DNA of 64,000 nucleotides, from the NCBI GenBank assembly GCA_030745755.1, contig JASLOA010000008.1, positions 1-64,000 on the forward strand, given 5' to 3'. Positions within the stretch are counted from its first letter, which is position 1; each line of letters starts with the position of its first letter. The notes under the pieces were generated by a model that saw only the letters and a program-made list of their open reading frames with translations, did not search any database and had not been told where the DNA came from. Below, one piece after another: positions 1-64,000 of the stretch. The position numbers and the translations under genes are program-made. This stretch comes from Kiritimatiellia bacterium (lineage in GTDB: Bacteria; Verrucomicrobiota; Kiritimatiellia; UBA8416; JABMPJ01).

Positions 1-241
1 CTCGACAAAACAGCATTCTCGGCTCGATTTTCGACCCAATCATGGATGACCAATAACCGCACCGTGCAAAACCGCTCTTAGCGGCAACTCATAACGCGTT
101 TCTCTCGACTCCTGAGGCGTTTCATGAATAATGCGCGCTAGAACCATCCTTATTGCCAGCGTTTTTCTCATTTTACAGCTCGTTCTGTTTTCAATCTTCT
201 CTTCTGTCCGCTTACGCCAAGCCTTCTGGTTTCGCTCTTGC

Positions 242-1714
242 CTAGTATTGATGCTTGTACGTTCCGGTCTTTACGACGTTTTTAGGCAATTCCTCATAGA
301 AAGCGAGAACCTTCTTCTTAAGACTCGATGCGACTTCCGGGTACTTCTCAGCCAGATTGTTTTTTTCGCCGGGGTCACTCAGCACATCGTAGAGGGCCTC
401 TCCGAAGTACTTCTTGTCTTGGTCGAAAAGAACATAATATTTCCATTTACCCTCTCGAATCGTGGGCCCAGGTTCTCGGGGCCCCCACAGAAGTGGTTTA
501 GTGCGTTTGCGCGTGGCTCCGAGCCAGATATCGGAAACGTCTTCGCCATCAAGATCGTTCGGAACATCTTTCACGCCCGCCAAGCTGCAGATGGTCGGCA
601 ACCAGTCGATGCCGCCGATCACATTTTCGGTATCCATAAAATTGGCTTTCACCTTGCCCGGCCATCGGACAATAAACGGAACCCGCAGGCCACCTTCCTG
701 CGAGGAGCCTTTGCTGCCCCTAAACGGACCGGTATTGCCGAGCAGATTCTGAAAATGTTTCTTTCTGTCTTGCGGAACATCTTTCTTAGCGTCCTCTATC
801 GCTCTTTGTTTTCCTTGTAACAGCCTCTTTTCCTTGATCTTCCACATTTTTGGAGCAAACAGGTCAGTATCGAGTTCACCCAGACATTGTCCTAATGGAC
901 GAGGCGGACCCTGATCACTTGAAAACACGAGTACGGTGCTTTCGGAAAGCCCGAGCTCGTCGAGCGCGTCCATGACCATTTTAACATTGAGATCGAGCGC
1001 ATACACATTTGCGAGATAATGGCGCATATTCAGATTCAGATCGTCCAAAACAGCAATGCTATCGTCGAACACCGGCTGCATATACTCGGAAAAGTCGGCG
1101 CGGTTCACTTTCACATCTTTGAACACTTCCAGATAATTCGGTGCCGATGCCACAGGCGCATGGGTCGTAAATCCCCAGATATTCACATAAAACGGTTCGT
1201 CTTTGTGTCGACGGATAAAATCGATGGCCTTATCATAGATCGGCGTATCACGCCCTTTCGGCGAAAACTTATCCGGTCTTCCGCCCGAATCATTTTCATC
1301 GATGCCATACACGCCGTTACTGCGATCCATCCCGATATGCCATTTGCCGAAGTGCCCGGTGGCATATCCGCTCTTTTTGAGTAATGACGTTACTGTTTCT
1401 CGTCCTTGAAAATCAAAATCGTCGGTTCGTTTCGGGAAGCGGGCGTTCGACCGCCCCGTCATCAATCCCGTCCGACTCGGGTTACAGGCCCGCCCGGCGG
1501 CATAGGCCTGCTCATAGCGGGTCCCTTCTTCTGCGAGTTGGTCAAGCGCGGGCGTTTTGGCATAGGGATGCCCGTAGCAGGCAAGATCACCATACCCGAG
1601 GTCATCCGCAAAGATGAGGACCACGTTCGGGCGTTCTGCCCCGAACGTACTGGCAGCCAAACAGAATGCCAACGCTGCGGCAGCTAACACAAATAGTATG
1701 TTCGGTCGTTTCAT
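242..1714 (-). CDS. Secreted sulfatase (arylsulfatase A-like), second gene of a pair
   Basis: A 490-residue sulfatase of the formylglycine-dependent family, expected to remove sulfate esters from glycans in the periplasm or outside the cell. An N-terminal signal peptide (hydrophobic to about residue 25) is followed by the metal-binding Asp pair (D37-D38, in IFADDLGYGD). The active-site signature CNPSR has C77 as the residue to be oxidised to formylglycine, followed by GKWHIG and a later SSDQG calcium-site-like motif. The start overlaps the stop of the upstream sulfatase by 4 bp (ATGA), so the two are probably co-translated. Substrate cannot be told from sequence. No anaerobic sulfatase-maturase (anSME) is visible in the window; the radical SAM protein near 15 kb does not look like one. 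Confidence 0.9.
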   Translation of the reverse strand: MKRPNILFVLAAAALAFCLAASTFGAERPNVVLIFADDLGYGDLACYGHPYAKTPALDQLAEEGTRYEQAYAAGRACNPSRTGLMTGRSNARFPKRTDDFDFQGRETVTSLLKKSGYATGHFGKWHIGMDRSNGVYGIDENDSGGRPDKFSPKGRDTPIYDKAIDFIRRHKDEPFYVNIWGFTTHAPVASAPNYLEVFKDVKVNRADFSEYMQPVFDDSIAVLDDLNLNMRHYLANVYALDLNVKMVMDALDELGLSESTVLVFSSDQGPPRPLGQCLGELDTDLFAPKMWKIKEKRLLQGKQRAIEDAKKDVPQDRKKHFQNLLGNTGPFRGSKGSSQEGGLRVPFIVRWPGKVKANFMDTENVIGGIDWLPTICSLAGVKDVPNDLDGEDVSDIWLGATRKRTKPLLWGPREPGPTIREGKWKYYVLFDQDKKYFGEALYDVLSDPGEKNNLAEKYPEVASSLKKKVLAFYEELPKNVVKTGTYKHQY

Positions 1715-3168
1715 GGTGAATTCCGTAATCCCTTCGGCGGTTCGTATTTGTACGCCGGCTCGGTGTAGTTGTACCGTTCTTTGGCTTCCTCAAGCAGCAG
1801 CTTCATCTTCTTCAGCTGCGTTGCAACCTCGGGCGAATGGATCAGGTTCCTGATCTCATTCGGGTCCTTCTTCAGATGGTAAAGCTCATCGATATTCCCC
1901 TCCTCTGCCGATTCGTAGGGGTAGCTGATGTACTTCCACTCAGGCGTGCGGATAGAGAGTAGAGTCGGGATGCCCGGAGCATACTTCTCCTGGAAGTACT
2001 CATAGAAGAAGGGCGCGATGCGGCCTTCGGCTTTGCCCAGCATTACCGGCACAAAGGACTCACCCTGCATGGTCTTGGGAATCGTCGCACCGGCCAGCTC
2101 GAGAATCGTCGGGCCCAGGTCGATATTGGCGACCATGCCCGTGATCCGTGAACCGCCTTTGAGCATGGCGGGATAGCGGACGGCAAAGGGGACGCGTATG
2201 GATTCTTCGTAGGCGAGGCGCTTATCCCCCCTGCGGTGCTCGCCGAAGAAATAGCCGTTGTCCGCCATGAAGATGATGACCGTATCGTCCAGTCGGCCCT
2301 GCTTTGCCAGCAGGTCCATCACTCGCCCCAGCCCTTCGTCGACGGCGAGCAGACAGCGGAGCATATTGAGCCGTGTGGGGTTCTTTTCACTCCATTTACC
2401 CGGCGGAATGTAGTCCGGCACCGGCTTACCTTCACTCGCGACCCATTTCTTGTAGTGCACGCCGTACTTGGCTCGCCGTTGCCACAGCGGTCGATCGGAA
2501 AAGTCGATCGACCAGCTGGCTGGTTCCTGAAACGTGCCGTCAGGAGCTGCGTCTTTATGCCGTTCGGCTGGAGTAAAAGGCCCATGGCAGGCCTTGTGCC
2601 AGAGTTGTATGCAAAACGGTTTGTCCTTGTTTTCGGATAGGAACTCGATGGTCTTGTTCGTGAGGATGTCGGTGATGTACCCCTTCTCTTTTACGACGTC
2701 GCCGTTGATGTTCAGCTCCGGATCGTTGTAGACCCCCTGCCCCTTGAAGCTCAGCCAGTAGTCGAACCCCGGGCGGGGACGGGCGTGGTGTGCCATATGC
2801 CATTTGCCGATCTGGGCCGTCTTGTAGCCGACCTTCTGCAGCGCCTGGGGGTACTGTTCCAGGTGCGGCTCGGGATCCTGGATCTCATTGTAGCGCACGC
2901 CGTGAATGTGGGCATAGGTCCCGGTCAGAATCGACGCCCGGCTCGGGGAGCAGAGCGAGGTCGTCACCATCATGTTGTCAAACACCGCGCCCTCGTCGGC
3001 CAGCCGCTGGAAGCTCGGCGTCTTCAGGAACGGGAAGCGATCGTTGTACAAAGCATCCGGCGCCATATCGTCAATCATCACGAACAGGAAGTTGGGTCTG
3101 GCTTCACCGGAAAAGAGAGTCGCCGCTGTAAGAATCAACGTAAAGATGACAGGGAGCACTCTTTTCAT
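1711..3168 (-). CDS. Secreted sulfatase, first gene of the pair
   Basis: A 485-residue sulfatase with a signal peptide (about residues 1-22), the metal-binding pair D33-D34 (MIDDM), the signature CSPSR at C73-R77 (Cys-type formylglycine precursor), GKWHMAHH and a distal IFMADNG motif. The C-terminal part (YEYFQEKYAPGIPT, LYHLKKDPNE) resembles the sub-family often annotated as iduronate-2-sulfatase or mucin-desulfating sulfatase, but substrate is not fixed by this. It is the promoter-proximal gene; its stop overlaps the start of the next sulfatase. Both proteins keep all key residues, so a sequential or complementary role on one polysaccharide is likely (inference). Confidence 0.9.
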   Translation of the reverse strand: MKRVLPVIFTLILTAATLFSGEARPNFLFVMIDDMAPDALYNDRFPFLKTPSFQRLADEGAVFDNMMVTTSLCSPSRASILTGTYAHIHGVRYNEIQDPEPHLEQYPQALQKVGYKTAQIGKWHMAHHARPRPGFDYWLSFKGQGVYNDPELNINGDVVKEKGYITDILTNKTIEFLSENKDKPFCIQLWHKACHGPFTPAERHKDAAPDGTFQEPASWSIDFSDRPLWQRRAKYGVHYKKWVASEGKPVPDYIPPGKWSEKNPTRLNMLRCLLAVDEGLGRVMDLLAKQGRLDDTVIIFMADNGYFFGEHRRGDKRLAYEESIRVPFAVRYPAMLKGGSRITGMVANIDLGPTILELAGATIPKTMQGESFVPVMLGKAEGRIAPFFYEYFQEKYAPGIPTLLSIRTPEWKYISYPYESAEEGNIDELYHLKKDPNEIRNLIHSPEVATQLKKMKLLLEEAKERYNYTEPAYKYEPPKGLRNSP

Positions 3169-3412
3169 TTTCTGCCCTTCTCCATCGAATCAACGGCTCG
3201 CCGTCTGGCTCCGGTTAGCCGTCGCGGCCTGCAGAGTCAGAAAATAGCGCATACTCACTCGGCCAACAACAGTTAACAACCGACCATGGCAGTCGGTTTT
3301 ATTCATCCAAGATGTCTGCATACAACTTGCGAGAAGAGAGCAAAGTGGGGTTGCGAGACCATCAACGAGAAGTGATTTTCAGTCACTATCGCTGAGCTCT
3401 CAACGAGGTTGA

Positions 3413-3989
3413 TTGCTCCATCCCAAACTTGGGGATAAGGTCATAGAGCTCTGCTTCGACGATCCGTTCCCGGACTACGACACTGAGCCCGTCATGGCGT
3501 ACGCGAACGACCCGGATTGCCCACCTGCTCGCCTACTGCCTCGCAGAGCAAGAACGGGCAGCCCCCGGCTACGAACAGGTCCTGGAGTCGACCTGGCGCG
3601 CCTTCCTGATCAGCTGCGCACGTCAGGCGATGGCCGACGGAATCGAGACGCTGGTCGCCGACCAGTCGCGCTGGGCACCCGTCGAGTCGGTTCGCCTCAC
3701 CCTCGAGCGACACTACGATCGGTCCCACCGCCTTGCCGATCTCGCCACACACGCACGCATGAGCGAAGCCCACCTCTGCCGCCAGTTCAAGGCCTACACC
3801 GGACTCTCCCCCTTCGCCTACCTCGCCCAGCGGCGCATTGATTCCGCCAAGCAGCTGCTTCGCAACAGCAGCCGCAAGATCCTCGACATCGCCTTCACCT
3901 GCGGCTTCAATGACATCGGCCACTTCAACCGCAAGTTCCGCCAGCTTGCAGGCTGCGCCCCCAGCCACTACCGCGCGGGAGCAGGCTAA
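3413..3989 (+). pseudogene. AraC-type regulator remnant, frameshifted and lacking its N-terminus
   Basis: The frame ending at 3989 encodes an intact AraC double helix-turn-helix (VRLTLERHYDRSHRLADLA ... FGFNDIGHFNRKFRQ-like, here CGFNDIGHFNRKFRQLAG). The same frame is open upstream to 3447 and reads a plausible linker (ARIAHLLAYCLAEQE-like). The N-terminal continuation (KLGDKVIELCFDDPFPDYD) lies in the next frame from 3413 to about 3500, so a frameshift near 3490-3510 separates the two halves. No cupin or other sensor domain is present upstream. A short protein could still start at ATG 3630 (119 residues) and would be a bare DNA-binding domain. I call it a decaying gene because of the shift and the second gene fragment immediately downstream. 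Confidence 0.6.
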
Positions 3990-4231
3990 AGGGCAAATAC
4001 CTCAGCGAATACTCCCGCTCACACCGGGCCTTTCAGCGCGCCTTCTGCGACCGTTGTTTCGATGAGACCTTTCTGTCGCGGCGCAACTTCGAGATGCAGG
4101 TCGAGATCAGCAAGACCGTCGAGGCGCGCGACGGCACGCTGGTGCAGTCGCAGGGTGAGAGGCGCATTGCCGACTTGGGGCGAGCGGGGTCGGGGCAGAC
4201 CGCGAGAATAGAAAACACACTACCATCCTAA
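3980..4231 (+). pseudogene. Fragment of an unidentified gene (nuclease/helicase-like motif)
   Basis: From 3980 the +2 frame is open without a good start codon to a stop at 4229-4231, reading KYLSEYSRSHRAFQRAFC, then FDETFLSRRNFEMQVEISKT, then VQSQGERRIADLG. The last motif resembles the V(R/K)SxGExxIA(N/D)xL segment of restriction-endonuclease-like folds fused to UvrD-type helicases (family resemblance by eye only). Composition is coding-like, but there is no start, and the protein breaks off right after the motif. It is best read as a remnant left by a deletion that also damaged the AraC gene it abuts. Confidence 0.4.
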
Positions 4232-4460
4232 CGTTGGGCAGCGGTTCCGACGCCATGCCGACCACTGACATCAAGGAGCAGTCCATATCGTGGGCGTGGC
4301 CTCTTGCTATGCCTAAGCAACGCTTTCGGGCCCATTTTGCGGGCGTTCTCGGTGGTAAGTCATCATTGGGATCTGAGTTGCCGGCAGTCCAATCAAGAAT
4401 CGGGCCTACGAAACGGCATCATTTCCCCATCACTCTCGACCGCCTGTGACCTAAGGTCGC

Positions 4461-5558
4461 TTATCGCGTGTCGACAATCTGCTCCATGGCGTCGGCTTGC
4501 TGCTCCATCGATTTGACCATGGTGAACTGTACGCGGGTGCGGTCCAGGTTTTGGCCATCCCGGTGGGTCTTGAAGTAGACGTCGCCCTGCAGGTAGTCGG
4601 TCAGGAACCGGATACCGATCTCGAACGTGATCAGGCGCGCGGAGAAGGCAAGATGGTCCAGCTCGGTGGCGTTGAGCGCATCGCCGGCGGTTGCGAGGTA
4701 GCCTTGGGTGATGGCTTCGAACATCTCGATGCGGCCAACGACCTTGGAGAGGTCGGTTTCGTCTTCCGGGCAAGGCCGCATGGCGGTGCGTACCATGTCG
4801 CCGAAGTCGTAGAGGGCGAGACCCGGCATCACGGTGTCGAGATCGATCACACAGATCCCTTCTCCGGTGGCATCATCGAGCATGACGTTGTTGAGCTTGG
4901 TGTCGTTGTGGGTTGTGACGAGCGGGATTCTGCCGGCGCGTTGCAGGTCCAGGAGCGTGTCCACCATCGGCTCACGTTGGTTCGCAAAGGCAATCTCCGC
5001 GGCCACATCCGCGGCTCGGTTGCAGACATCGGCCTCGATGGCGGCCTGGAGCGTGTCGAAACGCGCGCGCGTATCGTGAAAAGCCGGGATCGTCTCCGCC
5101 AGTGGACCACCGGGCAGGTCTGCGAGCTGCTTCATGAAGGCGCCGAAGGCCTTGGCGGCTTCAAAGGCCTGATGCGTCGTTTCCAGCTCATCGTAGGTCT
5201 GGGCGTCTTCAATGAATATGTATATGCGCCAGAAATGGCCATCGGTGTCGACGTGGTATGAAGCGCCGTCACGTGTGGGAATCAGTGTGAGTGTCCGGCG
5301 ATCACTGTCATCGACCCCGGCGGCGGTAAGCTTATTCCGCAGATGCTGCGTCACCCGCCCGATGTTCTCCATGACCTGCACGGGGTCCTTGAAGACATCG
5401 TGGTTGATGCGCTGGAGAATGTAGCGCGTGGGCCCCTGCGCCTGGTCGAACGTGACGGCATAGGTGTCGTTGATGTGTCCCGTGCCGTAGGGCCCCCCCG
5501 ATACAAATGGGCCCTCTATATCAAATGCTGCTGAAACGGCCTTGATGTCATGTGTCAT
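4461..5558 (-). CDS. nahK: N-acetylhexosamine 1-kinase-like phosphotransferase
   Basis: A 365-residue aminoglycoside-phosphotransferase-fold kinase. The N-terminal PYGTGHINDTYAVT and YILQRINHDVFKDP segments, and the catalytic THNDTKLNNVMLDD (H217, D219, N224) with IDLDTVMPGLALYDFGD (D239, D241), match the NahK/LnpB pattern known from bifidobacteria, where N-acetylhexosamines are phosphorylated at C1. It is the last gene of an operon with nagB (12 bp upstream), a PIG-L deacetylase and a ROK-like protein, which supports an amino-sugar role. The product would be a hexosamine-1-phosphate, which does not feed directly into NagB; a mutase or a different position specificity must be assumed. Confidence 0.8.
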   Translation of the reverse strand: MTHDIKAVSAAFDIEGPFVSGGPYGTGHINDTYAVTFDQAQGPTRYILQRINHDVFKDPVQVMENIGRVTQHLRNKLTAAGVDDSDRRTLTLIPTRDGASYHVDTDGHFWRIYIFIEDAQTYDELETTHQAFEAAKAFGAFMKQLADLPGGPLAETIPAFHDTRARFDTLQAAIEADVCNRAADVAAEIAFANQREPMVDTLLDLQRAGRIPLVTTHNDTKLNNVMLDDATGEGICVIDLDTVMPGLALYDFGDMVRTAMRPCPEDETDLSKVVGRIEMFEAITQGYLATAGDALNATELDHLAFSARLITFEIGIRFLTDYLQGDVYFKTHRDGQNLDRTRVQFTMVKSMEQQADAMEQIVDTR

Positions 5559-5570
5559 CTGTAGGTCCTT

Positions 5571-6359
5571 CTAAGCATCGCGCTGCCAGTCTGGTTTGCC
5601 ATCATACACCCACCGGTAGTAATCGGAAAGCTTGAGGCCTGCCGCGGCCGGGTTGTCGATGAATACCTTGGCATTGGGGTGATGCTGCAGAATGGAAGCC
5701 GGAACCATCGAGGCTACGGGACCTTCGACGGTGGCGGCAATGGCTTCGGCCTTCTCCTCGCCAAACGCCAGCATGATGCAGCGTTTTGCATCCATGATGG
5801 TCCCTATTCCCATCGTGATGCAGTGGTGAGGGACCTGTGACTCATCGCCATCGAAGAACCGCGCGTTGTCTTGTACGGTCTGTTGCGTCAGGGTCTTGAT
5901 TCGTGTACGCGAGGCAAACGAAGAGGTCGGCTCATTGAAACCGATGTGCCCGTCTGACCCAATCCCGAGTACCTGCAGGTCGATGCCGCCCGCCTCCGCG
6001 ATGGCGCGCTCATACGCCGCGCAGAAGACCGGGATATCCTTGGCCATGCCGTCCGGGATGTGAACGTTCTCCGGCTTGATGTTGATCTGACTGAACAGGT
6101 GTTCCCACATGAACGCGTGGTAGGACTGCGGGTGCTCCTTCTCCAATCCCACGTATTCGTCCAGGTTGAATGTTGTCACCTCGCTGAAATCGAGTTCCTC
6201 TTCATTGTGTAGCTGAATCAGTTTGCGATACAGCTTCAGGGGCGTGCTGCCGGTAGCAAGCCCCAGCACCGCGTTCGGTTTCTCGCGTACGAGTCGTGCC
6301 ACAACGCGGGCGGCAGCACCACTTGCCGTTTCGGTATCCGGACTGATAATCACTTCCAT
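5571..6359 (-). CDS. nagB: Glucosamine-6-phosphate deaminase
   Basis: Cytosolic enzyme converting glucosamine 6-phosphate to fructose 6-phosphate and ammonia. The 262-residue protein has the sugar-phosphate loop ATGSTP (35-40), the NLDEYVGL motif (D67, counterpart of the general base) and LGIGSDGHIGFNEP (131-144; D136, H138, E143), the standard NagB set. I take ATG 6359 as start. The frame stays open 28 codons further, but those codons lie in the upstream deacetylase gene, and the 1-bp TAATG overlap with its stop is typical of translational coupling. Length fits the family. No nagA is visible next to it. Confidence 0.93.
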   Translation of the reverse strand: MEVIISPDTETASGAAARVVARLVREKPNAVLGLATGSTPLKLYRKLIQLHNEEELDFSEVTTFNLDEYVGLEKEHPQSYHAFMWEHLFSQINIKPENVHIPDGMAKDIPVFCAAYERAIAEAGGIDLQVLGIGSDGHIGFNEPTSSFASRTRIKTLTQQTVQDNARFFDGDESQVPHHCITMGIGTIMDAKRCIMLAFGEEKAEAIAATVEGPVASMVPASILQHHPNAKVFIDNPAAAGLKLSDYYRWVYDGKPDWQRDA

Positions 6360-7159
6360 TAGAAGATCTCCTTGAGGGTCCCGGTTTCCATCGCAATGAA
6401 GGTCCCGGTGTCGAGTTGTTCCACAAAGCCACCCCGCTCCCAACGGCGGAGACGGTAGAGGGTGGCGAAATTGAAGGGCGGGGGAGCGGTGCCAGGGCCT
6501 CCCACGAGTTCCCCGCCACGGCGCACGTTGTCCTGCATCCAGGCCGGCAACAACAGGTGGTAGGGGTTCCGCGCCACCTCGCCCACGTGCAACGCCGTCG
6601 CCGCCACCAGGTCGGCAACCGTCTGTGCGTCTGCTTCCACCATCAGGTTGGGGTCATCCATCGCACCCCAGTACTCCGTTTCGATTACTGTGCAGGCACA
6701 TGCCTCACCCAGTCGCTGCAATGCCTGCACGACTGTCGTGTGGGTGGATATGTGTCGTGGATTCCAATCCTGCACGTGCGGAACAAAGATGATCTCGGGT
6801 TTCAGCTCACTGAGAATGGCTGCGATATCGTCGGTATCCAAACCGGCCAGATCGTCGCGGTTGCGGTAGGAGGTCCATCCCAGGAGTCGGCATGCATCAG
6901 CCAGTTCCTCGGCTCGCGCCGTCTGCCGATCCTTGTTGCTGCCATACGTGACCGGGATGTTGATGATTTGCTTGTCGGCTTCGCGCATGAGGCGTAGCGG
7001 CAGCACGCCCGTAATGCACTCGTCATCCGGGTGCGGCGAGAAGAGCAGGACCTTTGCCGCGCGTTCAACAGGCTCTGTTCGGGCTTTGGACGGTGTGATC
7101 TTCTGCCCTGCCAGAACAGCGGCCTGGATGCTCTCTACAAAATCCAGGTATGTGTTCAT
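6359..7159 (-). CDS. PIG-L family N-deacetylase
   Basis: A 266-residue zinc-dependent deacetylase of the PIG-L/LmbE family. The diagnostic motif PHPDDE is at residues 42-47, and a later HISTHTTVVQAL segment supplies the third zinc ligand. The family removes acetyl groups from N-acetylglucosamine-containing molecules (GlcNAc-PI, MshB, BshB, diacetylchitobiose deacetylase). No signal peptide is visible, so it acts in the cytosol. It overlaps the ROK-like gene upstream by 4 bp and nagB downstream by 1 bp. In this operon it is the only candidate for de-N-acetylation and may stand in for NagA (inference). Confidence 0.88.
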   Translation of the reverse strand: MNTYLDFVESIQAAVLAGQKITPSKARTEPVERAAKVLLFSPHPDDECITGVLPLRLMREADKQIINIPVTYGSNKDRQTARAEELADACRLLGWTSYRNRDDLAGLDTDDIAAILSELKPEIIFVPHVQDWNPRHISTHTTVVQALQRLGEACACTVIETEYWGAMDDPNLMVEADAQTVADLVAATALHVGEVARNPYHLLLPAWMQDNVRRGGELVGGPGTAPPPFNFATLYRLRRWERGGFVEQLDTGTFIAMETGTLKEIF

Positions 7160-8589
7160 CGTGATTCCTCCACTACAGGAAGGCTTGCCGCCGCAATAGC
7201 CTGACCATGCCGTTTGAGCTGTTCGTCTGGTGTGCTGATGGTGACCTGTTCGGCCAGGTCCGGAAACTCCGCCTTCAGCACGTGCTCAGCTGAGTCGATG
7301 ATGATCTGGCCGCCGGTACCGGATGTCACGCGTCCCAACAGGAGCAGGTGCTCAATGGTGTAGGTCTCGGCATAGGTGGCCAGGGCGTACCCGAAGTAGG
7401 CTCCGATGGTCTCGTAGATGGTCCGTGCGCGCGGATCACTCGCTTCCATCAGCTCCTGTACCGCGATGAGCTGCTCGGGGAAGGGCATGTCGCCGGGAAG
7501 GTCGATCTTTGCCGCAGGGGCAAGACGCGCCACGGCCTGTTGTGAGAAGTACTGTACGCCGCAGCCGACGTCGCCGGACCACTCATCGGCGGGCGCGTCG
7601 GCGCGGTGATCGACCGGGGTGAAAGCCAGCTCGTTCAGGCCGCTTGTGATGAACCCGTCGGGATCGCAGTAGCCCACGGCCTGGCTGGTGCCCATGGCGA
7701 TGCCGAGCACAGCGTTGCTCTTGAGTGACATCGATCCGGCCAGGGCGGTCACCTCGCCATCGTTGGCGACCTCGAACGGGATGTCGTTCCATTCGGCCTG
7801 AATGCGTTTGAACATGCCGCGGACATGCAGGTCAAAATCACTCTCCGAGACGCCGCGGAACAGCGAAGCAACGCGGGGTTCACTGTTCACGTAGTCTCCG
7901 GCCGCGCTGCCGCCAATGGCGTCGACACGGGGGAGATGTGCCGCGGCACGTTTGAGGGAATCGCGGATGCCGTCAAGGTGGTACTGCGGATCGCTCTGGA
8001 AATAGGGGTCCCACTCGATCTCTTCAGAAAAGACCACCTCGCCGTCTATCACCGCGGCGGCTTTGCGGTCGCTGCCGCCGAGGTCGAACCCGATCCGGCA
8101 GCCGTCCAGGTTGCGGCCGAGCGACATCTTTTCCTCGCGCGCTTCGGGGAGCTCGTTGAACGCACAGCTCTTGAGCAGCATGGGCTCCAGAAACATACGC
8201 CGTCCCATGATATCGTAGTCAAACGCACGTGCGCCTGCCGCGCTGTATGCCTCGGCAATCAGCGCTCCGATCGCGGGGTTGCCGGCGATTGTGATGCGGG
8301 AACCGCCCTTGCTCCACAACAGCGTCTTGACCAGCCGCTCCACGTAGGTAGCGTTGAGGGCAATGTTCTCACCCTCGTGGGGGAGTACGGTGGTTGCGAT
8401 GGTGTAGACGGTGCCATCCGGTCGCGACAGGGCAATGCCGAGTGGATCGCCGTCGGGATCGTCTGCGCAGGCTGCACGGTAGGCACGGTTCCACAGGACC
8501 GCCGGAACGAACTCCGGGTCCAGCACAGGTCTTACCTTGACGTCGATCTCCATCATCCTGATTCCTTCGCTGAAGAAAGGATCGCTCAC
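7156..8589 (-). CDS. ROK-like sugar kinase/ASKHA protein with long N-terminal extension
   Basis: A 477-residue protein. Its C-terminal 310 residues carry ASKHA/ROK features: FDLGGSDRKAAAV (residues 168-180, phosphate-1 loop), an EVANDGEVTALAG segment in the place of the ROK NDA motif, IAMGTSQAVGY (adenosine/phosphate-2) and a late LLGRVTSGTGGQ loop. The usual ROK zinc motif (CGCGxxGCxE) is absent; GDVGCGVQYFSQQA stands in its place. The first about 160 residues are an extra domain of unknown function. It is the first gene of the amino-sugar operon. Starts at 8589 or 8556 (MMEIDVKV) are both possible. Likely a sugar kinase or sugar-sensing protein for an N-acetylhexosamine; activity unproven. 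Confidence 0.7.
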   Translation of the reverse strand: MSDPFFSEGIRMMEIDVKVRPVLDPEFVPAVLWNRAYRAACADDPDGDPLGIALSRPDGTVYTIATTVLPHEGENIALNATYVERLVKTLLWSKGGSRITIAGNPAIGALIAEAYSAAGARAFDYDIMGRRMFLEPMLLKSCAFNELPEAREEKMSLGRNLDGCRIGFDLGGSDRKAAAVIDGEVVFSEEIEWDPYFQSDPQYHLDGIRDSLKRAAAHLPRVDAIGGSAAGDYVNSEPRVASLFRGVSESDFDLHVRGMFKRIQAEWNDIPFEVANDGEVTALAGSMSLKSNAVLGIAMGTSQAVGYCDPDGFITSGLNELAFTPVDHRADAPADEWSGDVGCGVQYFSQQAVARLAPAAKIDLPGDMPFPEQLIAVQELMEASDPRARTIYETIGAYFGYALATYAETYTIEHLLLLGRVTSGTGGQIIIDSAEHVLKAEFPDLAEQVTISTPDEQLKRHGQAIAAASLPVVEESR

Positions 8590-8669
8590 ATCGCTGACTT
8601 CATAAAGATCATTTAGTTGTTGCTTGTGTAATAAACTTAACTATATTGACTGTGAGTTTGGCATTTCCT

Positions 8670-8697
8670 ATCCTATGTCTCGAACCGGTTCTGTCAA
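8670..8697 (-). promoter_or_regulatory. Promoter with embedded palindromic operator for the amino-sugar operon
   Basis: On the minus strand TTGACA (8697-8692) is followed after 16 bp by TAGGAT (8675-8670), a good sigma-70-type promoter about 80-110 bp upstream of the ROK-like gene. The first ten spacer bases form a perfect palindrome, GAACCGGTTC (8682-8691). An operator between -35 and -10 would allow steric repression; LacI-type repressors bind sites with a CG centre of this kind. The regulator is not identified. Confidence 0.45.
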
Positions 8698-8773
8698 GAA
8701 TTCTGCCCCAGTTGTTTGGTTAACTGTCGTTTCATTAAGTAGTTGTAGCGAATTGGCCCTTCTCCCCTAGGAG

Positions 8774-8908
8774 TTAGGCGCTAGGCGCTAGGCGTTAGGA
8801 GCGTTCATTCATTGATCTCAGCATCATACCGACCTCGCCTTCCAAGCGTAAGTCGTTAATTGCCAGTCGTTAGCTCCAAGAGTCTAATCCCTAGCGCCTA
8901 GCGCCTAA
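8774..8908. repeat. Self-complementary heptamer tandem repeat (locus A)
   Basis: The left arm is a tandem of the 7-bp unit YTAGGCG (8774-8799). The right arm is a tandem of CCTAGCG (8883-8908). A 19-bp stretch, TTAGGCGCTAGGCGCTAGG at 8774-8792, recurs as an exact inverted copy at 8890-8908. The 97 bp between the arms hold two direct copies of GTCGTTA. The element fills much of the 476-bp gap between the divergent ROK operon and the AraC gene. No ORF is visible in the gap. Confidence 0.85.
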
Positions 8909-9065
8909 CCCCTTTGCTGCCCTACCCACAGCTCAGGCCACCACACCCATCTTTCATACTTTTCATTAAACTTTTGACAGTACCCTCGAACCATCGAGTC
9001 AGAAGGTAGGGCGCGGCGTCCCCGCCGCGCCGCGAGCTCGGAGTGCGCATGTTTGCGAAAGGAGA

Positions 9066-10025
9066 GTGCAAGGCGCTGGTCTTTCGCAGGAGATGCGCTG
9101 GACCTTTCGCTCGGCCCGCTCGGAGATCGGGCCCTGCCTGACGGGGCGAACGGCAATGCGCATCGACAGAACACTTCTGAAACTGGATGAACCGCGCGAC
9201 TACCATGCGGGTATTGGTGGGAATGCAGCGCTGCCTATTCCCATAAATATCCTGTTCTTCCTGCGGTCGACGAGGCAGAAGCTCCAGCAGGAAGCATTGC
9301 AGAATCGGTCGCATCACCGGTACGTGTTGATCTTCAATCTCGGGGTCTCGGGCACTGTACACGTCGATAACCTGTTGATGCCGCTTCAACCCGGGGAGGC
9401 ACTCCTGATTCTGCCTTACCAGTTTCACCATTTCAGTCATCTGGCCGCAGAGAAGATCGAATGGCTTTTCTGTACGTTTGAGATGGGCGAGGGGACGTTC
9501 CTTGAGCCGTTTCGGAATCGTGTGCTGACACCGCGGCGAGGCTCGCGACAGGCGCTGGACCTTCTGTTGACCGACTGGCATCGCTGCCGGGATGCAGCCC
9601 GGCGGGGGAACATGCAGGAAATGCAGCTGCAGATCCTGCTCCTCTATCTCCTAACCTCGCTCCGTGATGACCTGCAGGCACAGGCCTTTGACCTTCCGCC
9701 GGAGCCGAAAGGGGCGCTGCTGCGCTCGGTCAACCGGCTGTTGGCGGAGTGGCGGGGCCGACAGGTTGGGGCGGGGGATCTCGCCGACGGCCTCGGCATG
9801 TCCGTATCACGGCTCCGCGCTGTCTTCAAGGAAACCGCCGGAGTGCCCCTTGGGCGCTACATGCTCAACTACCGCCTCAATCGCGCGATGGCCCTGCTCC
9901 GCACGACCGACCTGCCCATCGCCGCAATCGCCGAAGAGGTCGGCTTCGGGTCCCCCCAGGCTTTCAGTCGCATCTTCAAACAGAAACTCGAAAAAACACC
10001 TCGCGCCTACCGCCATAGCAGTTAG
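9066..10025 (+). CDS. AraC-family transcriptional regulator
   Basis: A regulator with an N-terminal cupin-like sensor (VLIFNLGVSGTVHVDNLLMP, LQPGEALLILPYQFHHFSH) and a C-terminal double helix-turn-helix (ADGLGMSVSRLRAVFKETAG; IAAIAEEVGFGSPQAFSRIF). It is divergent from the amino-sugar operon and is its most likely regulator (inference). Start is uncertain: GTG 9066 is only 2-3 bp from a GGAGA; ATG 9093 and ATG 9156 (giving MRIDRTLLKLD, closest to family N-termini) are alternatives. Its stop TAG shares the tetramer TTAG with the stop of the convergent protease gene. Confidence 0.85.
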   Translation: MQGAGLSQEMRWTFRSARSEIGPCLTGRTAMRIDRTLLKLDEPRDYHAGIGGNAALPIPINILFFLRSTRQKLQQEALQNRSHHRYVLIFNLGVSGTVHVDNLLMPLQPGEALLILPYQFHHFSHLAAEKIEWLFCTFEMGEGTFLEPFRNRVLTPRRGSRQALDLLLTDWHRCRDAARRGNMQEMQLQILLLYLLTSLRDDLQAQAFDLPPEPKGALLRSVNRLLAEWRGRQVGAGDLADGLGMSVSRLRAVFKETAGVPLGRYMLNYRLNRAMALLRTTDLPIAAIAEEVGFGSPQAFSRIFKQKLEKTPRAYRHSS

Positions 10026-12997
10026 GCGTTCTGGCTGAGAATGTCCCGGATGGCCAGCGGCTGGTCCGGGCGCTCCCTGTTCGCGGCTTCGAGTTTTTCG
10101 CGGCTGGAGACGACGCAGATGGCAGCTTTTGGCAGGCCGGCGTCGAGAGCGTCCAGAACGGCGCGCTTGGCATCGGCGGGTGTGACGGATTTGAGCCGTG
10201 CATAGCGACGCTCGCGCACGTCGGGAGTGAGACCGATCAGGTGGCGCATGAGGGCGTCGCGCGTGGCGGCCGCCGGCCGGATCGGACGGGTCAGCTCCTT
10301 GGCGGTGGCGATGATGGCACGGTCGACGTCTGTTTGGGTCCACGCTGCCGATTCCACAAAGGCCCGGGCGCCTTTGAAGACGTCCAGTGTGCGCGTGATG
10401 TGCGGATCGTTGAATGACCCCATCGATAGGCGTGCATGGAACGGGTTATGGTTCAGATGGGCGCCATAGGCGTTGCCCTTGAAGCGGATCTCGCTGAGGA
10501 TGTACTCCATCTTCACGAGGTGCGTGCCCACGGCCAGCAGGGGCTCGTCCGGATGCGAGAGGTGGGGCGCAGGCATAGCCAGGGCGCAGTGGGCCACCTG
10601 GATGGGCCCGGCCAGCCCTTCGCGTGGTGGGACATTATAAGGAACAAAGCCTGTCGGTGCAGGCTGAGGCAGCCCCTCGGTCATTTCTGAAGCCCAATCT
10701 GAAAGGGCCGCCTGCACCGCCGTGAGAACGGCTGGCGAGCCGGTGAAACTGGCCGTTAGCCGGTCGCGGTTGAGCAGCCGATCGCGAATCGCCTCAACAT
10801 CTGACATAACCTGTTCGTATTCGTCATCGAACCGCTCGACCAGGTCTTCGGCCAGGTCGAGCTGTGGCAGGCCGTGCAGCAGCTCCTCCAGGTGATCCTG
10901 CACGCTGATCCCGCGTGCGGCGTGTGTGGCTGCCGTGCCGCTGCCATGGTGAACCATATCGGTGCGACAGTGGGCGCGCATCTGCGATAGAATATCGTGC
11001 AGACGCTCCCGGTCGCGCGGGTCGACGGCGAACAGGATGTCGTGCAGCAGATCCAGGGCGGGTTGAATGCGCTCATCAAGCGTCTTCAAGGAGACGCGCA
11101 GGCCCCAGACCGGCCGGTTCGCGTCCGTGGCATGCGTCATAATGACAGGCATGCACCCGATACCGCCGGTCGATGCGGCCTTGCGGTGGGCGACCACCTC
11201 GTAGCCTTCGCCGGCCGCGCCCATCTTACTGATGGCCTCGGCATAGTGGGCCAGGCGGGGCCAGAGCGCTTCGGGGAGCCCTTGCAGGTTGAAGTCGAGC
11301 ATGAGGGTGTTGACGCCGTTGGCAGGGACATCGTTCACAAGCAGCGTGATGGGGCCGGCGGATTCCACGGCCGTTGGAATGTGCACCAGGTCGCCCGGCA
11401 GGTCTGAGATCTTAAGCTGGGGCAGCGAGGCGACCTGCTCCGGGGTATTGGGCAGGCTGTTCTCACGGTCCAACTCGGCGGCGTCTGCGGCAATCTGCCG
11501 CGCGTCGTCGTCGCTCATTCCCTCACGCGCCTTTTGCATGCGTGCCTCAAAGGCGGCCAGTACGCGCGCCTCGTGCTCGGGGTCGGGAGAGAGCCTGACG
11601 CTCAGGCGGTGAGGATTGTCGAGCAGCCGCTCGCGGATAAGTGTGCTGAACAGCTCCGGGTTCTGGTTGTACTGCTCGCGGCAGGTCTGCAGATGTTCCT
11701 GCATACCGACAAAGGGGAGCGGGTCGTCACCGTAGAGCCAGCTATGGATCACGTGATCCATGACATGCAGCGGAAAGAGCGTCTGGATCTCAAGATAATG
11801 GTAAGCCGCCTGCTGGAACGCCGCATCGATGGCTGCGGGGTCAATCCCCTGGTCGGCAATGCGTCTCAGCGTATCAAGCACGCAGCGCTCGAAGGCGGCC
11901 TGGCGATCAGGTTCAGAGCCCTTCAGGCCCACGGAGAAGGTGCCTTCGCACCCCATGGCATCGGCATGCGTGTTGATCAGGTCCACACCCAGGGCGGAGT
12001 CGATGAGGGTCTTCTTGAGCGGGGCGGCTTCGTTCCCGACCAGAACCAGCTCCAGGATGCGCATCAGGACGGCGGTCACGGGATCGGCCGCGTCGTAACA
12101 GCGCCAGCTCATGGTCAGGTACGTCTTCTCCTGCATCGGTTCATCGTGGCCGATGGGGTAGGTGTCGCTGGTGGCGCGCGGGGCGTCCCAGGCCTGTTGG
12201 CGGCCGATCGCGGGCGCGGGCGCGGAACGTTCGAAAGCGTTAAGGCGCTCCCCCAGAAAAGCGAGATAGTCCGTCGTCGGAATGTCTCCGTAGAAGAAGA
12301 AGCGGGCATTGGAGGGGTGATAGATGGTTTTGTGGAAGTCCAGCAGCTCCGGGCGGGAAAGGTCGGGAATGGCCACCGGATCACCGCCTGATTCCAGTCC
12401 GTAGAGCGTATCGGGGAAGAGTCCGCGCGATTGGGTTCGGTAGAGGCAGGCTTCCGGGTTGGAGAAGGCTCCCTTCATCTCGTTATAGACGATTCCGTTG
12501 GTTGTCAGCGCTCCGGTCGGCTCGGCAGGATCGCGAGGCGCGAGATGGTGGGCCTCGCGCCGGAATGTGGTATCGGAGAGGAGCGGGTGGAATACGGCGT
12601 CGAAATAGACATCGGCCAGGTTGAACAGGTCGCGCTTGACGCAGCTGGCGACAGGGTAGTAGGTGCAGTCGGGGCCGGTCATGGCGTTGATGAAAGTGGC
12701 CATGCTCATCTTGATCATCTCGAAGAAGGGCTCTTTCACCGGGAAGCGCTCCGATCCGGCCAGAACGGAGTGCTCGAGAATATGGGGCAGTCCCGTATCG
12801 TCCGGCGGCGGGGTCGGGATGCTGATGGAAAACAAGTTCTCCGTGTCGTTGTTGTGGATATGGAGCAACCTGGCACCACTGGCGGAGTGAAGGAGCTGGT
12901 AGGCTACGGATTGCAGGGAGGGCAGGGGGGTCACGCGCGTGACCTCGAAACCGTCTAGAATGTCGCCTGCATGAAGGCCGTTCTCGGTACGTTTCAT
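10022..12997 (-). CDS. M16C insulinase-family peptidase (PreP-like)
   Basis: A 991-residue metallopeptidase with the inverted zinc motif HILEH (H72, E75, H76) in the context GLPHILEHSVLAGSERFP. The following KEPFFEMIKMSMATFINAMT is characteristic of the M16C/presequence-protease (PreP/Cym1) branch. These enzymes degrade unstructured peptides up to about 65 residues inside a closing chamber made of two homologous halves; the length of about 1000 fits. No signal peptide is seen, so a cytosolic peptide-clearance role is likely. It stands alone on the minus strand, convergent with the AraC gene and divergent from ispD. Confidence 0.92.
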   Translation of the reverse strand: MKRTENGLHAGDILDGFEVTRVTPLPSLQSVAYQLLHSASGARLLHIHNNDTENLFSISIPTPPPDDTGLPHILEHSVLAGSERFPVKEPFFEMIKMSMATFINAMTGPDCTYYPVASCVKRDLFNLADVYFDAVFHPLLSDTTFRREAHHLAPRDPAEPTGALTTNGIVYNEMKGAFSNPEACLYRTQSRGLFPDTLYGLESGGDPVAIPDLSRPELLDFHKTIYHPSNARFFFYGDIPTTDYLAFLGERLNAFERSAPAPAIGRQQAWDAPRATSDTYPIGHDEPMQEKTYLTMSWRCYDAADPVTAVLMRILELVLVGNEAAPLKKTLIDSALGVDLINTHADAMGCEGTFSVGLKGSEPDRQAAFERCVLDTLRRIADQGIDPAAIDAAFQQAAYHYLEIQTLFPLHVMDHVIHSWLYGDDPLPFVGMQEHLQTCREQYNQNPELFSTLIRERLLDNPHRLSVRLSPDPEHEARVLAAFEARMQKAREGMSDDDARQIAADAAELDRENSLPNTPEQVASLPQLKISDLPGDLVHIPTAVESAGPITLLVNDVPANGVNTLMLDFNLQGLPEALWPRLAHYAEAISKMGAAGEGYEVVAHRKAASTGGIGCMPVIMTHATDANRPVWGLRVSLKTLDERIQPALDLLHDILFAVDPRDRERLHDILSQMRAHCRTDMVHHGSGTAATHAARGISVQDHLEELLHGLPQLDLAEDLVERFDDEYEQVMSDVEAIRDRLLNRDRLTASFTGSPAVLTAVQAALSDWASEMTEGLPQPAPTGFVPYNVPPREGLAGPIQVAHCALAMPAPHLSHPDEPLLAVGTHLVKMEYILSEIRFKGNAYGAHLNHNPFHARLSMGSFNDPHITRTLDVFKGARAFVESAAWTQTDVDRAIIATAKELTRPIRPAAATRDALMRHLIGLTPDVRERRYARLKSVTPADAKRAVLDALDAGLPKAAICVVSSREKLEAANRERPDQPLAIRDILSQNA

Positions 12998-13086
12998 TAC
13001 AAATTCCTACTCTGAATAAGGTGGCAAAGCGGGAAAGGATAACCAAACCAGCTTTGGCCGTCACTATAGAAGCGCGAAACCCCTGC

Positions 13087-13116
13087 TTGACCCACGGGGT
13101 CCCGACAGCGTAACCT
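13087..13116 (+). promoter_or_regulatory. Candidate promoter for ispD
   Basis: TTGACC (13087-13092) and TAACCT (13111-13116) are separated by 18 bp and lie 43 bp upstream of the ispD start, in the 161-bp gap to the divergent protease gene. Confidence 0.35.
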
Positions 13117-13158
13117 ACGGCACGCATGTAAGAAGTGGGTTTAAGAACGGTAAGTATC

Positions 13159-13854
13159 ATGAATTATGGCATTGTGGTAGCGGGTGGACGCAGCGAGCGC
13201 ATGGGCGCCAAGGTTGACAAGGCCTTTGTCAGTCTGGGTCCACGCCCGGTTCTGGCTTATTCGCTCATGGCATTCGAGGAATGCGCCGATATTGATGGCG
13301 TCATACTCGTAACGCGCAAGGAGCGCGTGGGAGCGGGCCGAAGTGTGGCCGAGATGTTTGGCTGTTCCAAGGTCAAGGCGGTCGTGGCAGGTGGTCCCAT
13401 GCGCCAGGTATCGGTTGAAAACGGCCTGGATGCACTGCCGGAAGATGTCAAGATTGTTGCCGTTCATGACGGGGCGCGCCCCTGCGTGACGACAGAGTTG
13501 ATTTCAGAAACCATTAAATCGGCCAAGCGCTACGGCTCCGGTGTGGCAGCCGTGCGCATTGCAGACACGGTGAAGCATGTTGAGCGTGGCCTGACGGTTA
13601 CGCGGACAGTGGATCGCTCCAAGCTGTGGGCCGTACAGACCCCCCAGACGTTCAAGCTCAGTCTCCTCAAGCGGGCCTTCGAGATGGTCAAGGAGCAGGA
13701 CGCCACGATTACCGACGAAGCCTCAGCCGTGGAACTGACCTCGCAAAAGGTCCGGCTGGTCCAGGCCTCCGTCTCAAATGTTAAGATAACCACGCCGGAC
13801 GACCTGGCGATGGCCACTACTCTGCTCAACCTGCATCGGAATTTCGTTCCATGA
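13159..13854 (+). CDS. ispD: 2-C-methyl-D-erythritol 4-phosphate cytidylyltransferase
   Basis: Enzyme of the non-mevalonate isoprenoid pathway that joins CTP and MEP. The 231-residue protein begins with the nucleotidyltransferase loop VVAGGRSERMGAKVDKAFV, followed by VHDGARPCVTTELI, VAAVRIADTVK and LWAVQTPQTFKLSLLKRAFE, all hallmarks of IspD. ATG 13159 is chosen because it places the glycine-rich loop at the usual position; the open frame begins 8 codons earlier. It overlaps the next gene by ATGA. ispF, often adjacent, is not here. Confidence 0.93.
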   Translation: MNYGIVVAGGRSERMGAKVDKAFVSLGPRPVLAYSLMAFEECADIDGVILVTRKERVGAGRSVAEMFGCSKVKAVVAGGPMRQVSVENGLDALPEDVKIVAVHDGARPCVTTELISETIKSAKRYGSGVAAVRIADTVKHVERGLTVTRTVDRSKLWAVQTPQTFKLSLLKRAFEMVKEQDATITDEASAVELTSQKVRLVQASVSNVKITTPDDLAMATTLLNLHRNFVP

Positions 13855-14582
13855 AGTCAGCCCGCTACGCGGTCCTGGGGGACATACACGGAAACTGGGA
13901 GGCCCTGAGCACCGTCCTTGCGGACGCGGCTGAGCAGGGCGTCACCGAGTATGTGTCTGTCGGCGACCTGGTGGGGTACAATGCCGATCCGGCGGCGTGC
14001 CTGGAGAAGATCCGTGAACTCGGCTGCGTTGTGGTGCGCGGCAATCACGACCACTATTGCTCGCACGAGGAATCCCTGCACGACTTCCACCCGCTTGCCG
14101 CGAAGGTGATTGCCTGGACACGTGACCAGCTCAATGACGAGGAGATTGAGTACCTGCGCCAATTGAAGATGCATGTCTCGCTGGACGGGTTCACCATGGT
14201 CCACAGCACGCTGGATATGCCGGACCATTGGGGATATGTCTTTGATACGCTGGAAGCGGAGGCCCATTTCAACTACCAGCATACCTCGGTCTGCTTCTTC
14301 GGCCACACGCATGTCCCGGTTGTGTTCGACAAACTCGGCCGTGTAACGCGACGTGACACGGAGACGTTGAAGATCGAGATCGGTCACAAGTACTTCATCA
14401 ACGTCGGCAGCGTGGGTCAGCCGCGTGATGGCGATCCGCGCTGCGGCTACGTTATTTACGACACCGCGGCCAAGACCGTGGAGTTTCGTCGCTTGACCTA
14501 TGACCTGGCTGCTGCGCAGGCGAAGATTCGTGCCGCAGGGCTTCCTGAACGCCTCGCCGAACGCCTCGCCATCGGCAAGTAG
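13851..14582 (+). CDS. Calcineurin-like metallophosphoesterase
   Basis: A 243-residue cytosolic metallophosphoesterase with all metal-ligand motifs in order: GDIHGN (residues 10-15), GDLVGYNADP (about 42-51), GNHDHY (about 63-68) and GHTHVP (about 147-152). It is close to the YfcE-like/DUF2437-type phosphodiesterase group; the physiological substrate is unknown. Start overlaps the ispD stop (ATGA), so it is probably co-translated with ispD, although no functional link between them is established. Confidence 0.85.
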   Translation: MKSARYAVLGDIHGNWEALSTVLADAAEQGVTEYVSVGDLVGYNADPAACLEKIRELGCVVVRGNHDHYCSHEESLHDFHPLAAKVIAWTRDQLNDEEIEYLRQLKMHVSLDGFTMVHSTLDMPDHWGYVFDTLEAEAHFNYQHTSVCFFGHTHVPVVFDKLGRVTRRDTETLKIEIGHKYFINVGSVGQPRDGDPRCGYVIYDTAAKTVEFRRLTYDLAAAQAKIRAAGLPERLAERLAIGK

Positions 14583-14589
14583 TAGAGGA

Positions 14590-14780
14590 GTTACCCCACT
14601 TTTCGCGCCATTGGCTCATAGGAGATCCCTCGACTTCGCTCGGGATGACAGCTTCCGAAGGTTTCTTGTCATGCCGAGCGAAGCCGAGGCATCTCAGCCT
14701 TCGAGTTGGCTCGTTGGCTGTTCCAGATCCTGAATGAGAACGGACCTTTGTTTTCGGGCGTTTTCAGAGCATTGGCTTGG
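14590..14780. repeat. REP-like palindrome copy 1, inside a larger repeat
   Basis: Two imperfectly inverted arms, GAGATCCCTCG...CTCGGGATGACA and TGTCATGCCGAGCG...GGCATCTC, span 14621-14696. This is the first of seven copies in the window. The flanks also recur: the right flank (GTTGGCTGTTCCAGATCCTG, to about 14780) aligns with the right flank of the copy at 50441, so these two belong to a longer element of roughly 190 bp. No gene is visible in the 306-bp gap that it occupies. Confidence 0.85.
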
Positions 14781-14800
14781 AAAACTGTCAAGTAGTGTAC

Positions 14801-14829
14801 TTGACTGCCCGACGGCCTTTTGGTTAACT
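14801..14829 (+). promoter_or_regulatory. Promoter of the ferredoxin gene
   Basis: TTGACT (14801-14806), a 17-bp spacer and TTAACT (14824-14829) form a good sigma-70-type promoter 60 bp upstream of the ferredoxin start, just after the repeat element. Confidence 0.5.
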
Positions 14830-14888
14830 TACCCGCTTTCGCACGACGTTCTGTGCGATCGTCTCAACACACAAGTAGGAGTATAATT

Positions 14889-15062
14889 ATGGCATACGTG
14901 ATTTCTGATGCATGCACGAAGTGCGGTAGCTGCGAACCGGTTTGTCCGGCCGAGGCGATTTCTGAGGGTGACGAGAACTACGTTATCGATCCCGAGAAGT
15001 GCGTGGATTGCGCGCTGTGCGTGGATGAGTGCCCCGTCGAGGCGATCTCCGCCGGCGACTGA
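14889..15062 (+). CDS. 2[4Fe-4S] ferredoxin
   Basis: A 57-residue bacterial-type ferredoxin, a small cytosolic electron carrier. Two complete cluster motifs are visible: C9-x2-C12-x2-C15-x3-C19-P and C38-x2-C41-x2-C44-x3-C48-P. ATG 14889 is preceded by AGTAGGAG at good spacing; the 23 upstream in-frame codons lie in the promoter region and are not coding. It is followed within 70 bp by a radical SAM enzyme, for which it may supply electrons (inference). Its presence fits an anaerobic or microaerophilic lifestyle. Confidence 0.95.
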   Translation: MAYVISDACTKCGSCEPVCPAEAISEGDENYVIDPEKCVDCALCVDECPVEAISAGD

Positions 15063-15085
15063 GCCGTGCAACCGATCGTTTCGTT

Positions 15086-16051
15086 GTGAGCAACTCACAA
15101 CATGATTTTCAGGGAGGGTACCGGTACCTGTTTGGACCGGTACCCTCTCGTCGTTTAGGGCGCTCGTTGGGTGTTGACCTTGTGCCGGTCAAGACCTGCA
15201 CCTTCAACTGTCCCTTCTGCGAGGTCGGCCTCACGACGGCACATACGCTTGAGCGGCGCGAGTATGTGCCGGTCGATGCTGTGCTGGCGGAGTTCGATGC
15301 CTGGCTGCAGTCGGGCGGCCGGGCCGATATCATCACCGTAGCCGGCTCGGGGGAGCCGACGCTGCATGCGCGCTTTGGCGAGATCCTCTCCGGCATTGCC
15401 GCGCGGTGCGATATTCCTACGGCCCTGCTCACCAACAGTTCGTTGATGCATCTGCCCGAAGTGCGGGCCGGGGCGGCCAATGCCTCGATCATAAAGGTGT
15501 CCCTCAGTGCCTGGAATCAAGACTCCTTCATGCGTGTGAACCAAGCCTGCCCCTCGCTATCATTTAAGGCCATGGTCGATGGCTTGCGTGCGCTGCGCAA
15601 AGAATATAGCGGTCGCATGTGGATGGAGGTCTTTCTGATGGCCGGGGTCAACGACGATCCTGCCGATGTGAAGCGGATTGCCGAGCTGGCCGCAGGGATA
15701 CGTCCCGACCGGATACAACTCAACACGGTTGTCAGACCCCCTGCCGATGGCCTTGCGGCCACCGTCCCCACAGAAACGCTGCAAGAGTTGGCGGAACTGT
15801 TTACCCCGCAAGCTGAACTGATTGCCGGGTTCAAGGGGGAGCCGGGCCAGGCGGCCTCGGCTACAGAAACTGAGATCGTCAATATGCTGGCCCGACGCCC
15901 CTGCACGGCTGCCGATATCGCCGCCTCGTTTGGTATCGGCGAAAAGGACTCAGAAATGCTCCTGACCAGACTGAAGGAGAGCAACCGGCTCAGTGCCGAG
16001 CCCCGCGAAGACGGGGTGTATTATCTCGCCAAGGTGCGCCGTCTCCTCTAG
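15086..16051 (+). CDS. Radical SAM protein of the COG0731 type
   Basis: A radical SAM enzyme with the cluster motif CTFNCPFC (CxxxCxxC), a GSGEPTLH glycine-rich SAM segment, VSLSAWNQDSF and GVNDDP. The N-terminal YLFGPVPSRRLGRSLGVD is the conserved opening of COG0731 Fe-S oxidoreductases, relatives of the wyosine enzyme TYW1. The C-terminal about 70 residues look like a winged-helix (MLARRPCTAADIAASFGIGE). GTG 15086 is the most plausible start; the frame is open from 15029, but that would overlap the ferredoxin, and the conserved part begins near 15117. Substrate unknown. It sits directly behind a ferredoxin gene. Confidence 0.8.
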   Translation: MSNSQHDFQGGYRYLFGPVPSRRLGRSLGVDLVPVKTCTFNCPFCEVGLTTAHTLERREYVPVDAVLAEFDAWLQSGGRADIITVAGSGEPTLHARFGEILSGIAARCDIPTALLTNSSLMHLPEVRAGAANASIIKVSLSAWNQDSFMRVNQACPSLSFKAMVDGLRALRKEYSGRMWMEVFLMAGVNDDPADVKRIAELAAGIRPDRIQLNTVVRPPADGLAATVPTETLQELAELFTPQAELIAGFKGEPGQAASATETEIVNMLARRPCTAADIAASFGIGEKDSEMLLTRLKESNRLSAEPREDGVYYLAKVRRLL

Positions 16052-16087
16052 CATCCTGCGTTACAACTGAGTTAGTATAGCTGGTGT

Positions 16088-16158
16088 GTCATCCCGAGCG
16101 AAGCGAGGGATCTCTGCCCATACATGGATCTGAGATTCCTCGCTTCGCTCGGAATGAC
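16088..16158. repeat. REP-like palindrome copy 2
   Basis: GTCATCCCGAGCGAAGCGAG and its inverted arm ending CGCTCGGAATGACG. It lies between the radical SAM gene and secA. Read through in frame it would give the spurious CHPERSEGS peptide, which inflates the open frame of secA. Confidence 0.9.
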
Positions 16159-16230
16159 GACTGCTTACGTGTTTTAACAGGGCGTTGTGCCCACCACGAA
16201 CATAGGTCGATAGTCCCCATCGGAGAGAAC

Positions 16231-19200
16231 ATGCTGTCTGCCATTCAGAAGATTTTTGGGACCAAGCATCAGCGCGATATCAAGCAGATGATGCCGGAGG
16301 TCGAACGTATCAATGCGCTGGAGGAGGAGTATCAATCCCTCTCCGAGGCCGAGGTGAAGGCCAAGACCGATGAGTTCAGGAGCCGCCTGGAAAAGGGCGA
16401 GACGCTGGAAGACATCATGGTCGAGGCCTTCGCCGTCGTGAAGAACGCCTGTCGGCGCCTGGTCGGCACCACGGAGATGGTCAGTGGGCACGAGCTGACG
16501 TGGGACATGGTCCCGTTCGACACGCAGCTCATTGGCGGAATTGTGCTGCACGGCTCGAAGATCGCCGAGATGGCTACGGGTGAAGGCAAGACCCTGGTCG
16601 CGACGATGCCGGTCTATCTCAATGCGCTGACCGGCAAGGGCGTTCATCTTGTGACGGTGAACGACTACCTGGCCCGTCGCGACTCGCAGTGGATGGGCCT
16701 GGTCTACGAGTATCTCGGCCTGACCGTTGGTTGCATCCAGAACCAGATGAGTCCCGACGAGCGCCGCCAGGAGTACGCCTGCGACATCACCTACGGAACC
16801 AACAGCGAGTTCGGCTTCGATTACCTGCGCGACAACGGCATGGCTTTCGATGCGGAGCACCAGGTGCAGCGTGGACACTACTACGCCATCATCGACGAAG
16901 TTGACAGTATCCTGATTGATGAGGCCCGCACGCCGCTGATCATCTCGGGGCCCGCGCCGCACTCCTCCAACCAGTACTTTGAGCTCAAGCCGCGCGTAGA
17001 GCAGCTCGTGCGCAAGCAGCGTGCGCTCTGCAACGGGTTGGTGACCGATATCAAGAAACACCTCGACGCCGAGGAAACCGAGGCCGCCCAATACCTGCTC
17101 TACCAGGTCTATCACGGCATGCCCAAGCACAAGCAGCTCATGCACATGCTCGAAGATCCTGCCGTGCGGCGTCTGCACGAGCAGGTTGAGAACATGATGT
17201 TGACGGACATGCGCAAGGAGCAGGCGCGCGAACTGCGCGAGGAGCTGTTCTTCACGATCGATGAGCGCGGGCACGATGCCAGCCTCACCGAGAAGGGATG
17301 TGAGGCCCTGAATCCAACCGATCCGGAAGCCTATGTGCTGCCCGACCTTATCTCGGCTATGTCGGAGCTGGACGGCAAGGGCGATGAGGTCTCGGAGCAG
17401 GAGAAGACTCGCCAGCGCCAGGAGATTCAGCAGACCTATTCCGACCGCGGCGAGAAGATTCACAACGTCGACCAATTGATCCGGGCCTACTGCCTCTATG
17501 AACGCGACGTCGGCTACGTGGTCCAGGACAACCGCGTCATGATCGTGGACGAGTTCACCGGTCGTATCCTGCCGGGGCGCCGCTGGAGCGATGGTCTGCA
17601 CCAGGCCGTGGAAGCCAAGGAAGGCGTTAAGATCGAGCGTGAGACACAGACGCTGGCCACGATCACGATTCAGAACTACTTCCGCATGTACGAGAAGCTG
17701 TCCGGCATGACCGGTACGGCCGAAACGGAAGCCAACGAGTTCCGCGACATCTACGCCCTCGACGTGGTCGTGATTCCGACCAACCGGCCGGTTCGGCGCG
17801 TGGATTCCAATGACCGGGTCTACAAGTCGCAGCGCGAGAAATTCGGCGCCGTGATCGAAGAGATTCGTGAGTACCACGACCGCGGACAGCCCGTGCTGGT
17901 GGGTACGGTAACGGTTGATACATCTGAAGTGCTCAGCCGCATGCTCAAGCGGGCCGGCATTGTACACAACGTACTGAACGCCAAGAATCATGAGGCTGAG
18001 GCCGAGATCGTCACACGCGCGGGCCAGCCCGGAGCCGTAACGATTGCGACGAACATGGCGGGACGCGGAACGGACATCAAGCTGGGCAAGGGCGTGGTAA
18101 AGCTCGAGCGCGAGGTGATCCTCTCACAGACCAGCCTCGAGGACCGGTTTGAAGGCGGCAAGACGTTGCGTGCCGCGCTGGAGGAAGAGCCTTGCGGCCT
18201 GCACGTGATTGCGTCCGAGCGCCACGAATCACGGCGTATCGATCGCCAGTTGCGTGGACGCTGCGCCCGCCAGGGCGATCCGGGCTCCTCACGCTTCTAC
18301 GTGTCGCTCGAGGATGACCTGATGCGTCTGTTCGGCTCAGACCGTATTGCGGGCATCATGGAGCGTCTCGGATTGGAGGAGGGGCAGGAACTCGAGCACA
18401 AGTGGCTGAACCGGTCGATCGAGACGGCCCAGCGCCGCGTTGAGCAGCACAACTACTCGATTCGTAAGCGCACGCTTGAGTACGACGATGTCATGAACCG
18501 GCAGCGCGAAGTGATCTATGGATTCCGTGGTGACATTGTGCGGGCCGACAACATTCGCGAGCAGGTCTATGACATCCTGCATGACGTGATTCTCGAACAA
18601 GCCGAGGCGCTGCCGGCGGACCCGGACGAAGCGTCACTTCACGATTTCATAGAGTGGGTGCAGCTTACCTTTCCGATCGCTTTCCGAGCCGGTGATCTGG
18701 AAGGACTGTCCGATCCCGAGGCGGTTGCCCAGACTGTGTTCAAACGGGTGGAACGGGCCTATGAGTTGAAGTGTCAGATAGAGGATCCGGGTGCGGTCGA
18801 GATGATGGAGCGCCAGATTGTGCTCCAGAGCGTTGACACCCAGTGGCAGGACTACCTGCGCTCCATGGATGCGCTTCGCCAGGGCGTGGTACTGCGCGCC
18901 TACGGTCAGCGCGATCCGCTGGTGGAGTACAAGCGCGAAGCCTTCGAGATGTTTGGTCAGCTCATGACCAGCATCAAGCAGGACATTGCATCCGCGGTCT
19001 TCCGCACCACAACGAACGTCGAATCGTTTGAGTCATTCATTTCGTCCCTGCCACAGACGCTCGTGCATGACGACGTCTCGCTGCTGGGCGCCGGAGGCGC
19101 TGCGCCACCGGTCGGTATGCCTCCGCCCGCGGGCCTGCCTCCGCAGGGGGCACCACCAGCCGGACTGCCGGGCGGTCCACCTCCGGGCGCCATGCCGGGC

Positions 19201-19299
19201 GTGAGTAATACCGTGCACCGTGACGCCGAGAAGGTCGGCCGCAACGATCCCTGTCCCTGTGGAAGCGGCAAGAAGTTCAAGAAATGCCATGGGGCGTGA
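16231..19299 (+). CDS. secA: Preprotein translocase ATPase SecA
   Basis: The 1022-residue motor of the Sec pathway, acting at the inner face of the cytoplasmic membrane. Visible motifs: Walker A in [24 protein letters not shown], the DEVD box ([20 protein letters not shown]), [32 protein letters not shown] and the C-terminal zinc-binding [14 protein letters not shown] preceded by a Pro/Gly-rich linker. ATG 16231 has a GGAGAG at good spacing. The upstream 49 in-frame codons read through the REP element and are rejected. It is longer than E. coli SecA (901) because of extra helical sequence in the variable/cross-linking region (about residues 230-400) and the linker. Confidence 0.97.
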
Positions 19300-19319
19300 C
19301 CAGCAGGTAGAACAGCAGT

Positions 19320-19407
19320 CTGTCATTCCGAGCGGAGCGAAGCGAAGCCGAGGAATCTCCGATACAACGAATGAGATGGAGATCCCTCGGCAAGCTCGGG
19401 ATGACAC
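19320..19407. repeat. REP-like palindrome copy 3
   Basis: GTCATTCCGAGCGGAGCGAA and the inverted arm GAGATCCCTCGGCAAGCTCG followed by GGATGACA, between secA and lnt. Confidence 0.88.
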
Positions 19408-19443
19408 ATTGGCCCACTCAAACTCCACGAAACAGACACAACA

Positions 19444-21150
19444 ATGGCAATGAACATAGAGTTCAAGCTGTCTGGTGGTCGCATCTTGCGGCTTGCCGGC
19501 ATCCTCCTCTCCGGCATCCTCCTCGCCACTGCTTTTCCTCCCGTTGAGGAGTGGCTGGCTGCATGGTTGGCACTTGTGCCGCTGATCTTGGTTGTCCGTA
19601 GTGTGTCTCCGGGGCGTGCATTCTACTGGGGCTGGGGGTGCGGTACACTCTTCTGGCTAATCACGTTGAGCTGGCTGTGGCGGCTTGGGGTCACGGGGTG
19701 CCCGATCGCTGTTGCCGTGTTGGCTTGGCTGGCGTTGTCTCTCTGCCTGGGGCTTTTTCGTGGAGGGTTTGCCGCGACGGCAGCTTGGGCGTTCGAAGTT
19801 TTAGCAGCAAGGTCGCGTGATGATGATCACATCCCGTTTCATCGCACGCTGCCGCTGATCGTGATTCTGCCTGTTCTCTGGGTCGGATTCGAATACCTAC
19901 GTGGAATCATTGCTACAGGATTCCCTTGGAACGGGCTAGGGATCAGCCAGTACCGCAATCTTCCTGTGTTGCAGCTGGCCGAATGGGGCGGCGTAAGCGC
20001 GGTCTCTGCAGTTCTCGTTGCCGTGAACACGGGCATTGCCCTGATGTTCGCGCGGGTGGGAGGCGTCTATATGGGACGGCGTTCTGTCCGTGTCCAGCTT
20101 GAGTTGATGATAGTGATTCTCTTGATGGTGTCTGTGCTCTTTCACGGGCAGCGACGAAAAATGGCTCTTGATCGGATGTCCAGGACTGATAATAGAGCGC
20201 TTCGTGTAGCAGCCATCCAGCCGAACATTCCGCAGCTCAAGAAATGGCCGGAGCAGTTTGCACAGGATATCTATGCCGTCCTTGAAAGGCGCATGGACTG
20301 TGTAGCGACGGGGAGCGTGGACTTGGTTGTGTGGCCGGAGACTGCTGTGCCAGGCTATCTGCCACACGACGGTGAAGTCGACACATTCGTGCGTCAGCTT
20401 GCTAGGGAGAAGAAGGTGGCGCTGTTGGTAGGCGCTATGGAAGTTGGGGGACAGTACCCGGTGCCCGGCGACGCTGACCCGCAGCCGTGGGACTGGATAC
20501 TGCACAATAGTACGTTCCTTTATGGTCCCGAGGGTGAGATCGTGGAGAGCTACCGGAAACAACACCTGGTGCCCTTCGGTGAGTATCTCCCGTTGGATGA
20601 ACATTGGCGCTGGGTACGACGACTCGAGCCGCTGGGATTCAGCTGCCAGGCCGGAACCACCGGTACGGTCTTTCGCGTTGATGTGCCGGGCGGTGGATCG
20701 ATTCCTTTTTCCTCGTTGATCTGCTTCGAGGATGTTTTTGCCGGCGTGGCGCGCCGTATGGTTCGCAACGGCGCACGCATGCTGGTGAACCAGACCAATG
20801 ACGCCTGGTTCGACGGCTCAGCGGCGCCCGTTCAGCATATGAGTCACTGCGTGTTCCGCTGCGTCGAGAACCGCGTTCCGGCGGTGCGTGCGGCCAATAC
20901 CGGGGTGACCTGCTTCATTGACAGAACAGGGCAAATCGATGAACCTACTCGCGAATCAGTGAAGCGTAGAAGGTGGACGGAGGACCAGGTTAAGACGGAC
21001 GTGGTGTACGTCCCCCTGGATGAGATGCCCCACACGTTCTATACCCGTTTTGGAGACTGGCCGTTCGCCATCCCATCCGCCGCCATGGCGCTGCTGGCGG
21101 GGGTGATGGCGTGGAGAAGCACGAAAGGGAAGATTAAGGTGAAAGATTAG
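19444..21150 (+). CDS. lnt: Apolipoprotein N-acyltransferase
   Basis: A 568-residue inner-membrane enzyme that adds the third acyl chain to lipoproteins. The N-terminal half has about six hydrophobic segments (ILLSGILLATAF, WLALVPLILVV, then four more). The C-terminal half is a nitrilase-like domain with the catalytic set: Glu in WPETAVPGYLP, Lys in REKKVALLVGA and Cys in LICFEDVFAGV. A last segment near the C-terminus (PSAAMALLAGVMAW) is the final membrane span. The final residues GKIKVKD and the TAG stop are encoded by an intergenic repeat unit (see 21131-21204), so the native C-terminus appears to have been overwritten or extended by the repeat. Confidence 0.93.
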   Translation: MAMNIEFKLSGGRILRLAGILLSGILLATAFPPVEEWLAAWLALVPLILVVRSVSPGRAFYWGWGCGTLFWLITLSWLWRLGVTGCPIAVAVLAWLALSLCLGLFRGGFAATAAWAFEVLAARSRDDDHIPFHRTLPLIVILPVLWVGFEYLRGIIATGFPWNGLGISQYRNLPVLQLAEWGGVSAVSAVLVAVNTGIALMFARVGGVYMGRRSVRVQLELMIVILLMVSVLFHGQRRKMALDRMSRTDNRALRVAAIQPNIPQLKKWPEQFAQDIYAVLERRMDCVATGSVDLVVWPETAVPGYLPHDGEVDTFVRQLAREKKVALLVGAMEVGGQYPVPGDADPQPWDWILHNSTFLYGPEGEIVESYRKQHLVPFGEYLPLDEHWRWVRRLEPLGFSCQAGTTGTVFRVDVPGGGSIPFSSLICFEDVFAGVARRMVRNGARMLVNQTNDAWFDGSAAPVQHMSHCVFRCVENRVPAVRAANTGVTCFIDRTGQIDEPTRESVKRRRWTEDQVKTDVVYVPLDEMPHTFYTRFGDWPFAIPSAAMALLAGVMAWRSTKGKIKVKD

Positions 21151-21204
21151 GGGGAGAACATGCTCTTGCCCTAATCTTTCACCGTAATCTTTCGCCCTAA
21201 TCTC
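21131..21204. repeat. Self-complementary 13-bp tandem repeat (locus B) overlapping the end of lnt
   Basis: The right arm (21169-21204) is a tandem of a 13-bp unit near CCCTAATCTTTCA. The left arm (21131-21152) is the inverted counterpart, AGATTAAGGTGAAAGATTAG plus GG, matching with one mismatch over 22 bp. The left arm supplies the last codons and the stop of lnt. The hairpin could also end lnt transcription. Confidence 0.85.
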
Positions 21205-21242
21205 TAGTCACGAGGGGCGGCCGTACAGGAAAAGGACTGACA

Positions 21243-22368
21243 ATGATTGATGAACTGAAACCCCGCCTTGAATCGCTTCGCTCCCGCTTGGACGAGATGC
21301 GGGGGTATCTTTGACGTTGCAGACCTGGCCGAGAAAGTCGCCGCACTCGATGCCAAGGCCGTGGAACCGGGCTTCTGGGATGATCCCAACAAGGCCCGTG
21401 CCGTCATTGATGAGACCAACCGCTACCGGGCGGTTTTAAAACCCTTTGATGCAGTGGCCAGCTCACTTGAAGACGCTGAGCTGATGATCGAACTCTCCGA
21501 GCAGGAAGAGGACGCAGCGCAGCGCAACCAGGCCGTCAAGGATGTCGCGGTCAGCCTGGACGGGGCGGAGAAAGACTTTGAGCGCCTCGAGATGCAGTCG
21601 CTCCTCAGTGGCGAGCTGGATGGCAGCAACGCCTACCTGACTCTACATGCCGGCGCCGGTGGCACCGAATCGTGTGACTGGGCCGAGATGCTGCTTCGTA
21701 TGTATCGCTACTACTGTGAGCATAACGGCTTGAGCTTGGAAATCCTCGAGCTGTCCCCCGGCGATGAAGCGGGAATCAAGAGCGCCACGATCCTCGTGAG
21801 CGCCGACTTTGCTTATGGCTATCTCAAGGCCGAACGTGGAGTCCATCGGCTGGTGCGTATCAGCCCATTTGACTCGGCCAAACGGCGGCACACCAGTTTC
21901 GTGGCGCTGGACGTGGTGGCGGAGGTGGCTGACGACATCGATGTGGAGATTCTGGATGAAGACCTGCGGGTCGATACCTATCGTTCCAGCGGGGCGGGGG
22001 GACAGCACGTCAATACAACCGACTCGGCCGTTCGCATCACACACTTGCCAACCGGGATTGTCGTGGCCTGCCAAGCCGAGCGTTCGCAACACAAGAACCG
22101 CGCCAAGGCGATGAAGATGCTGCGCGCGCGCGTCTACGAATGGAAGCTCGACCAGACCCGCAAGGATATGGAGAAGTTCTACGGCGAGAAGGGCGAGATC
22201 GCCTGGGGCAGCCAGATTCGTTCCTACGTCTTGCAGCCCTATACCATGGTGAAAGATCATCGCACCAGCGAAGAGACGTCGAACGTGAGTGCGGTACTCG
22301 ATGGCGCGCTCCAACCCTTTATTGAAGCGTATTTGAAGAAGCAGGCAGCGGAGCTCCGGCCGGAGTGA
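21243..22368 (+). CDS. prfB: Peptide chain release factor 2 with programmed +1 frameshift
   Basis: RF2 terminates translation at UGA and UAA. Translation starts at ATG 21243, reads 23 codons to GGG TAT CTT and meets an in-frame TGA at 21312-21314. A +1 slip on CTT resumes at GAC 21313 and continues to 22368, giving 374 residues. The slippery site CTTTGAC with an upstream Shine-Dalgarno-like GGGGG and TAT is the same as in E. coli, so RF2 autoregulates its own level here. The body contains SPFDSAKRRHTSF (the SPF stop-recognition motif) and GAGGQHVN (the GGQ catalytic motif). Ribosome-binding AGGAAAAGGA precedes the start. Confidence 0.96.
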
Positions 22369-22374
22369 AGAGCT

Positions 22375-22465
22375 CTTGGCTGGACCGGTTCGGGATACCG
22401 AACCGCTAAGGCCTACGAGCCCTTCACCCCAGCCTCCGCTTGGGTTAGGTGGAGTAAGGTCGTTG
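22375..22465. repeat. GGCTGGA-hairpin repeat, single copy
   Basis: CTTGGCTGGA, then the hairpin CGGTTCGG-GATA-CCGAACCG, then CTAAGGCCT and a pyrimidine-rich tail ending CCGCTTGGGTTAGGTGG. The same arrangement is tandemly repeated at 54562-54800. Confidence 0.85.
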
Positions 22466-22472
22466 CAGGAAG

Positions 22473-22501
22473 GCCCCCACCCCGGCAAGCGGGGTGGGGG
22501 C
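22473..22501. terminator. Strong hairpin between prfB and yicC
   Basis: A perfect 12-bp GC-rich stem, GCCCCCACCCCG, loop GCAAG, then CGGGGTGGGGGC. No T-run follows, so it is either a weak intrinsic terminator, an RNA-stability hairpin or part of the adjacent repeat. It ends 19 bp before the yicC start. Confidence 0.5.
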
Positions 22502-22519
22502 GCAGAAGTGGAGAAGACC

Positions 22520-23404
22520 ATGGCTTTAACAAGTATGACCGGATATGGACGCGGCGAATCGTCGGTGGGTGGACTGCGCGTTGAGATAGAGCTCAGTTCT
22601 GTGAATCGCAAACAGCTCGACATACGCCTGAACCTGCCCCGGCAGCTCGGATCACTGGAATCGCGACTTCATGGCATGGTCCACAAGGCCCTGTCTCGTG
22701 GGCAGGTGAGTGGTGTGCTGCGAATCACGACCGTGGCGGGTGAACAGGCGGCCGAGGCGCGCGTGGACGAGAAGCTGGCACGCCAGTACCTGCGCCGACT
22801 CCGTCAGACCGCCCGCAAGCTGGGTGTGGATGATCAGCTCACCGCCGTCGACCTCGCGCGCATGCCCGGCGTGCTCTCATGCGAAGCCCGCCAGGATGAG
22901 CCGGCCCGCATGTGGCCGGCCGTGCGCAAGGCTCTGCAGCAGGCTGTGGAAGGTCTGGTGGCGATGCGCGAGCACGAAGGCGGCGCACTTGAGAGTGATA
23001 TTGTACGGCGACTGGCGCGCCTGAAGAAGCACCGTGAATCGATTGGTGTCAGAGTGCCGCTGCTCGTGAAGCGCTATCGCAAGTCACTGCTCAAACGACT
23101 GAAAGAAGCCGAGATCGAACTGGGCCGCAATGATCCTGCTTTGATCAAGGACTTGGCCTTGTTTGCCGAACGCTCGGACATAACGGAGGAGCTGGTGAGG
23201 CTGGACAGTCACTTTGCCCAGTTTGAGAAACTCGTGCACGACAGCAAGCCGGTGGGAAGGACCATGGACTTTCTGTGCCAGGAGATGTTCCGTGAGATCA
23301 ATACGATCGGATCGAAGGCCGCCGACACGGTTGTCGCGCGACACGTGATCCAGTTCAAGGCCGGGTTGGAAGCCGTGCGTGAGCAGATTCAGAATGTGGA
23401 ATAG
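22520..23404 (+). CDS. yicC: YicC family endoribonuclease-like protein
   Basis: A 294-residue protein with the conserved opening SMTGYGRGE, the YicC N-terminal domain and the C-terminal DUF1732 part (MDFLCQEMFREINTIGSKA). E. coli YicC has been described as an endoribonuclease acting on small RNA. Start at ATG 22520 with GTGGAGAAG upstream; the 48 preceding in-frame codons read through repeats and are rejected. It precedes gmk by 58 bp, the usual yicC-gmk order in many bacteria. Confidence 0.93.
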   Translation: MALTSMTGYGRGESSVGGLRVEIELSSVNRKQLDIRLNLPRQLGSLESRLHGMVHKALSRGQVSGVLRITTVAGEQAAEARVDEKLARQYLRRLRQTARKLGVDDQLTAVDLARMPGVLSCEARQDEPARMWPAVRKALQQAVEGLVAMREHEGGALESDIVRRLARLKKHRESIGVRVPLLVKRYRKSLLKRLKEAEIELGRNDPALIKDLALFAERSDITEELVRLDSHFAQFEKLVHDSKPVGRTMDFLCQEMFREINTIGSKAADTVVARHVIQFKAGLEAVREQIQNVE

Positions 23405-23415
23405 CCAAGGGAAGC

Positions 23416-23445
23416 AGCCGCGAAGGAACGCAAAGAGCGCAAAGG
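23416..23445. repeat. Short-unit tandem repeat before gmk
   Basis: GCGAAGGAACGCAAAGAGCG and CAAAGGG form roughly three 9-bp units near CGCAAAGAG. This is another short-unit repeat of the kind seen at 8774 and 21131, but only one arm is present. Confidence 0.55.
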
Positions 23446-23462
23446 GAATACAGAGTTAATCG

Positions 23463-24068
23463 ATGTCCAAGATTCAGCCAATCCTGATTATCGTATCCGC
23501 CCCCTCAGGGGCGGGGAAGACGACGCTGTGCGACCGGTTGCTGGATGAGACCAGCAACATGGTCTACTCGGTTTCGTGTACCACGCGTGCACCCCGTGGC
23601 GAAGAGGTCGATGGGAGGAGCTACTGTTTCCTCTCTGAGGACGCGTTTGTGTCGCGGGTGGAAGCAGGCGCCTTCCTCGAGCACGCCATCGTGCACGGGC
23701 ACCACTACGGGACATTGCGAGAGACCATCGAATCGGCTATGGCCAATGGGCAGTCGATCTTGATGGATATTGATGTGCAGGGAGCGGCACAGATTCGCGA
23801 TGCGCTGGCTGCTGCCGGTCCGGACGATCCGATAGCGGGACACTGGGTGGATATCTTTATCAGCCCACCCTCGCTGGAGGCGTTGCGCAAGCGGCTGGAG
23901 GGGCGTGCTGAAGACACCCCGGACGTGATCGAAGAACGATTGAAGAACGCGGACGCGGAGATGGCGTGTGCCGACGCGTATCGCTATACTGTGATCAACG
24001 ATGACCTGAACGAGGCCTACAAGCGATTGCGTGAGATCGTAATGCGGGAAGCAGGAGGTGAGGCATGA
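23463..24068 (+). CDS. gmk: Guanylate kinase
   Basis: Converts GMP to GDP using ATP in the cytosol. The 201-residue protein has the P-loop SAPSGAGKTT (12-21), the GMP-binding SCTTRAPRGEEVDGRSYCF and FLEHAIVHGHHYGT segments, and DIDVQGAAQIR. Length matches the family. The stop overlaps the start of the next gene by ATGA. Confidence 0.96.
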   Translation: MSKIQPILIIVSAPSGAGKTTLCDRLLDETSNMVYSVSCTTRAPRGEEVDGRSYCFLSEDAFVSRVEAGAFLEHAIVHGHHYGTLRETIESAMANGQSILMDIDVQGAAQIRDALAAAGPDDPIAGHWVDIFISPPSLEALRKRLEGRAEDTPDVIEERLKNADAEMACADAYRYTVINDDLNEAYKRLREIVMREAGGEA

Positions 24069-24595
24069 GCAATGTAGTACTGGGCATAACCGGATCGATC
24101 GCAGCCTACAAGGCGGCCGAATTGGTCCGCCTGATGAAGAAGCGTGAATGGGATGTCTCTGTCATCATGACCGAGGCGGCCACGAAGTTCATTGGTCCAT
24201 TGACCCTTCGCACACTCAGCAACAACCCGGTCGGCATCGAGATGTTTCCTGAGGCGGAACCTGAGCAGGTGCCGCACATCGCGCTTTCCGATTGGGCCGA
24301 CTGCATCGTCGTCGCTCCCTGCACCGCCAACGTGATTGCCAAGGCGGCACAGGGCATTTCGGACGATCTGCTCTCCTGTACGCTATTGGCCTGCACAGCC
24401 CCCATCATCATCGCCCCCGCCATGAACGTCAAAATGTGGGACCATCCCGCCACCCAGGCCAACGTCGCCATCCTGAAGGAACGCGGTGTAAACGTGCTCG
24501 ACGTTGGTGAAGGCGACCTCGCCTGCGGCTACCAGGGCCGTGGTCGGCTGGTTGCACTCGACGTGATTATGGAAGCTGTGGAGAGCGTGCTCTAG
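24065..24595 (+). CDS. coaC: Phosphopantothenoylcysteine decarboxylase, stand-alone CoaC domain
   Basis: A 176-residue flavoprotein of coenzyme A synthesis that decarboxylates 4'-phosphopantothenoylcysteine. It shows GITGSIAAYKAAEL at the N-terminus, the APCTANVIAKAAQGISDDLL segment and the PAMNVKMW motif of the flavin/substrate site. Most bacteria fuse this to the CoaB synthetase as CoaBC (about 400 residues). Here the protein ends cleanly after LACGYQGRGRLV and repeat DNA begins directly downstream, so the synthetase must be encoded elsewhere. rpoZ, often between gmk and coaBC, is also missing. Confidence 0.9.
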   Translation: MSNVVLGITGSIAAYKAAELVRLMKKREWDVSVIMTEAATKFIGPLTLRTLSNNPVGIEMFPEAEPEQVPHIALSDWADCIVVAPCTANVIAKAAQGISDDLLSCTLLACTAPIIIAPAMNVKMWDHPATQANVAILKERGVNVLDVGEGDLACGYQGRGRLVALDVIMEAVESVL

Positions 24596-24600
24596 TCTGG

Positions 24601-24745
24601 AATGGCGCTTGGATAGGGCTTCTTCTCGGGCGCACGGGTTCCCAGGGGTTTCACCCCTGGCTATGATGTTCGACCCCTTTGGGGTCGTTCCGGAGAGCAC
24701 CCCAACGGGGTGCCCTGTCACAGCCCGGCGAGAATCGCCGGGAAT
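24601..24745 (+). repeat. Direct repeat R1, copy 1 (compound palindrome)
   Basis: About 145 bp containing three nested hairpins: CCAGGGGTTTCACCCCTGG, ACCCCTTTGGGGT and CGGCGAGAATCGCCG. A second copy in the same orientation lies at 27071-27212; the pair flanks a two-gene segment. Confidence 0.9.
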
Positions 24746-24772
24746 CCGATGAGTGGCCCAAGCTCTGCCATC

Positions 24773-25621
24773 TCACTCCGTAATCTCTCTCAGCTGCGGG
24801 TAGCGTTCGAGGAGAGGCGCCGGCACGGCGACTTTCCCGCCGGAGAGCTTGGCGCGGGCTTCGAGCGCGTTGACAAACTCCTTGCCCTGGTAGTGGTTGT
24901 TGGCGATTAGGGTGAGCGACTTGGACATCGTTGCGATCTTGGCGGCACGCTCAGCGATCGAGTCCATCTCATCTTTGCTGTAGAGGTAGTTGTAGGTTTC
25001 GTCGCGTCCCGACTTGCTGAACCACGCCTTCGCATTGCGGCCGTGCAGACGGAGGTAGGCGTGTTCGCCAATGTCGCAATAGCGCAGGTTGAACGAGTTC
25101 TTCGCCGTGGGATAGTCCAAGTTCGCAACCGTAATCTCCATGTCGCGCAGGAAGTCGAGCGCACCAGGTGCCTGCCACGAGTTGTGGCGCAGTTCGAGCG
25201 TGAGATTCGTGATGCTGCCGAAGGCATCGTAGATGCGCTCAAGATGTGCGCGTGTCTCGGGTGTGTCGGCAAAGTCGTAGCGGAACTGCGCCAACAGGTG
25301 TGAGAGCCGGTCACACTCCACCAGCGGCGCCAGACCGTCGTGGAATGCGCGCACCATGGGCGCCTCGACGCGACCGCGGTGTGTGACCTCCTGGTTGAGC
25401 TTGGCCGTGAACGTGAAGCCGTCCAAATCGGCCGTGCGCTCCGCCCAGCTGGCCACCATGCGCGCGTCGGGTGGACGGTAGAAGGTGCTGTTGACCTCCA
25501 CCACGTCCACATACTCCGCTACATATCGCAGCTTGTCTTTGACCCCACGCGGATAGACATAGCCGTCCCAGTCCTTGTAAGACCAGCCTGCAATGCCGCA
25601 CTTTATGAGTGACGTGGTCAT
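24773..25621 (-). CDS. DUF72 family protein
   Basis: A 282-residue protein with the DUF72 opening CGIAGWSYKDWDGYVYP, then VDVVEVNSTFYRPP, FTFTAKLNQEVTH and a late LIANNHYQGKEFVNALEAR, all typical of this TIM-barrel-like family (E. coli YecE). The biochemical function is unknown. It is divergent from the methyltransferase gene. The pair is bounded by two direct repeats, which may mean it moves or was inserted as a unit (inference). Confidence 0.88.
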   Translation of the reverse strand: MTTSLIKCGIAGWSYKDWDGYVYPRGVKDKLRYVAEYVDVVEVNSTFYRPPDARMVASWAERTADLDGFTFTAKLNQEVTHRGRVEAPMVRAFHDGLAPLVECDRLSHLLAQFRYDFADTPETRAHLERIYDAFGSITNLTLELRHNSWQAPGALDFLRDMEITVANLDYPTAKNSFNLRYCDIGEHAYLRLHGRNAKAWFSKSGRDETYNYLYSKDEMDSIAERAAKIATMSKSLTLIANNHYQGKEFVNALEARAKLSGGKVAVPAPLLERYPQLREITE

Positions 25622-25625
25622 GCAG

Positions 25626-25679
25626 TCAAATGTACCGATTCAACACGGCCTCGTACAGTTTCCGTTTGCACGGGTACAT
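25626..25679 (-). pseudogene. Remnant or mimic of a xylA 3' end (17-codon ORF)
   Basis: Immediately upstream of the DUF72 start a short frame reads MYPCKRKLYEAVLNRYI and stops. Its last 13 residues (KRKLYEAVLNRYI) match the C-terminus of the intact xylA in this window ([13 protein letters not shown]), and the DNA is about 80 percent identical over some 44 bp. AAGGAG precedes the ATG but only 1 bp away, too close for good initiation. It is most likely a leftover of a xylA-like gene. Confidence 0.5.
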
Positions 25680-25682
25680 GCT

Positions 25683-25722
25683 CCTTAATCGTTCGCCCTG
25701 ATCCTTCACCTCAATCTTCCCC
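25683..25722. repeat. 13-bp tandem repeat (locus C)
   Basis: Three degenerate units of the same 13-bp motif as locus B: CCTTAATCGTTCG, CCCTGATCCTTCA, CCTCAATCTTCCC. Only one arm is present here. Confidence 0.7.
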
Positions 25723-25858
25723 TCTCGGGTGCTCGGCCGCGCCTGGGCCTCCGCTCTAATCGAAATTGCAGAACATCCAGTACGCTACCAGATAACAGTT
25801 TGCCGGGTGAGCGGTACGCGGTAAGGTTCAGGGCGTCAACAGTAGAGGTAACTGAACC

Positions 25859-27064
25859 ATGACCCAATCCGCTTCCCTTCCTTCTGACCCCGAGACCCAA
25901 GCTCGGTTCCTTGTTCTTCTGCGGGAGAATCTCGACGCGAACGAATTCATCAAGCTCACGTTGGGGAAGTACCGTGGTCAGGATCCCACACTGAGACGGA
26001 TACTGGTTCGGCCGCTCACGGTCAAGGGGTCGAAGTGCCTGTCATTCGTCACCTCCTATAAGACCAGGGATGTGACGGAGAATATGGCGGTGGAAGAAGG
26101 GCTTGAGATGATTGGCGGGCTGCTGGGCAATCCGTTCAAGAGCGCCCACCTGTTCACGGCAACAGAGGATGTCCAACTGGTCTTCAGTCGCAAGGGGAAA
26201 TGTGCATGGAGCTGCTCCCCCGCCACGTGCAGTACGGCGCCCACCGTGCAGCACAACCGTGAGAAGCAGCGCCTGCTCGATCCGGCATCGCCGTTCCTGG
26301 TCGCGTTGGGTGTCACCAATGAAGACCATCAGATCATCCCGTCCATGTCGCGCAAATGGAAGCAGATCAACAGATTCCTGGAAGTCTTTGATCATGCCTT
26401 CACTTCATCACAACTCTCCCGAGACGATGACGTCAGGGTGGTGGATTTCGGGTCAGGCAGGGGCTATCTGACCTTTGCGATGCATGAGTATCTTCGGGAG
26501 ACGCTGGGTGTCGCAGCGCGGGTGACTGGCATTGAGCTGCGTGAAGACCTGGTCACAGGGTGCTCTACCGCCGCCAGCACGTTTGGCGGCGACACGTTGG
26601 AGTTTCGGCAGGGCGATATCCGGAGCTATGCGCCTGAGAGCATTCAGGTGCTGATTGCCCTGCACGCCTGTGATACGGCCACCGATCTGGCTCTCCACCT
26701 CGGTATCCGCTCAGGCGCAGAAATCATCATGTGTGCCCCCTGCTGCCATAAGCAGATTCGGAAGCAGATGCAGCGTCCTCCGGTTCTCGATCCCATGCTC
26801 CAGTTCGGTGTGCACTTGGGGCAGGAAGCCGAAATGGTTACGGATACCTTACGCGCCCTTCTGCTTGAGGCCCACGGCTATCGTACGCGGTTGCTGGAGT
26901 TTGTGTCGCTGGAACACACCAGCAAGAACAAGATGCTGCTGGGGATCAAACACAGCCAGACGATTGAGCGAGAGGTCATCCTCGCCAAAGTCGCAGCCTT
27001 GAAAGCCTTCTACGGCATCCAGCACCATGAACTCGAAACACTCCTGCAGAGCGATGCGGGCTAG
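25859..27064 (+). CDS. Class I SAM-dependent methyltransferase (METTL25/Methyltransf_32-like)
   Basis: A 401-residue protein. The central Rossmann motif is VVDFGSGRGYLTFAM (G188-G192), followed by TGIELREDLV. ALHACDTATDLALH and APCCHKQIRKQ are the hallmark of the Methyltransf_32 group. The N-terminal about 130 residues are a separate region with a cysteine cluster (C115, C119, C124). Substrate unknown; relatives include RNA- and protein-directed enzymes, so I do not assign one. Start ATG 25859 has AGAGGT upstream. Confidence 0.8.
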   Translation: MTQSASLPSDPETQARFLVLLRENLDANEFIKLTLGKYRGQDPTLRRILVRPLTVKGSKCLSFVTSYKTRDVTENMAVEEGLEMIGGLLGNPFKSAHLFTATEDVQLVFSRKGKCAWSCSPATCSTAPTVQHNREKQRLLDPASPFLVALGVTNEDHQIIPSMSRKWKQINRFLEVFDHAFTSSQLSRDDDVRVVDFGSGRGYLTFAMHEYLRETLGVAARVTGIELREDLVTGCSTAASTFGGDTLEFRQGDIRSYAPESIQVLIALHACDTATDLALHLGIRSGAEIIMCAPCCHKQIRKQMQRPPVLDPMLQFGVHLGQEAEMVTDTLRALLLEAHGYRTRLLEFVSLEHTSKNKMLLGIKHSQTIEREVILAKVAALKAFYGIQHHELETLLQSDAG

Positions 27065-27070
27065 AGGTGA

Positions 27071-27212
27071 CGGCGCTTAGATAAGCCTTTTCTCGGGCAC
27101 ACGGTTCCCAGGGGTTTCACCCCTGGCTATGATGTTAGACCCCTTTGGGGTCCTTTCGAAACACCCCAAAGGGGTGTCCCTTCATAGCCCAGCGAGAATC
27201 GCTGGGACCAAA
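27071..27212 (+). repeat. Direct repeat R1, copy 2
   Basis: The same compound palindrome as at 24601-24745, same orientation, with compensating differences: ACCCCAAAGGGGTG-type arms here against CCCCAACGGGG there, and AGCGAGAATCGCTG against GGCGAGAATCGCCG. It separates the methyltransferase from the convergent xylA. Confidence 0.9.
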
Positions 27213-27255
27213 TCGTATGCATCCCAACCCCGCCCTATCCAAGTGCCATTCCATG

Positions 27256-28584
27256 CTAGATGTACTGATTCACGATGGCCTCGTACAGCTCCTGTTTGCC
27301 GCTGATCTGGGCGACTTCACCGCCTGCTGCACCCATGCCTGCAAGTTCCTCGAGGGTCATGCTGCCTGCAGCGAAGTCCGCGCCTTTGCCTTCGGTGAAG
27401 GAGGCATAGCGATCGGCACGCATCTTCCTGTAGGGCGAGTTGGTGAGGATGTTGTCCGCGATGACCAATGCACGGGCGAAGGTATCCATGCCGCTGATGT
27501 GCGCAATGAAGATATCATCGAGGTCCGTGGAGTTACGGCGGATCTTCGCATCGAAGTTCGTGCCGCCGCCCTGTAGGCCGCCGGCCTCGAGGATGACGAG
27601 CATCGCTTCAACGGTTTCGCGGATGCTGACCGGGAACTCATCGGTGTCCCAGCCGTTCTGGTAGTCGCCGCGGTTGGCATCGATGCTGCCGAGCATGTTG
27701 TTGTCGGCGGCAACCTGTAGATCGTGCTGGAAGGTGTGCTGCGCGAGCGTGGCGTGGTTGACTTCGACGTTGAGCTTGAAGTCATCCTGCAGGCCGTGGG
27801 CATTCAGGAAGCCAACGACGGTTGCGGCGTCGAAGTCATACTGGTGCTTGCTCGGCTCCATCGGCTTGGGCTCGATGAAGAAGTTTCCGGTGAATCCGTT
27901 GGCACGGGCGTAGTCACGCGCCATGGTGAGGAAGGTCCCGAAGTTGTCGAGTTCCTGCTTCATGTTGGTGTTCAGCAGACTCATGTAGCCCTCGCGGCCA
28001 CCCCAGAAGACATAGTTCTCGCCGCCGAGCTTGATCGTGGCGTCGATTGCGTTCTTGAGCTGGGCGCCGGCGTAGGCGACCGTGCTGAAATCCGGGTTCG
28101 TGCCGGCACCGTTCATGTAGCGCGGGTTGGAAAACAGGTTGGCCGTTCCCCAGAGCAGTTTGACGCCTGAAGCCGCCTGTTTTTCTTTGGCGTAGGCCAC
28201 GATGGATTCCAGGCGCTTCGTGGTTTCGGCGAAGTCGGCCCCTTCTTCCGCAATATCCATATCGTGGAAGCAGTAGTACGGCGCGCCCACCTTCGTGATG
28301 AACTCGAAGGCCGCATCCATCTTGTTCTTGGCGCGCGCATCGGCGTCGTCGCCGGCGAACCAGGGGAAAGCGTGTGTGCCACTGCCGAACGGATCGGCGC
28401 CCGTGCCGCAGAACGTGTGCCAGTAGGCGATGGCGAAACGCAGCGTTTCCTTCATCGACTTGCCTGCCACGACGGCGTTCTCGTCGTACCATTTGAACGC
28501 CAGCGGATTATCGCTCTCGCGTCCCTCAAACCCGATCTTCCCGATACCCGGGAAATACTCTGTGTTGCCTGTGGTTACTGTCAT
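27256..28584 (-). CDS. xylA: Xylose isomerase
   Basis: Converts D-xylose to D-xylulose in the cytosol. The 442-residue protein is of the class II type, with FCFHD-like [21 protein letters not shown]-like [26 protein letters not shown] and the metal-ligand segments [33 protein letters not shown] and [17 protein letters not shown] lies just upstream of ATG 28584. It is downstream of xylB on the same strand, separated by a 270-bp gap that holds an inverted-repeat element. Confidence 0.96.
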
Positions 28585-28630
28585 GGTGCTTCTCCTAGTG
28601 GTCTGTTGTTGTCCGCAGGCTCAATTCACG

Positions 28631-28825
28631 CCCCCACCGGCCTTGCGCCGGTGGAGCGAAAGATGATCCCAAGCAGGCAAGTGTCTCTATGTCTCTTGCG
28701 GCTGGCTAGCGCGAGTCTGTGCGCAGTGCTCTTGGCTCGCGTTCCCCAGCCGCAGTCATTCTCCTGGTCACCCTTCCGCAATGAGAGGCCGATCTCTGGC
28801 TCCACCGGCGCAAGGCCGGTGGGGG
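28631..28825. mobile_element. MITE-like inverted-repeat element between xylB and xylA
   Basis: Exact 27-bp terminal inverted repeats at 28631-28657 and 28799-28825 (core ACCGGCCTTGCGCCGGT, itself palindromic) enclose 141 bp without an ORF. The element lies between xylB and xylA on the transcript, where it may act as an attenuator or processing signal. The structure resembles a non-autonomous element or a REP pair; no transposase is present. Confidence 0.75.
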
Positions 28826-28854
28826 CCAAAGAATCTTCCCCGCGGTATCCTTCT

Positions 28855-30330
28855 CTACCCCAACGCCTTCTCCAAATGCCCCTTCCACGCCGCATAAGCT
28901 GCGGCGTAGTCGCCCTCGCCCGGCTCGATCACCTTGCGGCGTTCCAGCGACGCGAAGGCTTCCTCAAAGGAGGCGTAGATGCCGGCCCCGATCCCGGCGC
29001 CGCGTGCGGCGCCGAGTGATCCGTCGGTCTCGTACAGTTCAATCGTCGCGCCGCTGATACCGGCCAGCGTGCTGCAGAATACATCGCTCATGAACATGTT
29101 GGCGAAGCCGGCGCGGATGGTCTTGAGTTCGATGCCGGTCTCCTTCATGGCATCCATGCCGTTCTGGAATGAGAAGACGATGCCTTCCTGCACAGCGCGA
29201 CAGATGTGGGCGCGGTCGTGACGGTTGAAGTCGAGCCCGGCAATTTGGGCGCCAATATTCCTGTTGCCCAGGACGCGTTCCGGGCCGTTGCCGAAGGGCA
29301 GCATCGTGACGCCGTCACTGCCGATGGCGACTGAGGCGGCGAGTTGATCCATCTCCTTGTACGAGATATCGCCCAGCAGACGCTTCGTCCAGGCGTTGAG
29401 GATTCCCGTCCCGCTAATGCATAACAGCACACCCAGGCGCGGGTCATTGGCCGTGTGATTCAGATGGATGAACGTGTTGACGCGTGATTGCGGATCATAC
29501 TGCTTCTTATCTGTAACCCCGTAGACGACGCCGGAGGTCCCGGCTGTCGCGGCGATCTCGCCCGGATTGAGCACGTTCAGCGAGAGGGCGTTGTTGGGCT
29601 GGTCGCCGCCGCGGTAAGACACCGGGGTGCCGGCCTGCAGGCCCAGATCGGCAGCGGCTGCTGCCGTCAGCTCCCCCTGGACGCCAAAGGTCGGGACCGT
29701 GTCGCACAGCAGTGAGGGATCGAACCCGAAGTGATCGAGCAAGAAGTCAGCGGGCGCTTCGGCTTTGAAGTCCCACAGGATCCCTTCCGAAAGACCCGAC
29801 TCCGTGGTGCGGGCATCGCCGGTCAGTTTCATGGCCAGCCAGTCGCCCGGCAACATGATCTTGTCGATGGTGGCGTAGATCTCGGGCTGATGTTCCTTCA
29901 CCCAGGCCAGCTTGGTGGCCGTGAAGTTGCCCGGCGAGTTCATGAGATGGTCGAGGCACTTCTCTTTGCCGATAGCGTCGAGCGCGCTTTCGCCGTAGGG
30001 GACCGCACGGCTGTCGCACCAGATGATGGAGGGACGCAGTACCTGCTGATCCTTGTCCACGCAGACGAGGCCGTGCATCTGGTAGGCGATCCCGATGGCC
30101 TTCACGTCGGCGGGTTGGGCACCGGCCTGTGCCATCGCACCGCGTACCGCGTCACGGGCACAATCATACCAGGACTGTGGATCCTGTTCCGCAAACCCCG
30201 GCTCCGGCGCATCAATCGTCTGTTCCGTCTCCGGAAAGAATGCACTGCCCGCGCACTGCCCTGACTCAGCATCCAGCAGGGATGCTTTCACCGAAGAACT
30301 ACCAACGTCAATTCCTAGTAAGTATGCCAT
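28855..30330 (-). CDS. xylB: Xylulokinase
   Basis: Phosphorylates D-xylulose to xylulose 5-phosphate. The 491-residue FGGY-family protein shows the N-terminal phosphate loop LLGIDVGSSSVKASLLD, YQMHGLVCVD, PSIIWCDSRAV, the adenosine-site ATAGTSGVVYGV and the late GFANMFMSDVFCSTL segment, all typical of XylB. It is first in the xylBA operon, divergent from an AraC regulator. No xylose transporter is adjacent. Confidence 0.93.
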   Translation of the reverse strand: MAYLLGIDVGSSSVKASLLDAESGQCAGSAFFPETEQTIDAPEPGFAEQDPQSWYDCARDAVRGAMAQAGAQPADVKAIGIAYQMHGLVCVDKDQQVLRPSIIWCDSRAVPYGESALDAIGKEKCLDHLMNSPGNFTATKLAWVKEHQPEIYATIDKIMLPGDWLAMKLTGDARTTESGLSEGILWDFKAEAPADFLLDHFGFDPSLLCDTVPTFGVQGELTAAAAADLGLQAGTPVSYRGGDQPNNALSLNVLNPGEIAATAGTSGVVYGVTDKKQYDPQSRVNTFIHLNHTANDPRLGVLLCISGTGILNAWTKRLLGDISYKEMDQLAASVAIGSDGVTMLPFGNGPERVLGNRNIGAQIAGLDFNRHDRAHICRAVQEGIVFSFQNGMDAMKETGIELKTIRAGFANMFMSDVFCSTLAGISGATIELYETDGSLGAARGAGIGAGIYASFEEAFASLERRKVIEPGEGDYAAAYAAWKGHLEKALG

Positions 30331-30433
30331 GATGCAATCCTTTTCTTGACCCCTTCACCTGCTTTACCCGGTGGGAGTCAGAGATTCTCCTGTTCTCCGT
30401 CGCCATCGTCCACTGAATCCCCTCTCCTTTGCC

Positions 30434-30463
30434 TTGAGTATTGTCTCAATTATTAGCACAATA
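30434..30463. promoter_or_regulatory. Candidate operator between xylB and its regulator
   Basis: TATTGT (30439-30444) and ACAATA (30458-30463) form an inverted repeat with a 13-bp centre, overlapping a second inverted repeat TTGAG-N6-CTCAA (30434-30449). The right half ends 5 bp before the regulator start. It could serve autoregulation; AraC proteins more often use direct repeats, so this is tentative. Confidence 0.35.
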
Positions 30464-30468
30464 TCCTC

Positions 30469-31365
30469 ATGCCTAAACCGTCAACTATTGCAGATGGAAT
30501 TCACTATTTTGGCCTTGAGGGAGTGCCCTTGGCGGTGCGAAGGGTCCGGACCGACCCGGCCCACACGCCTTCACACCCGCACGATCTAACCGAGGTCGAG
30601 CACAGTCACGATTTCTGTGAGCTGGTGATTGTGACGCAGGGCAGGGCGATGCATTGTCTTGAGGGGGATGACTTCCCTGTTTCGGCCGGGGATGTATTCC
30701 TGCTGCAGGGGCGGCAGCACCATTACTTCTTCGACCGCGAGGACCTGGTGCTCACCAACATCATGTACGATCCTGAAGGGGTTGGCTTGCCCGAAGGCGA
30801 GTTGCGCAAGTTGGCCGGCTATTCCGCCATGTTCCTTTTGGAACCGACCTACCGTCGTCGCCATCGCTTTGAAAGCCGCCTGCACCTCAAGCGCGTCCCG
30901 CTGGCCCATGTCGAGCGGTTGACCGAGGAGATGGAGCGTGAATGCACGGAACGCAGGCCCGGCTACGAAGTGGCGGTGCGGGCCAAGCTGCTCGAGTTGA
31001 TCGTCTACCTCTCCCGCGCCTACACGCAGAGCGATACAACTGAAGCACACGCACTGCTGCGCGTGGGCAACGTCATCGGCGCCCTTGAGCAGGATTACGC
31101 CAAGCAGTGGCGCGTATCGGAACTCCTCTCCATCGCGCACATGTCGCGCAGCACCCTGATGCGCGTATTCCGCAAAGCCACCGGCCAGACCCCCATCGAG
31201 TACCTTGTTCGTCTGCGCATCCAAAAAGCCATGGAGCTCCTCCGCAACAGCGACCGGCGCATCACCGAAATCGCCATGGACGTAGGTTTCAACGACAGCA
31301 ACTACTTCGCCCGCCAATTCCGCCGCATCACCGGCAACTCTCCCCGCCGGTTCCGCATGGGCTGA
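30469..31365 (+). CDS. AraC-family regulator, likely of the xylose operon
   Basis: A 298-residue regulator with an N-terminal cupin (EVEHSHDFCELVIVTQGRAM, FPVSAGDVFLLQGRQHHYF) and a C-terminal AraC DNA-binding domain (LSIAHMSRSTLMRVFRKATG; EIAMDVGFNDSNYFARQFRR). The layout is like RhaS/RhaR, where the cupin binds a sugar. It is divergent from xylBA across 138 bp, so xylose or xylulose is the likely ligand (inference). Confidence 0.88.
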   Translation: MPKPSTIADGIHYFGLEGVPLAVRRVRTDPAHTPSHPHDLTEVEHSHDFCELVIVTQGRAMHCLEGDDFPVSAGDVFLLQGRQHHYFFDREDLVLTNIMYDPEGVGLPEGELRKLAGYSAMFLLEPTYRRRHRFESRLHLKRVPLAHVERLTEEMERECTERRPGYEVAVRAKLLELIVYLSRAYTQSDTTEAHALLRVGNVIGALEQDYAKQWRVSELLSIAHMSRSTLMRVFRKATGQTPIEYLVRLRIQKAMELLRNSDRRITEIAMDVGFNDSNYFARQFRRITGNSPRRFRMG

Positions 31366-31627
31366 GACCGCGTTGGATGCCATCGGTGTTGGTCGAAGCA
31401 TGTAGCCCCGGCGCATAGTGCCGTATAAGGAATAGACCCAAGGTCCTATATTGACCAAAAACCGCATCTAGCGTATCATAGCACAAGAGTTGGGTGCATA
31501 TTGAAAGGGCAGGTGTATCTTGTTCTTTCGGCTCCCTCTACATCCAGAAGGCAATTCACCGGAATGCTTGGTGAAACCTCGTTGATAACCGCCTGCTGCG
31601 CGGTCGAGAGACGGGAGTGCAGGCAGG

Positions 31628-32740
31628 TCAGGGTGGTGCCAGTTGGCGGAGGCCTTTCTCGGTGTCCAGTGTGGTTACGACCTCAATCTGGCCTGTCTGG
31701 AGCTGAGGTGTCATGGTGTCCAGGACATCCCTGACAAGGTCGGAGATCGTAATGACTTCCACGTCTTGCAGTCCTTTGCGCCGTTCCAGTGCGGAGAGGA
31801 GAAGCAGGCGGTCGATCAGGGTCTGGATACGGTCGGTCTCTCCCCGGATATTGCGCATGAAGCGCCGGCGCTGTTCGGGAGGCATATCCTCTTCCATCAG
31901 CTCGGCGGCGCCTCGTATTGCCGAGAGGGGACTCTTCATTTCATGGGTCAGCGTTTCGACGTACTGCTCCACGTACTGCTTGCCTTCCAGCGCATCGCGC
32001 ATCTCTTCAAAGGATTGGGCAAGGCGTCCCACTTCGCTGTGTCCCATCTTGGGGAGCGTGGCGCGTTTGCCGTCGCGAATGGCGTTGGCATAGGCGGTGA
32101 GCTTCTCAATGGGAGAGGTGATCCAGAGCGATATGGCCATGCCGAGCAGTATCACCAGGATGGCGACGAGAACGCCGTAGCGAGTGATGCGTCGTTCGGC
32201 CGTTTCGCGGAACGGTTCGATGCTGCCGGCCGGCTTCGCAACGGTGAGCACGCCGATGATGTCGCCCCCACGCATAATGGGTGCGGCGACGTAAAGGATG
32301 CTTGAGGTTGGATCATCAGGGTCTTTGCGTGTCGCCCGTGCTCCGTACTTGCCTCTCAACGTGAGATAGACGTCGTTCCACTGCGAGTAGTCGCTTCCGA
32401 CGTCGCGGCCCTCATCCGAGTCGTAGACGACGATGCCGGAGGCATCGGTGACAGTGACGCGCAAGTTCAGTCGGGTCTTGTCCATCTCGTAGATACGCGC
32501 CACGACGTTCCAGTGGCTGGCGAGGTCAATCATCGTGTGGAGGTCCGCGGTGGGAAGCGTGTCATCCTCCATCTGGCTGGCAACCAGTGAAGAGAGAATC
32601 GTGGCGGTCTCCACCATGGATTCCTCCATGGTGGCGAGGTAGCGCGGCCGCAGATCGTCAACCATGATGTTGACGAGCTGGTAGAAGCCGAGTCCCACGA
32701 GAACAAAGAAGACAAGAAAGAGGCGCGTGCGAATCTTCAC
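31628..32740 (-). CDS. creC: Truncated sensor histidine kinase (CreC-like) lacking the ATPase domain
   Basis: The 370-residue protein has TM1 (about 7-25), a periplasmic sensor, TM2 (about 190-208), a HAMP segment and a HisKA dimerisation domain with THEMKSPLSAIRGA (phosphoacceptor H266). It then ends at ...VTTLDTEKGLRQLAPP. The N, G1, F and G2 boxes of HATPase_c are absent, and none is readable in any frame of the 262 bp before the next gene. CreC relatives run to about 475 residues, so roughly 100 are missing. The start is GTG 32740, overlapping the response-regulator stop (GTGA). It cannot autophosphorylate by itself; it may be a phosphatase/scaffold or simply broken. Confidence 0.85.
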   Translation of the reverse strand: MKIRTRLFLVFFVLVGLGFYQLVNIMVDDLRPRYLATMEESMVETATILSSLVASQMEDDTLPTADLHTMIDLASHWNVVARIYEMDKTRLNLRVTVTDASGIVVYDSDEGRDVGSDYSQWNDVYLTLRGKYGARATRKDPDDPTSSILYVAAPIMRGGDIIGVLTVAKPAGSIEPFRETAERRITRYGVLVAILVILLGMAISLWITSPIEKLTAYANAIRDGKRATLPKMGHSEVGRLAQSFEEMRDALEGKQYVEQYVETLTHEMKSPLSAIRGAAELMEEDMPPEQRRRFMRNIRGETDRIQTLIDRLLLLSALERRKGLQDVEVITISDLVRDVLDTMTPQLQTGQIEVVTTLDTEKGLRQLAPP

Positions 32741-33417
32741 TGGTCTTCCCTCAGTGAGTAGCCGACGCCACGGTGCGTCTTGATGGGATCATGGTCGGGC
32801 GTGATCCTGCGCAGCTTGGCTCGCAGGGTCTTGATGTGTGTGTCAACGGTGCGATCGAGGCTTGCTTCGGGTTCCTCCCACACTTGGTTCATGAGCTGGT
32901 CGCGCGTGAAGACCTGGCCGGGACGGCCGACAAGCACTTCCAGTAGGCGGTATTCGTAGCGCGACAGATCGAGCAGGCTGTCGTGGTAGGTGATGCGCAT
33001 CCGTTCGGGATCTACTGCAAAGCCGGGTGAACCTGCTGGCGTCGTGTCCGTTCCGTTTGTGCGCCGCAGGACCGCGCGCACGCGGGCGCACAGCTCGCGT
33101 GGACTGAAAGGCTTCACCACGTAGTCATCGGCTCCAATTTCGAGGCCCACAACGCGATCGATCTCGGAGGTGCGTGCGGTCAAAAAGATGACGGGCAGGC
33201 GGGAGCTGTTGCGCAGGTCGCGGCAGAAATCGAACCCGTTACCGTCCGGCAGGCCCACATCCAGGATGACCAGGGCAATGCCATCAGCGGCAACTGTCTC
33301 ACGGGCCTCGCCCACAGTTGAGCACCACGTGACGTCGTATCCTTCTGTCTGCAGGGCGTAGCGGATGTTCTCGGCTATGCCGGCTTCATCTTCGACGACC
33401 AGGATTCTCTGCTGCAT
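32737..33417 (-). CDS. creB: OmpR/CreB-type response regulator
   Basis: A 226-residue regulator: receiver domain with acidic ED at 10-11, phosphoacceptor D53 (VILDVGLPDGNGF), GADDYVVKPFSPREL, and a C-terminal winged helix (YEYRLLEVLVGRPGQVFTRD, RTVDTHIKTLRAKL). The CreB/CreC system of enterobacteria responds to carbon metabolism. It lies between galE (TAG and ATG directly adjacent) and creC (GTGA overlap). All receiver residues are intact although the partner kinase is truncated. Confidence 0.88.
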   Translation of the reverse strand: MQQRILVVEDEAGIAENIRYALQTEGYDVTWCSTVGEARETVAADGIALVILDVGLPDGNGFDFCRDLRNSSRLPVIFLTARTSEIDRVVGLEIGADDYVVKPFSPRELCARVRAVLRRTNGTDTTPAGSPGFAVDPERMRITYHDSLLDLSRYEYRLLEVLVGRPGQVFTRDQLMNQVWEEPEASLDRTVDTHIKTLRAKLRRITPDHDPIKTHRGVGYSLREDQ

Positions 33418-34437
33418 CTACGCTTCCGTGCTGTACCCGTTCGGGTTCTGCGACTGCCACCGCCACCCATCGCGGCACATGTCCTCAATGCCCCGCTCTG
33501 CCTTCCAACCGAGGCGCTCTGCGGCATAGGCGGGATCGGCGTAGCACTCGGCAATGTCGCCGGGGCGGCGTGGGACAATAGCGTAGGGCACGGGCTTGCC
33601 GCTGGCATCTTCAAAGGCTTTGACCACTTCGAGGACGCTGTAGCCGCGTCCGGTGCCGAGATTGCAGGTGATGATGCCGGGGTCCTCTGTAAGCGCATCC
33701 AGGGCTCGCAAGTGGCCGATGGCGAGGTCCACCACGTGGATGTAGTCGCGTACGCCGGTGCCATCGGGTGTGGGATAGTCATCGCCATAGACACTCAGTT
33801 TCTCGCGGCGCCCCACGGCGACCTGCGCGACAAAGGGCAGCAGATTGTTGGGGATGCCGGAAGGATCCTCTCCAATGCGTCCGCTTGCATGGGCCCCAAT
33901 CGGGTTGAAGTAGCGCAGCAGGGCCACATGGAAATCCGGGTCGGCGACATGCAGGTCGGTGAGAATATATTCCATCATCAGCTTCGTGCGCCCGTAAGGA
34001 TTCGTCGCCTGCAGCGGGAAATCCTCGGTAATGGGGACGGTGTGCGGATCGCCGTACACCGTAGCCGAGGAACTGAAGACGATACGCTTCACGCCCTGTT
34101 CCTGCATGACTTCGCACAGAACCAGGGTCCCGGTAATGTTGTTCTCGTAGTAACGCAGTGGAATCGAGACGGATTCGCCAACAGCCTTCAGTGCCGCAAA
34201 GTGGATCACGGCATCGAACCCGGCGCCCGCGACAATGGAGGTGAGGGCCGGTTTGTCGAGAAGGTCGACTTCGTGGAAGTCGACGGTCTTGCCGGTCAGT
34301 TCCTCAACCCGGCGCAGCGACTCCCAGCTGGCGTTGCAGAGATTGTCGACCACACAGACCTCGTGTCCGGCATCGAGCAGTTCAAGCACCGTGTGACTTC
34401 CAATGTAACCGGCACCGCCGGTAACCAAGACCTTCAT
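33418..34437 (-). CDS. galE: UDP-glucose 4-epimerase
   Basis: Interconverts UDP-glucose and UDP-galactose. The 339-residue NAD-dependent SDR has [18 protein letters not shown] at the N-terminus, [16 protein letters not shown], the catalytic [12 protein letters not shown] (Y-x3-K) and [26 protein letters not shown]-like segments typical of GalE. ATG 34437 is the start; the 15 upstream in-frame codons are not conserved. galK lies far away at 61 kb, so Leloir genes are dispersed. It heads an operon with the creBC pair. Confidence 0.94.
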
Positions 34438-34549
34438 TGTTCGCTCCCTCGCAGTTGCAGTTAGTGGACAGGATGCTCCCATAAGAGTTGGTGGGGGTCA
34501 ATACGGAGGTTGGGCAGGACTTTCCCCAGTTTCGAGCCTTAGGTCGCAT

Positions 34550-34640
34550 AGGAGATCCCTCGGCTTCGCTCGGGATGACAGCTCCGGAATTGCCGAGTTT
34601 TCTAAGAAGTTGTCATGCTGAGCTTGTCGAAGCATCTCCT
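34550..34640. repeat. REP-like palindrome copy 4
   Basis: GAGATCCCTCGGCTTCGCTC then GGGATGACA, and the inverted TGTCATGCTGAGCTTGTCGA then AGCATCTCC. The left flank (CCCCAGTTTCGAGCCTTAGG) resembles those of copies 1, 5 and 6. It fills the 264-bp gap between galE and the COG3014 gene. Confidence 0.85.
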
Positions 34641-34701
34641 TTGAGCAACTGTGATGATCTGGGCAACACGCCGGGACAAGCTTACCCCGGCGGGCCGTGG
34701 G

Positions 34702-35847
34702 CTACGGGGGCGAGCTCCGCGCAAACGTCACAAAGGTGCTGCGCCGCCGGGTGAGCGGCGTGCTGAAGACTTCCTGGCCCTGAATGGAGCCGTTGTGGCC
34801 GCGATAGACCAGTTTGACCCGGCGCAGGTCATCAGGGCATTTCACGCGTGCCACCTGCAGCGAAAGCGGGAGCGTTTCCCAGCGGCGTTCCGGCTGGCCC
34901 TCGAAGGCGAACATGGCGATCCAGAGCAGCATGCCGAGGGCGGGGTTGTCCTCCCCAACAGAGGAGGCAAGGCCCTCCTTTATGACAACGCGTGAGATCT
35001 CCTTGGCCGCGCGGATGGCGGCCAGCTTGTCCTGGGTCCGGTCATAGAGCATAGAGGTATTGCCCAGGGCATAGCTGCGGCCCAGGAGTTCATTCTTGGC
35101 GTATACTTCAACAAAGGGCGTGGACCCCCAGCGTCCCCGGCCGCGTACGCGTCCGTGCCCATCCGGTCCCCGCCCGATACTGACAAAGCAGAGCAACTCC
35201 GCTCCCTCGGAGCGGGCGCGATTCTGCTCATCCGTCGCTTTGCCCTCGCTACTGGGGATGATCGTGCCGGTGGAGGTTATGGCGAGTGTCGCGGTCAAGC
35301 TGTCAGCCGCTTCATACTGACGACGGGCACCATCGGCATTGCCGATGAGCTCGAGGCAGAATGCAGCGAGATAGCGGCTGTAGGCGTCGTCGGGAAACCC
35401 GTTGAGGTTCTCGAGACGATCAATGACGTTGCGCGCTTCGACGGCGGCATCATCCCACAAGGCCATCGCGAAGTAGTTCAGGGCGCTGAAGGCGTGCAGC
35501 AACGTGCGCTCGTAGGGGAATCCGCGGAAGGTCTTGACCCGGTCACTCGTTACGAAGCTGGCGGTCTGCCGCGACACGCTGACCTTGTCGAGTCGCTCAA
35601 TCGTCTCCACGGCCTCAAGCCAGTCCGCGGCCGAGGCCTTGTGCCGGCCGGAGGCATGTTTGACCATGCCGCGTTCCATGAGAAGCAGGACGTGGTCGGT
35701 GTCCGCTGTGGTCGCATCCTGCAGCGTGGTGGTGGCGCTGGCGAGGTCTCCCTCGTAGAAGTCCTTGCGTGCACGGGATAGCTGGGTGGTGGCACACCCT
35801 GAAAGACCGGCCGTCACCAGTATCAGTGCCAGTGCGCGCGTGCCCAT
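34702..35847 (-). CDS. COG3014-type lipoprotein with tetratricopeptide-like repeats
   Basis: A 381-residue lipoprotein (lipobox LSGC, from the ATG at 35847, which has GAAAGG upstream). The helical N-terminal part (KDFYEGDLASATTTLQDATT; VVEARNVIDRL-type repeats) is TPR-like, and the C-terminal beta-rich region contains VKLVYRGHNGSIQGQEVF. The family (COG3014) frequently sits beside lpoB, as here. It is probably anchored in the outer or inner membrane facing the periplasm; function unknown. The open frame continues 9 codons upstream into lpoB. Confidence 0.75.
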   Translation of the reverse strand: MGTRALALILVTAGLSGCATTQLSRARKDFYEGDLASATTTLQDATTADTDHVLLLMERGMVKHASGRHKASAADWLEAVETIERLDKVSVSRQTASFVTSDRVKTFRGFPYERTLLHAFSALNYFAMALWDDAAVEARNVIDRLENLNGFPDDAYSRYLAAFCLELIGNADGARRQYEAADSLTATLAITSTGTIIPSSEGKATDEQNRARSEGAELLCFVSIGRGPDGHGRVRGRGRWGSTPFVEVYAKNELLGRSYALGNTSMLYDRTQDKLAAIRAAKEISRVVIKEGLASSVGEDNPALGMLLWIAMFAFEGQPERRWETLPLSLQVARVKCPDDLRRVKLVYRGHNGSIQGQEVFSTPLTRRRSTFVTFARSSPP

Positions 35848-35867
35848 CCCCAACTGCCTTTCGCCTG

Positions 35868-36476
35868 CTACCATCCGATGATCGGCTTGCGGGCACGGCG
35901 CATGCGCTCAACCTGATTGCGGAGCACGATCAGCCCGGTCTCAAGATCGGTGATCTCGCAGGTCAGCATGAAGAACTTGTCCTCTTTCTTGGAGACACGG
36001 ACCTGTCGCCCTGAGCGGCTGGAGATCTCGGTAAGGGATCCGGTAAGCATGTATTTGGCACCAAGCTGTTTGCCCACGGCGACACGGCTTTCAGGAGTGG
36101 CGTTCTGAAGCTGGTAGCCTTGCTCGCGCAGCAACTCATCGCGTCGGGCGGTATTGGTCAGCATGATCTTTCCGCTGTCGAGCAGTTTTCCGCTGATGGT
36201 GTCCGAAAGCGATTCAGTATCCAGGTGCTGCTTGGTCCGGTTCTGAATTCCAAAAACGGACACGATGGGGCTCTTCGCGCCTTCGGGCGGGAACTGCTTG
36301 AGAATGAGGGTGGTCATCTCATCGGTCCAGGAGAGCAGGTCTCTCTGGTCGTAGTTCGCGGTCAGCGTGGATGCATCGTTAGGATCCACGTCCTTGACGG
36401 ATGTGCGGAAGGCCGCGCATCCGGTCAGGAGAGTCAGTGCTACGAGGGCCAGGATTAGTGAACTGAGTGACTTCAT
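35868..36476 (-). CDS. lpoB: Penicillin-binding protein activator LpoB-like lipoprotein
   Basis: A 202-residue lipoprotein (lipobox LLTGC) with the LpoB segments VKDVDPNDASTLTANYDQRD, a FGIQNRTKQHLDTESL loop and LGAKYMLTGSLTEISSRSG. In E. coli LpoB is an outer-membrane lipoprotein that reaches through peptidoglycan to stimulate PBP1B. Start ATG 36476 follows an AGGAGGATT-like site; the frame upstream is not coding. It is 55 bp downstream of a Nudix gene and upstream of the COG3014 gene, in the same transcriptional direction as the stator-like genes. Confidence 0.82.
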   Translation of the reverse strand: MKSLSSLILALVALTLLTGCAAFRTSVKDVDPNDASTLTANYDQRDLLSWTDEMTTLILKQFPPEGAKSPIVSVFGIQNRTKQHLDTESLSDTISGKLLDSGKIMLTNTARRDELLREQGYQLQNATPESRVAVGKQLGAKYMLTGSLTEISSRSGRQVRVSKKEDKFFMLTCEITDLETGLIVLRNQVERMRRARKPIIGW

Positions 36477-36531
36477 GATGAATCCTCCGCTGTTGATTGC
36501 ATTGTTCCTACGCAGGAACATACTACTGGAA

Positions 36532-37050
36532 TCAGCCCTCCGAAGCAACCACGCGATGATCCAGCATGGTATCGTCGTCAAAGATGAAGTGGCCGGTGAA
36601 AGGCGTTCCACTGAGCAGGTGCGGAAACCACACGGGATCATCGGCCCACATACGATCATAGGGAATGGCGTCGATGGCGAACCACTCGGGAATGGCCTCG
36701 TCTGTCTCAATCAGCTCACCCGTGAAATTCGAAGCCCGGAAGACTTCGCCGCGCAGCCCATAGCCATCCACAAACTGGAAATGGAGCCGTCCGGCATACT
36801 CAACGCCAGTGGGCGTCACGCCAATCTCCTCCTCCGTCTCGCGCACGGCGCACTGCTGCATCGTCTCGCCGGGTTCAACCCGCCCGCCGGGACCGTTGAT
36901 CTTGCCTTTGCCCAGACCACGCAGCTTGTGAATCAGGAGAATAGACCCGTCGCGAATGACAAAGAGCAGCGTAGCATCTTCCGTGGGCTGCCAGGTCTTC
37001 CAATCAATAGCATCAACACGAGCTGGAATGGCTGCCTCTGGCGCGGTCAT
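36532..37050 (-). CDS. Nudix hydrolase (MutT/MTH1-like)
   Basis: A 172-residue hydrolase with the full Nudix box GGRVEPGETMQQCAVRETEE followed by EIGV, and the substrate-site segment NGPGG. DPVWFPHLLSGTPFTGHFIF near the C-terminus is characteristic of MTH1-like 8-oxo-dGTP diphosphatases. Start ATG 37050 overlaps the stop of the large coiled-coil gene by ATGA, so it is in the same operon, though a link to envelope function is not evident. Confidence 0.88.
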   Translation of the reverse strand: MTAPEAAIPARVDAIDWKTWQPTEDATLLFVIRDGSILLIHKLRGLGKGKINGPGGRVEPGETMQQCAVRETEEEIGVTPTGVEYAGRLHFQFVDGYGLRGEVFRASNFTGELIETDEAIPEWFAIDAIPYDRMWADDPVWFPHLLSGTPFTGHFIFDDDTMLDHRVVASEG

Positions 37051-39335
37051 TGCGCAATTTCCAGGTTGTCTTCCCATTCCAGCTCGAGAGTCGGATTCCC
37101 GGGATCGGCGTTCCAGTCCTCGACGAATACCTCCACACGGTTGCGGAGCAGGATGCTGGTCATATGCCGTACCTGCTTGCTGCCCACCAGGACAGCCATC
37201 TTCAGATCCAGCGAGCGGAAGCGCTGGAAGATCCCCAGCAGAACAGGCGTATCCGACCGCTTGACTGCTTTGCTCCTGGCGGCTGTCGCGATGGCGGGCT
37301 TGATGGCTTCGTAGATGGCATCGACTGAGTGTTCGATGTTGCCGGCGTCAAAGGCGATCCGGTGTGACACCCCATCTCCGTTAAGCAGAACGGCCTCGCT
37401 CTGTTGGCCTGCATCGCGGAAGAAGAGCACAAAATCGAGTGTTTCGAGCATCTCTTCGATCGTGACGGACGTGGCGTCCTCTGGCGTCTCCTCGGGAGGA
37501 GGCTCCTCTACGATCTCCTCCACGGTCTCTTGCTCGGGTGCGGGCTCCGCAGCGGCCTCGGCTTTCTCCTCGGCTTCCTTCTCCATTTGGGCCTGTTGCG
37601 ATTCGAAAAGCTTGCGGACGGTCTTGTCGAGCAGGTCGAGTGTGCGCGCAAACAGATCGGGGTAGGGGAGCTTCTGCTTCTCGGCAGTGGCGATCCAGCG
37701 ACGATTCAATTCGCCTGTCCAGTCGGCCGCGATCTTCTCAATGGGGCGTCCGGACTCGACATCCTTCTGAAGGCGAGGTGTCCAATCCTTCTCCAGGAGA
37801 TGCAACTGGTTGCCTTGCTCGCGCATGGCGCGGCAGGCGGTGGGGATAAGACGGTTGCAAGTGTCTATGACCTTTCTCTGCGCTTCGTCCAAAAGCCGGC
37901 CTTTCTCGGCAGGGGCCACGATGAGTTCAGCATCCTGCAGCGACAGCCAGGCGTCTTGCAGCTTCTTGACCGCTTGGCAGCGGTCTGCAACCCAAATGGC
38001 CTCAACAGCTTCAGGAGTAAGGGCTTCAAGCGTAGCAGGGAGCGCTCCAAATGCAGCGCGCAACTGGTCCTGCGCAACGCGCTCTCGTATCTCGGGCAGC
38101 ATACGGTCAAGCTGTTGGGCAACCTGGCCGCTTACAGACGTGGCAAGGCGGGCATTCCCGGTGAGCAGATCACGGATGCGGGTAAGGAAGGCACTGTCAT
38201 CGCGCCGCCCGGCGCGAGTGGCGAGCTGTTCTGAGAACCATGGTGTGAGATCAGACGTGTAGCGGCTGAGGAGCTGTGTCCGGCTCTGTTTCTGGTTGCG
38301 GTGGGCCGCAAGATCAGATCGTATTGTCGACTCAACGGCGGCGGTCTCCAGGGGGATGTCGTTGCTGCGGCGGATAGCGGCATCAAGGCGTTCTTCTTCC
38401 AGCACGCCAGCCATGCGGTCTGCTTCCTGACGGATCACGGTAAGCGGGCCATAGATGGTGGCACGTTCGTCCGGGAGATTGCGCATCTCTTCGACTTGCA
38501 GTGCTTGGATGGCCGTCTCTGTGGCTTTCTGCAGCGAGCCACGTATGCCTTTGGCGTCAATCGCGTGGTCAGGCAGTGTCTTGGCCGCCTTGCTGAGCGA
38601 CGTGAGTTGGTGGTTGTACTGCGTTCTGACCTCGCCAATGACCCGCTGCGCGGCTTCGCGCGTGCTGTGCTGGACCTCTTTGAAGAGCGGCCGATCCGCA
38701 GGCGCGGCGAAAGAAGAAAGCCAGTCGGTTAGGCCGTCCAGATCCGCCGACTGTGGAGGATGATGCCCGGTGCTACCTGCGAGTGTTGTCAGACGTGCGT
38801 CCAGTTCCTTCTCGGTTGGCATGCGGATAAGCCCTTTCAGCTCATCCCGTTGAAGGGCGACGCTCTGCCTGCGGGCCTGGCTGAAGGCGCTATCAATGCT
38901 GCGGGCCGCGAAGGCGTCGGCCTCGGTCCTGGCACGCCGGGTCCAGTCATCGCCCAGCAGAGCTGCCACGTCCTCCCGTTTCAGGGGCAGGGCCGAGTGC
39001 TCGCGGGCGCGGGCGACGGCATCGTCGATGCGGCGGTCGAGGGCGCGCAGGCGCTCATCAACGAGATGTTTGAGACAGATGGTGCGGCTGGCCTTGGGGT
39101 CGCCATGCGCCTTGACGTCCTTGCGCATGCGGGCGCCGAGCTCCGCCACCAGCTCACGTTCGCCGTCTTCGGTGGTGACGGGTGCGGCCTGCAGAGAGTC
39201 TACGATCTTCTGTGCTGCGGCACGCACGGCAAGCTGGCGCTTGGCGCGTTCACGTGCACTTACGTGGGGCTCCTCGCCGGGCGCTACGGAGCTGATGCAT
39301 GTCATGAGGGCCAGTATGATGGCGATACGCTTCAT
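37047..39335 (-). CDS. Large secreted helical/coiled-coil protein of unknown function
   Basis: A 762-residue protein with a signal peptide (MKRIAIILALMTCISSVAPG) and no lipobox. Most of the chain is highly charged and helical, with heptad-like stretches, for example around residues 90-170, 250-350 and 470-560. An acidic Glu/Pro-rich linker (about 590-640; EEIVEEPPPEETPED) follows, and then a compact C-terminal domain of about 115 residues (LDFVLFFRDAGQQSEAVLL; VLVGSKQVRHMTSILLRNRV). I do not recognise a family. The start overlaps the stop of the ExbD-like gene (ATGA) and it has GGAGAGGGAT upstream. Position and topology suggest a periplasmic partner for the membrane pair. Confidence 0.8.
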   Translation of the reverse strand: MKRIAIILALMTCISSVAPGEEPHVSARERAKRQLAVRAAAQKIVDSLQAAPVTTEDGERELVAELGARMRKDVKAHGDPKASRTICLKHLVDERLRALDRRIDDAVARAREHSALPLKREDVAALLGDDWTRRARTEADAFAARSIDSAFSQARRQSVALQRDELKGLIRMPTEKELDARLTTLAGSTGHHPPQSADLDGLTDWLSSFAAPADRPLFKEVQHSTREAAQRVIGEVRTQYNHQLTSLSKAAKTLPDHAIDAKGIRGSLQKATETAIQALQVEEMRNLPDERATIYGPLTVIRQEADRMAGVLEEERLDAAIRRSNDIPLETAAVESTIRSDLAAHRNQKQSRTQLLSRYTSDLTPWFSEQLATRAGRRDDSAFLTRIRDLLTGNARLATSVSGQVAQQLDRMLPEIRERVAQDQLRAAFGALPATLEALTPEAVEAIWVADRCQAVKKLQDAWLSLQDAELIVAPAEKGRLLDEAQRKVIDTCNRLIPTACRAMREQGNQLHLLEKDWTPRLQKDVESGRPIEKIAADWTGELNRRWIATAEKQKLPYPDLFARTLDLLDKTVRKLFESQQAQMEKEAEEKAEAAAEPAPEQETVEEIVEEPPPEETPEDATSVTIEEMLETLDFVLFFRDAGQQSEAVLLNGDGVSHRIAFDAGNIEHSVDAIYEAIKPAIATAARSKAVKRSDTPVLLGIFQRFRSLDLKMAVLVGSKQVRHMTSILLRNRVEVFVEDWNADPGNPTLELEWEDNLEIAQ

Positions 39336-40072
39336 GGTGATCCCTCTCCTTTTCCGTACTCGGCGCGTACGGACGCGACAAGCGGATAGCCGCGCTTGTC
39401 GAGTTCAGATGCGATGTGCTGCAGTTGGGAGCGCGCATCAGCAGCACCGGCCTGGTCGGCCAGCGGCAGGCGGGCGGCGACATGGCCAACGGTTTCCCAG
39501 TGCAGACCCGCAATACGATCACTCCATTGGGCCAGTCTTTGGGCAATGTAGTCTTCAGCGTAGGCGGCTTCCGGGCTCCCTGGTTCCAGTGTGAAATCGG
39601 CCTCCGGGACGAGCCTGGCTACCGCGTCGGGGGTACCGGCGGTCTGAGTGGCAAGTGCGGCACTGAGAATGCTCCGCTGCAGGCGCTCGTGATCGTCTAG
39701 CTCCCCGGCCTTGCGACAGAGCTGACTGAAACGCGGATCCTCCGGCCAGGCGTCGGCAAAGACCACATGCGAGAAGTCAGGGAAGAGCGCCAGGTTCGCC
39801 TCACGCTCCCACGCATCGATCTCCCGATCAATACGCAGAATGACCTGCTGTTTCCATAGCTCCATGACGGCGGGTCCCGTATCCTGTTGCGCCATCATGC
39901 TGTGCGCCACCATCGTGAGACGGGTCGTGATGGCCAGGATGAGAATCAGGGGCAACGCAATCTGCACGAGGACATCGTTCGGACTGTGTGTGTAGAGCTG
40001 CGTCTGCGACCGATTGACCAGGGCATCTATCTGTCGCGCCGCACGCCTGGCGTTGTAGCCTGTCTTAGCCAC
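39332..40072 (-). CDS. ExbD/MotB-like single-span membrane protein
   Basis: A 246-residue protein: a short basic cytosolic N-terminus, one membrane span (residues about 34-55, VLVQIALPLILILAITTRL) with an aspartate at its cytosolic edge (D33, in SPNDVL), and a periplasmic domain of about 190 residues. An Asp at the start of the single span is the proton-site arrangement of MotB, ExbD and TolR. No OmpA-like peptidoglycan domain is recognised. I place the start at GTG 40072: AGGAGG lies 8 bp upstream, and this gives an 8-bp overlap with the upstream gene. The longer frame from 40183 would overlap by over 100 bp. Confidence 0.65.
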   Translation of the reverse strand: MAKTGYNARRAARQIDALVNRSQTQLYTHSPNDVLVQIALPLILILAITTRLTMVAHSMMAQQDTGPAVMELWKQQVILRIDREIDAWEREANLALFPDFSHVVFADAWPEDPRFSQLCRKAGELDDHERLQRSILSAALATQTAGTPDAVARLVPEADFTLEPGSPEAAYAEDYIAQRLAQWSDRIAGLHWETVGHVAARLPLADQAGAADARSQLQHIASELDKRGYPLVASVRAEYGKGEGSP

Positions 40073-41174
40073 GGGAGCTGCCTCCTGCAAACGTGGCGAA
40101 TGCTTTGCGTAGCTGACTACGTTCACTGTCGGCGGCAGCGGATTCATCCTCGACCGCTTTGCGCAGGGCGGTGAGCTGTTCAACCGACTCGCGCCGTTCA
40201 GACCGGACCTCGGATAGCAGCTCGCCGAGGAGTTCGGCGACGCGCGTTTCTGTCTGAATCATGCTTTCAAGCAGGCCGGCAGCCTGGTCGAAACGTTGAC
40301 CTGTCTGGCTGACGTTCTCCGCAATGCCGTCCAGCTTCTCTAGCTGCGCGACACCATCGCGCTGTCCCGCCTCGAGTCGTTCGAGCCCGCTCGCCGCGTT
40401 TGTGATCGCCGAGGTCTGCTCGTTGACGGCGGTCTCCATACCGCGTACGGCGTCCAGCGCTTCGGAGATGGCGTCGGGTTGCAGTCCGGCGCTGAATTCA
40501 CGGCTGGCGGCGCTGAGCGCCTTCAGGTCGCGGGTCAAGTGGTCGATCGTATCGGCCAGGGACCGCTCCTCCTCGACGGGCTCGATGCAGGCGGCGCGCT
40601 CGAAAAGATAGGGCAGCGGCTTGGCGGCCAGGAAAGCGCCAATCAGGCCGATCAGAGAGCTCAGCAGGGCCGTGGCGGTACCGTCCAGCAGACGATCCAG
40701 CACAACAGGGAGTTCTTCGGCGTTTGGCACGCGCTCGGTCATCGCCGACACGCCGCTGACGCTCAGGCCAATCCAGAGCCCATAGAGTGTGCCGGTCAAT
40801 CCCAGCATGACGAGGAAGAAAGGGAAGTGGGCCGGGTAGGGTAGCGCTTCCATGGCATGGATGGATGCGATGTCATCGTGTGGGCGACGGAGAATCCGAA
40901 GGCTCTGTACCAGCGGGAATGCCAGGAGCAGAAGCGGGACAAGCGTGGAGACGGTGCTGAGGTCTCCGGACAGAAACACCAGGATGTGTAGCAGCGTGCC
41001 CGGATTCTCACCGATAAGTCCCGGCCAGGAGGGCAGCACGCCGCGGAGGGCCACCTCCAGGTTGACACACCACGCCATGAACGCGGGGATTGCCAGCAGA
41101 AGAGAAAGAACCGCGACACCGGTCAGGCGTGCGCGGCGTGAATTGACGTCGTCGGTACGGTCATGAGTGCTCAT
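40065..41174 (-). CDS. MotA/TolQ/ExbB-like channel protein with coiled-coil tail
   Basis: A 369-residue membrane protein with hydrophobic segments at about 18-38, 75-92, 117-137 and 166-188. The last two, FPFFLVMLGLTGTLYGLWIG and GTATALLSSLIGLIGAFLAA, match the paired pore helices of the MotA/TolQ/ExbB family. From residue 200 to the end the chain is a long cytosolic coiled coil (for example ETAVNEQTSAITNAASGLER). Such tails are known in ZorA but not in ExbB or TolQ. It is the first gene of the operon and probably forms a proton-driven stator with the next gene product (inference). Confidence 0.7.
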   Translation of the reverse strand: MSTHDRTDDVNSRRARLTGVAVLSLLLAIPAFMAWCVNLEVALRGVLPSWPGLIGENPGTLLHILVFLSGDLSTVSTLVPLLLLAFPLVQSLRILRRPHDDIASIHAMEALPYPAHFPFFLVMLGLTGTLYGLWIGLSVSGVSAMTERVPNAEELPVVLDRLLDGTATALLSSLIGLIGAFLAAKPLPYLFERAACIEPVEEERSLADTIDHLTRDLKALSAASREFSAGLQPDAISEALDAVRGMETAVNEQTSAITNAASGLERLEAGQRDGVAQLEKLDGIAENVSQTGQRFDQAAGLLESMIQTETRVAELLGELLSEVRSERRESVEQLTALRKAVEDESAAADSERSQLRKAFATFAGGSSRG

Positions 41175-41261
41175 GGAGAGATATAATCCTCCCTAGATAT
41201 GGAGAAGTCAAGAAGAGGGGGATGGGTTTGACTTGCTCCACTTTCGTGCCTCGGGTCGAAT

Positions 41262-41338
41262 AGGAGATCCCTCGGCTTCGCTCGGGATGACAACTCCTTA
41301 GCGTTTTGTGTCATGCCGAGCGCAGCCGAGGCATCTCC
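41262..41338. repeat. REP-like palindrome copy 5
   Basis: GAGATCCCTCGGCTTCGCTC then GGGATGACA, and inverted TGTCATGCCGAGCGCAGCCG then AGGCATCTCC. It lies in the gap between the PLD gene and the stator-like operon. Confidence 0.88.
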
Positions 41339-41389
41339 GCCGCACTATACGCACATGACGCCGTTCCTCTTGGCAAAACGTGATCGACC

Positions 41390-43306
41390 CTAGAACAGCG
41401 GTTGTACCGGACTGGTGATGGTCTTGAGCAGACGCGCCATGATCTCTTTGCCCATGAGATCGTCGCAAGCGCCGGGGAAGTTGCCGGCCTCCTTGTAGCA
41501 GTCGTAGAAATCCGCATGGTAGGGCGGAACGGCGGGACGGTTCTTGCGGAGGGCGAAGCTGGTGGTGTTGCGAATGGGCCAGATGTCGACCGGTGTGTGG
41601 CGGAGCGTGCCTTCCACAAGGCGGTTGACGTCATCCAGGCTCAGCGGCATGCGCCGCTTGTTGATGACCCAGCTATTGCGGGGCAGGCAATCGCGCAGGA
41701 TGTCGTTGCGTACCCAGGTGGCCACGACGGGGTCGTCGATCAGCAGGCCCATCTCGGTGTTGAGATTGGCCGAACGCGGATCGAGGTTGTAGGTGCCGAT
41801 GAATGTATGCTGCTGGTCAATGACGAGCGTCTTGGCGTGGATGCAGAGATGGGGCGCCTGCTTCGCTCCCTCGGCCTCGCCTCGTGCCTTCATTTCAGGG
41901 AACTGCGGGAACACATTCAGCAGATCGGTCGGACGCGGCTTGTACTCGTAGATCTCGGCCCCAACATCCTCAATATAGGAAGAACGGAGCCTGTAGTTGG
42001 CCGAGTAGGCAATCGTATTATCTGTAGCTGCAAAGCTGTTCGAGGAGATGATGATGCGCATGTTCTTATTGCGTTTCTTCATTCCCCTAAAGAGGCGCCG
42101 CATCTTGCGATCGAGTACGAGGTAGGGTGACTGTATAACCAGGCCTGACTCAGCCAACTGAAGGGCCTCTCCCAACTGCTCTGTTATCCTCCCGCCTCCC
42201 GAAAAGAAGAAGAACTTGCGGTTTTTGCCGGGCTTGTCGGCCAGGAATACGACGCGCGTCGGTTTGACAAGGCGCTTGGCAAATACATCCCGGATATACT
42301 CGTGGTTTGTGGCGAGTCGCTCGACCGTATCGAACCGGTCATCCAGTCGAAATTCCTCCCTTGTTTCGGGGCGCTTGAAATTGCCTTTGTCTATGGCTTT
42401 CTGGACATCACGAAGCTTGCGACTTGGGACAGACTGTTTGTATTCCCAGAACTGATCGAAGGAGACCTTCATGTCTGCAGCCACCGGACCCAGTATCAGC
42501 ACATCGCGATCCTTGAAGTTCATGCCGGTGCTGAAATCGTAGTAGCTGTTCTCAATGTTGCGCCCGCCCGTGATGGCCAACAGGTCGTCCACCAGGAAGA
42601 GCTTGTTGTGCATGCGCTGGTTGGTGCGATTCGGGATGAGTCCGTCGACTATCTCCTGCAACTTGGAGGGGTTCATGCGGTTGGCCACGGGACGGTAGTG
42701 CCTGAACTCTATATTCGGGTGTACGGTCGCCAGGAATGCGGCGGCGTCCGTGTTGTGAGCCGACACCATGTGATCGGCAATGACACGGACCTTGACCCCC
42801 CGTTTGGCGGCCTGGATGAACTCGTATGCGAAGAGGCGACCGACTTCGTCATCATTGAAGATGAAGGTCTGCACATCAATGCTCTTCTGCGCATTGCGGA
42901 TGAGGTGAAGACGCAGGATGAGGGCGTTGATTCCGCTGTTGATCACGCAGACATAATTGCTTTCGGACGCCTCCTTGCCTTCGTGGAGCCCCAGCACGGC
43001 ACGTTTGACGAAGGGATGCAGCGGAGACACACGGCTGATCGGTTTGTGGGCAGGCCGGCGACGCTCAATCGGTTGCCGAAGTGCTGGGGATGCCTTGGGC
43101 TTCGGGCTGGGCTTGGGAGTAGAGGAAGGCGCTGGTTCCTTGTCCGGGGCCGTGACTTCGGGCGTCTTCGCCGGGCCATCAAACGTGTTGGCTTCAGCCT
43201 TGTCCTTCTCAAGCCACTCTTTGAACCCCTGTCCGTTCGCACAGGGAGAGACGGCAAGAGCCACAATCATCAAGACACAAACGGATCTACCTGGGGAATG
43301 CATCAT
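41390..43306 (-). CDS. Phospholipase D-family protein (cardiolipin synthase ClsC-like)
   Basis: A 638-residue secreted or membrane-anchored protein: signal peptide (VCVLMIVALAVSPCANG), a Pro/Lys-rich linker to about residue 95, then two PLD domains, each with an HxKx4D motif (HNKLFLVDD with GGRN behind it, and HAKTLVIDQQ followed by GTYNLDPRS). The periplasmic location and the C-terminal arrangement resemble YmdC/ClsC-type enzymes that make cardiolipin or remodel phospholipids. ATG 43306 is chosen because AGGAGG lies 6 bp upstream; the frame begins 23 codons earlier without a signal. Confidence 0.88.
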   Translation of the reverse strand: MMHSPGRSVCVLMIVALAVSPCANGQGFKEWLEKDKAEANTFDGPAKTPEVTAPDKEPAPSSTPKPSPKPKASPALRQPIERRRPAHKPISRVSPLHPFVKRAVLGLHEGKEASESNYVCVINSGINALILRLHLIRNAQKSIDVQTFIFNDDEVGRLFAYEFIQAAKRGVKVRVIADHMVSAHNTDAAAFLATVHPNIEFRHYRPVANRMNPSKLQEIVDGLIPNRTNQRMHNKLFLVDDLLAITGGRNIENSYYDFSTGMNFKDRDVLILGPVAADMKVSFDQFWEYKQSVPSRKLRDVQKAIDKGNFKRPETREEFRLDDRFDTVERLATNHEYIRDVFAKRLVKPTRVVFLADKPGKNRKFFFFSGGGRITEQLGEALQLAESGLVIQSPYLVLDRKMRRLFRGMKKRNKNMRIIISSNSFAATDNTIAYSANYRLRSSYIEDVGAEIYEYKPRPTDLLNVFPQFPEMKARGEAEGAKQAPHLCIHAKTLVIDQQHTFIGTYNLDPRSANLNTEMGLLIDDPVVATWVRNDILRDCLPRNSWVINKRRMPLSLDDVNRLVEGTLRHTPVDIWPIRNTTSFALRKNRPAVPPYHADFYDCYKEAGNFPGACDDLMGKEIMARLLKTITSPVQPLF

Positions 43307-43394
43307 GTCAGTCCTCCTCACCGCATTGTGCCGCGTATGCCCGGTCCGGGCAAGTGTTTCGTGGAGGATGCACATCAGCCTAAATCAGAAAAGG

Positions 43395-45191
43395 CTAAAT
43401 CTCGCCGCTGCGCAGGCAGGCTATGCGGCGGTTGTCAGTGGTTTCAAGCGCGGGCATCATCTGGCGACACGCATTAACGGCATGCGGACAGCGCGGATGG
43501 AAGCGGCAGCCGGAGGGCGGATTGGCGGGCGAGGGGACATCGCCGGGCAACACGATGCGTTTGCGACCGTCCTTCTCGATGCGCGGCACGGCACTGATCA
43601 GGGCGCGGGTGTAGGGATGCTGCGGTTCATCGATAACGTCGCGTGTCGGACCGGTCTCGACGATCTGCCCCAGGTACATCACGGCGATTCGATCGGAGAC
43701 CTGCCGCACAACCGCTATATCATGCGAAATGAAGAGATAGGATAGCCCGAACTCAGCCTTCAGATCATCCAGCAGGTCGAGGATCTTCGCCTGTACGGAG
43801 ACATCCAACGAACTGGTGGCTTCATCGCAGATGACGAGGTCCGGTTCGACCGCAAGGGCGCGGGCAATGCCGATGCGTTGACGCTGTCCACCGGAGAACT
43901 CATGGGGGTAGCGGTCGAGGATATCGCCTTCCATACCGACGCGCTCCAACATGGCCGCTGCGCGGCTGGTCCGGTCGGCGGGCATGCCGATACCGTGCGT
44001 GCGCATGCCCTCCACGATGGTCGCGCCGATGCGCATGCGTGGGTTAAGACTCGAGAAGGGGTCCTGAAAGATCATCTGGATACGCTGCCTGAACGGCTGC
44101 AGGCCCTTGCGCTTCAGATCAGCCAGTTCATGACCGTCAAACCGGATACTCCCGGTTGTGGGGTCGACCAGGCGGTTGATGCACTTCCCGACGGTTGTCT
44201 TACCACAGCCGGACTCTCCGACGATGGCGAATGTCTCTCCTCGCCGGATATCGATGTCGAGTCCGTCAACCGCGCGGACATGGCCAACGGCTCTCTGAAA
44301 CAGTCCTTTGCGGATGGGGAAGTGTTGCTTCAGGTTGGAGACCTGGAGGAGTTCTTGGTTCTGAGTGTTGAGTTCAGAGTGGGGCGTTGGGCCGGCCATC
44401 GAGGGAACGGCGTCGAGGAGGAGTTTTGTGTAGTCGTGCTGGGGGGAGGCGAAGAGCTTGTCGGGGGGTGCCTCTTCAACGAGCTTGCCGTCCAGCATGA
44501 CGCCGATGCGGTCGGCGTTCTCGGCTACGACGCCCATGTTGTGGGTGATGAGGAGAATCGCGGTGCCGAGGTCGGACTGCAGGGCGGCCATGAGCTCGAG
44601 GATCTGTGACTGGATGGTGACGTCCAGTGCGGTTGTCGGTTCGTCGGCTATGAGGATCTTGGGGCGACAGGCCAGCGCCATCGCGATCATGACGCGCTGA
44701 CGCATGCCGCCCGAAAGCTGGTGCGGGAAGTCGCGCAGGCGCTGGTCGGGGTCTGCGATGCCAACATGATCCAGCATATCGAGGGCCACACGCTCCGCCT
44801 TGTCGCCTCGCAAGCCCTGGTGCAGCTTGATCACCTCAACCAGCTGGTTACCGATGGTAAAGACCGGGTTCAGCGCCGTCATGGGTTCCTGGAAAATCAT
44901 CGAGATGTCATTGCCGCGAATGCCGCGCATCTCGACCGGCGGCAGCCCCACAAGCTCACGTCCCTCGAACGTGATCGACCCGCCTGCAATGAAGCCGGCC
45001 GGCCGCGGCACAAGCTGCATCACGGAGAGCGCGGTCATGGACTTGCCGGAGCCCGATTCACCCACGAGCGCATACGTCTCGCCCTCGCGCAGCTCAAACG
45101 AGACCCCATCCACCGCCCGCACCAACCCCTCGGGCGTATTGAAATGCGTCCGGAGATCGCGGATGGTCAAGATGGTTGATGGAGTGCTCAT
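43395..45191 (-). CDS. Fused double ATPase of a peptide ABC transporter (YejF/OppDF-like)
   Basis: A 598-residue protein with two complete ABC domains. Domain 1: Walker [14 protein letters not shown]-loop [11 protein letters not shown], signature LSGGMRQRV, Walker B ILIADEPT. Domain 2: [50 protein letters not shown], with the oligopeptide-transporter C-terminal motif [14 protein letters not shown]. Fusion of D and F subunits is the YejF arrangement. ATG 45191 overlaps the permease stop (ATGA); 54 further upstream codons lie in the permease gene and are not used. Confidence 0.95.
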
Positions 45192-46309
45192 TCGGTTCTC
45201 AGCCTCGGGTCCAAAGCATCCCTCAGCGCATCCCCAAACAGATTCGCCGGCAAAACCAAACCTACCATAAAGACGAGCGCGGCGATGAGTTTCCACCAGA
45301 TGACCGGGTCGCGCGCGAGTTCCTGTCGGGCATCGTTGATCATGGATCCCCACGAAATGGTGTCTGCGCCGACCCCTATGCCTATATAGGAGAGAACCGC
45401 CTCAGCCAGGACGCGGCCGGAGAAACTGAGCACGGCGGTGATGAGGACGATGTGCATCAGGTTGGGGACGATATGCTGGAACATGATACGGGCGCGGCGG
45501 ACCCCCATGGCCTCGGCGGCCTGCACATACTCCAGCTCGCGCAGCTTGAGCGTCTCGCCGCGCAACACGCGACAGAGTCCGGTCCATGACGTGATACCCA
45601 TGATGATGCAGAGCTGGGGCAGGCCGCGGCCGAAAACGATCATGAACGAGATGATCAGCAGTAGCGATGGGATTGAGGAGAGGACCGTGTAGATGTACTG
45701 GATCAGGTCATCGATCCAGCCGCGGAAGTAGCCGGCGGTGACGCCGAAGAGAATGGCGAAGGGAATCACCAGTAGCGTGGTGAATCCTCCAATGATCATG
45801 CCGGTGCGGATTCCCTTGAGCGAGAGGTAGAGCACATCGTTGCCCACGCGGTCGGTTCCGAGCACATGGCGACGAGGATGCTTCAACGGCGGCTGGCCGC
45901 GCGTGGTCTTTCCCTCGTCGTCGTAGAGCGTCTCCTTTGTGAACTGCGTGGCGGAGAAAGGCGCACTGTAGGTCTTCTCCTCCATGTTGCGCAGCGGGGT
46001 GAGCAGCAGGTCGAGCAGGCTTCGTCCGTCGGAGTCGAAGATCACACGGTTCGTTTCGGGGTGACGGCGCAGGCTGCCGTCACTATTGCGCAGCGGCTGG
46101 TGATAGCCGACACTGTCGAGGACGGCGATGAGCGTGTAGAGCGCGAGGATGGCAAAGCTGACCCGCACGATCCTGCGCCCGAACACCTGGCGCATCGCGC
46201 TGCGCCATACTTCGCGGCGGCTGAGCATCAGTCCGATCCAGACCATGATCCCCACCACGACCGCGACGATCGCGTCTTTCACGTACCAATTGTTGAGCAG
46301 GTTGGTCAC
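45188..46309 (-). CDS. Peptide ABC transporter permease (DppC/YejE-like)
   Basis: A 373-residue inner-membrane permease with a BPD_transp_1 domain: HVLGTDRVGNDVLYLSLKGI, several membrane spans and the EAA loop EYVQAAEAMGVRRARIMFQH, ending in the DppC-type NLFGDALRDALDPRLR. An extra N-terminal span (about 12-28, AIVAVVVGIMVWIGLML) and a large periplasmic insert follow the YejE-like layout. The start is GTG 46309, overlapping the preceding permease stop (GTGA). The longer open frame to 46837 is an out-of-frame shadow of that permease. Confidence 0.9.
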   Translation of the reverse strand: MTNLLNNWYVKDAIVAVVVGIMVWIGLMLSRREVWRSAMRQVFGRRIVRVSFAILALYTLIAVLDSVGYHQPLRNSDGSLRRHPETNRVIFDSDGRSLLDLLLTPLRNMEEKTYSAPFSATQFTKETLYDDEGKTTRGQPPLKHPRRHVLGTDRVGNDVLYLSLKGIRTGMIIGGFTTLLVIPFAILFGVTAGYFRGWIDDLIQYIYTVLSSIPSLLLIISFMIVFGRGLPQLCIIMGITSWTGLCRVLRGETLKLRELEYVQAAEAMGVRRARIMFQHIVPNLMHIVLITAVLSFSGRVLAEAVLSYIGIGVGADTISWGSMINDARQELARDPVIWWKLIAALVFMVGLVLPANLFGDALRDALDPRLRTE

Positions 46310-47289
46310 TGCAATCGAATCCTTGGGTCGGCGATGGAGTAGCTGACCTCCACAATAATCAGCGCGCCTATGTAGAGCACGGAGCCGAGAAAGGCCATCG
46401 AGCGAATGACGGCGAAATCCTGCTTGCCGATCGCCTCGATCATGTAGCTGCCCAGTCCGGGGATGCCGAAGAAGTTCTCGAGCAGAAGATTCCCCATGAT
46501 GAGAAAGGGAATGCTGACGATGACATTGGTCAGGATGGGGAGCAGGGCATTGCGTAGGGCGTGCTTGAAAAGGACTGTTCCTTCTCCCAGCCCCTTGGCT
46601 CGGGCCGTGCGAACGTAGTCCTTGTTGATCTCCTCGAGGAAAATGGTGCGGTAGTAGCGAACGCCTCCGCCGATGCTGCCGATCAGACCGATGAATACGG
46701 GAAGGATCAGGAACTTCACCAAGTGCGGGAACTGTGCGTCGTACCCCGAGACGGGCGCCAGGCGCAGGTGAATGGCGAACAGGTACTGTCCGCCTATAAT
46801 GTAGAACAGCAGGGAGATCGACATCATCAGGACGCATGTCACCAGCGCCACGTAGTCAATATACGTGGCGCGGTAGAAGGCCACGATCATGGCGGCAGCA
46901 ATGGTTATCAGGAGGCTGGCGAAGAAGATGGGGAGTGCAAGGGCAACGGAGTGAGGTATCCGTTTCCTGAGTTCAGCGCTGATGTCGTGGTTGTCGACAT
47001 CGGACTGCCCAAACCTGAACGCGAAGAGCCCCATGCTCTTCTGCCAGAAGATGGTCTGTGTGAAGGTGGAAGGGAAGCGTTCCTGAAGATTGACGAAGCG
47101 CGGCAGGTGATAGTTGTGCTCACGCAACCAGTTATCAATCTGCTCTTGTGTGACGCGTTTCTCGCCGAGGATGGTTTCGGCCATGTTCTTTGGGGTGTTG
47201 ACGTAGAAGAACAACACGAACACGAGAAGGTTGACTCCGAGCAGAATCGGGAAGGCGTAGGCAATGCGGCGTGTGAGGTAGGCAAACAT
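46306..47289 (-). CDS. Peptide ABC transporter permease (DppB/YejB-like)
   Basis: A 327-residue permease beginning MFAYLTRRIAYAFPILLGVN, the standard DppB/OppB N-terminal span, with the EAA motif DYVRTARAKGLGEGTVLFKH and a C-terminal GIPGLGSYMIEAIGKQDFAV. ATG 47289 shares bases with the stop of the substrate-binding gene (TGATG), indicating coupled translation. The periplasmic loop after TM1 (residues about 30-90) is longer than in Opp. Confidence 0.92.
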   Translation of the reverse strand: MFAYLTRRIAYAFPILLGVNLLVFVLFFYVNTPKNMAETILGEKRVTQEQIDNWLREHNYHLPRFVNLQERFPSTFTQTIFWQKSMGLFAFRFGQSDVDNHDISAELRKRIPHSVALALPIFFASLLITIAAAMIVAFYRATYIDYVALVTCVLMMSISLLFYIIGGQYLFAIHLRLAPVSGYDAQFPHLVKFLILPVFIGLIGSIGGGVRYYRTIFLEEINKDYVRTARAKGLGEGTVLFKHALRNALLPILTNVIVSIPFLIMGNLLLENFFGIPGLGSYMIEAIGKQDFAVIRSMAFLGSVLYIGALIIVEVSYSIADPRIRLQ

Positions 47290-49511
47290 CAGGCGCTCCT
47301 CCTCTCGCTCCGCCACACGCGGATCATGCCCGGCAGGCCGAGAACAACCAGGACAGCAAGGGCGCCCGCCACGATCTCCCAGCGCGGGCGGTTCCACGCT
47401 GCCTGGAAGCGGACGCGGGTCGCGGCGTCAATGCGCCGGAATCGAACGGTGCTGTAGGACATCTGGTGCGGCTTGAAATTGTGATACCACTGGTGCGCCA
47501 GGCTGAACGAGACAGGATAGAACTGCCAGACGGCAGGGGCATCACGCTGAATGACGTGCATGGCACGGTCGATCAGCGCCATGCGCTCGGGCCCATTGTT
47601 CATGGTCTCCAGCTGACGGAACAGTTCGTCAAACTCCTCGCTCGCGTAGTTGCACGTGTTGGGCCCGCCGTGATCGACCTTGCCGTTGGGCCCGTAGAAA
47701 AGGAACAGGAAATTTTCGGGGTCGGGATAGTCGGCCAGCCAGCCGCTTGAACTGATCTGCCACTCGCCCGAGTTGCGCTTGGCGCGGAACCGACTCAGGT
47801 CGGTGCCGCGCTCCTTGAGCTTGATGCCGATACGATCGAGTCCACGCTGCATCCACTGGAAGCGGGAACGGAACTGCGGGTCCAGTCCGGCCGCGTGGTC
47901 AAGGTAGAGCGTCAATGGCTGGCCGTCCGGCGTCAGGCCGTCCGGGTAACCGGCTTCGACCATGAGTTGCCTGGCTTCCTCGATGGGCTGGCGTACATGC
48001 TTGGCGCGAATAGGATCCCACACATCGGTGAACGGGTTGGTGCCGGCTTCCCCGGCGCGGTAACCATAGATACCCGGCGGAATAGGGCCCTGGGCTGCCA
48101 GGCCACGCCCGTTGAAGAACACATCGAGATGCTCGTTGTAGTCGAGCGCAATCGAGATAGCCTGGCGCAGCTTGAACCGCTCCGGCGCCAGGCCGCCGAC
48201 CACGTCGTCCTTGAAGTTGAAGGCGGTCCACCAGAGCATCGTGCGAATGTCGGTGAGCAGTCGCATTCCCTTGCCCGCCATGGCCGGGGACAGCGAGGGG
48301 TCATTGCCGGCAGCCATCTCGATGGCCTGGTCGAACACATCACTCGCGATGCCGGAAGCGTCGACGTAGCCCTGCAGGAACTTGTTCCAGGACGGAATGG
48401 CCTCCTTCTCCATGCGGTAGACCTGTCGTCTGATGAACGGAACCGGTTTCCCCGCATCAACAAGAAGTCCGGCCTCGCGGTCGCCCGGTTCGCCTTCGGA
48501 TGGGTAGACGTCGCCGTGATAGTTCGGGTTCTCCTCGAGCACGATCAGTTCGTTCGGCCGGAACGTCTCCAGGTAATAGGCGCCGGTTCCGACCGGGCAG
48601 CGGTTCAGGGAGAACTGGGCCGCAGTCACGGAGGGCAAGGCGTAGAAGTCGATGGCCTCCTGCGGTACGGGCGCGAAGAAGTGCATGCTCATCCAGTAGA
48701 GGATCTGCGGGTAGCGCGTGGTGAGTGTGATGCGGTAGGTGAGCTCGTCCACGACGACGCAGCCCGGGAGCTCCGGCGCCATGTAGTCGATCACCAGCGG
48801 GTTGGCCTTCTCATCCTGCTCCTGGTTGTATCCGGCTCCGGCGGCTTCACGCCGGGCGGCACGCGCGGCTTCGATCATCTCGGTGTAGGTCTGCTGCAGC
48901 TCCGTCAGACCCTCGACATAGCGGGCCACTGTGCTGAAGATGGGGGAGGCGAGACGGGGGTCGGCCAGGCGCCGGATCTGGAGGGCGTAGTCAGCCGCCT
49001 TCAGCGTGCGGCTGGCTTGCTCGGGGAAGCTCGAGGGGTATTCATATTGCTCCAGATCCGCGGCCGCGGCATCGGCATAGACCGAGCGGCCGTCGGGCGT
49101 GCGCGCGAAGCAGGGGTGATCCTGGTATCGGATACCGGGCTGAATCTTGATGGTGTACTGCACGCGCTTCACGCGGTCGGCCGTGGCGTCTGTCTCAGGC
49201 AATACAGCACCGCCGGCATCGAGATAGACCGGCGCGGGGATCGCGGTTGCGGTCATCGGGACTAGTTCATAAGGGCGTTTGAGATAGTGATAGGTGAAAG
49301 GCGGTTCGTAGATCTGGTCGATGATCGCGCCCTCGTGCGAGTAATAGGCGCTGGTGGGGTCGAGCTTGGTTGGTGGGGTCGCAAACGTGGAGAAGTAGGC
49401 CGACTCCGCGGTCTCATCGGGCCGGTAGGGGTTGTTCGAACAGGAGGCGACAAGCAGGAGGGCCATGCCCGTCACGCCCGCACGACCTCCACCTGTCACC
49501 CGCAACTCCAT
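47289..49511 (-). CDS. ABC transporter substrate-binding protein with C-terminal membrane anchor
   Basis: A 740-residue SBP_bac_5-type protein. The N-terminus looks like a lipoprotein signal (MALLLVASC). The body shows YEPPFTYHYLKRPYELVPMT, FSLNRCPVGTGAYYLE and SSGWLADYPDPENFLFLFYG, typical of peptide-binding proteins. About 100 extra residues lie near 140-250, and the C-terminus carries a membrane span (VAGALAVLVVLGLPGMI). A doubly anchored binding protein is unusual. The start at 49511 (MELRVTGGG) is tentative; ATG 49466 also fits. First gene of a four-gene transporter operon with overlapping junctions. Confidence 0.85.
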   Translation of the reverse strand: MELRVTGGGRAGVTGMALLLVASCSNNPYRPDETAESAYFSTFATPPTKLDPTSAYYSHEGAIIDQIYEPPFTYHYLKRPYELVPMTATAIPAPVYLDAGGAVLPETDATADRVKRVQYTIKIQPGIRYQDHPCFARTPDGRSVYADAAAADLEQYEYPSSFPEQASRTLKAADYALQIRRLADPRLASPIFSTVARYVEGLTELQQTYTEMIEAARAARREAAGAGYNQEQDEKANPLVIDYMAPELPGCVVVDELTYRITLTTRYPQILYWMSMHFFAPVPQEAIDFYALPSVTAAQFSLNRCPVGTGAYYLETFRPNELIVLEENPNYHGDVYPSEGEPGDREAGLLVDAGKPVPFIRRQVYRMEKEAIPSWNKFLQGYVDASGIASDVFDQAIEMAAGNDPSLSPAMAGKGMRLLTDIRTMLWWTAFNFKDDVVGGLAPERFKLRQAISIALDYNEHLDVFFNGRGLAAQGPIPPGIYGYRAGEAGTNPFTDVWDPIRAKHVRQPIEEARQLMVEAGYPDGLTPDGQPLTLYLDHAAGLDPQFRSRFQWMQRGLDRIGIKLKERGTDLSRFRAKRNSGEWQISSSGWLADYPDPENFLFLFYGPNGKVDHGGPNTCNYASEEFDELFRQLETMNNGPERMALIDRAMHVIQRDAPAVWQFYPVSFSLAHQWYHNFKPHQMSYSTVRFRRIDAATRVRFQAAWNRPRWEIVAGALAVLVVLGLPGMIRVWRSERRSA

Positions 49512-49594
49512 GGGCGTGATGATTGCGGGAATGCGGCGATGGGTCAAGACGCAGAACGCCGTGCGGGCAAAAAGGTTGAGCCGCACCCCCGTTA

Positions 49595-49651
49595 GCTCCT
49601 TGCTTTTCAATTGTTTGACTACATGCGTCAAACAACTGAAACGCAAGGAGC
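49595..49651. terminator. 25-bp stem hairpin between toxin and transporter genes
   Basis: Arms at 49595-49619 and 49627-49651 pair over 25 bp with two mismatches around a 7-bp loop (TACATGC); the outer ends are GCTCCTTGC and GCAAGGAGC. On the minus strand it lies after the doc stop and 84 bp before the transporter start, so it could end the toxin-antitoxin transcript or control the transporter leader. Confidence 0.55.
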
Positions 49652-49656
49652 GGTTT

Positions 49657-49738
49657 AAGGTTCAGAGGTTCAAAGGTTGGGAATACGCCGGTCTTGTCCG
49701 GCAACCGTGAACCTTGAACCTTGAACCTCTGAACCCTT
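49657..49738. repeat. Self-complementary short-unit tandem repeat (locus D)
   Basis: The left arm (49657-49678) is a tandem of GGTTCA-type units and the right arm (49703-49738) of TGAACCT-type units. GGTTCAGAGGTTCA on the left recurs inverted as TGAACCTCTGAACC on the right. Between the arms lies a smaller palindrome, GCCGGTCTTGTCCGGC. Confidence 0.8.
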
Positions 49739-49751
49739 TCAGCGGAGCTGA

Positions 49752-50138
49752 CTAGCCATTCTCGCACGCGGATTCCAGCCATGTGGCATATTCCGCCTCG
49801 GTGCACTCGCTCGCCGCGAGGGCAACGGTTTGAACGACGACCTCTTCTTCGGGGGCAGAGAACGTGAGTCCGTTCACCTCAAGGAATAGTGCGGCGGCAA
49901 GAAAACCCGCTCGCTTGTTGCCGTCGATAAAGGGGTGATTCTTCACAATGCCATACGCGTAGGCTGCACCGAGCTGGTAGAGGGTTGGTGTTCCATATGC
50001 GTACTGCTGTCTCGGTCTGGCAAGTGCAGACTCAAGCATCCCCTCATCGCGTACCCCGGCGGGGCCGCCGAACCATGCAACAAGCTCGCCCTGGAAGGCC
50101 AGGCAGTCGACTGAATCAAGCCAGGTGGGTTCAGTCAC
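49752..50138 (-). CDS. Doc/Fic-family toxin (death-on-curing)
   Basis: A 128-residue Doc-like protein with the Fic-fold motif HPFIDGNKRAG (68-78) and typical flanks (GVRDEGMLESALARP; YAYGIVKNHPF). Phage P1 Doc phosphorylates EF-Tu and halts translation. The start is GTG 50138, overlapping the antitoxin stop (GTGA), the usual toxin-second order. All signature residues are intact, so the toxin is probably active. Confidence 0.88.
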   Translation of the reverse strand: MTEPTWLDSVDCLAFQGELVAWFGGPAGVRDEGMLESALARPRQQYAYGTPTLYQLGAAYAYGIVKNHPFIDGNKRAGFLAAALFLEVNGLTFSAPEEEVVVQTVALAASECTEAEYATWLESACENG

Positions 50139-50365
50139 TTGGCCAACTCCCGAAGGGCATTGCGATAGCGGTGCATCAGGCCCTCAGCAATTTGAGCCTT
50201 CTCCTCAAACCCCGGCCGTTCCGGCGTCACGCGCAGCGAGCATTCCGGTGCCTCGGTGAGGTAGAGGGTTGCCCCCTCCTTCACCTTCATAGCCTGCATG
50301 GCCTCCTTGGGAAGAACCACACCATAGGAGTTACCGATCTTCCGTACTTTTGTCTTCATTGTCAT
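50135..50365 (-). CDS. AbrB/MazE-like antitoxin
   Basis: A 76-residue protein starting MTMKTKVRKIGNSYGVVLPK, the SpoVT/AbrB swapped-hairpin DNA-binding fold, then AMKVKEGATLYLTE and a C-terminal helix likely to cap the toxin. P1 Doc is paired with Phd; here the antitoxin is of the AbrB class. It probably represses its own operon. The TAACAATAGTTCTAACGG stretch just upstream could hold the promoter and operator. Confidence 0.85.
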   Translation of the reverse strand: MTMKTKVRKIGNSYGVVLPKEAMQAMKVKEGATLYLTEAPECSLRVTPERPGFEEKAQIAEGLMHRYRNALRELAK

Positions 50366-50440
50366 GTAATAACAATAGTTCTAACGGCAAGTGTTGTCAA
50401 CTTGTGATTTTGTGGATCTACCCCAGTTACGCCCATCCGC

Positions 50441-50529
50441 TGTAGTAGGAGATCCCTCGGCAAGCTCGGGATGACAGTTCGTTAGTGTTCTCTGTCATGC
50501 CGAGCGAAGTCGAGGCATCTCCTACTACA
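50441..50529. repeat. REP-like palindrome copy 6, inside a larger repeat
   Basis: Extended arms TGTAGTAGGAGATCCCTCG and CGAGGCATCTCCTACTACA flank the usual core. The left flank (ACCCCAGTTACGCCCATCC) and the right flank (GTTGGCTATTCCAGATTCTG, to about 50610) align with those of copy 1, defining a larger element. It separates the toxin-antitoxin pair from the lipid-kinase gene. Confidence 0.88.
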
Positions 50530-50702
50530 GCTCAGCCCGTTGGCTATTCCAGATTCTGAAGAAGGATGGGCCCCTGTTTACAGGCGTTTCCAGAGTGCTG
50601 AGCCAGGAAAGCGGGATGGTCCTGACGATCTTACGCTCACCGGGCAAGAAATGCTCAGGCGCAGGTGTTGCAGGGCGTTTGCGGTTGGGCTATGGTTTGG
50701 GC

Positions 50703-51614
50703 ATGGCACAGTTGGCTTCCAGGCGGGTGGTGGTGTTGGTCAATCCCAAGTCGGGGTTGATGTGGTCGTTTGATGCGATGCGGCGCGCCTTCGATCAGCA
50801 CTGGGAAGTGCTGCCGGAGGTGGATCTCAAGTACCAGTTCACACAGTCGGTTGAAGACGGTATCCACAAGGCACGTGCCTGCGTGGAGGAAGGCGTCGAC
50901 ACGGTGATCGTGGTAGGCGGTGACGGTACGCTGAGCACGATCGGACGTGTCCTCGTCGACACGAATGTGGCACTGGGCGTGGTGCCGGTCGGTAGCGGCA
51001 ACGGCTTCGCCCGGCACTTTGGGATCTCGCTTTCGCCCGAGAAGGCGATCGTCCAACTGGCGTCAGCCGAGCGGCAGGCGATCGACGTGGGACACGTGAA
51101 CGGCAGACCGTTCTTCGTAACCTGCAGCATGGCGTGGGATGCTTCCATTGTCAGCGGGTTCGAGCGACTGCCCGTGCGCGGCGTGCTTCCCTATGTCTTT
51201 GCCGGGGTTGAGGAGTTTTTCGAGTACCGCCCGCAGCCGATGGACGTGGTGCTGGATGGGGAGGAGGCGCTCTCGTTCGATAACGCGCTGGTGTTTACTG
51301 TGGCCAATCTCACGCAGTTCGGGGGTGGGGCGAGGATTGCCCCTCATGCCCGCCCGGATGACGGTCGCCTGGAGCTGGTCGTGGCGCTGCGCCAGGATAT
51401 CGCCAAGTTGGTCACAAACATCACGCGCTTGTTCGATGGGTCTCTGAGCAAACTGCCGGAGGTCGTGTTTCGCAGCTTCAAGACCATGAAAGTGGAGCGC
51501 GAGGAGGCCACGCCGATTCAGATCGATGGCGAGCTGATGGAGTGTGAGCGCGATTTAGAGGTGACGGTGTCGAGTGGTGGGTTGCATGTTCTGGTACCCG
51601 TCGCTTCGGCCTAG
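50703..51614 (+). CDS. Diacylglycerol kinase-family lipid kinase
   Basis: A 303-residue cytosolic or peripheral-membrane kinase (DagK/YegS/LCB5 family). It shows VLVNPKSG at the N-terminus, VIVVGGDGTLSTIG (nucleotide site), VPVGSGNGFARHFG and a C-terminal beta domain ending IQIDGELMECERDLEV. Either diacylglycerol or a sphingoid base could be the substrate. ATG 50703 gives the family's normal N-terminus; the 36 in-frame codons upstream run through repeat DNA. No clear ribosome-binding site is seen. Confidence 0.88.
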   Translation: MAQLASRRVVVLVNPKSGLMWSFDAMRRAFDQHWEVLPEVDLKYQFTQSVEDGIHKARACVEEGVDTVIVVGGDGTLSTIGRVLVDTNVALGVVPVGSGNGFARHFGISLSPEKAIVQLASAERQAIDVGHVNGRPFFVTCSMAWDASIVSGFERLPVRGVLPYVFAGVEEFFEYRPQPMDVVLDGEEALSFDNALVFTVANLTQFGGGARIAPHARPDDGRLELVVALRQDIAKLVTNITRLFDGSLSKLPEVVFRSFKTMKVEREEATPIQIDGELMECERDLEVTVSSGGLHVLVPVASA

Positions 51615-51619
51615 GGGGA

Positions 51620-51768
51620 GGCCACTTGGCTGGACGGCGCTGCGAGGAAGGGAGGCCTTCCTTGACTGGAGTATCGCTGCGCGATAATAGGCCTGCGGAA
51701 GGCCTCCCTTCCTCTCCGCTCGGGTTAGGATGGTGAGGGTCAGCCCTATCCTCCGCTTGGGGTAGGGG
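51620..51768. repeat. GGCTGGA repeat variant with nested inverted repeats
   Basis: It begins GGCCACTTGGCTGGA like the 54562 repeats. An 18-bp exact inverted repeat (51644-51661 and 51697-51714) encloses a second CTGGA and the small hairpin TATCGC-TGC-GCGATA (51672-51686). It ends in a CCTCCGCTTGGGGTAGGGG tail. Confidence 0.75.
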
Positions 51769-51805
51769 ATGCTTGTCGTGTGATGGGGTGAAGGAGAGAT
51801 TGGTA

Positions 51806-52054
51806 GTGCCTATTTACGAGTACCAGGTGGCTGAGGGGGCGCGGGGATGTGAGCACTGCCGCGCTGGGTTTGAGCATTTCCATAAGAGCGTGGAAGTGCT
51901 GGCGCGGTGTCCGGAATGCCATGCGCCGGTGCAGAAGCTTATTTCAGCACCTAACGTAGGGGCGTCTGAAAGCGGGGCGGATGACCGTGCCAAGGCGGCA
52001 GGATTCCACAAGCTCAAGAAGGTGTCCAAGGGGGAGTACGAGAAGCTCTACTAG
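51806..52054 (+). CDS. FmdB-type zinc-ribbon regulatory protein
   Basis: An 82-residue protein starting at GTG 51806 (AAGGAGAG 8 bp upstream) with the FmdB opening PIYEYQ, a zinc ribbon made of C22-x2-C25 (CEHC) and C41-x2-C44 (CPEC), and a flexible C-terminus. FmdB was first described as a possible regulator of amidase/formamidase operons; its function here is unknown. The start codon GTG explains why annotation often places it too early. Confidence 0.85.
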   Translation: MPIYEYQVAEGARGCEHCRAGFEHFHKSVEVLARCPECHAPVQKLISAPNVGASESGADDRAKAAGFHKLKKVSKGEYEKLY

Positions 52055-52068
52055 ACTGGTCGAACGCC

Positions 52069-52791
52069 TCACTCGGCCGGAAGCGAGAGACCGCTGCCAT
52101 CGAAGACGACCTCCAGATCCTTGGTGTAGAAGGAGCGAAAGTCTTCGGGATCACGGTTAAACTCAAAATTCCACACCGCTTGTCTCAGCGAACGACGTGT
52201 CGTATTGGCCTGTAGGACGCGGCCGGGTGTCTTGACGCCGACAGTGGCATTGAACCCACCGAGGATGGGAGTGATCATCCGGACAATCTGCGGGTCCTCG
52301 AGGTCGATCGGCTGTTCGGATGGGGCCTTGATGCCCTTGCGTAGGAGGCGATAGTTATCGCCCTGAATGCGCGAAAGGGTGAACCCCTGGTCCGCGAAGA
52401 AATCGGTCTTGGCCAAGTCTGTGATGCGATCGAATGTGAGCTGAAACTTAACGTGTCGACCGCCATGGCGCGATTCAACCTTCATGTCTTTCACGGCAAG
52501 ACCGTCAATGTCGTAACTCTCGACCTTGCGCTTGATCCGCTCCTCGGACGGGTTGAGCAGCAGATCAAGATAGCCATGTGAGTCGCCGGGAGGTTCTTCT
52601 CCTGATACGCTGGCCAGTTCGTCGGCAAGCTTTATCATGCCTGTAATCTGCGTGACGGTTTCCTCGGGCAGTGAATAGGTGATGTCAATAAGGCCGGATC
52701 CGTCATCGTTGAGGGTCAGCGTCTCAGTGAAGTCTATGCATCCGGCGGAGAGCACCAGGAGGGCAAGAAGGAGCAGGTTCAGGTGTCGCAT
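52069..52791 (-). CDS. Lipoprotein of unknown function
   Basis: A 240-residue lipoprotein (lipobox LSAGC, with signal MRHLNLLLLALLVLSAGC). The N-terminal part reads FTETLTLNDDGSGLIDITYS, a pattern seen in LppM/DUF3153-like proteins with repeated beta strands. The rest is mixed beta without a family I recognise. It is 12 bp downstream of ftsB on the minus strand and so shares its transcript with eno-ftsB, and is convergent with the FmdB gene. Possibly envelope-related because of that company (inference). Confidence 0.7.
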   Translation of the reverse strand: MRHLNLLLLALLVLSAGCIDFTETLTLNDDGSGLIDITYSLPEETVTQITGMIKLADELASVSGEEPPGDSHGYLDLLLNPSEERIKRKVESYDIDGLAVKDMKVESRHGGRHVKFQLTFDRITDLAKTDFFADQGFTLSRIQGDNYRLLRKGIKAPSEQPIDLEDPQIVRMITPILGGFNATVGVKTPGRVLQANTTRRSLRQAVWNFEFNRDPEDFRSFYTKDLEVVFDGSGLSLPAE

Positions 52792-52803
52792 GGGGTTTCT
52801 CCT

Positions 52804-53106
52804 TTACGGCTGTGGGCGGTTGGAGGTGTTGGTGTACTGGAAGACGACCTCATCGGGTTTGACCATGCCGGTCTCTCGGGCGACGCGCTCGACATAGGCA
52901 GGATCGGTGCTGAAGCGCTTCTGTTTGGCCTGCAGGGCTCGCGTCATGGCATCTGTCTCATGGTTCTCGGCCAGCAGTTCCGCCTTGCGCTGTTGGAGCT
53001 GGCGCAGACGATGGCAACGCGGGAGAAAGATGCAGACAAGCCCGATGGTGAAGAGAATGAACAGCACTACCCACGCTGACCGGTAAACTGTGGTCCAGCC
53101 ATTCAC
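52804..53106 (-). CDS. ftsB: Septum formation initiator FtsB/DivIC-like
   Basis: A 100-residue bitopic protein with one membrane span (about 9-27, AWVVLFILFTIGLVCIFL), then a coiled coil (CHRLRQLQQRKAELLAENHE) and the ARETGMVKPDEVVFQY C-terminus characteristic of FtsB/DivIC. It joins FtsL and FtsQ in the divisome. The start is GTG 53106, preceded by GGAGAGGA; the frame to 53175 runs through repeat DNA. The eno-ftsB order is common. Confidence 0.85.
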   Translation of the reverse strand: MNGWTTVYRSAWVVLFILFTIGLVCIFLPRCHRLRQLQQRKAELLAENHETDAMTRALQAKQKRFSTDPAYVERVARETGMVKPDEVVFQYTNTSNRPQP

Positions 53107-53123
53107 TGGTTCATCCTCTCCCC

Positions 53124-53200
53124 AATGACAGGTGTTAGGTGCGAGGTGGTGAGTGATAGGTGTCTGTCTCAACACCTAACACCCGGCACCTGTGACCTAT
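53124..53200. repeat. Self-complementary short-unit tandem repeat (locus E)
   Basis: The left arm is built of AGGTGTTAGGTGCGAGGTGG-like units and the right arm of ACACCTAACACCCGGCACCT, its inverse. It sits between eno and ftsB and may modulate ftsB expression. Confidence 0.75.
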
Positions 53201-53203
53201 CTT

Positions 53204-54800
<1,597 letters not shown>

Positions 54801-54929
54801 GGGCGTAAGGGCGGCGGAGGGCTTCCCCTTTCTTTCCGCGTGGGTAGGGGAAGGCGTGGCAGGGATCAAATCCTTGTACAAGCGGGTCAATTACGGGGTA
54901 TAGTGCGGTGAACTAAATGGAAGGCGAGT

Positions 54930-55961
54930 ATGAGACTGTTGGTTACTGGGGGTGCGGGGTTTATTGGGAGTAACTTCGTCAGGCATATGCTGACGACCTA
55001 TCCCGATATTGAAATTGTCAACATGGACGTACTCACGTACGCGGGCAACCTGGAGAACCTCTCTGCCTTTGAGGATGATGAGCGGCATAGTCTTGAGCGC
55101 AAGAACATCGCGTCGGAAGAGGACGTTGAAAGCGTGTTCCGGGCCCATGAGATTGATATCGTGGTCAACTTTGCCGCGGAGAGTCATGTGGATCGCAGCC
55201 TCCACATCGGTGCAGAGGCCTTTATTCGGACAAACGTGATGGGCGTGCAGGTGCTGCTTGATGCGGCGCGGGTTCACGGGGTACAGCGCTTTGTGCAGAT
55301 TTCGACCGACGAGGTGTATGGCTCACTCGGGCCTGAGGGGCGCTTCACGGAGCTGACACCGCTGGCACCCAATAATCCCTATGCTGCCACGAAGGCGGGT
55401 GCGGACTTGTTGGTGCGCGCGGCGCACAAGTCGCACGGTATCGACGTGGTCATCACGCGCTGCTCGAACAACTTCGGTCCCTACCAGTTTCCTGAGAAGC
55501 TCATTCCACTCATGATTGCGAATGCGCTCGAAAAGAAGCCGTTGCCGGTCTATGGGGATGGGTTGAACGTTCGGGATTGGATCTATGTGCAGGATCATTG
55601 TCGGGCTATTGACGACGTGATGCGCGGGGGGCGCAGCGGAGAGGTCTACAACATTGGAAGCGATCACGATGTCCCGAACCTGGAGATCGTAACCCAGATA
55701 CTGGCGCTGGTTGACCGGCCTGAGTCGCTGATCCAGTTTGTTGAGGATCGTCCCGGGCACGATCGTCGCTACGCGATGGACTCGTCCAAGATTCGCGACG
55801 AGCTGGGCTGGACGCCGGAACTGGGCTTTGAAGACGCGCTCGAAGCGACGGTGCAGTGGTACCTGGAGAACGACACGTGGCTGGAACATGTCCGTAGCGG
55901 GGCCTACCAGGGCTACTACGAGATGCTCTATGGAGAGAGGCCGCGGGTGCCTGGCCGGTAA
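54930..55961 (+). CDS. rfbB: dTDP-glucose 4,6-dehydratase
   Basis: A 343-residue NAD-dependent SDR of deoxysugar synthesis that makes dTDP-4-keto-6-deoxyglucose. It shows LVTGGAGFIGSNFVRHML, the family-typical FAAESHVDRSL, the catalytic ISTDEVYGSLG (with T-D-E), NPYAATKAGADLLVRA and TRCSNNFGPYQFPEKLIPLM, then GLNVRDWIYVQDHCRAI. The partners rfbA, C and D are not nearby. GGAAGG lies upstream of ATG 54930. The product feeds rhamnose or related surface sugars. Confidence 0.95.
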   Translation: MRLLVTGGAGFIGSNFVRHMLTTYPDIEIVNMDVLTYAGNLENLSAFEDDERHSLERKNIASEEDVESVFRAHEIDIVVNFAAESHVDRSLHIGAEAFIRTNVMGVQVLLDAARVHGVQRFVQISTDEVYGSLGPEGRFTELTPLAPNNPYAATKAGADLLVRAAHKSHGIDVVITRCSNNFGPYQFPEKLIPLMIANALEKKPLPVYGDGLNVRDWIYVQDHCRAIDDVMRGGRSGEVYNIGSDHDVPNLEIVTQILALVDRPESLIQFVEDRPGHDRRYAMDSSKIRDELGWTPELGFEDALEATVQWYLENDTWLEHVRSGAYQGYYEMLYGERPRVPGR

Positions 55962-55974
55962 CGGGAGTATGAGT

Positions 55975-57459
55975 ATGAGTGGATTGGCGAAGATCCTGGC
56001 AGAGTTCCGTGACGGGATGCGGAGAGCGTGGCGGTTTGTTGCCGAGGATGTCTGGGACCTGGATGTGGGCTCCCTTGAGGGCGCTCGCGGTGCCGGTGTG
56101 CGCGTTGTGCGCGTTGTTTCCCTGGTGTTTCGTGGATTCAAAGCGGATGAGTGCCCGATTCACGCTGCCGCCCTGACCTTCAATACGCTGATGGCCATCG
56201 TGCCGGTTCTGGCGCTTTCCCTGGCCCTGGCACGCGGACTGGGAAACGAGGATTTTGCAAAGGAGAAGATTCGCAGCGTCGTATCGGAGTGGACCGTCCG
56301 GTTCGAGGATGCGCGTTCCGAGGGGATGGAGCCGGATGCATCACAAGCTCTGCCCGAGAGTGATGTCGGTGCGGAAGATGCGCCAGGAACCACCTTGGCG
56401 GAGGGCGGCTCGTTAGCCGGGGAGATCGACCACTTGGTTGAAGTCGGCTTCGAGAAGGTTGAGAATATCAGTTTTGCTGCCCTGGGTGGTGTGGGACTGG
56501 GGGTCCTGATTTGGATGGTGGTTTCCGTGTTGGGGCAGATCGAGGCCTCGTTTAACCGGGTCTGGGGGGTCGGCCATGGTCGAGCGCTCTGGCGAAAGTT
56601 CACCGACTATCTTAGCGTGCTGTTCATTCTTCCGTTTCTTGTTCTGCTCGCCTCATCGATCCCGGTTGTCGATTTCGCCACCCGATTTTTGGATGATTCC
56701 AGCGCGGAAATGGTGCGTGCCTTTGCCGGGTCCGGCTTTCTCAAGAACCTGATGGTGGTTCTGATGAGTACGCTCTCGTTCGGATTCATGATCATGTTCA
56801 TGCCCAACACACGTGTGCGCTTGTGGCCGGGGCTGACCGGTGGTCTGGTCAGCGCCTTGCTCTTTATTGCCTGGATGCTGCTGTGCGCACGGTTGCAGGT
56901 GGGTGCCGCGCGTTACGGGCGCATTTACGGGAGCTTTGCCACGGTTCCCATCGTGCTGGCGTGGGTCTACGTGAGTTGGGAGATTGTCCTCTTTGGTGCG
57001 GAAGTGGCCTTTGCATCTCAGAACTGCACCACCTACCGCATGGAGCGTTCGGCCCGATCGGCCAGCCTGCAGTCGCGGGCGCAACTGGCTCTGGTATTGG
57101 TGCTGCAGGCCGCGCGCACGATGCACCGCAAGGAGCCCTCACCGTTTGATGTCGAGGCCTTTGCTCATGAGCACCGCGTGCCGGTGCGCTTTGTGAATGG
57201 CGTTGTCGCGGAACTCTCGCGGGCTGGTATCATGGGAGAGTTGAGCGACGCCCAGGGCTGCTATGTACTGCGCCACTCGCCGACCGACCTGTCGGTCAAG
57301 GATGTGGTGGACGCGATTATGCAGCATGGAAGCGCGCCGGGCGACCTGGGACTCGATGGCCTCGATCCCGCCGTGTCCGAACTGCTCCAGCAGCTTGATG
57401 GTGGGATGGAAACCACGATCGGTCATATCCAGATCCAGGACCTGGTGACGACCGCCTGA
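55975..57459 (+). CDS. YihY/BrkB-family inner-membrane protein
   Basis: A 494-residue membrane protein. ADECPIHAAALTFNTLMAIV is the conserved opening of the Virul_fac_BrkB domain (formerly misnamed RNase BN). About six membrane spans follow, with the motif YGSFATVPIVLAWVYVSWEI and the EVAFASQN end. An Asp/Glu-rich insert (about 118-150) and a C-terminal winged-helix-like region of about 110 residues make it longer than E. coli YihY (290). Of two tandem ATGs (55969, 55975) the second has GGGAG at 7 bp. Function unsettled; export or permeability roles have been proposed. Confidence 0.85.
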   Translation: MSGLAKILAEFRDGMRRAWRFVAEDVWDLDVGSLEGARGAGVRVVRVVSLVFRGFKADECPIHAAALTFNTLMAIVPVLALSLALARGLGNEDFAKEKIRSVVSEWTVRFEDARSEGMEPDASQALPESDVGAEDAPGTTLAEGGSLAGEIDHLVEVGFEKVENISFAALGGVGLGVLIWMVVSVLGQIEASFNRVWGVGHGRALWRKFTDYLSVLFILPFLVLLASSIPVVDFATRFLDDSSAEMVRAFAGSGFLKNLMVVLMSTLSFGFMIMFMPNTRVRLWPGLTGGLVSALLFIAWMLLCARLQVGAARYGRIYGSFATVPIVLAWVYVSWEIVLFGAEVAFASQNCTTYRMERSARSASLQSRAQLALVLVLQAARTMHRKEPSPFDVEAFAHEHRVPVRFVNGVVAELSRAGIMGELSDAQGCYVLRHSPTDLSVKDVVDAIMQHGSAPGDLGLDGLDPAVSELLQQLDGGMETTIGHIQIQDLVTTA

Positions 57460-57951
57460 TCAGCCGGGCAGATCGAGGGCCATGGCGACTTCGGGGCAGG
57501 TTAAGGGGTTGTCGTACTTCGTGCAGCTCATGCATCCCGAGTAGATCTTGTGCATGAGTTGCTCTTTGGGTACCTCGACGAACCCGAGCGACTTGAAAAA
57601 GGGCGGGGTGAAGGTCAACGCAATGATGCGGGCCGGGTGCATGGGGGTCACGCGCTGAATGGCGCGATTGACCAGGTCGCGTCCCAGTCCCCGTCCCTGG
57701 TGAGTCTTCGCTATGGCCAGTGACTTGACTTCAACAAAAGGATGTCGGGGGGCACCGATTTCGGGCAGAACATGCCAGGATACGGTGCCAATGATGGCGC
57801 CGTCCTGCTCGGCAACAAGGAAGCGGTCGATGTTCTGCACAATATCGCCGATCGGGCGCGCCAGGAGCTCGTCAGGGTAGGCCTTGATCAGGTTGAAGAC
57901 CTGCTCGGCGTCGCGGAACTCGGCCGGTCTGATGGTGCAACTATCAGTCAT
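57460..57951 (-). CDS. GNAT N-acetyltransferase (short ArgA-like)
   Basis: A 163-residue acetyltransferase: TIRPAEFRDAEQVFNLIKAY, the acetyl-CoA loop KTHQGRGLGRDLVNRAI (Q/R-x2-G-x-G/A) and a cysteine-bearing C-terminus CMSCTKYDNPLTCPEVAM. That ending is typical of single-domain N-acetylglutamate synthases (ArgA-type without the kinase-like domain), so a role in arginine synthesis is likely but not proven. ATG 57951 is chosen; its stop is directly adjacent to that of the convergent BrkB gene. Confidence 0.78.
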   Translation of the reverse strand: MTDSCTIRPAEFRDAEQVFNLIKAYPDELLARPIGDIVQNIDRFLVAEQDGAIIGTVSWHVLPEIGAPRHPFVEVKSLAIAKTHQGRGLGRDLVNRAIQRVTPMHPARIIALTFTPPFFKSLGFVEVPKEQLMHKIYSGCMSCTKYDNPLTCPEVAMALDLPG

Positions 57952-58085
57952 GTGCTCTCTCACGTGTTGATCGATGGGAGTATCGGGGTGGGGACGATAG
58001 GGGTCAAGACTACTATTTGTGCGCAGAACAGGCTTGCACTTGCAGTGGTGTGAGTCCATAGTTCCGCGCTTTTCTTGATTCCAAG

Positions 58086-58117
58086 CAGAGACAGATACAG
58101 AGACAGAGACAGAGACG
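58086..58117. repeat. AGAGAC microsatellite in the fusA leader
   Basis: About five copies of a hexamer (CAGAGA/AGACAG) end 15 bp before the fusA ATG, next to its AGGAG ribosome-binding site. Slippage in the copy number would change leader length. Confidence 0.7.
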
Positions 58118-58131
58118 GTCAGGAGTAGATC

Positions 58132-60225
58132 ATGGGACGGGACATATCACTTAGCAATATTCGTAACATCGGGATCATGGCCCATATTGACGCGGGCAAG
58201 ACAACGGTGAGCGAGCGTATTCTCTTTTATTCAGGCAAGACGCACAAGATCGGTGAGGTGCATGACGGCGCTGCCATCATGGACTGGATGGACCAGGAGC
58301 AGGAACGTGGCATCACGATTACCTCCGCCGCGACCACCACGAGTTGGCGCGACCACCAGATTACGCTGATCGACACCCCGGGGCACGTGGACTTCACGGC
58401 CGAGGTGGAACGCAGTTTGCGTGTGCTGGACGGTGCCGTGGCCCTGTTCTGTGCCGTGGGCGGCGTGCAGCCGCAGTCCGAACAGGTCTGGCGCCAGAGC
58501 GAGAAATACAGCGTGCCGAAGTTGGCATTCGTCAACAAGATGGACCGCACGGGCGCTGATTTCTTTGGCGTCGTCGAGAGTATCCAGAATATCCTTGGCG
58601 CGAATGCGGTGCCGATGGTAGTGCCAATCGGTGCCGAAGATAAGTTTGAAGGCGTGATCGACCTGATCACGATGCGGGCCATCTACTACAGCGACAAGGA
58701 CATGGGCGCGACCTATCACGAGGAGGACATCCCGGCCGATCGACTCGAAGAGGCCAAGACGTGGCGCGCCAACCTGGTTGAGAAGTGCGCCGAGCAGGGC
58801 GATGACGATCTGCTGGAGAAGTTTCTCGAGACCGGCGACCTGAGCGAAGAAGAGATTCGCATGATTATCCGCCATGCCACGGTCGATCGCCGCGTGATCC
58901 CGGCCTATTGCGGGTCGGCCTTCAAGAACAAGGGCGTGCAGCGTCTGCTGGACGGCATTGTCGATTTCCTGCCATCGCCCGAGGATATTCCGCCGATCAT
59001 CCATGCGCATGATGATGGTGAAACGGAGTTACAGGCCAACGACGAGGAGATCTTCTCCGCGATGGCGTTCAAGGTGGTGGCTGACAAGCACATGGGCAAA
59101 CTCGTCTTTATGCGTATCTACTCGGGTTCTGTTGAGTCGGGCACAACGGTGTACAACAGCACGCAGGACAAGACGCAGCGTATCGGGCGTATCATTCGCA
59201 TGCACGCCAACCGCCAGCAGGCCCTCGACCGCGCCATGTGCGGTGACATTATTGCGGTGGTGGGATTGTCACAGACCCGCACCGGCGACACGATCTGCAT
59301 GAAGGACCACCCGATCCTGCTCGACAGCATTGAGTTCCCTGCGCCCGTGATGTCGATCAGTATCAAGCCGGCTACGCGCCAGGATAACGATAAGATGGGT
59401 GCGGCCCTGCATGCCCTGGCCGAGGAGGACCCGACCTTTACCGTAGGCTTCGATGATGAGACGTCTGAAACGATCATCGCCGGTATGGGTGAGCTTCACC
59501 TGGAGATCCTGGTCGAGCGGCTCAAGCGTGAGTTCAGCGTGGTGGCCGATGTCGGTCGGCCCGAGGTGGCTTATCGCGAAACCGCCACGGTTGGGCTCGA
59601 AGGGCAGTACAAGCACTCCAAGCAGTCCGGCGGACGCGGCCAGTACGGCCACGTGCACCTGCGCCTCGAACCGCAGGAACCGGGACGCGGCTTCTCGTTC
59701 GAGAACGAGGTCAAGGGCGGCAACATTCCGTCCGAGTACATCACGGCCGTCGAGAAGGGCGTTATCAAGGCCATGGTGAGCGGCCCGTTTGCCGGTTATC
59801 CCGTGGTGGACATGAAGGTGACGGTGTTCGATGGTTCATCGCACGACGTGGACTCCAGCGAGTTTGCTTTCACCGAGGCGGCGCGGGTTTGCTTCCGCAA
59901 CGTCTTCATGCAGGGGCAGCCCGAGCTGCTTGAGCCGATCATGTTGGTCGAGGTATCGGCGCCCGAGGACTACATGGGGTCGGTCACCGGGTCAATCTGT
60001 CAGCGACGCGGCCGCATTGAATCGATGAGCGAACAGCCCGGCGGCATTCGCGTGGTGGAGGGACGTGTCCCGCTGAGCGAGATGTTCGGTTACTCCAACG
60101 CGATCCGCACCGTTACGCAGGGACGCGGCAACTTCACGATGCACTTCGAACACTACGAAGCCGTCCCGTTCGCCATCGCCGAAGAGATCATCAAGAAGCG
60201 TCGCGAAGCCAACAAGATTAAGTAG
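58132..60225 (+). CDS. fusA: Elongation factor G
   Basis: A 697-residue translational GTPase that drives ribosome translocation. G1 is AHIDAGKTT, switch [12 protein letters not shown]4 NKMD, G5 in GSAFKNKGV. Domains II-V follow, with [20 protein letters not shown] and [17 protein letters not shown]. It is not in a str operon: rpsL, rpsG and tuf are absent. A second EF-G may exist elsewhere, as in many PVC bacteria (inference). ATG 58132 has AGGAG upstream. Confidence 0.95.
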
Positions 60226-60231
60226 TTCGGC

Positions 60232-60588
60232 CTAGAACGGCGGTTCGTCGCTGTCGAGATCTTCGGGGACGAGTGAGTCGTCATCCACAGGAGGTTCCGG
60301 GTCGCCTGCGGCTGCTTCAGCGGCGGGTTCGAGGCGCCAGGCGGTCAGATCGGTGTAGTAGCGCCCGTTGTGCTCGTTGCCGCGCAGGTCGAACGTCACC
60401 TTTACGCGCTGGCCCACTTGGATGTCGCTGAGCAGAGCGGTCTTATCCTTAACGCACCCAAACTTGATATCCTGCGGGTAGCGGTCATCCTCGGTTGTCA
60501 CAACAAACTCACGCTTGTTGAATCCACTCGGAAACGTCACCTCATCCATCACAACCTTCACAGTCCCGGTCATCTCATACGCTGCCAT
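60232..60588 (-). CDS. DUF3127 OB-fold protein with SSB-like acidic tail
   Basis: A 118-residue protein. The core ([60 protein letters not shown]) is the DUF3127 domain, predicted to be an OB fold. The C-terminus is a disordered acidic tail ending DSDEPPF. Single-stranded DNA-binding proteins end in a very similar acidic tip with terminal Pro-Phe (DDDIPF) used to recruit repair enzymes. ATG 60588 has GAGGAG at 7 bp. Function unknown, possibly nucleic-acid binding. Confidence 0.82.
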
Positions 60589-60693
60589 CGCTCATCTCCT
60601 CTGTTGGTCGGGTGAGTGTCGGGTGTTGGTTGGCATGTGTCAAGTTTTCGGGGAGCAAGCAGTTCTCATTATGCCCCTTTCGAAGGCCCTTCT

Positions 60694-60768
60694 GTCATCC
60701 CGAGCGAAGCGAGGGATCTCATAATCATGGAAAGCATTGGAGATCCCTCGACAAGCTCGGGATGACAA
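60694..60768. repeat. REP-like palindrome copy 7
   Basis: GTCATCCCGAGCGAAGCGAG then GGATCTC, and inverted GAGATCCCTCGACAAGCTCG then GGATGAC. It lies between the DUF3127 gene and tRNA-Leu; the rest of this 306-bp gap holds nothing I recognise apart from the tRNA promoter. Confidence 0.9.
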
Positions 60769-60849
60769 GCCAGCGTTTGCGGAGCGCAGTGGTCATCGTG
60801 AGAACTGTTGCAGAGAGCAGATGCTCAGGCCATTTGGGCGAGCCGAATC

Positions 60850-60878
60850 TTGACAGCGTGTGGCTTACAACCGACACT
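60850..60878 (+). promoter_or_regulatory. Candidate promoter of tRNA-Leu
   Basis: TTGACA (60850-60855), 17 bp, then GACACT (60873-60878); the tRNA begins 17 bp further on. The -35 box is perfect, the -10 box weak. Confidence 0.35.
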
Positions 60879-60894
60879 CACACCTCTTCAGCAC

Positions 60895-60979
60895 GGGCGA
60901 GTGGTGAAATTGGCAGACACGCAGGATTTAGGATCCTGTGCCTCACGGCTTGCGGGTTCGAGTCCCGCCTCGCCCACCA
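60895..60979 (+). tRNA. tRNA-Leu(UAG)
   Basis: An 85-nt class II tRNA. The acceptor arms GGGCGAG and CTCGCCC pair fully, followed by A and an encoded CCA. The D-loop region is TGGTGAAATTGGCAGACACG, the anticodon stem CAGGA-TCCTG encloses TTTAGGA with anticodon TAG, a variable arm TGCCTCACGGCTT follows, and the T arm is GCGGGTTCGAGTCCCGC. It reads CUA/CUN leucine codons. It lies 41 bp before galK. Confidence 0.96.
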
Positions 60980-61020
60980 CTCAGGCCGCCTGAGGTCATT
61001 ACGAAACAGGGAAGTTCTTC

Positions 61021-62175
61021 ATGTACGATACCGTTGCAAAGGCATTTCAAGATCATTTCGGACATCCTCACACCGTGGCGTCCTACGCCCCCGGGCGTGT
61101 GGAGGTCCTGGGCAACCACACGGATTACAATGAAGGCTTTGTCCTTTCGGCGGCTATCAACTTTGGTACCTATTTCCTGGCGTCGCCTTCGGAGGATACG
61201 ACCTGTCGGATCGTTGCCGGCGACCTGATGGCAGAGGTCTCTTTCGACGTCAGTGCCCCGAACCCGGTGACCGAGAACACCTGGGCCAACTACGTGATCG
61301 GTGTCTTGGCAGGTCTGCAGTCTCATGGCGAAGCCCAGGGGGGCTTTAACGGCATGTTCCTCGGGAACATTCCGCTGGGAGCGGGGCTGTCCAGCTCGGC
61401 GGCCCTCGAGATGTGCACGGGTTTGGCTCTTGGCAAGCTGTACGGTATTGAGGTCGAGCCCCTCGAGATGGCGAAAATCGGGCAGAAGGCCGAGCACGAG
61501 CACGCCGGGGTGAAGTGTGGACTGCTGGACCAGGTGTCGAGCCTGTTCGGGCAGGAAAATGCACTGGTGATGACCGATTTCCGGTCACTCGAGGTGCAGA
61601 CGCTCCCCATGGGGGACGATGCGGCCTTCCTGATGTGCAATACGAAAGCCAAGCATGCCCTCGTGGATGGGGAGTACAACGAACGTCGCGAGCATTGCGA
61701 AGGGGCCGCCGCCTATTTCAAGGGCGCACTATCGCACCCGGTCGCAGCACTTCGTGATGTCAGTTGGGCTGAGTGGGAGGCTCACGAGTCGAAAATGCCC
61801 GCCTTGGCCGCCAGGCGAGCCGCTCACCCGATCGGCGAATCGGAACGCGTTCTGAAGGGTCGGCAGCTTCTTGACGCTGGCGACTTAGCCGGGTTTGGCA
61901 AGCTGATGTTCGACAGCCACGACAGCTCGGCCAACTACTTTGAGAACTCCTGCCCCGAACTCGATACGATCGTGAACGCGGCCAAGGGCATCCCCGGTGT
62001 TCTCGGTGCACGTCTTTCCGGCGGGGGATTCGGAGGAAGCGTGGTCGCTCTCATTCATCCGCGCGATGCCGAGACGGTTGCACACGCCATCAATGCCGTC
62101 TTCGAGAAGGCACACGGTCATCCCTGTGATATCAGCGTGATCACCCCGTCCGCTGGTGCCCGCATTGTTGGGTAG
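61021..62175 (+). CDS. galK: Galactokinase
   Basis: Phosphorylates galactose at C1 in the Leloir pathway. The 384-residue GHMP kinase has the substrate signature GRVEVLGNHTDYNEGFVLSA, the ATP-binding LGAGLSSSAALEMCTGLALG, the catalytic-Asp region VKCGLLDQVSSLFG and the C-terminal GARLSGGGFGGSVVAL. In GalK the usual motif is GRVNLIGEHTDY; here GNHTDY replaces GEHTDY, a substitution next to the sugar site. GGGAAG lies upstream of ATG 61021. galE is 27 kb away on the other strand. Confidence 0.93.
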   Translation: MYDTVAKAFQDHFGHPHTVASYAPGRVEVLGNHTDYNEGFVLSAAINFGTYFLASPSEDTTCRIVAGDLMAEVSFDVSAPNPVTENTWANYVIGVLAGLQSHGEAQGGFNGMFLGNIPLGAGLSSSAALEMCTGLALGKLYGIEVEPLEMAKIGQKAEHEHAGVKCGLLDQVSSLFGQENALVMTDFRSLEVQTLPMGDDAAFLMCNTKAKHALVDGEYNERREHCEGAAAYFKGALSHPVAALRDVSWAEWEAHESKMPALAARRAAHPIGESERVLKGRQLLDAGDLAGFGKLMFDSHDSSANYFENSCPELDTIVNAAKGIPGVLGARLSGGGFGGSVVALIHPRDAETVAHAINAVFEKAHGHPCDISVITPSAGARIVG

Positions 62176-62241
62176 TCATGCGTCGTGAGCGTGCGTGTGC
62201 CGGGCTGGTTGTGGGCAAGAAAGCGCCCCGCGTCTCATGCC

Positions 62242-63051
62242 TCAGAAATAGTACCCCATGCCGATTGTGTAGTGACGGTCGGAGCCGTCGAAGAGGATGG
62301 CGTCGAGCTGGATCAGCCAGCCGTTGGCGATGCGCATGTCGGCGCCGAGTCGCATCCCCATATCGTGGTAGCCTTTGCCTTTGAGCGGAGCGTGGTCGAT
62401 ATCCCAATCACTGTAGATGGGACCGATGTAGGCCGAGATACCGGTGGGGTGGCGGCGGTTCCAAACGGACTCGGTCGCCCGATTATGCGTATAGCGGATC
62501 AGCGGCGAGATGGTGAGTTCGGACCACTTGAAATAGTCGTCCGTATTGGCCAGGTCGGCCGCGAGGGTCCCGGTAATCTGGCCAAAGTAGACCCCGTCGA
62601 TCTTCATGGAGGCCTCACGATAGGCGACGTCGACCTCCAGGCGGATGGCGTGGCGACGGGGCACGACGGGCGTGCCATCGATGACGGTGTCCCATAGGGC
62701 GGCGCGGGCACCGATACCCCACTCGAATCCTCCCGTGCTCTCAATCACGCCCACCTGCATGCCTGCCGTGCCTGCCTCCGCATACAAGGCAAGGGAGGGC
62801 AGGATGTCCAGGCCGACGCCGGCCGTGATGTGGCTGAATTCGACAGCCGTAACCCGGTTCTCAAAACGCATTTCGCGATCTGACTGGACGTAAGCCATGG
62901 AGAAGGAAAGACCCTCGGGCTCCTTCAGCGTGATCAACCCTTCCTTTGGACCGGCCATGCTGCCCGCAACGGCAGAGAGGGCGGCTGATGAGGCCAGGAG
63001 GGCCAGAATGGCGAGAACACGGCGATAGGGGTGTGCATGGCATGTAGTCAT
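62242..63051 (-). CDS. Putative outer-membrane beta-barrel protein
   Basis: A 269-residue protein with a signal peptide (about residues 8-30, VLAILALLASSAALSAVAG) and alternating hydrophobic/polar strands throughout (LSFSMAYVQSDREMRF; HAIRLEVDVAYREASMKI; YTIGMGYYF). It ends in an aromatic residue, Phe, as most barrels recognised by the BAM complex do. I recognise no family. It is convergent with galK (66 bp between stops), so a role in galactose uptake is not implied. Confidence 0.65.
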   Translation of the reverse strand: MTTCHAHPYRRVLAILALLASSAALSAVAGSMAGPKEGLITLKEPEGLSFSMAYVQSDREMRFENRVTAVEFSHITAGVGLDILPSLALYAEAGTAGMQVGVIESTGGFEWGIGARAALWDTVIDGTPVVPRRHAIRLEVDVAYREASMKIDGVYFGQITGTLAADLANTDDYFKWSELTISPLIRYTHNRATESVWNRRHPTGISAYIGPIYSDWDIDHAPLKGKGYHDMGMRLGADMRIANGWLIQLDAILFDGSDRHYTIGMGYYF

Positions 63052-63165
63052 GACAGGATCGTAGTCAGGTCAATTCACCATTGTCAAGGGGGCAGCCACG
63101 CCCTATCGTGATGTATTGCATGTTTAGGACCGGAAACTGAAGAATCTAGCCGGAGCTGATGACCT

Positions 63166-64000
63166 ATGAAAGAGCGATTGCTGCTGTCGCTGGCGATTTG
63201 TGGTGTGTGTGTGTTGATCCTGGGAGCGGGCTGCCGTCACTTGGAGCCTGCTGTGGAGGACCCGGCGGCCGTGGAAGAGGTGGTCGAGGCGTCACTCGAA
63301 CCCGTCATTGATCTGTACGAGCAGGAACAGTTCGACCAGGCCCTGGTGGCGTGGATCGATGCCACGCAAGGTGTTCCGCCTACGCCTACAGCGCTGGATC
63401 TGCGCACGCGCATCCTTGCCGCCTTGCGTGATGAACAGGCACGGCAGGGCGTGGTTGACCGCAAGGCCTCAACCGAGGCCATGGGTGTGGAGGCCGTTCT
63501 GAACGAAGCGCTCCCGCCTAGCTATGGCGCTGTTCGCTATGAGCGCCGTTCAATACGGAGCCATGTCAGTCCCGACAGCCCGATGCGCAAGGTTCTGGAC
63601 CGCAAGGTGTCGATTCACCTTGTTGACGCGGCCCTTCCGGCCATTCTCGGAGTACTTGGCGCCGATGACAACATCAATATCGTCGCCGATCGCGGTCTGG
63701 GCGGGGGCAAGAAACTCGATATGCAGTTGGACGACGTGCCGCTTAGCGAACTGCTCGACTACGTGTCGCGCAACTACGGCATTAAGTTCTACGTGGGCGA
63801 GAACCTGATCTGGGCAACGCCGGCCGCAGCGAAGCAGGCCGGCCCGCTTGAGACACGCATCTACAAGCTGCACAAGGGCGTTCAGTTTCACACGACGGAC
63901 TGGCATGTGCTGGCGGGTCCGCAGAAGAAGGCTGGACCGAATCCGGTCAATCGTACCGATCTCTCGTTCATGGCCACCGAACTGCCTGCGAGGACAACCT
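63166..64000 (+). CDS. Secretin-like lipoprotein (PilQ/GspD N-terminal domain), partial
   Basis: The frame from ATG 63166 stays open to the window end (278 codons). It has a lipobox (LILGAGC), a helical TPR-like region (VIDLYEQEQFDQALVAWIDA), and then VSIHLVDAALPAILGVLGAD, followed by NINIVADRGLGG and VPLSELLDYVSRNYGIKFYV. This is the STN/secretin N-domain pattern (repeated LxNVxLxxAL-type units) of type II, IV or competence secretins. The beta-barrel pore domain would lie beyond the window. Role: outer-membrane channel for pili or secretion (inference). Confidence 0.7.
   Translation, partial: MKERLLLSLAICGVCVLILGAGCRHLEPAVEDPAAVEEVVEASLEPVIDLYEQEQFDQALVAWIDATQGVPPTPTALDLRTRILAALRDEQARQGVVDRKASTEAMGVEAVLNEALPPSYGAVRYERRSIRSHVSPDSPMRKVLDRKVSIHLVDAALPAILGVLGADDNINIVADRGLGGGKKLDMQLDDVPLSELLDYVSRNYGIKFYVGENLIWATPAAAKQAGPLETRIYKLHKGVQFHTTDWHVLAGPQKKAGPNPVNRTDLSFMATELPARTT

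Follow-up and report, generated by a model that had tools for sequence, protein, structure and literature searches.

Three overlapping genes from a Kiritimatiellia bacterium, here called A, B, and C, probably encode a motor of the MotA/TolQ/ExbB class that sits in the inner membrane, is driven by ions, and has a periplasmic part of its own, protein C, for output or anchoring. The genes lie in a window of 64,000 nucleotides (the whole stretch of DNA that was analyzed) and form a conserved operon in Kiritimatiellia and in at least one more class of the same phylum. To our knowledge, few 5:2 motors driven by ions are understood (flagellar, Ton, Tol, gliding, and Zorya), and an exported rod as third component looks absent from the known motors of this kind. 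Another family of this kind, which brings an axle partner of its own and exports a third component, would widen the range of driven work and of periplasmic force transfer, in host bacteria whose envelope biology is almost unstudied. The genes and their parts are the following.

40065..41174, minus strand: gene A (369 aa), pore or ring subunit of the MotA/TolQ/ExbB superfamily, from family and profile evidence
40617..40826, minus strand: putative pore-forming core of A, TM3 (residues 117-141) to TM4 (161-186), from pairwise identity and the ExbB alignment
40077..40616, minus strand: cytosolic coiled-coil tail of A (residues 187-366), with a better conserved tip (346-366)
39332..40072, minus strand: gene B (246 aa), putative axle subunit with a single span, a GTG start, and D33 at the cytosolic edge, from the AlphaFold2 model
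39899..39985, minus strand: span of B (residues 30-58), containing S-P-N-D33-V-L-V-Q
39335..39874, minus strand: predicted periplasmic helical domain of B (residues 67-246), AlphaFold2 pLDDT about 90 in most of it
37047..39335, minus strand: gene C (762 aa), predicted exported periplasmic partner, from the AlphaFold2 model
37554..39257, minus strand: predicted all-helical region of C (residues 27-594), AlphaFold2 pLDDT mostly 85-95
37464..37553, minus strand: predicted disordered Glu/Pro-rich linker of C (residues 595-624), from pLDDT below 50 and composition
37065..37460, minus strand: predicted end domain of C (residues 626-757), from AlphaFold2 and a weak ExbD/TolR-like profile match

The three overlapping reading frames were all found at these positions on the minus strand, as the original prediction had given them. 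The GTG start of B is preceded by AGGAGG and overlaps the 3' end of A by 8 bases, and the ATG of C overlaps the stop of B by 4 bases. Open frames of more than 1000 aa in three genomes had suggested a fusion of B and C, which we rejected because an in-frame TGA separates the two genes.

Looking for the triplet in the gene neighborhoods of other genomes, as had been suggested with that prediction, we found it outside the source genome in two divergent clades. The carriers are dozens of related bacteria, mostly uncultured, and the recurrence of the same proteins in the same order is far beyond chance. The triplet was found for 18 clade-1 loci, in 17 of which the order is A-B-C with C directly downstream; for the exceptional locus, C is encoded elsewhere in the genome. 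In clade 2, most of the approximately 30 loci read have the triplet (17 of the first 20), and it is present in all eight genomes found from the second class of the phylum. C is sometimes encoded away from A-B, and one genome has C without a detected A or B. Identity among relatives falls to about 18-40%, and profile comparisons match the two clades for each of the proteins: A with an E-value of 6e-15, B with 1.4e-4 (score of 37, best shuffle 22), and C with 1e-33.

Protein A had been described as ExbB-like. Judged by its profiles, it belongs to the MotA/TolQ/ExbB superfamily, so this part of the claim holds, but four spans are predicted for A, both in the window protein and in most relatives, against the three of ExbB, and its nearest known pore subunit is ZorA. 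Neither of the two outcomes that would have spoken against the original prediction, lack of a match to the MotA/ExbB fold (judged here for A by sequence profiles) and absence of the triplet from other genomes, was observed. PF01618 matches 15 of the 15 clade-2 A members (best E-value of 8.4e-6), and one of these was shown to exceed the curated cut-off of the family (25.5 bits vs 22.9); the window protein is below it. When compared with the ExbB set of the genome itself, the A profiles of both clades score 36-38, while shuffled profiles reach at most 18. Clade-1 A is closest to ZorA among known pore subunits as far as sequence can tell: ZorA proteins are the only relevant PDB matches for its membrane core (E-value of 0.004), and the ZorA models of NCBIfam are matched weakly, at 22.7 bits for a curated cut-off of 500, which A thus does not reach.

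The conservation of A is concentrated in its last two spans. Pairwise identity is 0.87 in TM3 and 0.81 in TM4, against 0.2-0.55 in the rest of the protein. TM3 carries the motif GLTGTLYGL and TM4 the motif GTATALLSSL, which align with the ExbB motifs GLLGTVYG and ALVTTAAGL. The residues T129 in the former and S172/S173 in the latter are invariant in clade 1, and their clade-2 equivalents are T126 and S156/T157. In B, identity is 0.74 in the span and 0.28-0.45 elsewhere, and N32, D33, L35, V36, and Q37 are invariant among 18 clade-1 sequences. A motor of the 5:2 stator type would be expected to show such a peak of conservation in the pore helices of A and in the span of B.

B has a single predicted span (34-52) with D33 at its start, and the position originally given for this aspartate at the cytosolic edge is right when the GTG codon is counted as residue 1. 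The exact position is kept in clade 1 only. Clade-2 proteins have D-[DE] three to four residues earlier, i.e., one helical turn, with H-E or E-E in its place in single proteins, such that both clades have an acid where the span meets the cytosol. The same prediction called B ExbD-like. This stands for its anatomy and gene position, since B has the N-terminal span, the cytosolic-edge acid, and the gene adjoining A that are typical of ExbD, TolR, and MotB, but not for homology, which went undetected in profiles made with 11 or 41 ExbD sequences. Against ExbD/TolR, the hhalign score is 13 for clade-1 B, inside the shuffled range, and 21 for clade-2 B, for which the best shuffle reaches 19. The B model is all-helical apart from a small hairpin, with neither the alpha-beta domain of ExbD/TolR nor an OmpA-like periplasmic domain; searches gave no fold match in the PDB (best E-value of 2.5) and no Pfam match. 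Hence, B is a putative ExbD/TolR/MotB-type partner, assigned by anatomy and position only.

The tail of A bears on a different division of labor, in which A works in the cytosol through its coiled coil, as in ZorAB, and B and C serve only to tie the motor to the cell wall or to gate it. The approximately 160-residue cytosolic coiled coil noted at the outset was recovered as residues 187-345, after the last span; its matches in profile and NCBIfam searches are generic coiled-coil proteins. Together with the proximity of A to ZorA, its GT[FL]YGLxIGL-type pore core, the single-span acidic partner, and the somewhat conserved tip of the tail, it speaks for a likeness to ZorAB, which depends for its function on the tail of ZorA and on the binding of ZorB to peptidoglycan (PMC11890865). 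In contrast, identity within A is lowest in the tail (0.215), and the tail is much shorter in part of clade 2, where the whole of A has 249-300 aa, while B and C retain their periplasmic parts. The triplet family also differs from ZorAB by the third exported protein and the four predicted spans of A, and neither a ZorB-type peptidoglycan-binding domain nor a match to ZorC, D, or E was found in the three proteins and their conserved neighbors. We thus regard a ZorAB-like mode of action as unlikely. A phage-defense system related to Zorya, for which the ZorA-like pore core and the coiled-coil tail of A could also speak, seems very improbable: no nuclease, helicase, or other effector gene is conserved beside the triplet, C is exported, and B and C have no PADLOC match.

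Protein C agrees with its first description as a 762-residue exported helical protein with an acidic linker and a compact end domain. It has a signal-like hydrophobic stretch at the N-terminus and no other predicted span, so that the membrane part of B and C is limited to the span of the former and the signal sequence of the latter. Its AlphaFold2 model has a mean pLDDT of 85, and a linker of similar composition is found in most clade-2 C proteins. Domain searches found no Pfam match and no membrane anchor, nor did they find the TonB/TolA C-terminal or OmpA domains, which had not been visible at first reading either; neither B nor C has a known domain. The modeled end domain is alpha/beta, in the order strand-strand-strand-helix-strand-helix-strand. 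Foldseek gave no significant fold match for C, including its helical region, and the uS11/RNase H-like matches of the end domain (E-values of about 0.1-0.6) were set aside as shared topology only.

When both clades are combined, the end domain matches weakly the periplasmic domain of ExbD/TolR, with E-values of 0.002-0.003 over only about 42 columns and a score of 20-21, where shuffles reach no more than 13 and reversed profiles 10-12; with clade 1 alone, homology to ExbD is undetectable. This raises the tentative idea, which we consider doubtful at present, of a PMF-driven motor in which a free, exported rod of helices delivers the output and the ExbD/TolR-type periplasmic domain has moved from the axle to the far end of this rod. 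If so, axle and working head would belong to two different proteins, connected through a helical arm of 570 residues and the flexible acidic linker.

One might also read the triplet as a channel for ions or a sensor of the envelope that uses the ExbB fold, where B and C gate ion flow and report the state of the envelope, with no mechanical work. The modeled C, large and with a flexible linker, could resemble a sensing arm, and the searches revealed neither a cargo nor a domain of an outer-membrane receptor or transducer. Yet the family keeps the pore motifs and the paired acid, and among the superfamily members with a single-span acidic partner, those characterized so far are motors (PMC9389320, PMC12204202), which leaves this explanation only a small probability.

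For the motor that we favor, we infer proton drive, a 5:2 stoichiometry, and a role of C as transmission element. A most likely forms a pentameric ring, in which TM3 and TM4 would line the pore and T129 and S172/S173 would make a polar ring. Two copies of B would insert their single span in this pore, with D33 as the ion-carrying residue, and ions passing from the periplasm into the cytosol would make ring and axle rotate relative to one another. Through its helical periplasmic domain, B may pass this motion on to C, which, as a soluble exported rod of helices, would reach outward and continue, through the flexible acidic linker, into the compact alpha/beta domain. The latter might touch peptidoglycan, a partner in the outer membrane, or a substrate. 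Points that weigh against this reading are the Pfam score of the window A below the cut-off, the undetected homology of B to ExbD, the shifted acid of clade 2, the genomes with C away from A-B or alone, and the lack of a telling gene neighbor.

The genome holds eight canonical ExbB/TolQ and 11 ExbD matches, none of them at the triplet locus, hence the triplet is not the housekeeping Ton/Tol system. It shares with ExbBD-TonB and TolQR-TolA the superfamily of A, a single-span acidic partner, and a third protein acting in the periplasm, but C has neither a membrane anchor nor a TonB/TolA C-terminal domain, B has no detectable ExbD/TolR domain, and A combines four predicted spans with a coiled-coil tail. 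As in MotAB and PomAB, a four-span A subunit accompanies a single-span acidic B subunit; unlike them, A has no large cytoplasmic TM2-TM3 loop, B has no OmpA-like domain, and the flagellar context is absent. GldLM, the motor of type 9 secretion and gliding, also has a ring subunit with a cytosolic extension, and its partner subunit has a large periplasmic part; in the triplet, the large periplasmic part is the separate protein C, and no GldM/GldL Pfam match was found. New periplasmic output proteins encoded next to motor genes are also reported as vWA force transducers in Proteobacteria and the PVC group, Verrucomicrobia and Tichowtungia included (PMC12204202, section 8). These transducers are membrane-anchored and end in a vWA (Rossmann-type) domain (PMC12204202), whereas C appears to be a soluble helical rod whose end domain has another strand order (b-b-b-a-b-a-b), with no anchor and no vWA fold among the Foldseek matches listed.

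In the papers that we searched, we found no description of the triplet, in line with its having been called undescribed. The family is easily missed, because Pfam recognizes neither B nor C, nor the A of the window. The genes conserved beside the triplet loci reveal no task: besides same-genus duplicates and members of broad families, they comprise only a family-2 glycosyltransferase, which sits immediately downstream of C at four loci from a single family. The genome of one relative, Kiritimatiellota bacterium B12222 (CP120722.1), is complete and carries no metagenome-assembly label, hence an experimental strain may exist.

The triplet consists of three overlapping genes, with frames checked on the raw sequence:

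40065-41174, minus strand, gene A, MotA/TolQ/ExbB-superfamily pore subunit (369 aa)
39332-40072, minus strand, gene B, putative axle subunit (246 aa), GTG start
37047-39335, minus strand, gene C, exported protein (762 aa)

The raw sequence of the 3' end of A is CGTGGCTAA. This string contains the GTG start of B, which is preceded by AGGAGG and lies eight bases short of the end of A; at the B/C junction an ATGA provides both the stop of B (TGA) and the start of C (ATG). With starts and overlaps also checked, the lengths and coordinates of the original prediction proved correct, as did its numbering of D33, the Asp at the cytosolic edge of the only span of B (GTG counted as residue 1).

Among 95 related genomes, A was found in 11 and C in 12, the two sets being nearly identical. 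The gap between them is constant, around 730 bases, and corresponds to B; the full triplet was recovered from the DNA of the loci matching A and C. When named genome contigs were scanned for B, 17 loci emerged; most carry the label Kiritimatiellia/Kiritimatiellae or Verrucomicrobia, two are labelled uncultured Opitutales, and the complete genome of Kiritimatiellota bacterium B12222 is among those represented. In the resulting 18 loci of the window's own branch (clade 1, window included), A always adjoins B and C directly follows in 17; the exception is isolate GH20, where C is on a separate contig.

The triplet is sparse within the class: we found clade-1 B in 16 of 346 genomes and C in 54 (20 of 121 genera). 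The additional C proteins are located behind diverged A and B genes (clade 2). The order A-B-C was found in 17 of the first 20 clade-2 loci, the others being B-C without a detected A, a locus starting inside C, and C alone, with A-B on a different contig of the same genome. Overall, C is separate from A-B in three genomes and lacks a detected A or B in one (loci L125/L188 in genome G331, L185/L189 in G328, L043/L044 in G032, and L042 in G028); in G328 a B fragment alone was detected on the other contig. When a sample of the phylum was searched with clade-2 C, a further class was positive, with A-B-C in eight of eight genomes. Profile comparisons joined the two clades for A (E 6e-15, 148 columns), B (E 1.4e-4, 148 columns; score 37 vs at most 22 for shuffles), and C (E 1.4e-33, 655 columns). 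This, together with its presence in a further class, marks the triplet as an old unit rather than a local accident.

Pfam MotA_ExbB matched all 15 clade-2 A proteins, the first one above the curated cut-off; the window's A is below it. The membrane core of the latter matches the ZorA models of PADLOC and NCBIfam, and ZorA is the only relevant solved structure it matched (E 0.004). Against the ExbB set of the window's genome, the A profiles of clade 1 and clade 2 scored 36 and 38, respectively, and shuffled controls did not exceed 18; in the clade-1 alignment, GLTGTLYGL stands opposite GLLGTVYGM and TALLSSLIGL opposite EALVTTAAGL. Across its 3.1 Mb, this genome yields 8 canonical matches of ExbB/TolQ type and 11 of ExbD type. 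Hydropathy predicts four spans in the window's A and most relatives, as in MotA, whose large cytoplasmic loop is absent from A, whereas ExbB has three.

All 18 clade-1 B proteins have a basic N-terminus and one span, the best-conserved part of the protein (identity 0.74), which starts S-P-N-D33-[VA]-L-V-Q; the N, D, L, V, and Q of this motif do not vary. The clade-2 motif is, with few exceptions, x-D-[DE]-x-x-[GA]-[LIV]-x-L-Q; its second position is Asp or Glu in every sequence examined, and relative to the common Gln its acid lies one helical turn further out than in clade 1. Outside the span, B is helical and in large part modelled confidently (pLDDT around 90), and no PDB match was found for this region. 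Homology between B and ExbD was not demonstrable by profile comparison, and we regard B as a putative axle on the grounds of anatomy and gene position.

In C, a signal-like N-terminus is followed by some 570 helical residues modelled with high confidence, and a disordered linker rich in Glu and Pro leads to an end domain modelled as b-b-b-a-b-a-b; this layout is common to most clade-2 C proteins. No credible relatives were found in Pfam, NCBIfam, or the PDB, and a fold search with the model gave nothing significant. The end domains of both clades combined weakly matched the ExbD periplasmic domain (score 20-21, E 0.002-0.003; shuffles at most 13, reversed profiles 10-12) over about 42 columns, a helix-strand-helix stretch. 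As this comparison was picked after inspecting the sequences, a relationship between the two domains is a lead, not a result.

Conservation of the triplet is concentrated in the pore helices of A and the acid-bearing span of B, the pattern expected of a 5:2 ion-driven motor. Among diverged A proteins, TM3 and TM4, the predicted pore-lining helices, reach identities of 0.87 and 0.81, respectively, against 0.2-0.55 elsewhere; the cytosolic tail, of variable length, is at 0.215. One genus-level group (L113-L120 except L117) has a short A tail and a C end domain ending after its first helix. In ZorAB, cryo-EM revealed a 5:2 architecture with a Ser/Thr ring, and both the tail and peptidoglycan binding are needed (PMC11890865). 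The main rival reading is a possible ZorA-like use of the A tail. Since the tail is the variable part of A, the constant output seems instead to be periplasmic, through B and C. The triplet would then be a 5:2 motor, with ion and stoichiometry both presumed, in which B would contact C and the C end domain would engage a putative target. The finding is real. To the extent that sequence can show it, there is good support for reading the triplet as a motor of the MotA/TolQ/ExbB class, equipped with an axle whose periplasmic fold is unmatched in the PDB and with an exported rod protein of its own.

Recent surveys cover relatives of MotAB, with ZorAB and GldLM considered remote (PMC12505986), or report membrane-anchored vWA transducers adjoining motor genes in Verrucomicrobia and expect further such systems to await discovery (PMC12204202). 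No description of the triplet was found in the literature searched, including the available portions of recent motor surveys.

No neighbour gene revealing the task was found at the loci compared. Same-genus copies and broad families aside, the only recurrent neighbour is a family-2 glycosyltransferase directly behind C, at four loci of one family. At L111, L117, L124, and L186, such a gene, judged from its sequence to be of the LPS-core type, either comes after C or overlaps its end; L117 also has LpxD- and Skp-like genes upstream of A. In the window, the triplet is followed by two lipoprotein genes, LpoB-like (35868-36470) and TPR-like (34702-35874) by sequence appearance, a pair that recurs in the same genus. 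A palindromic extragenic repeat, TGTCATGCCGAGCGNAGCCGAGGCATCTC with its complement, has six copies in the window vs none in shuffles, and the stretch between gene A and the phospholipase-D-like gene upstream of it holds one pair. The elements are at:

41264-41337, TGTCATGCCGAGCGNAGCCGAGGCATCTC palindromic element
14622-14695, TGTCATGCCGAGCGNAGCCGAGGCATCTC palindromic element
34552-34580, TGTCATGCCGAGCGNAGCCGAGGCATCTC palindromic element
50493-50521, TGTCATGCCGAGCGNAGCCGAGGCATCTC palindromic element
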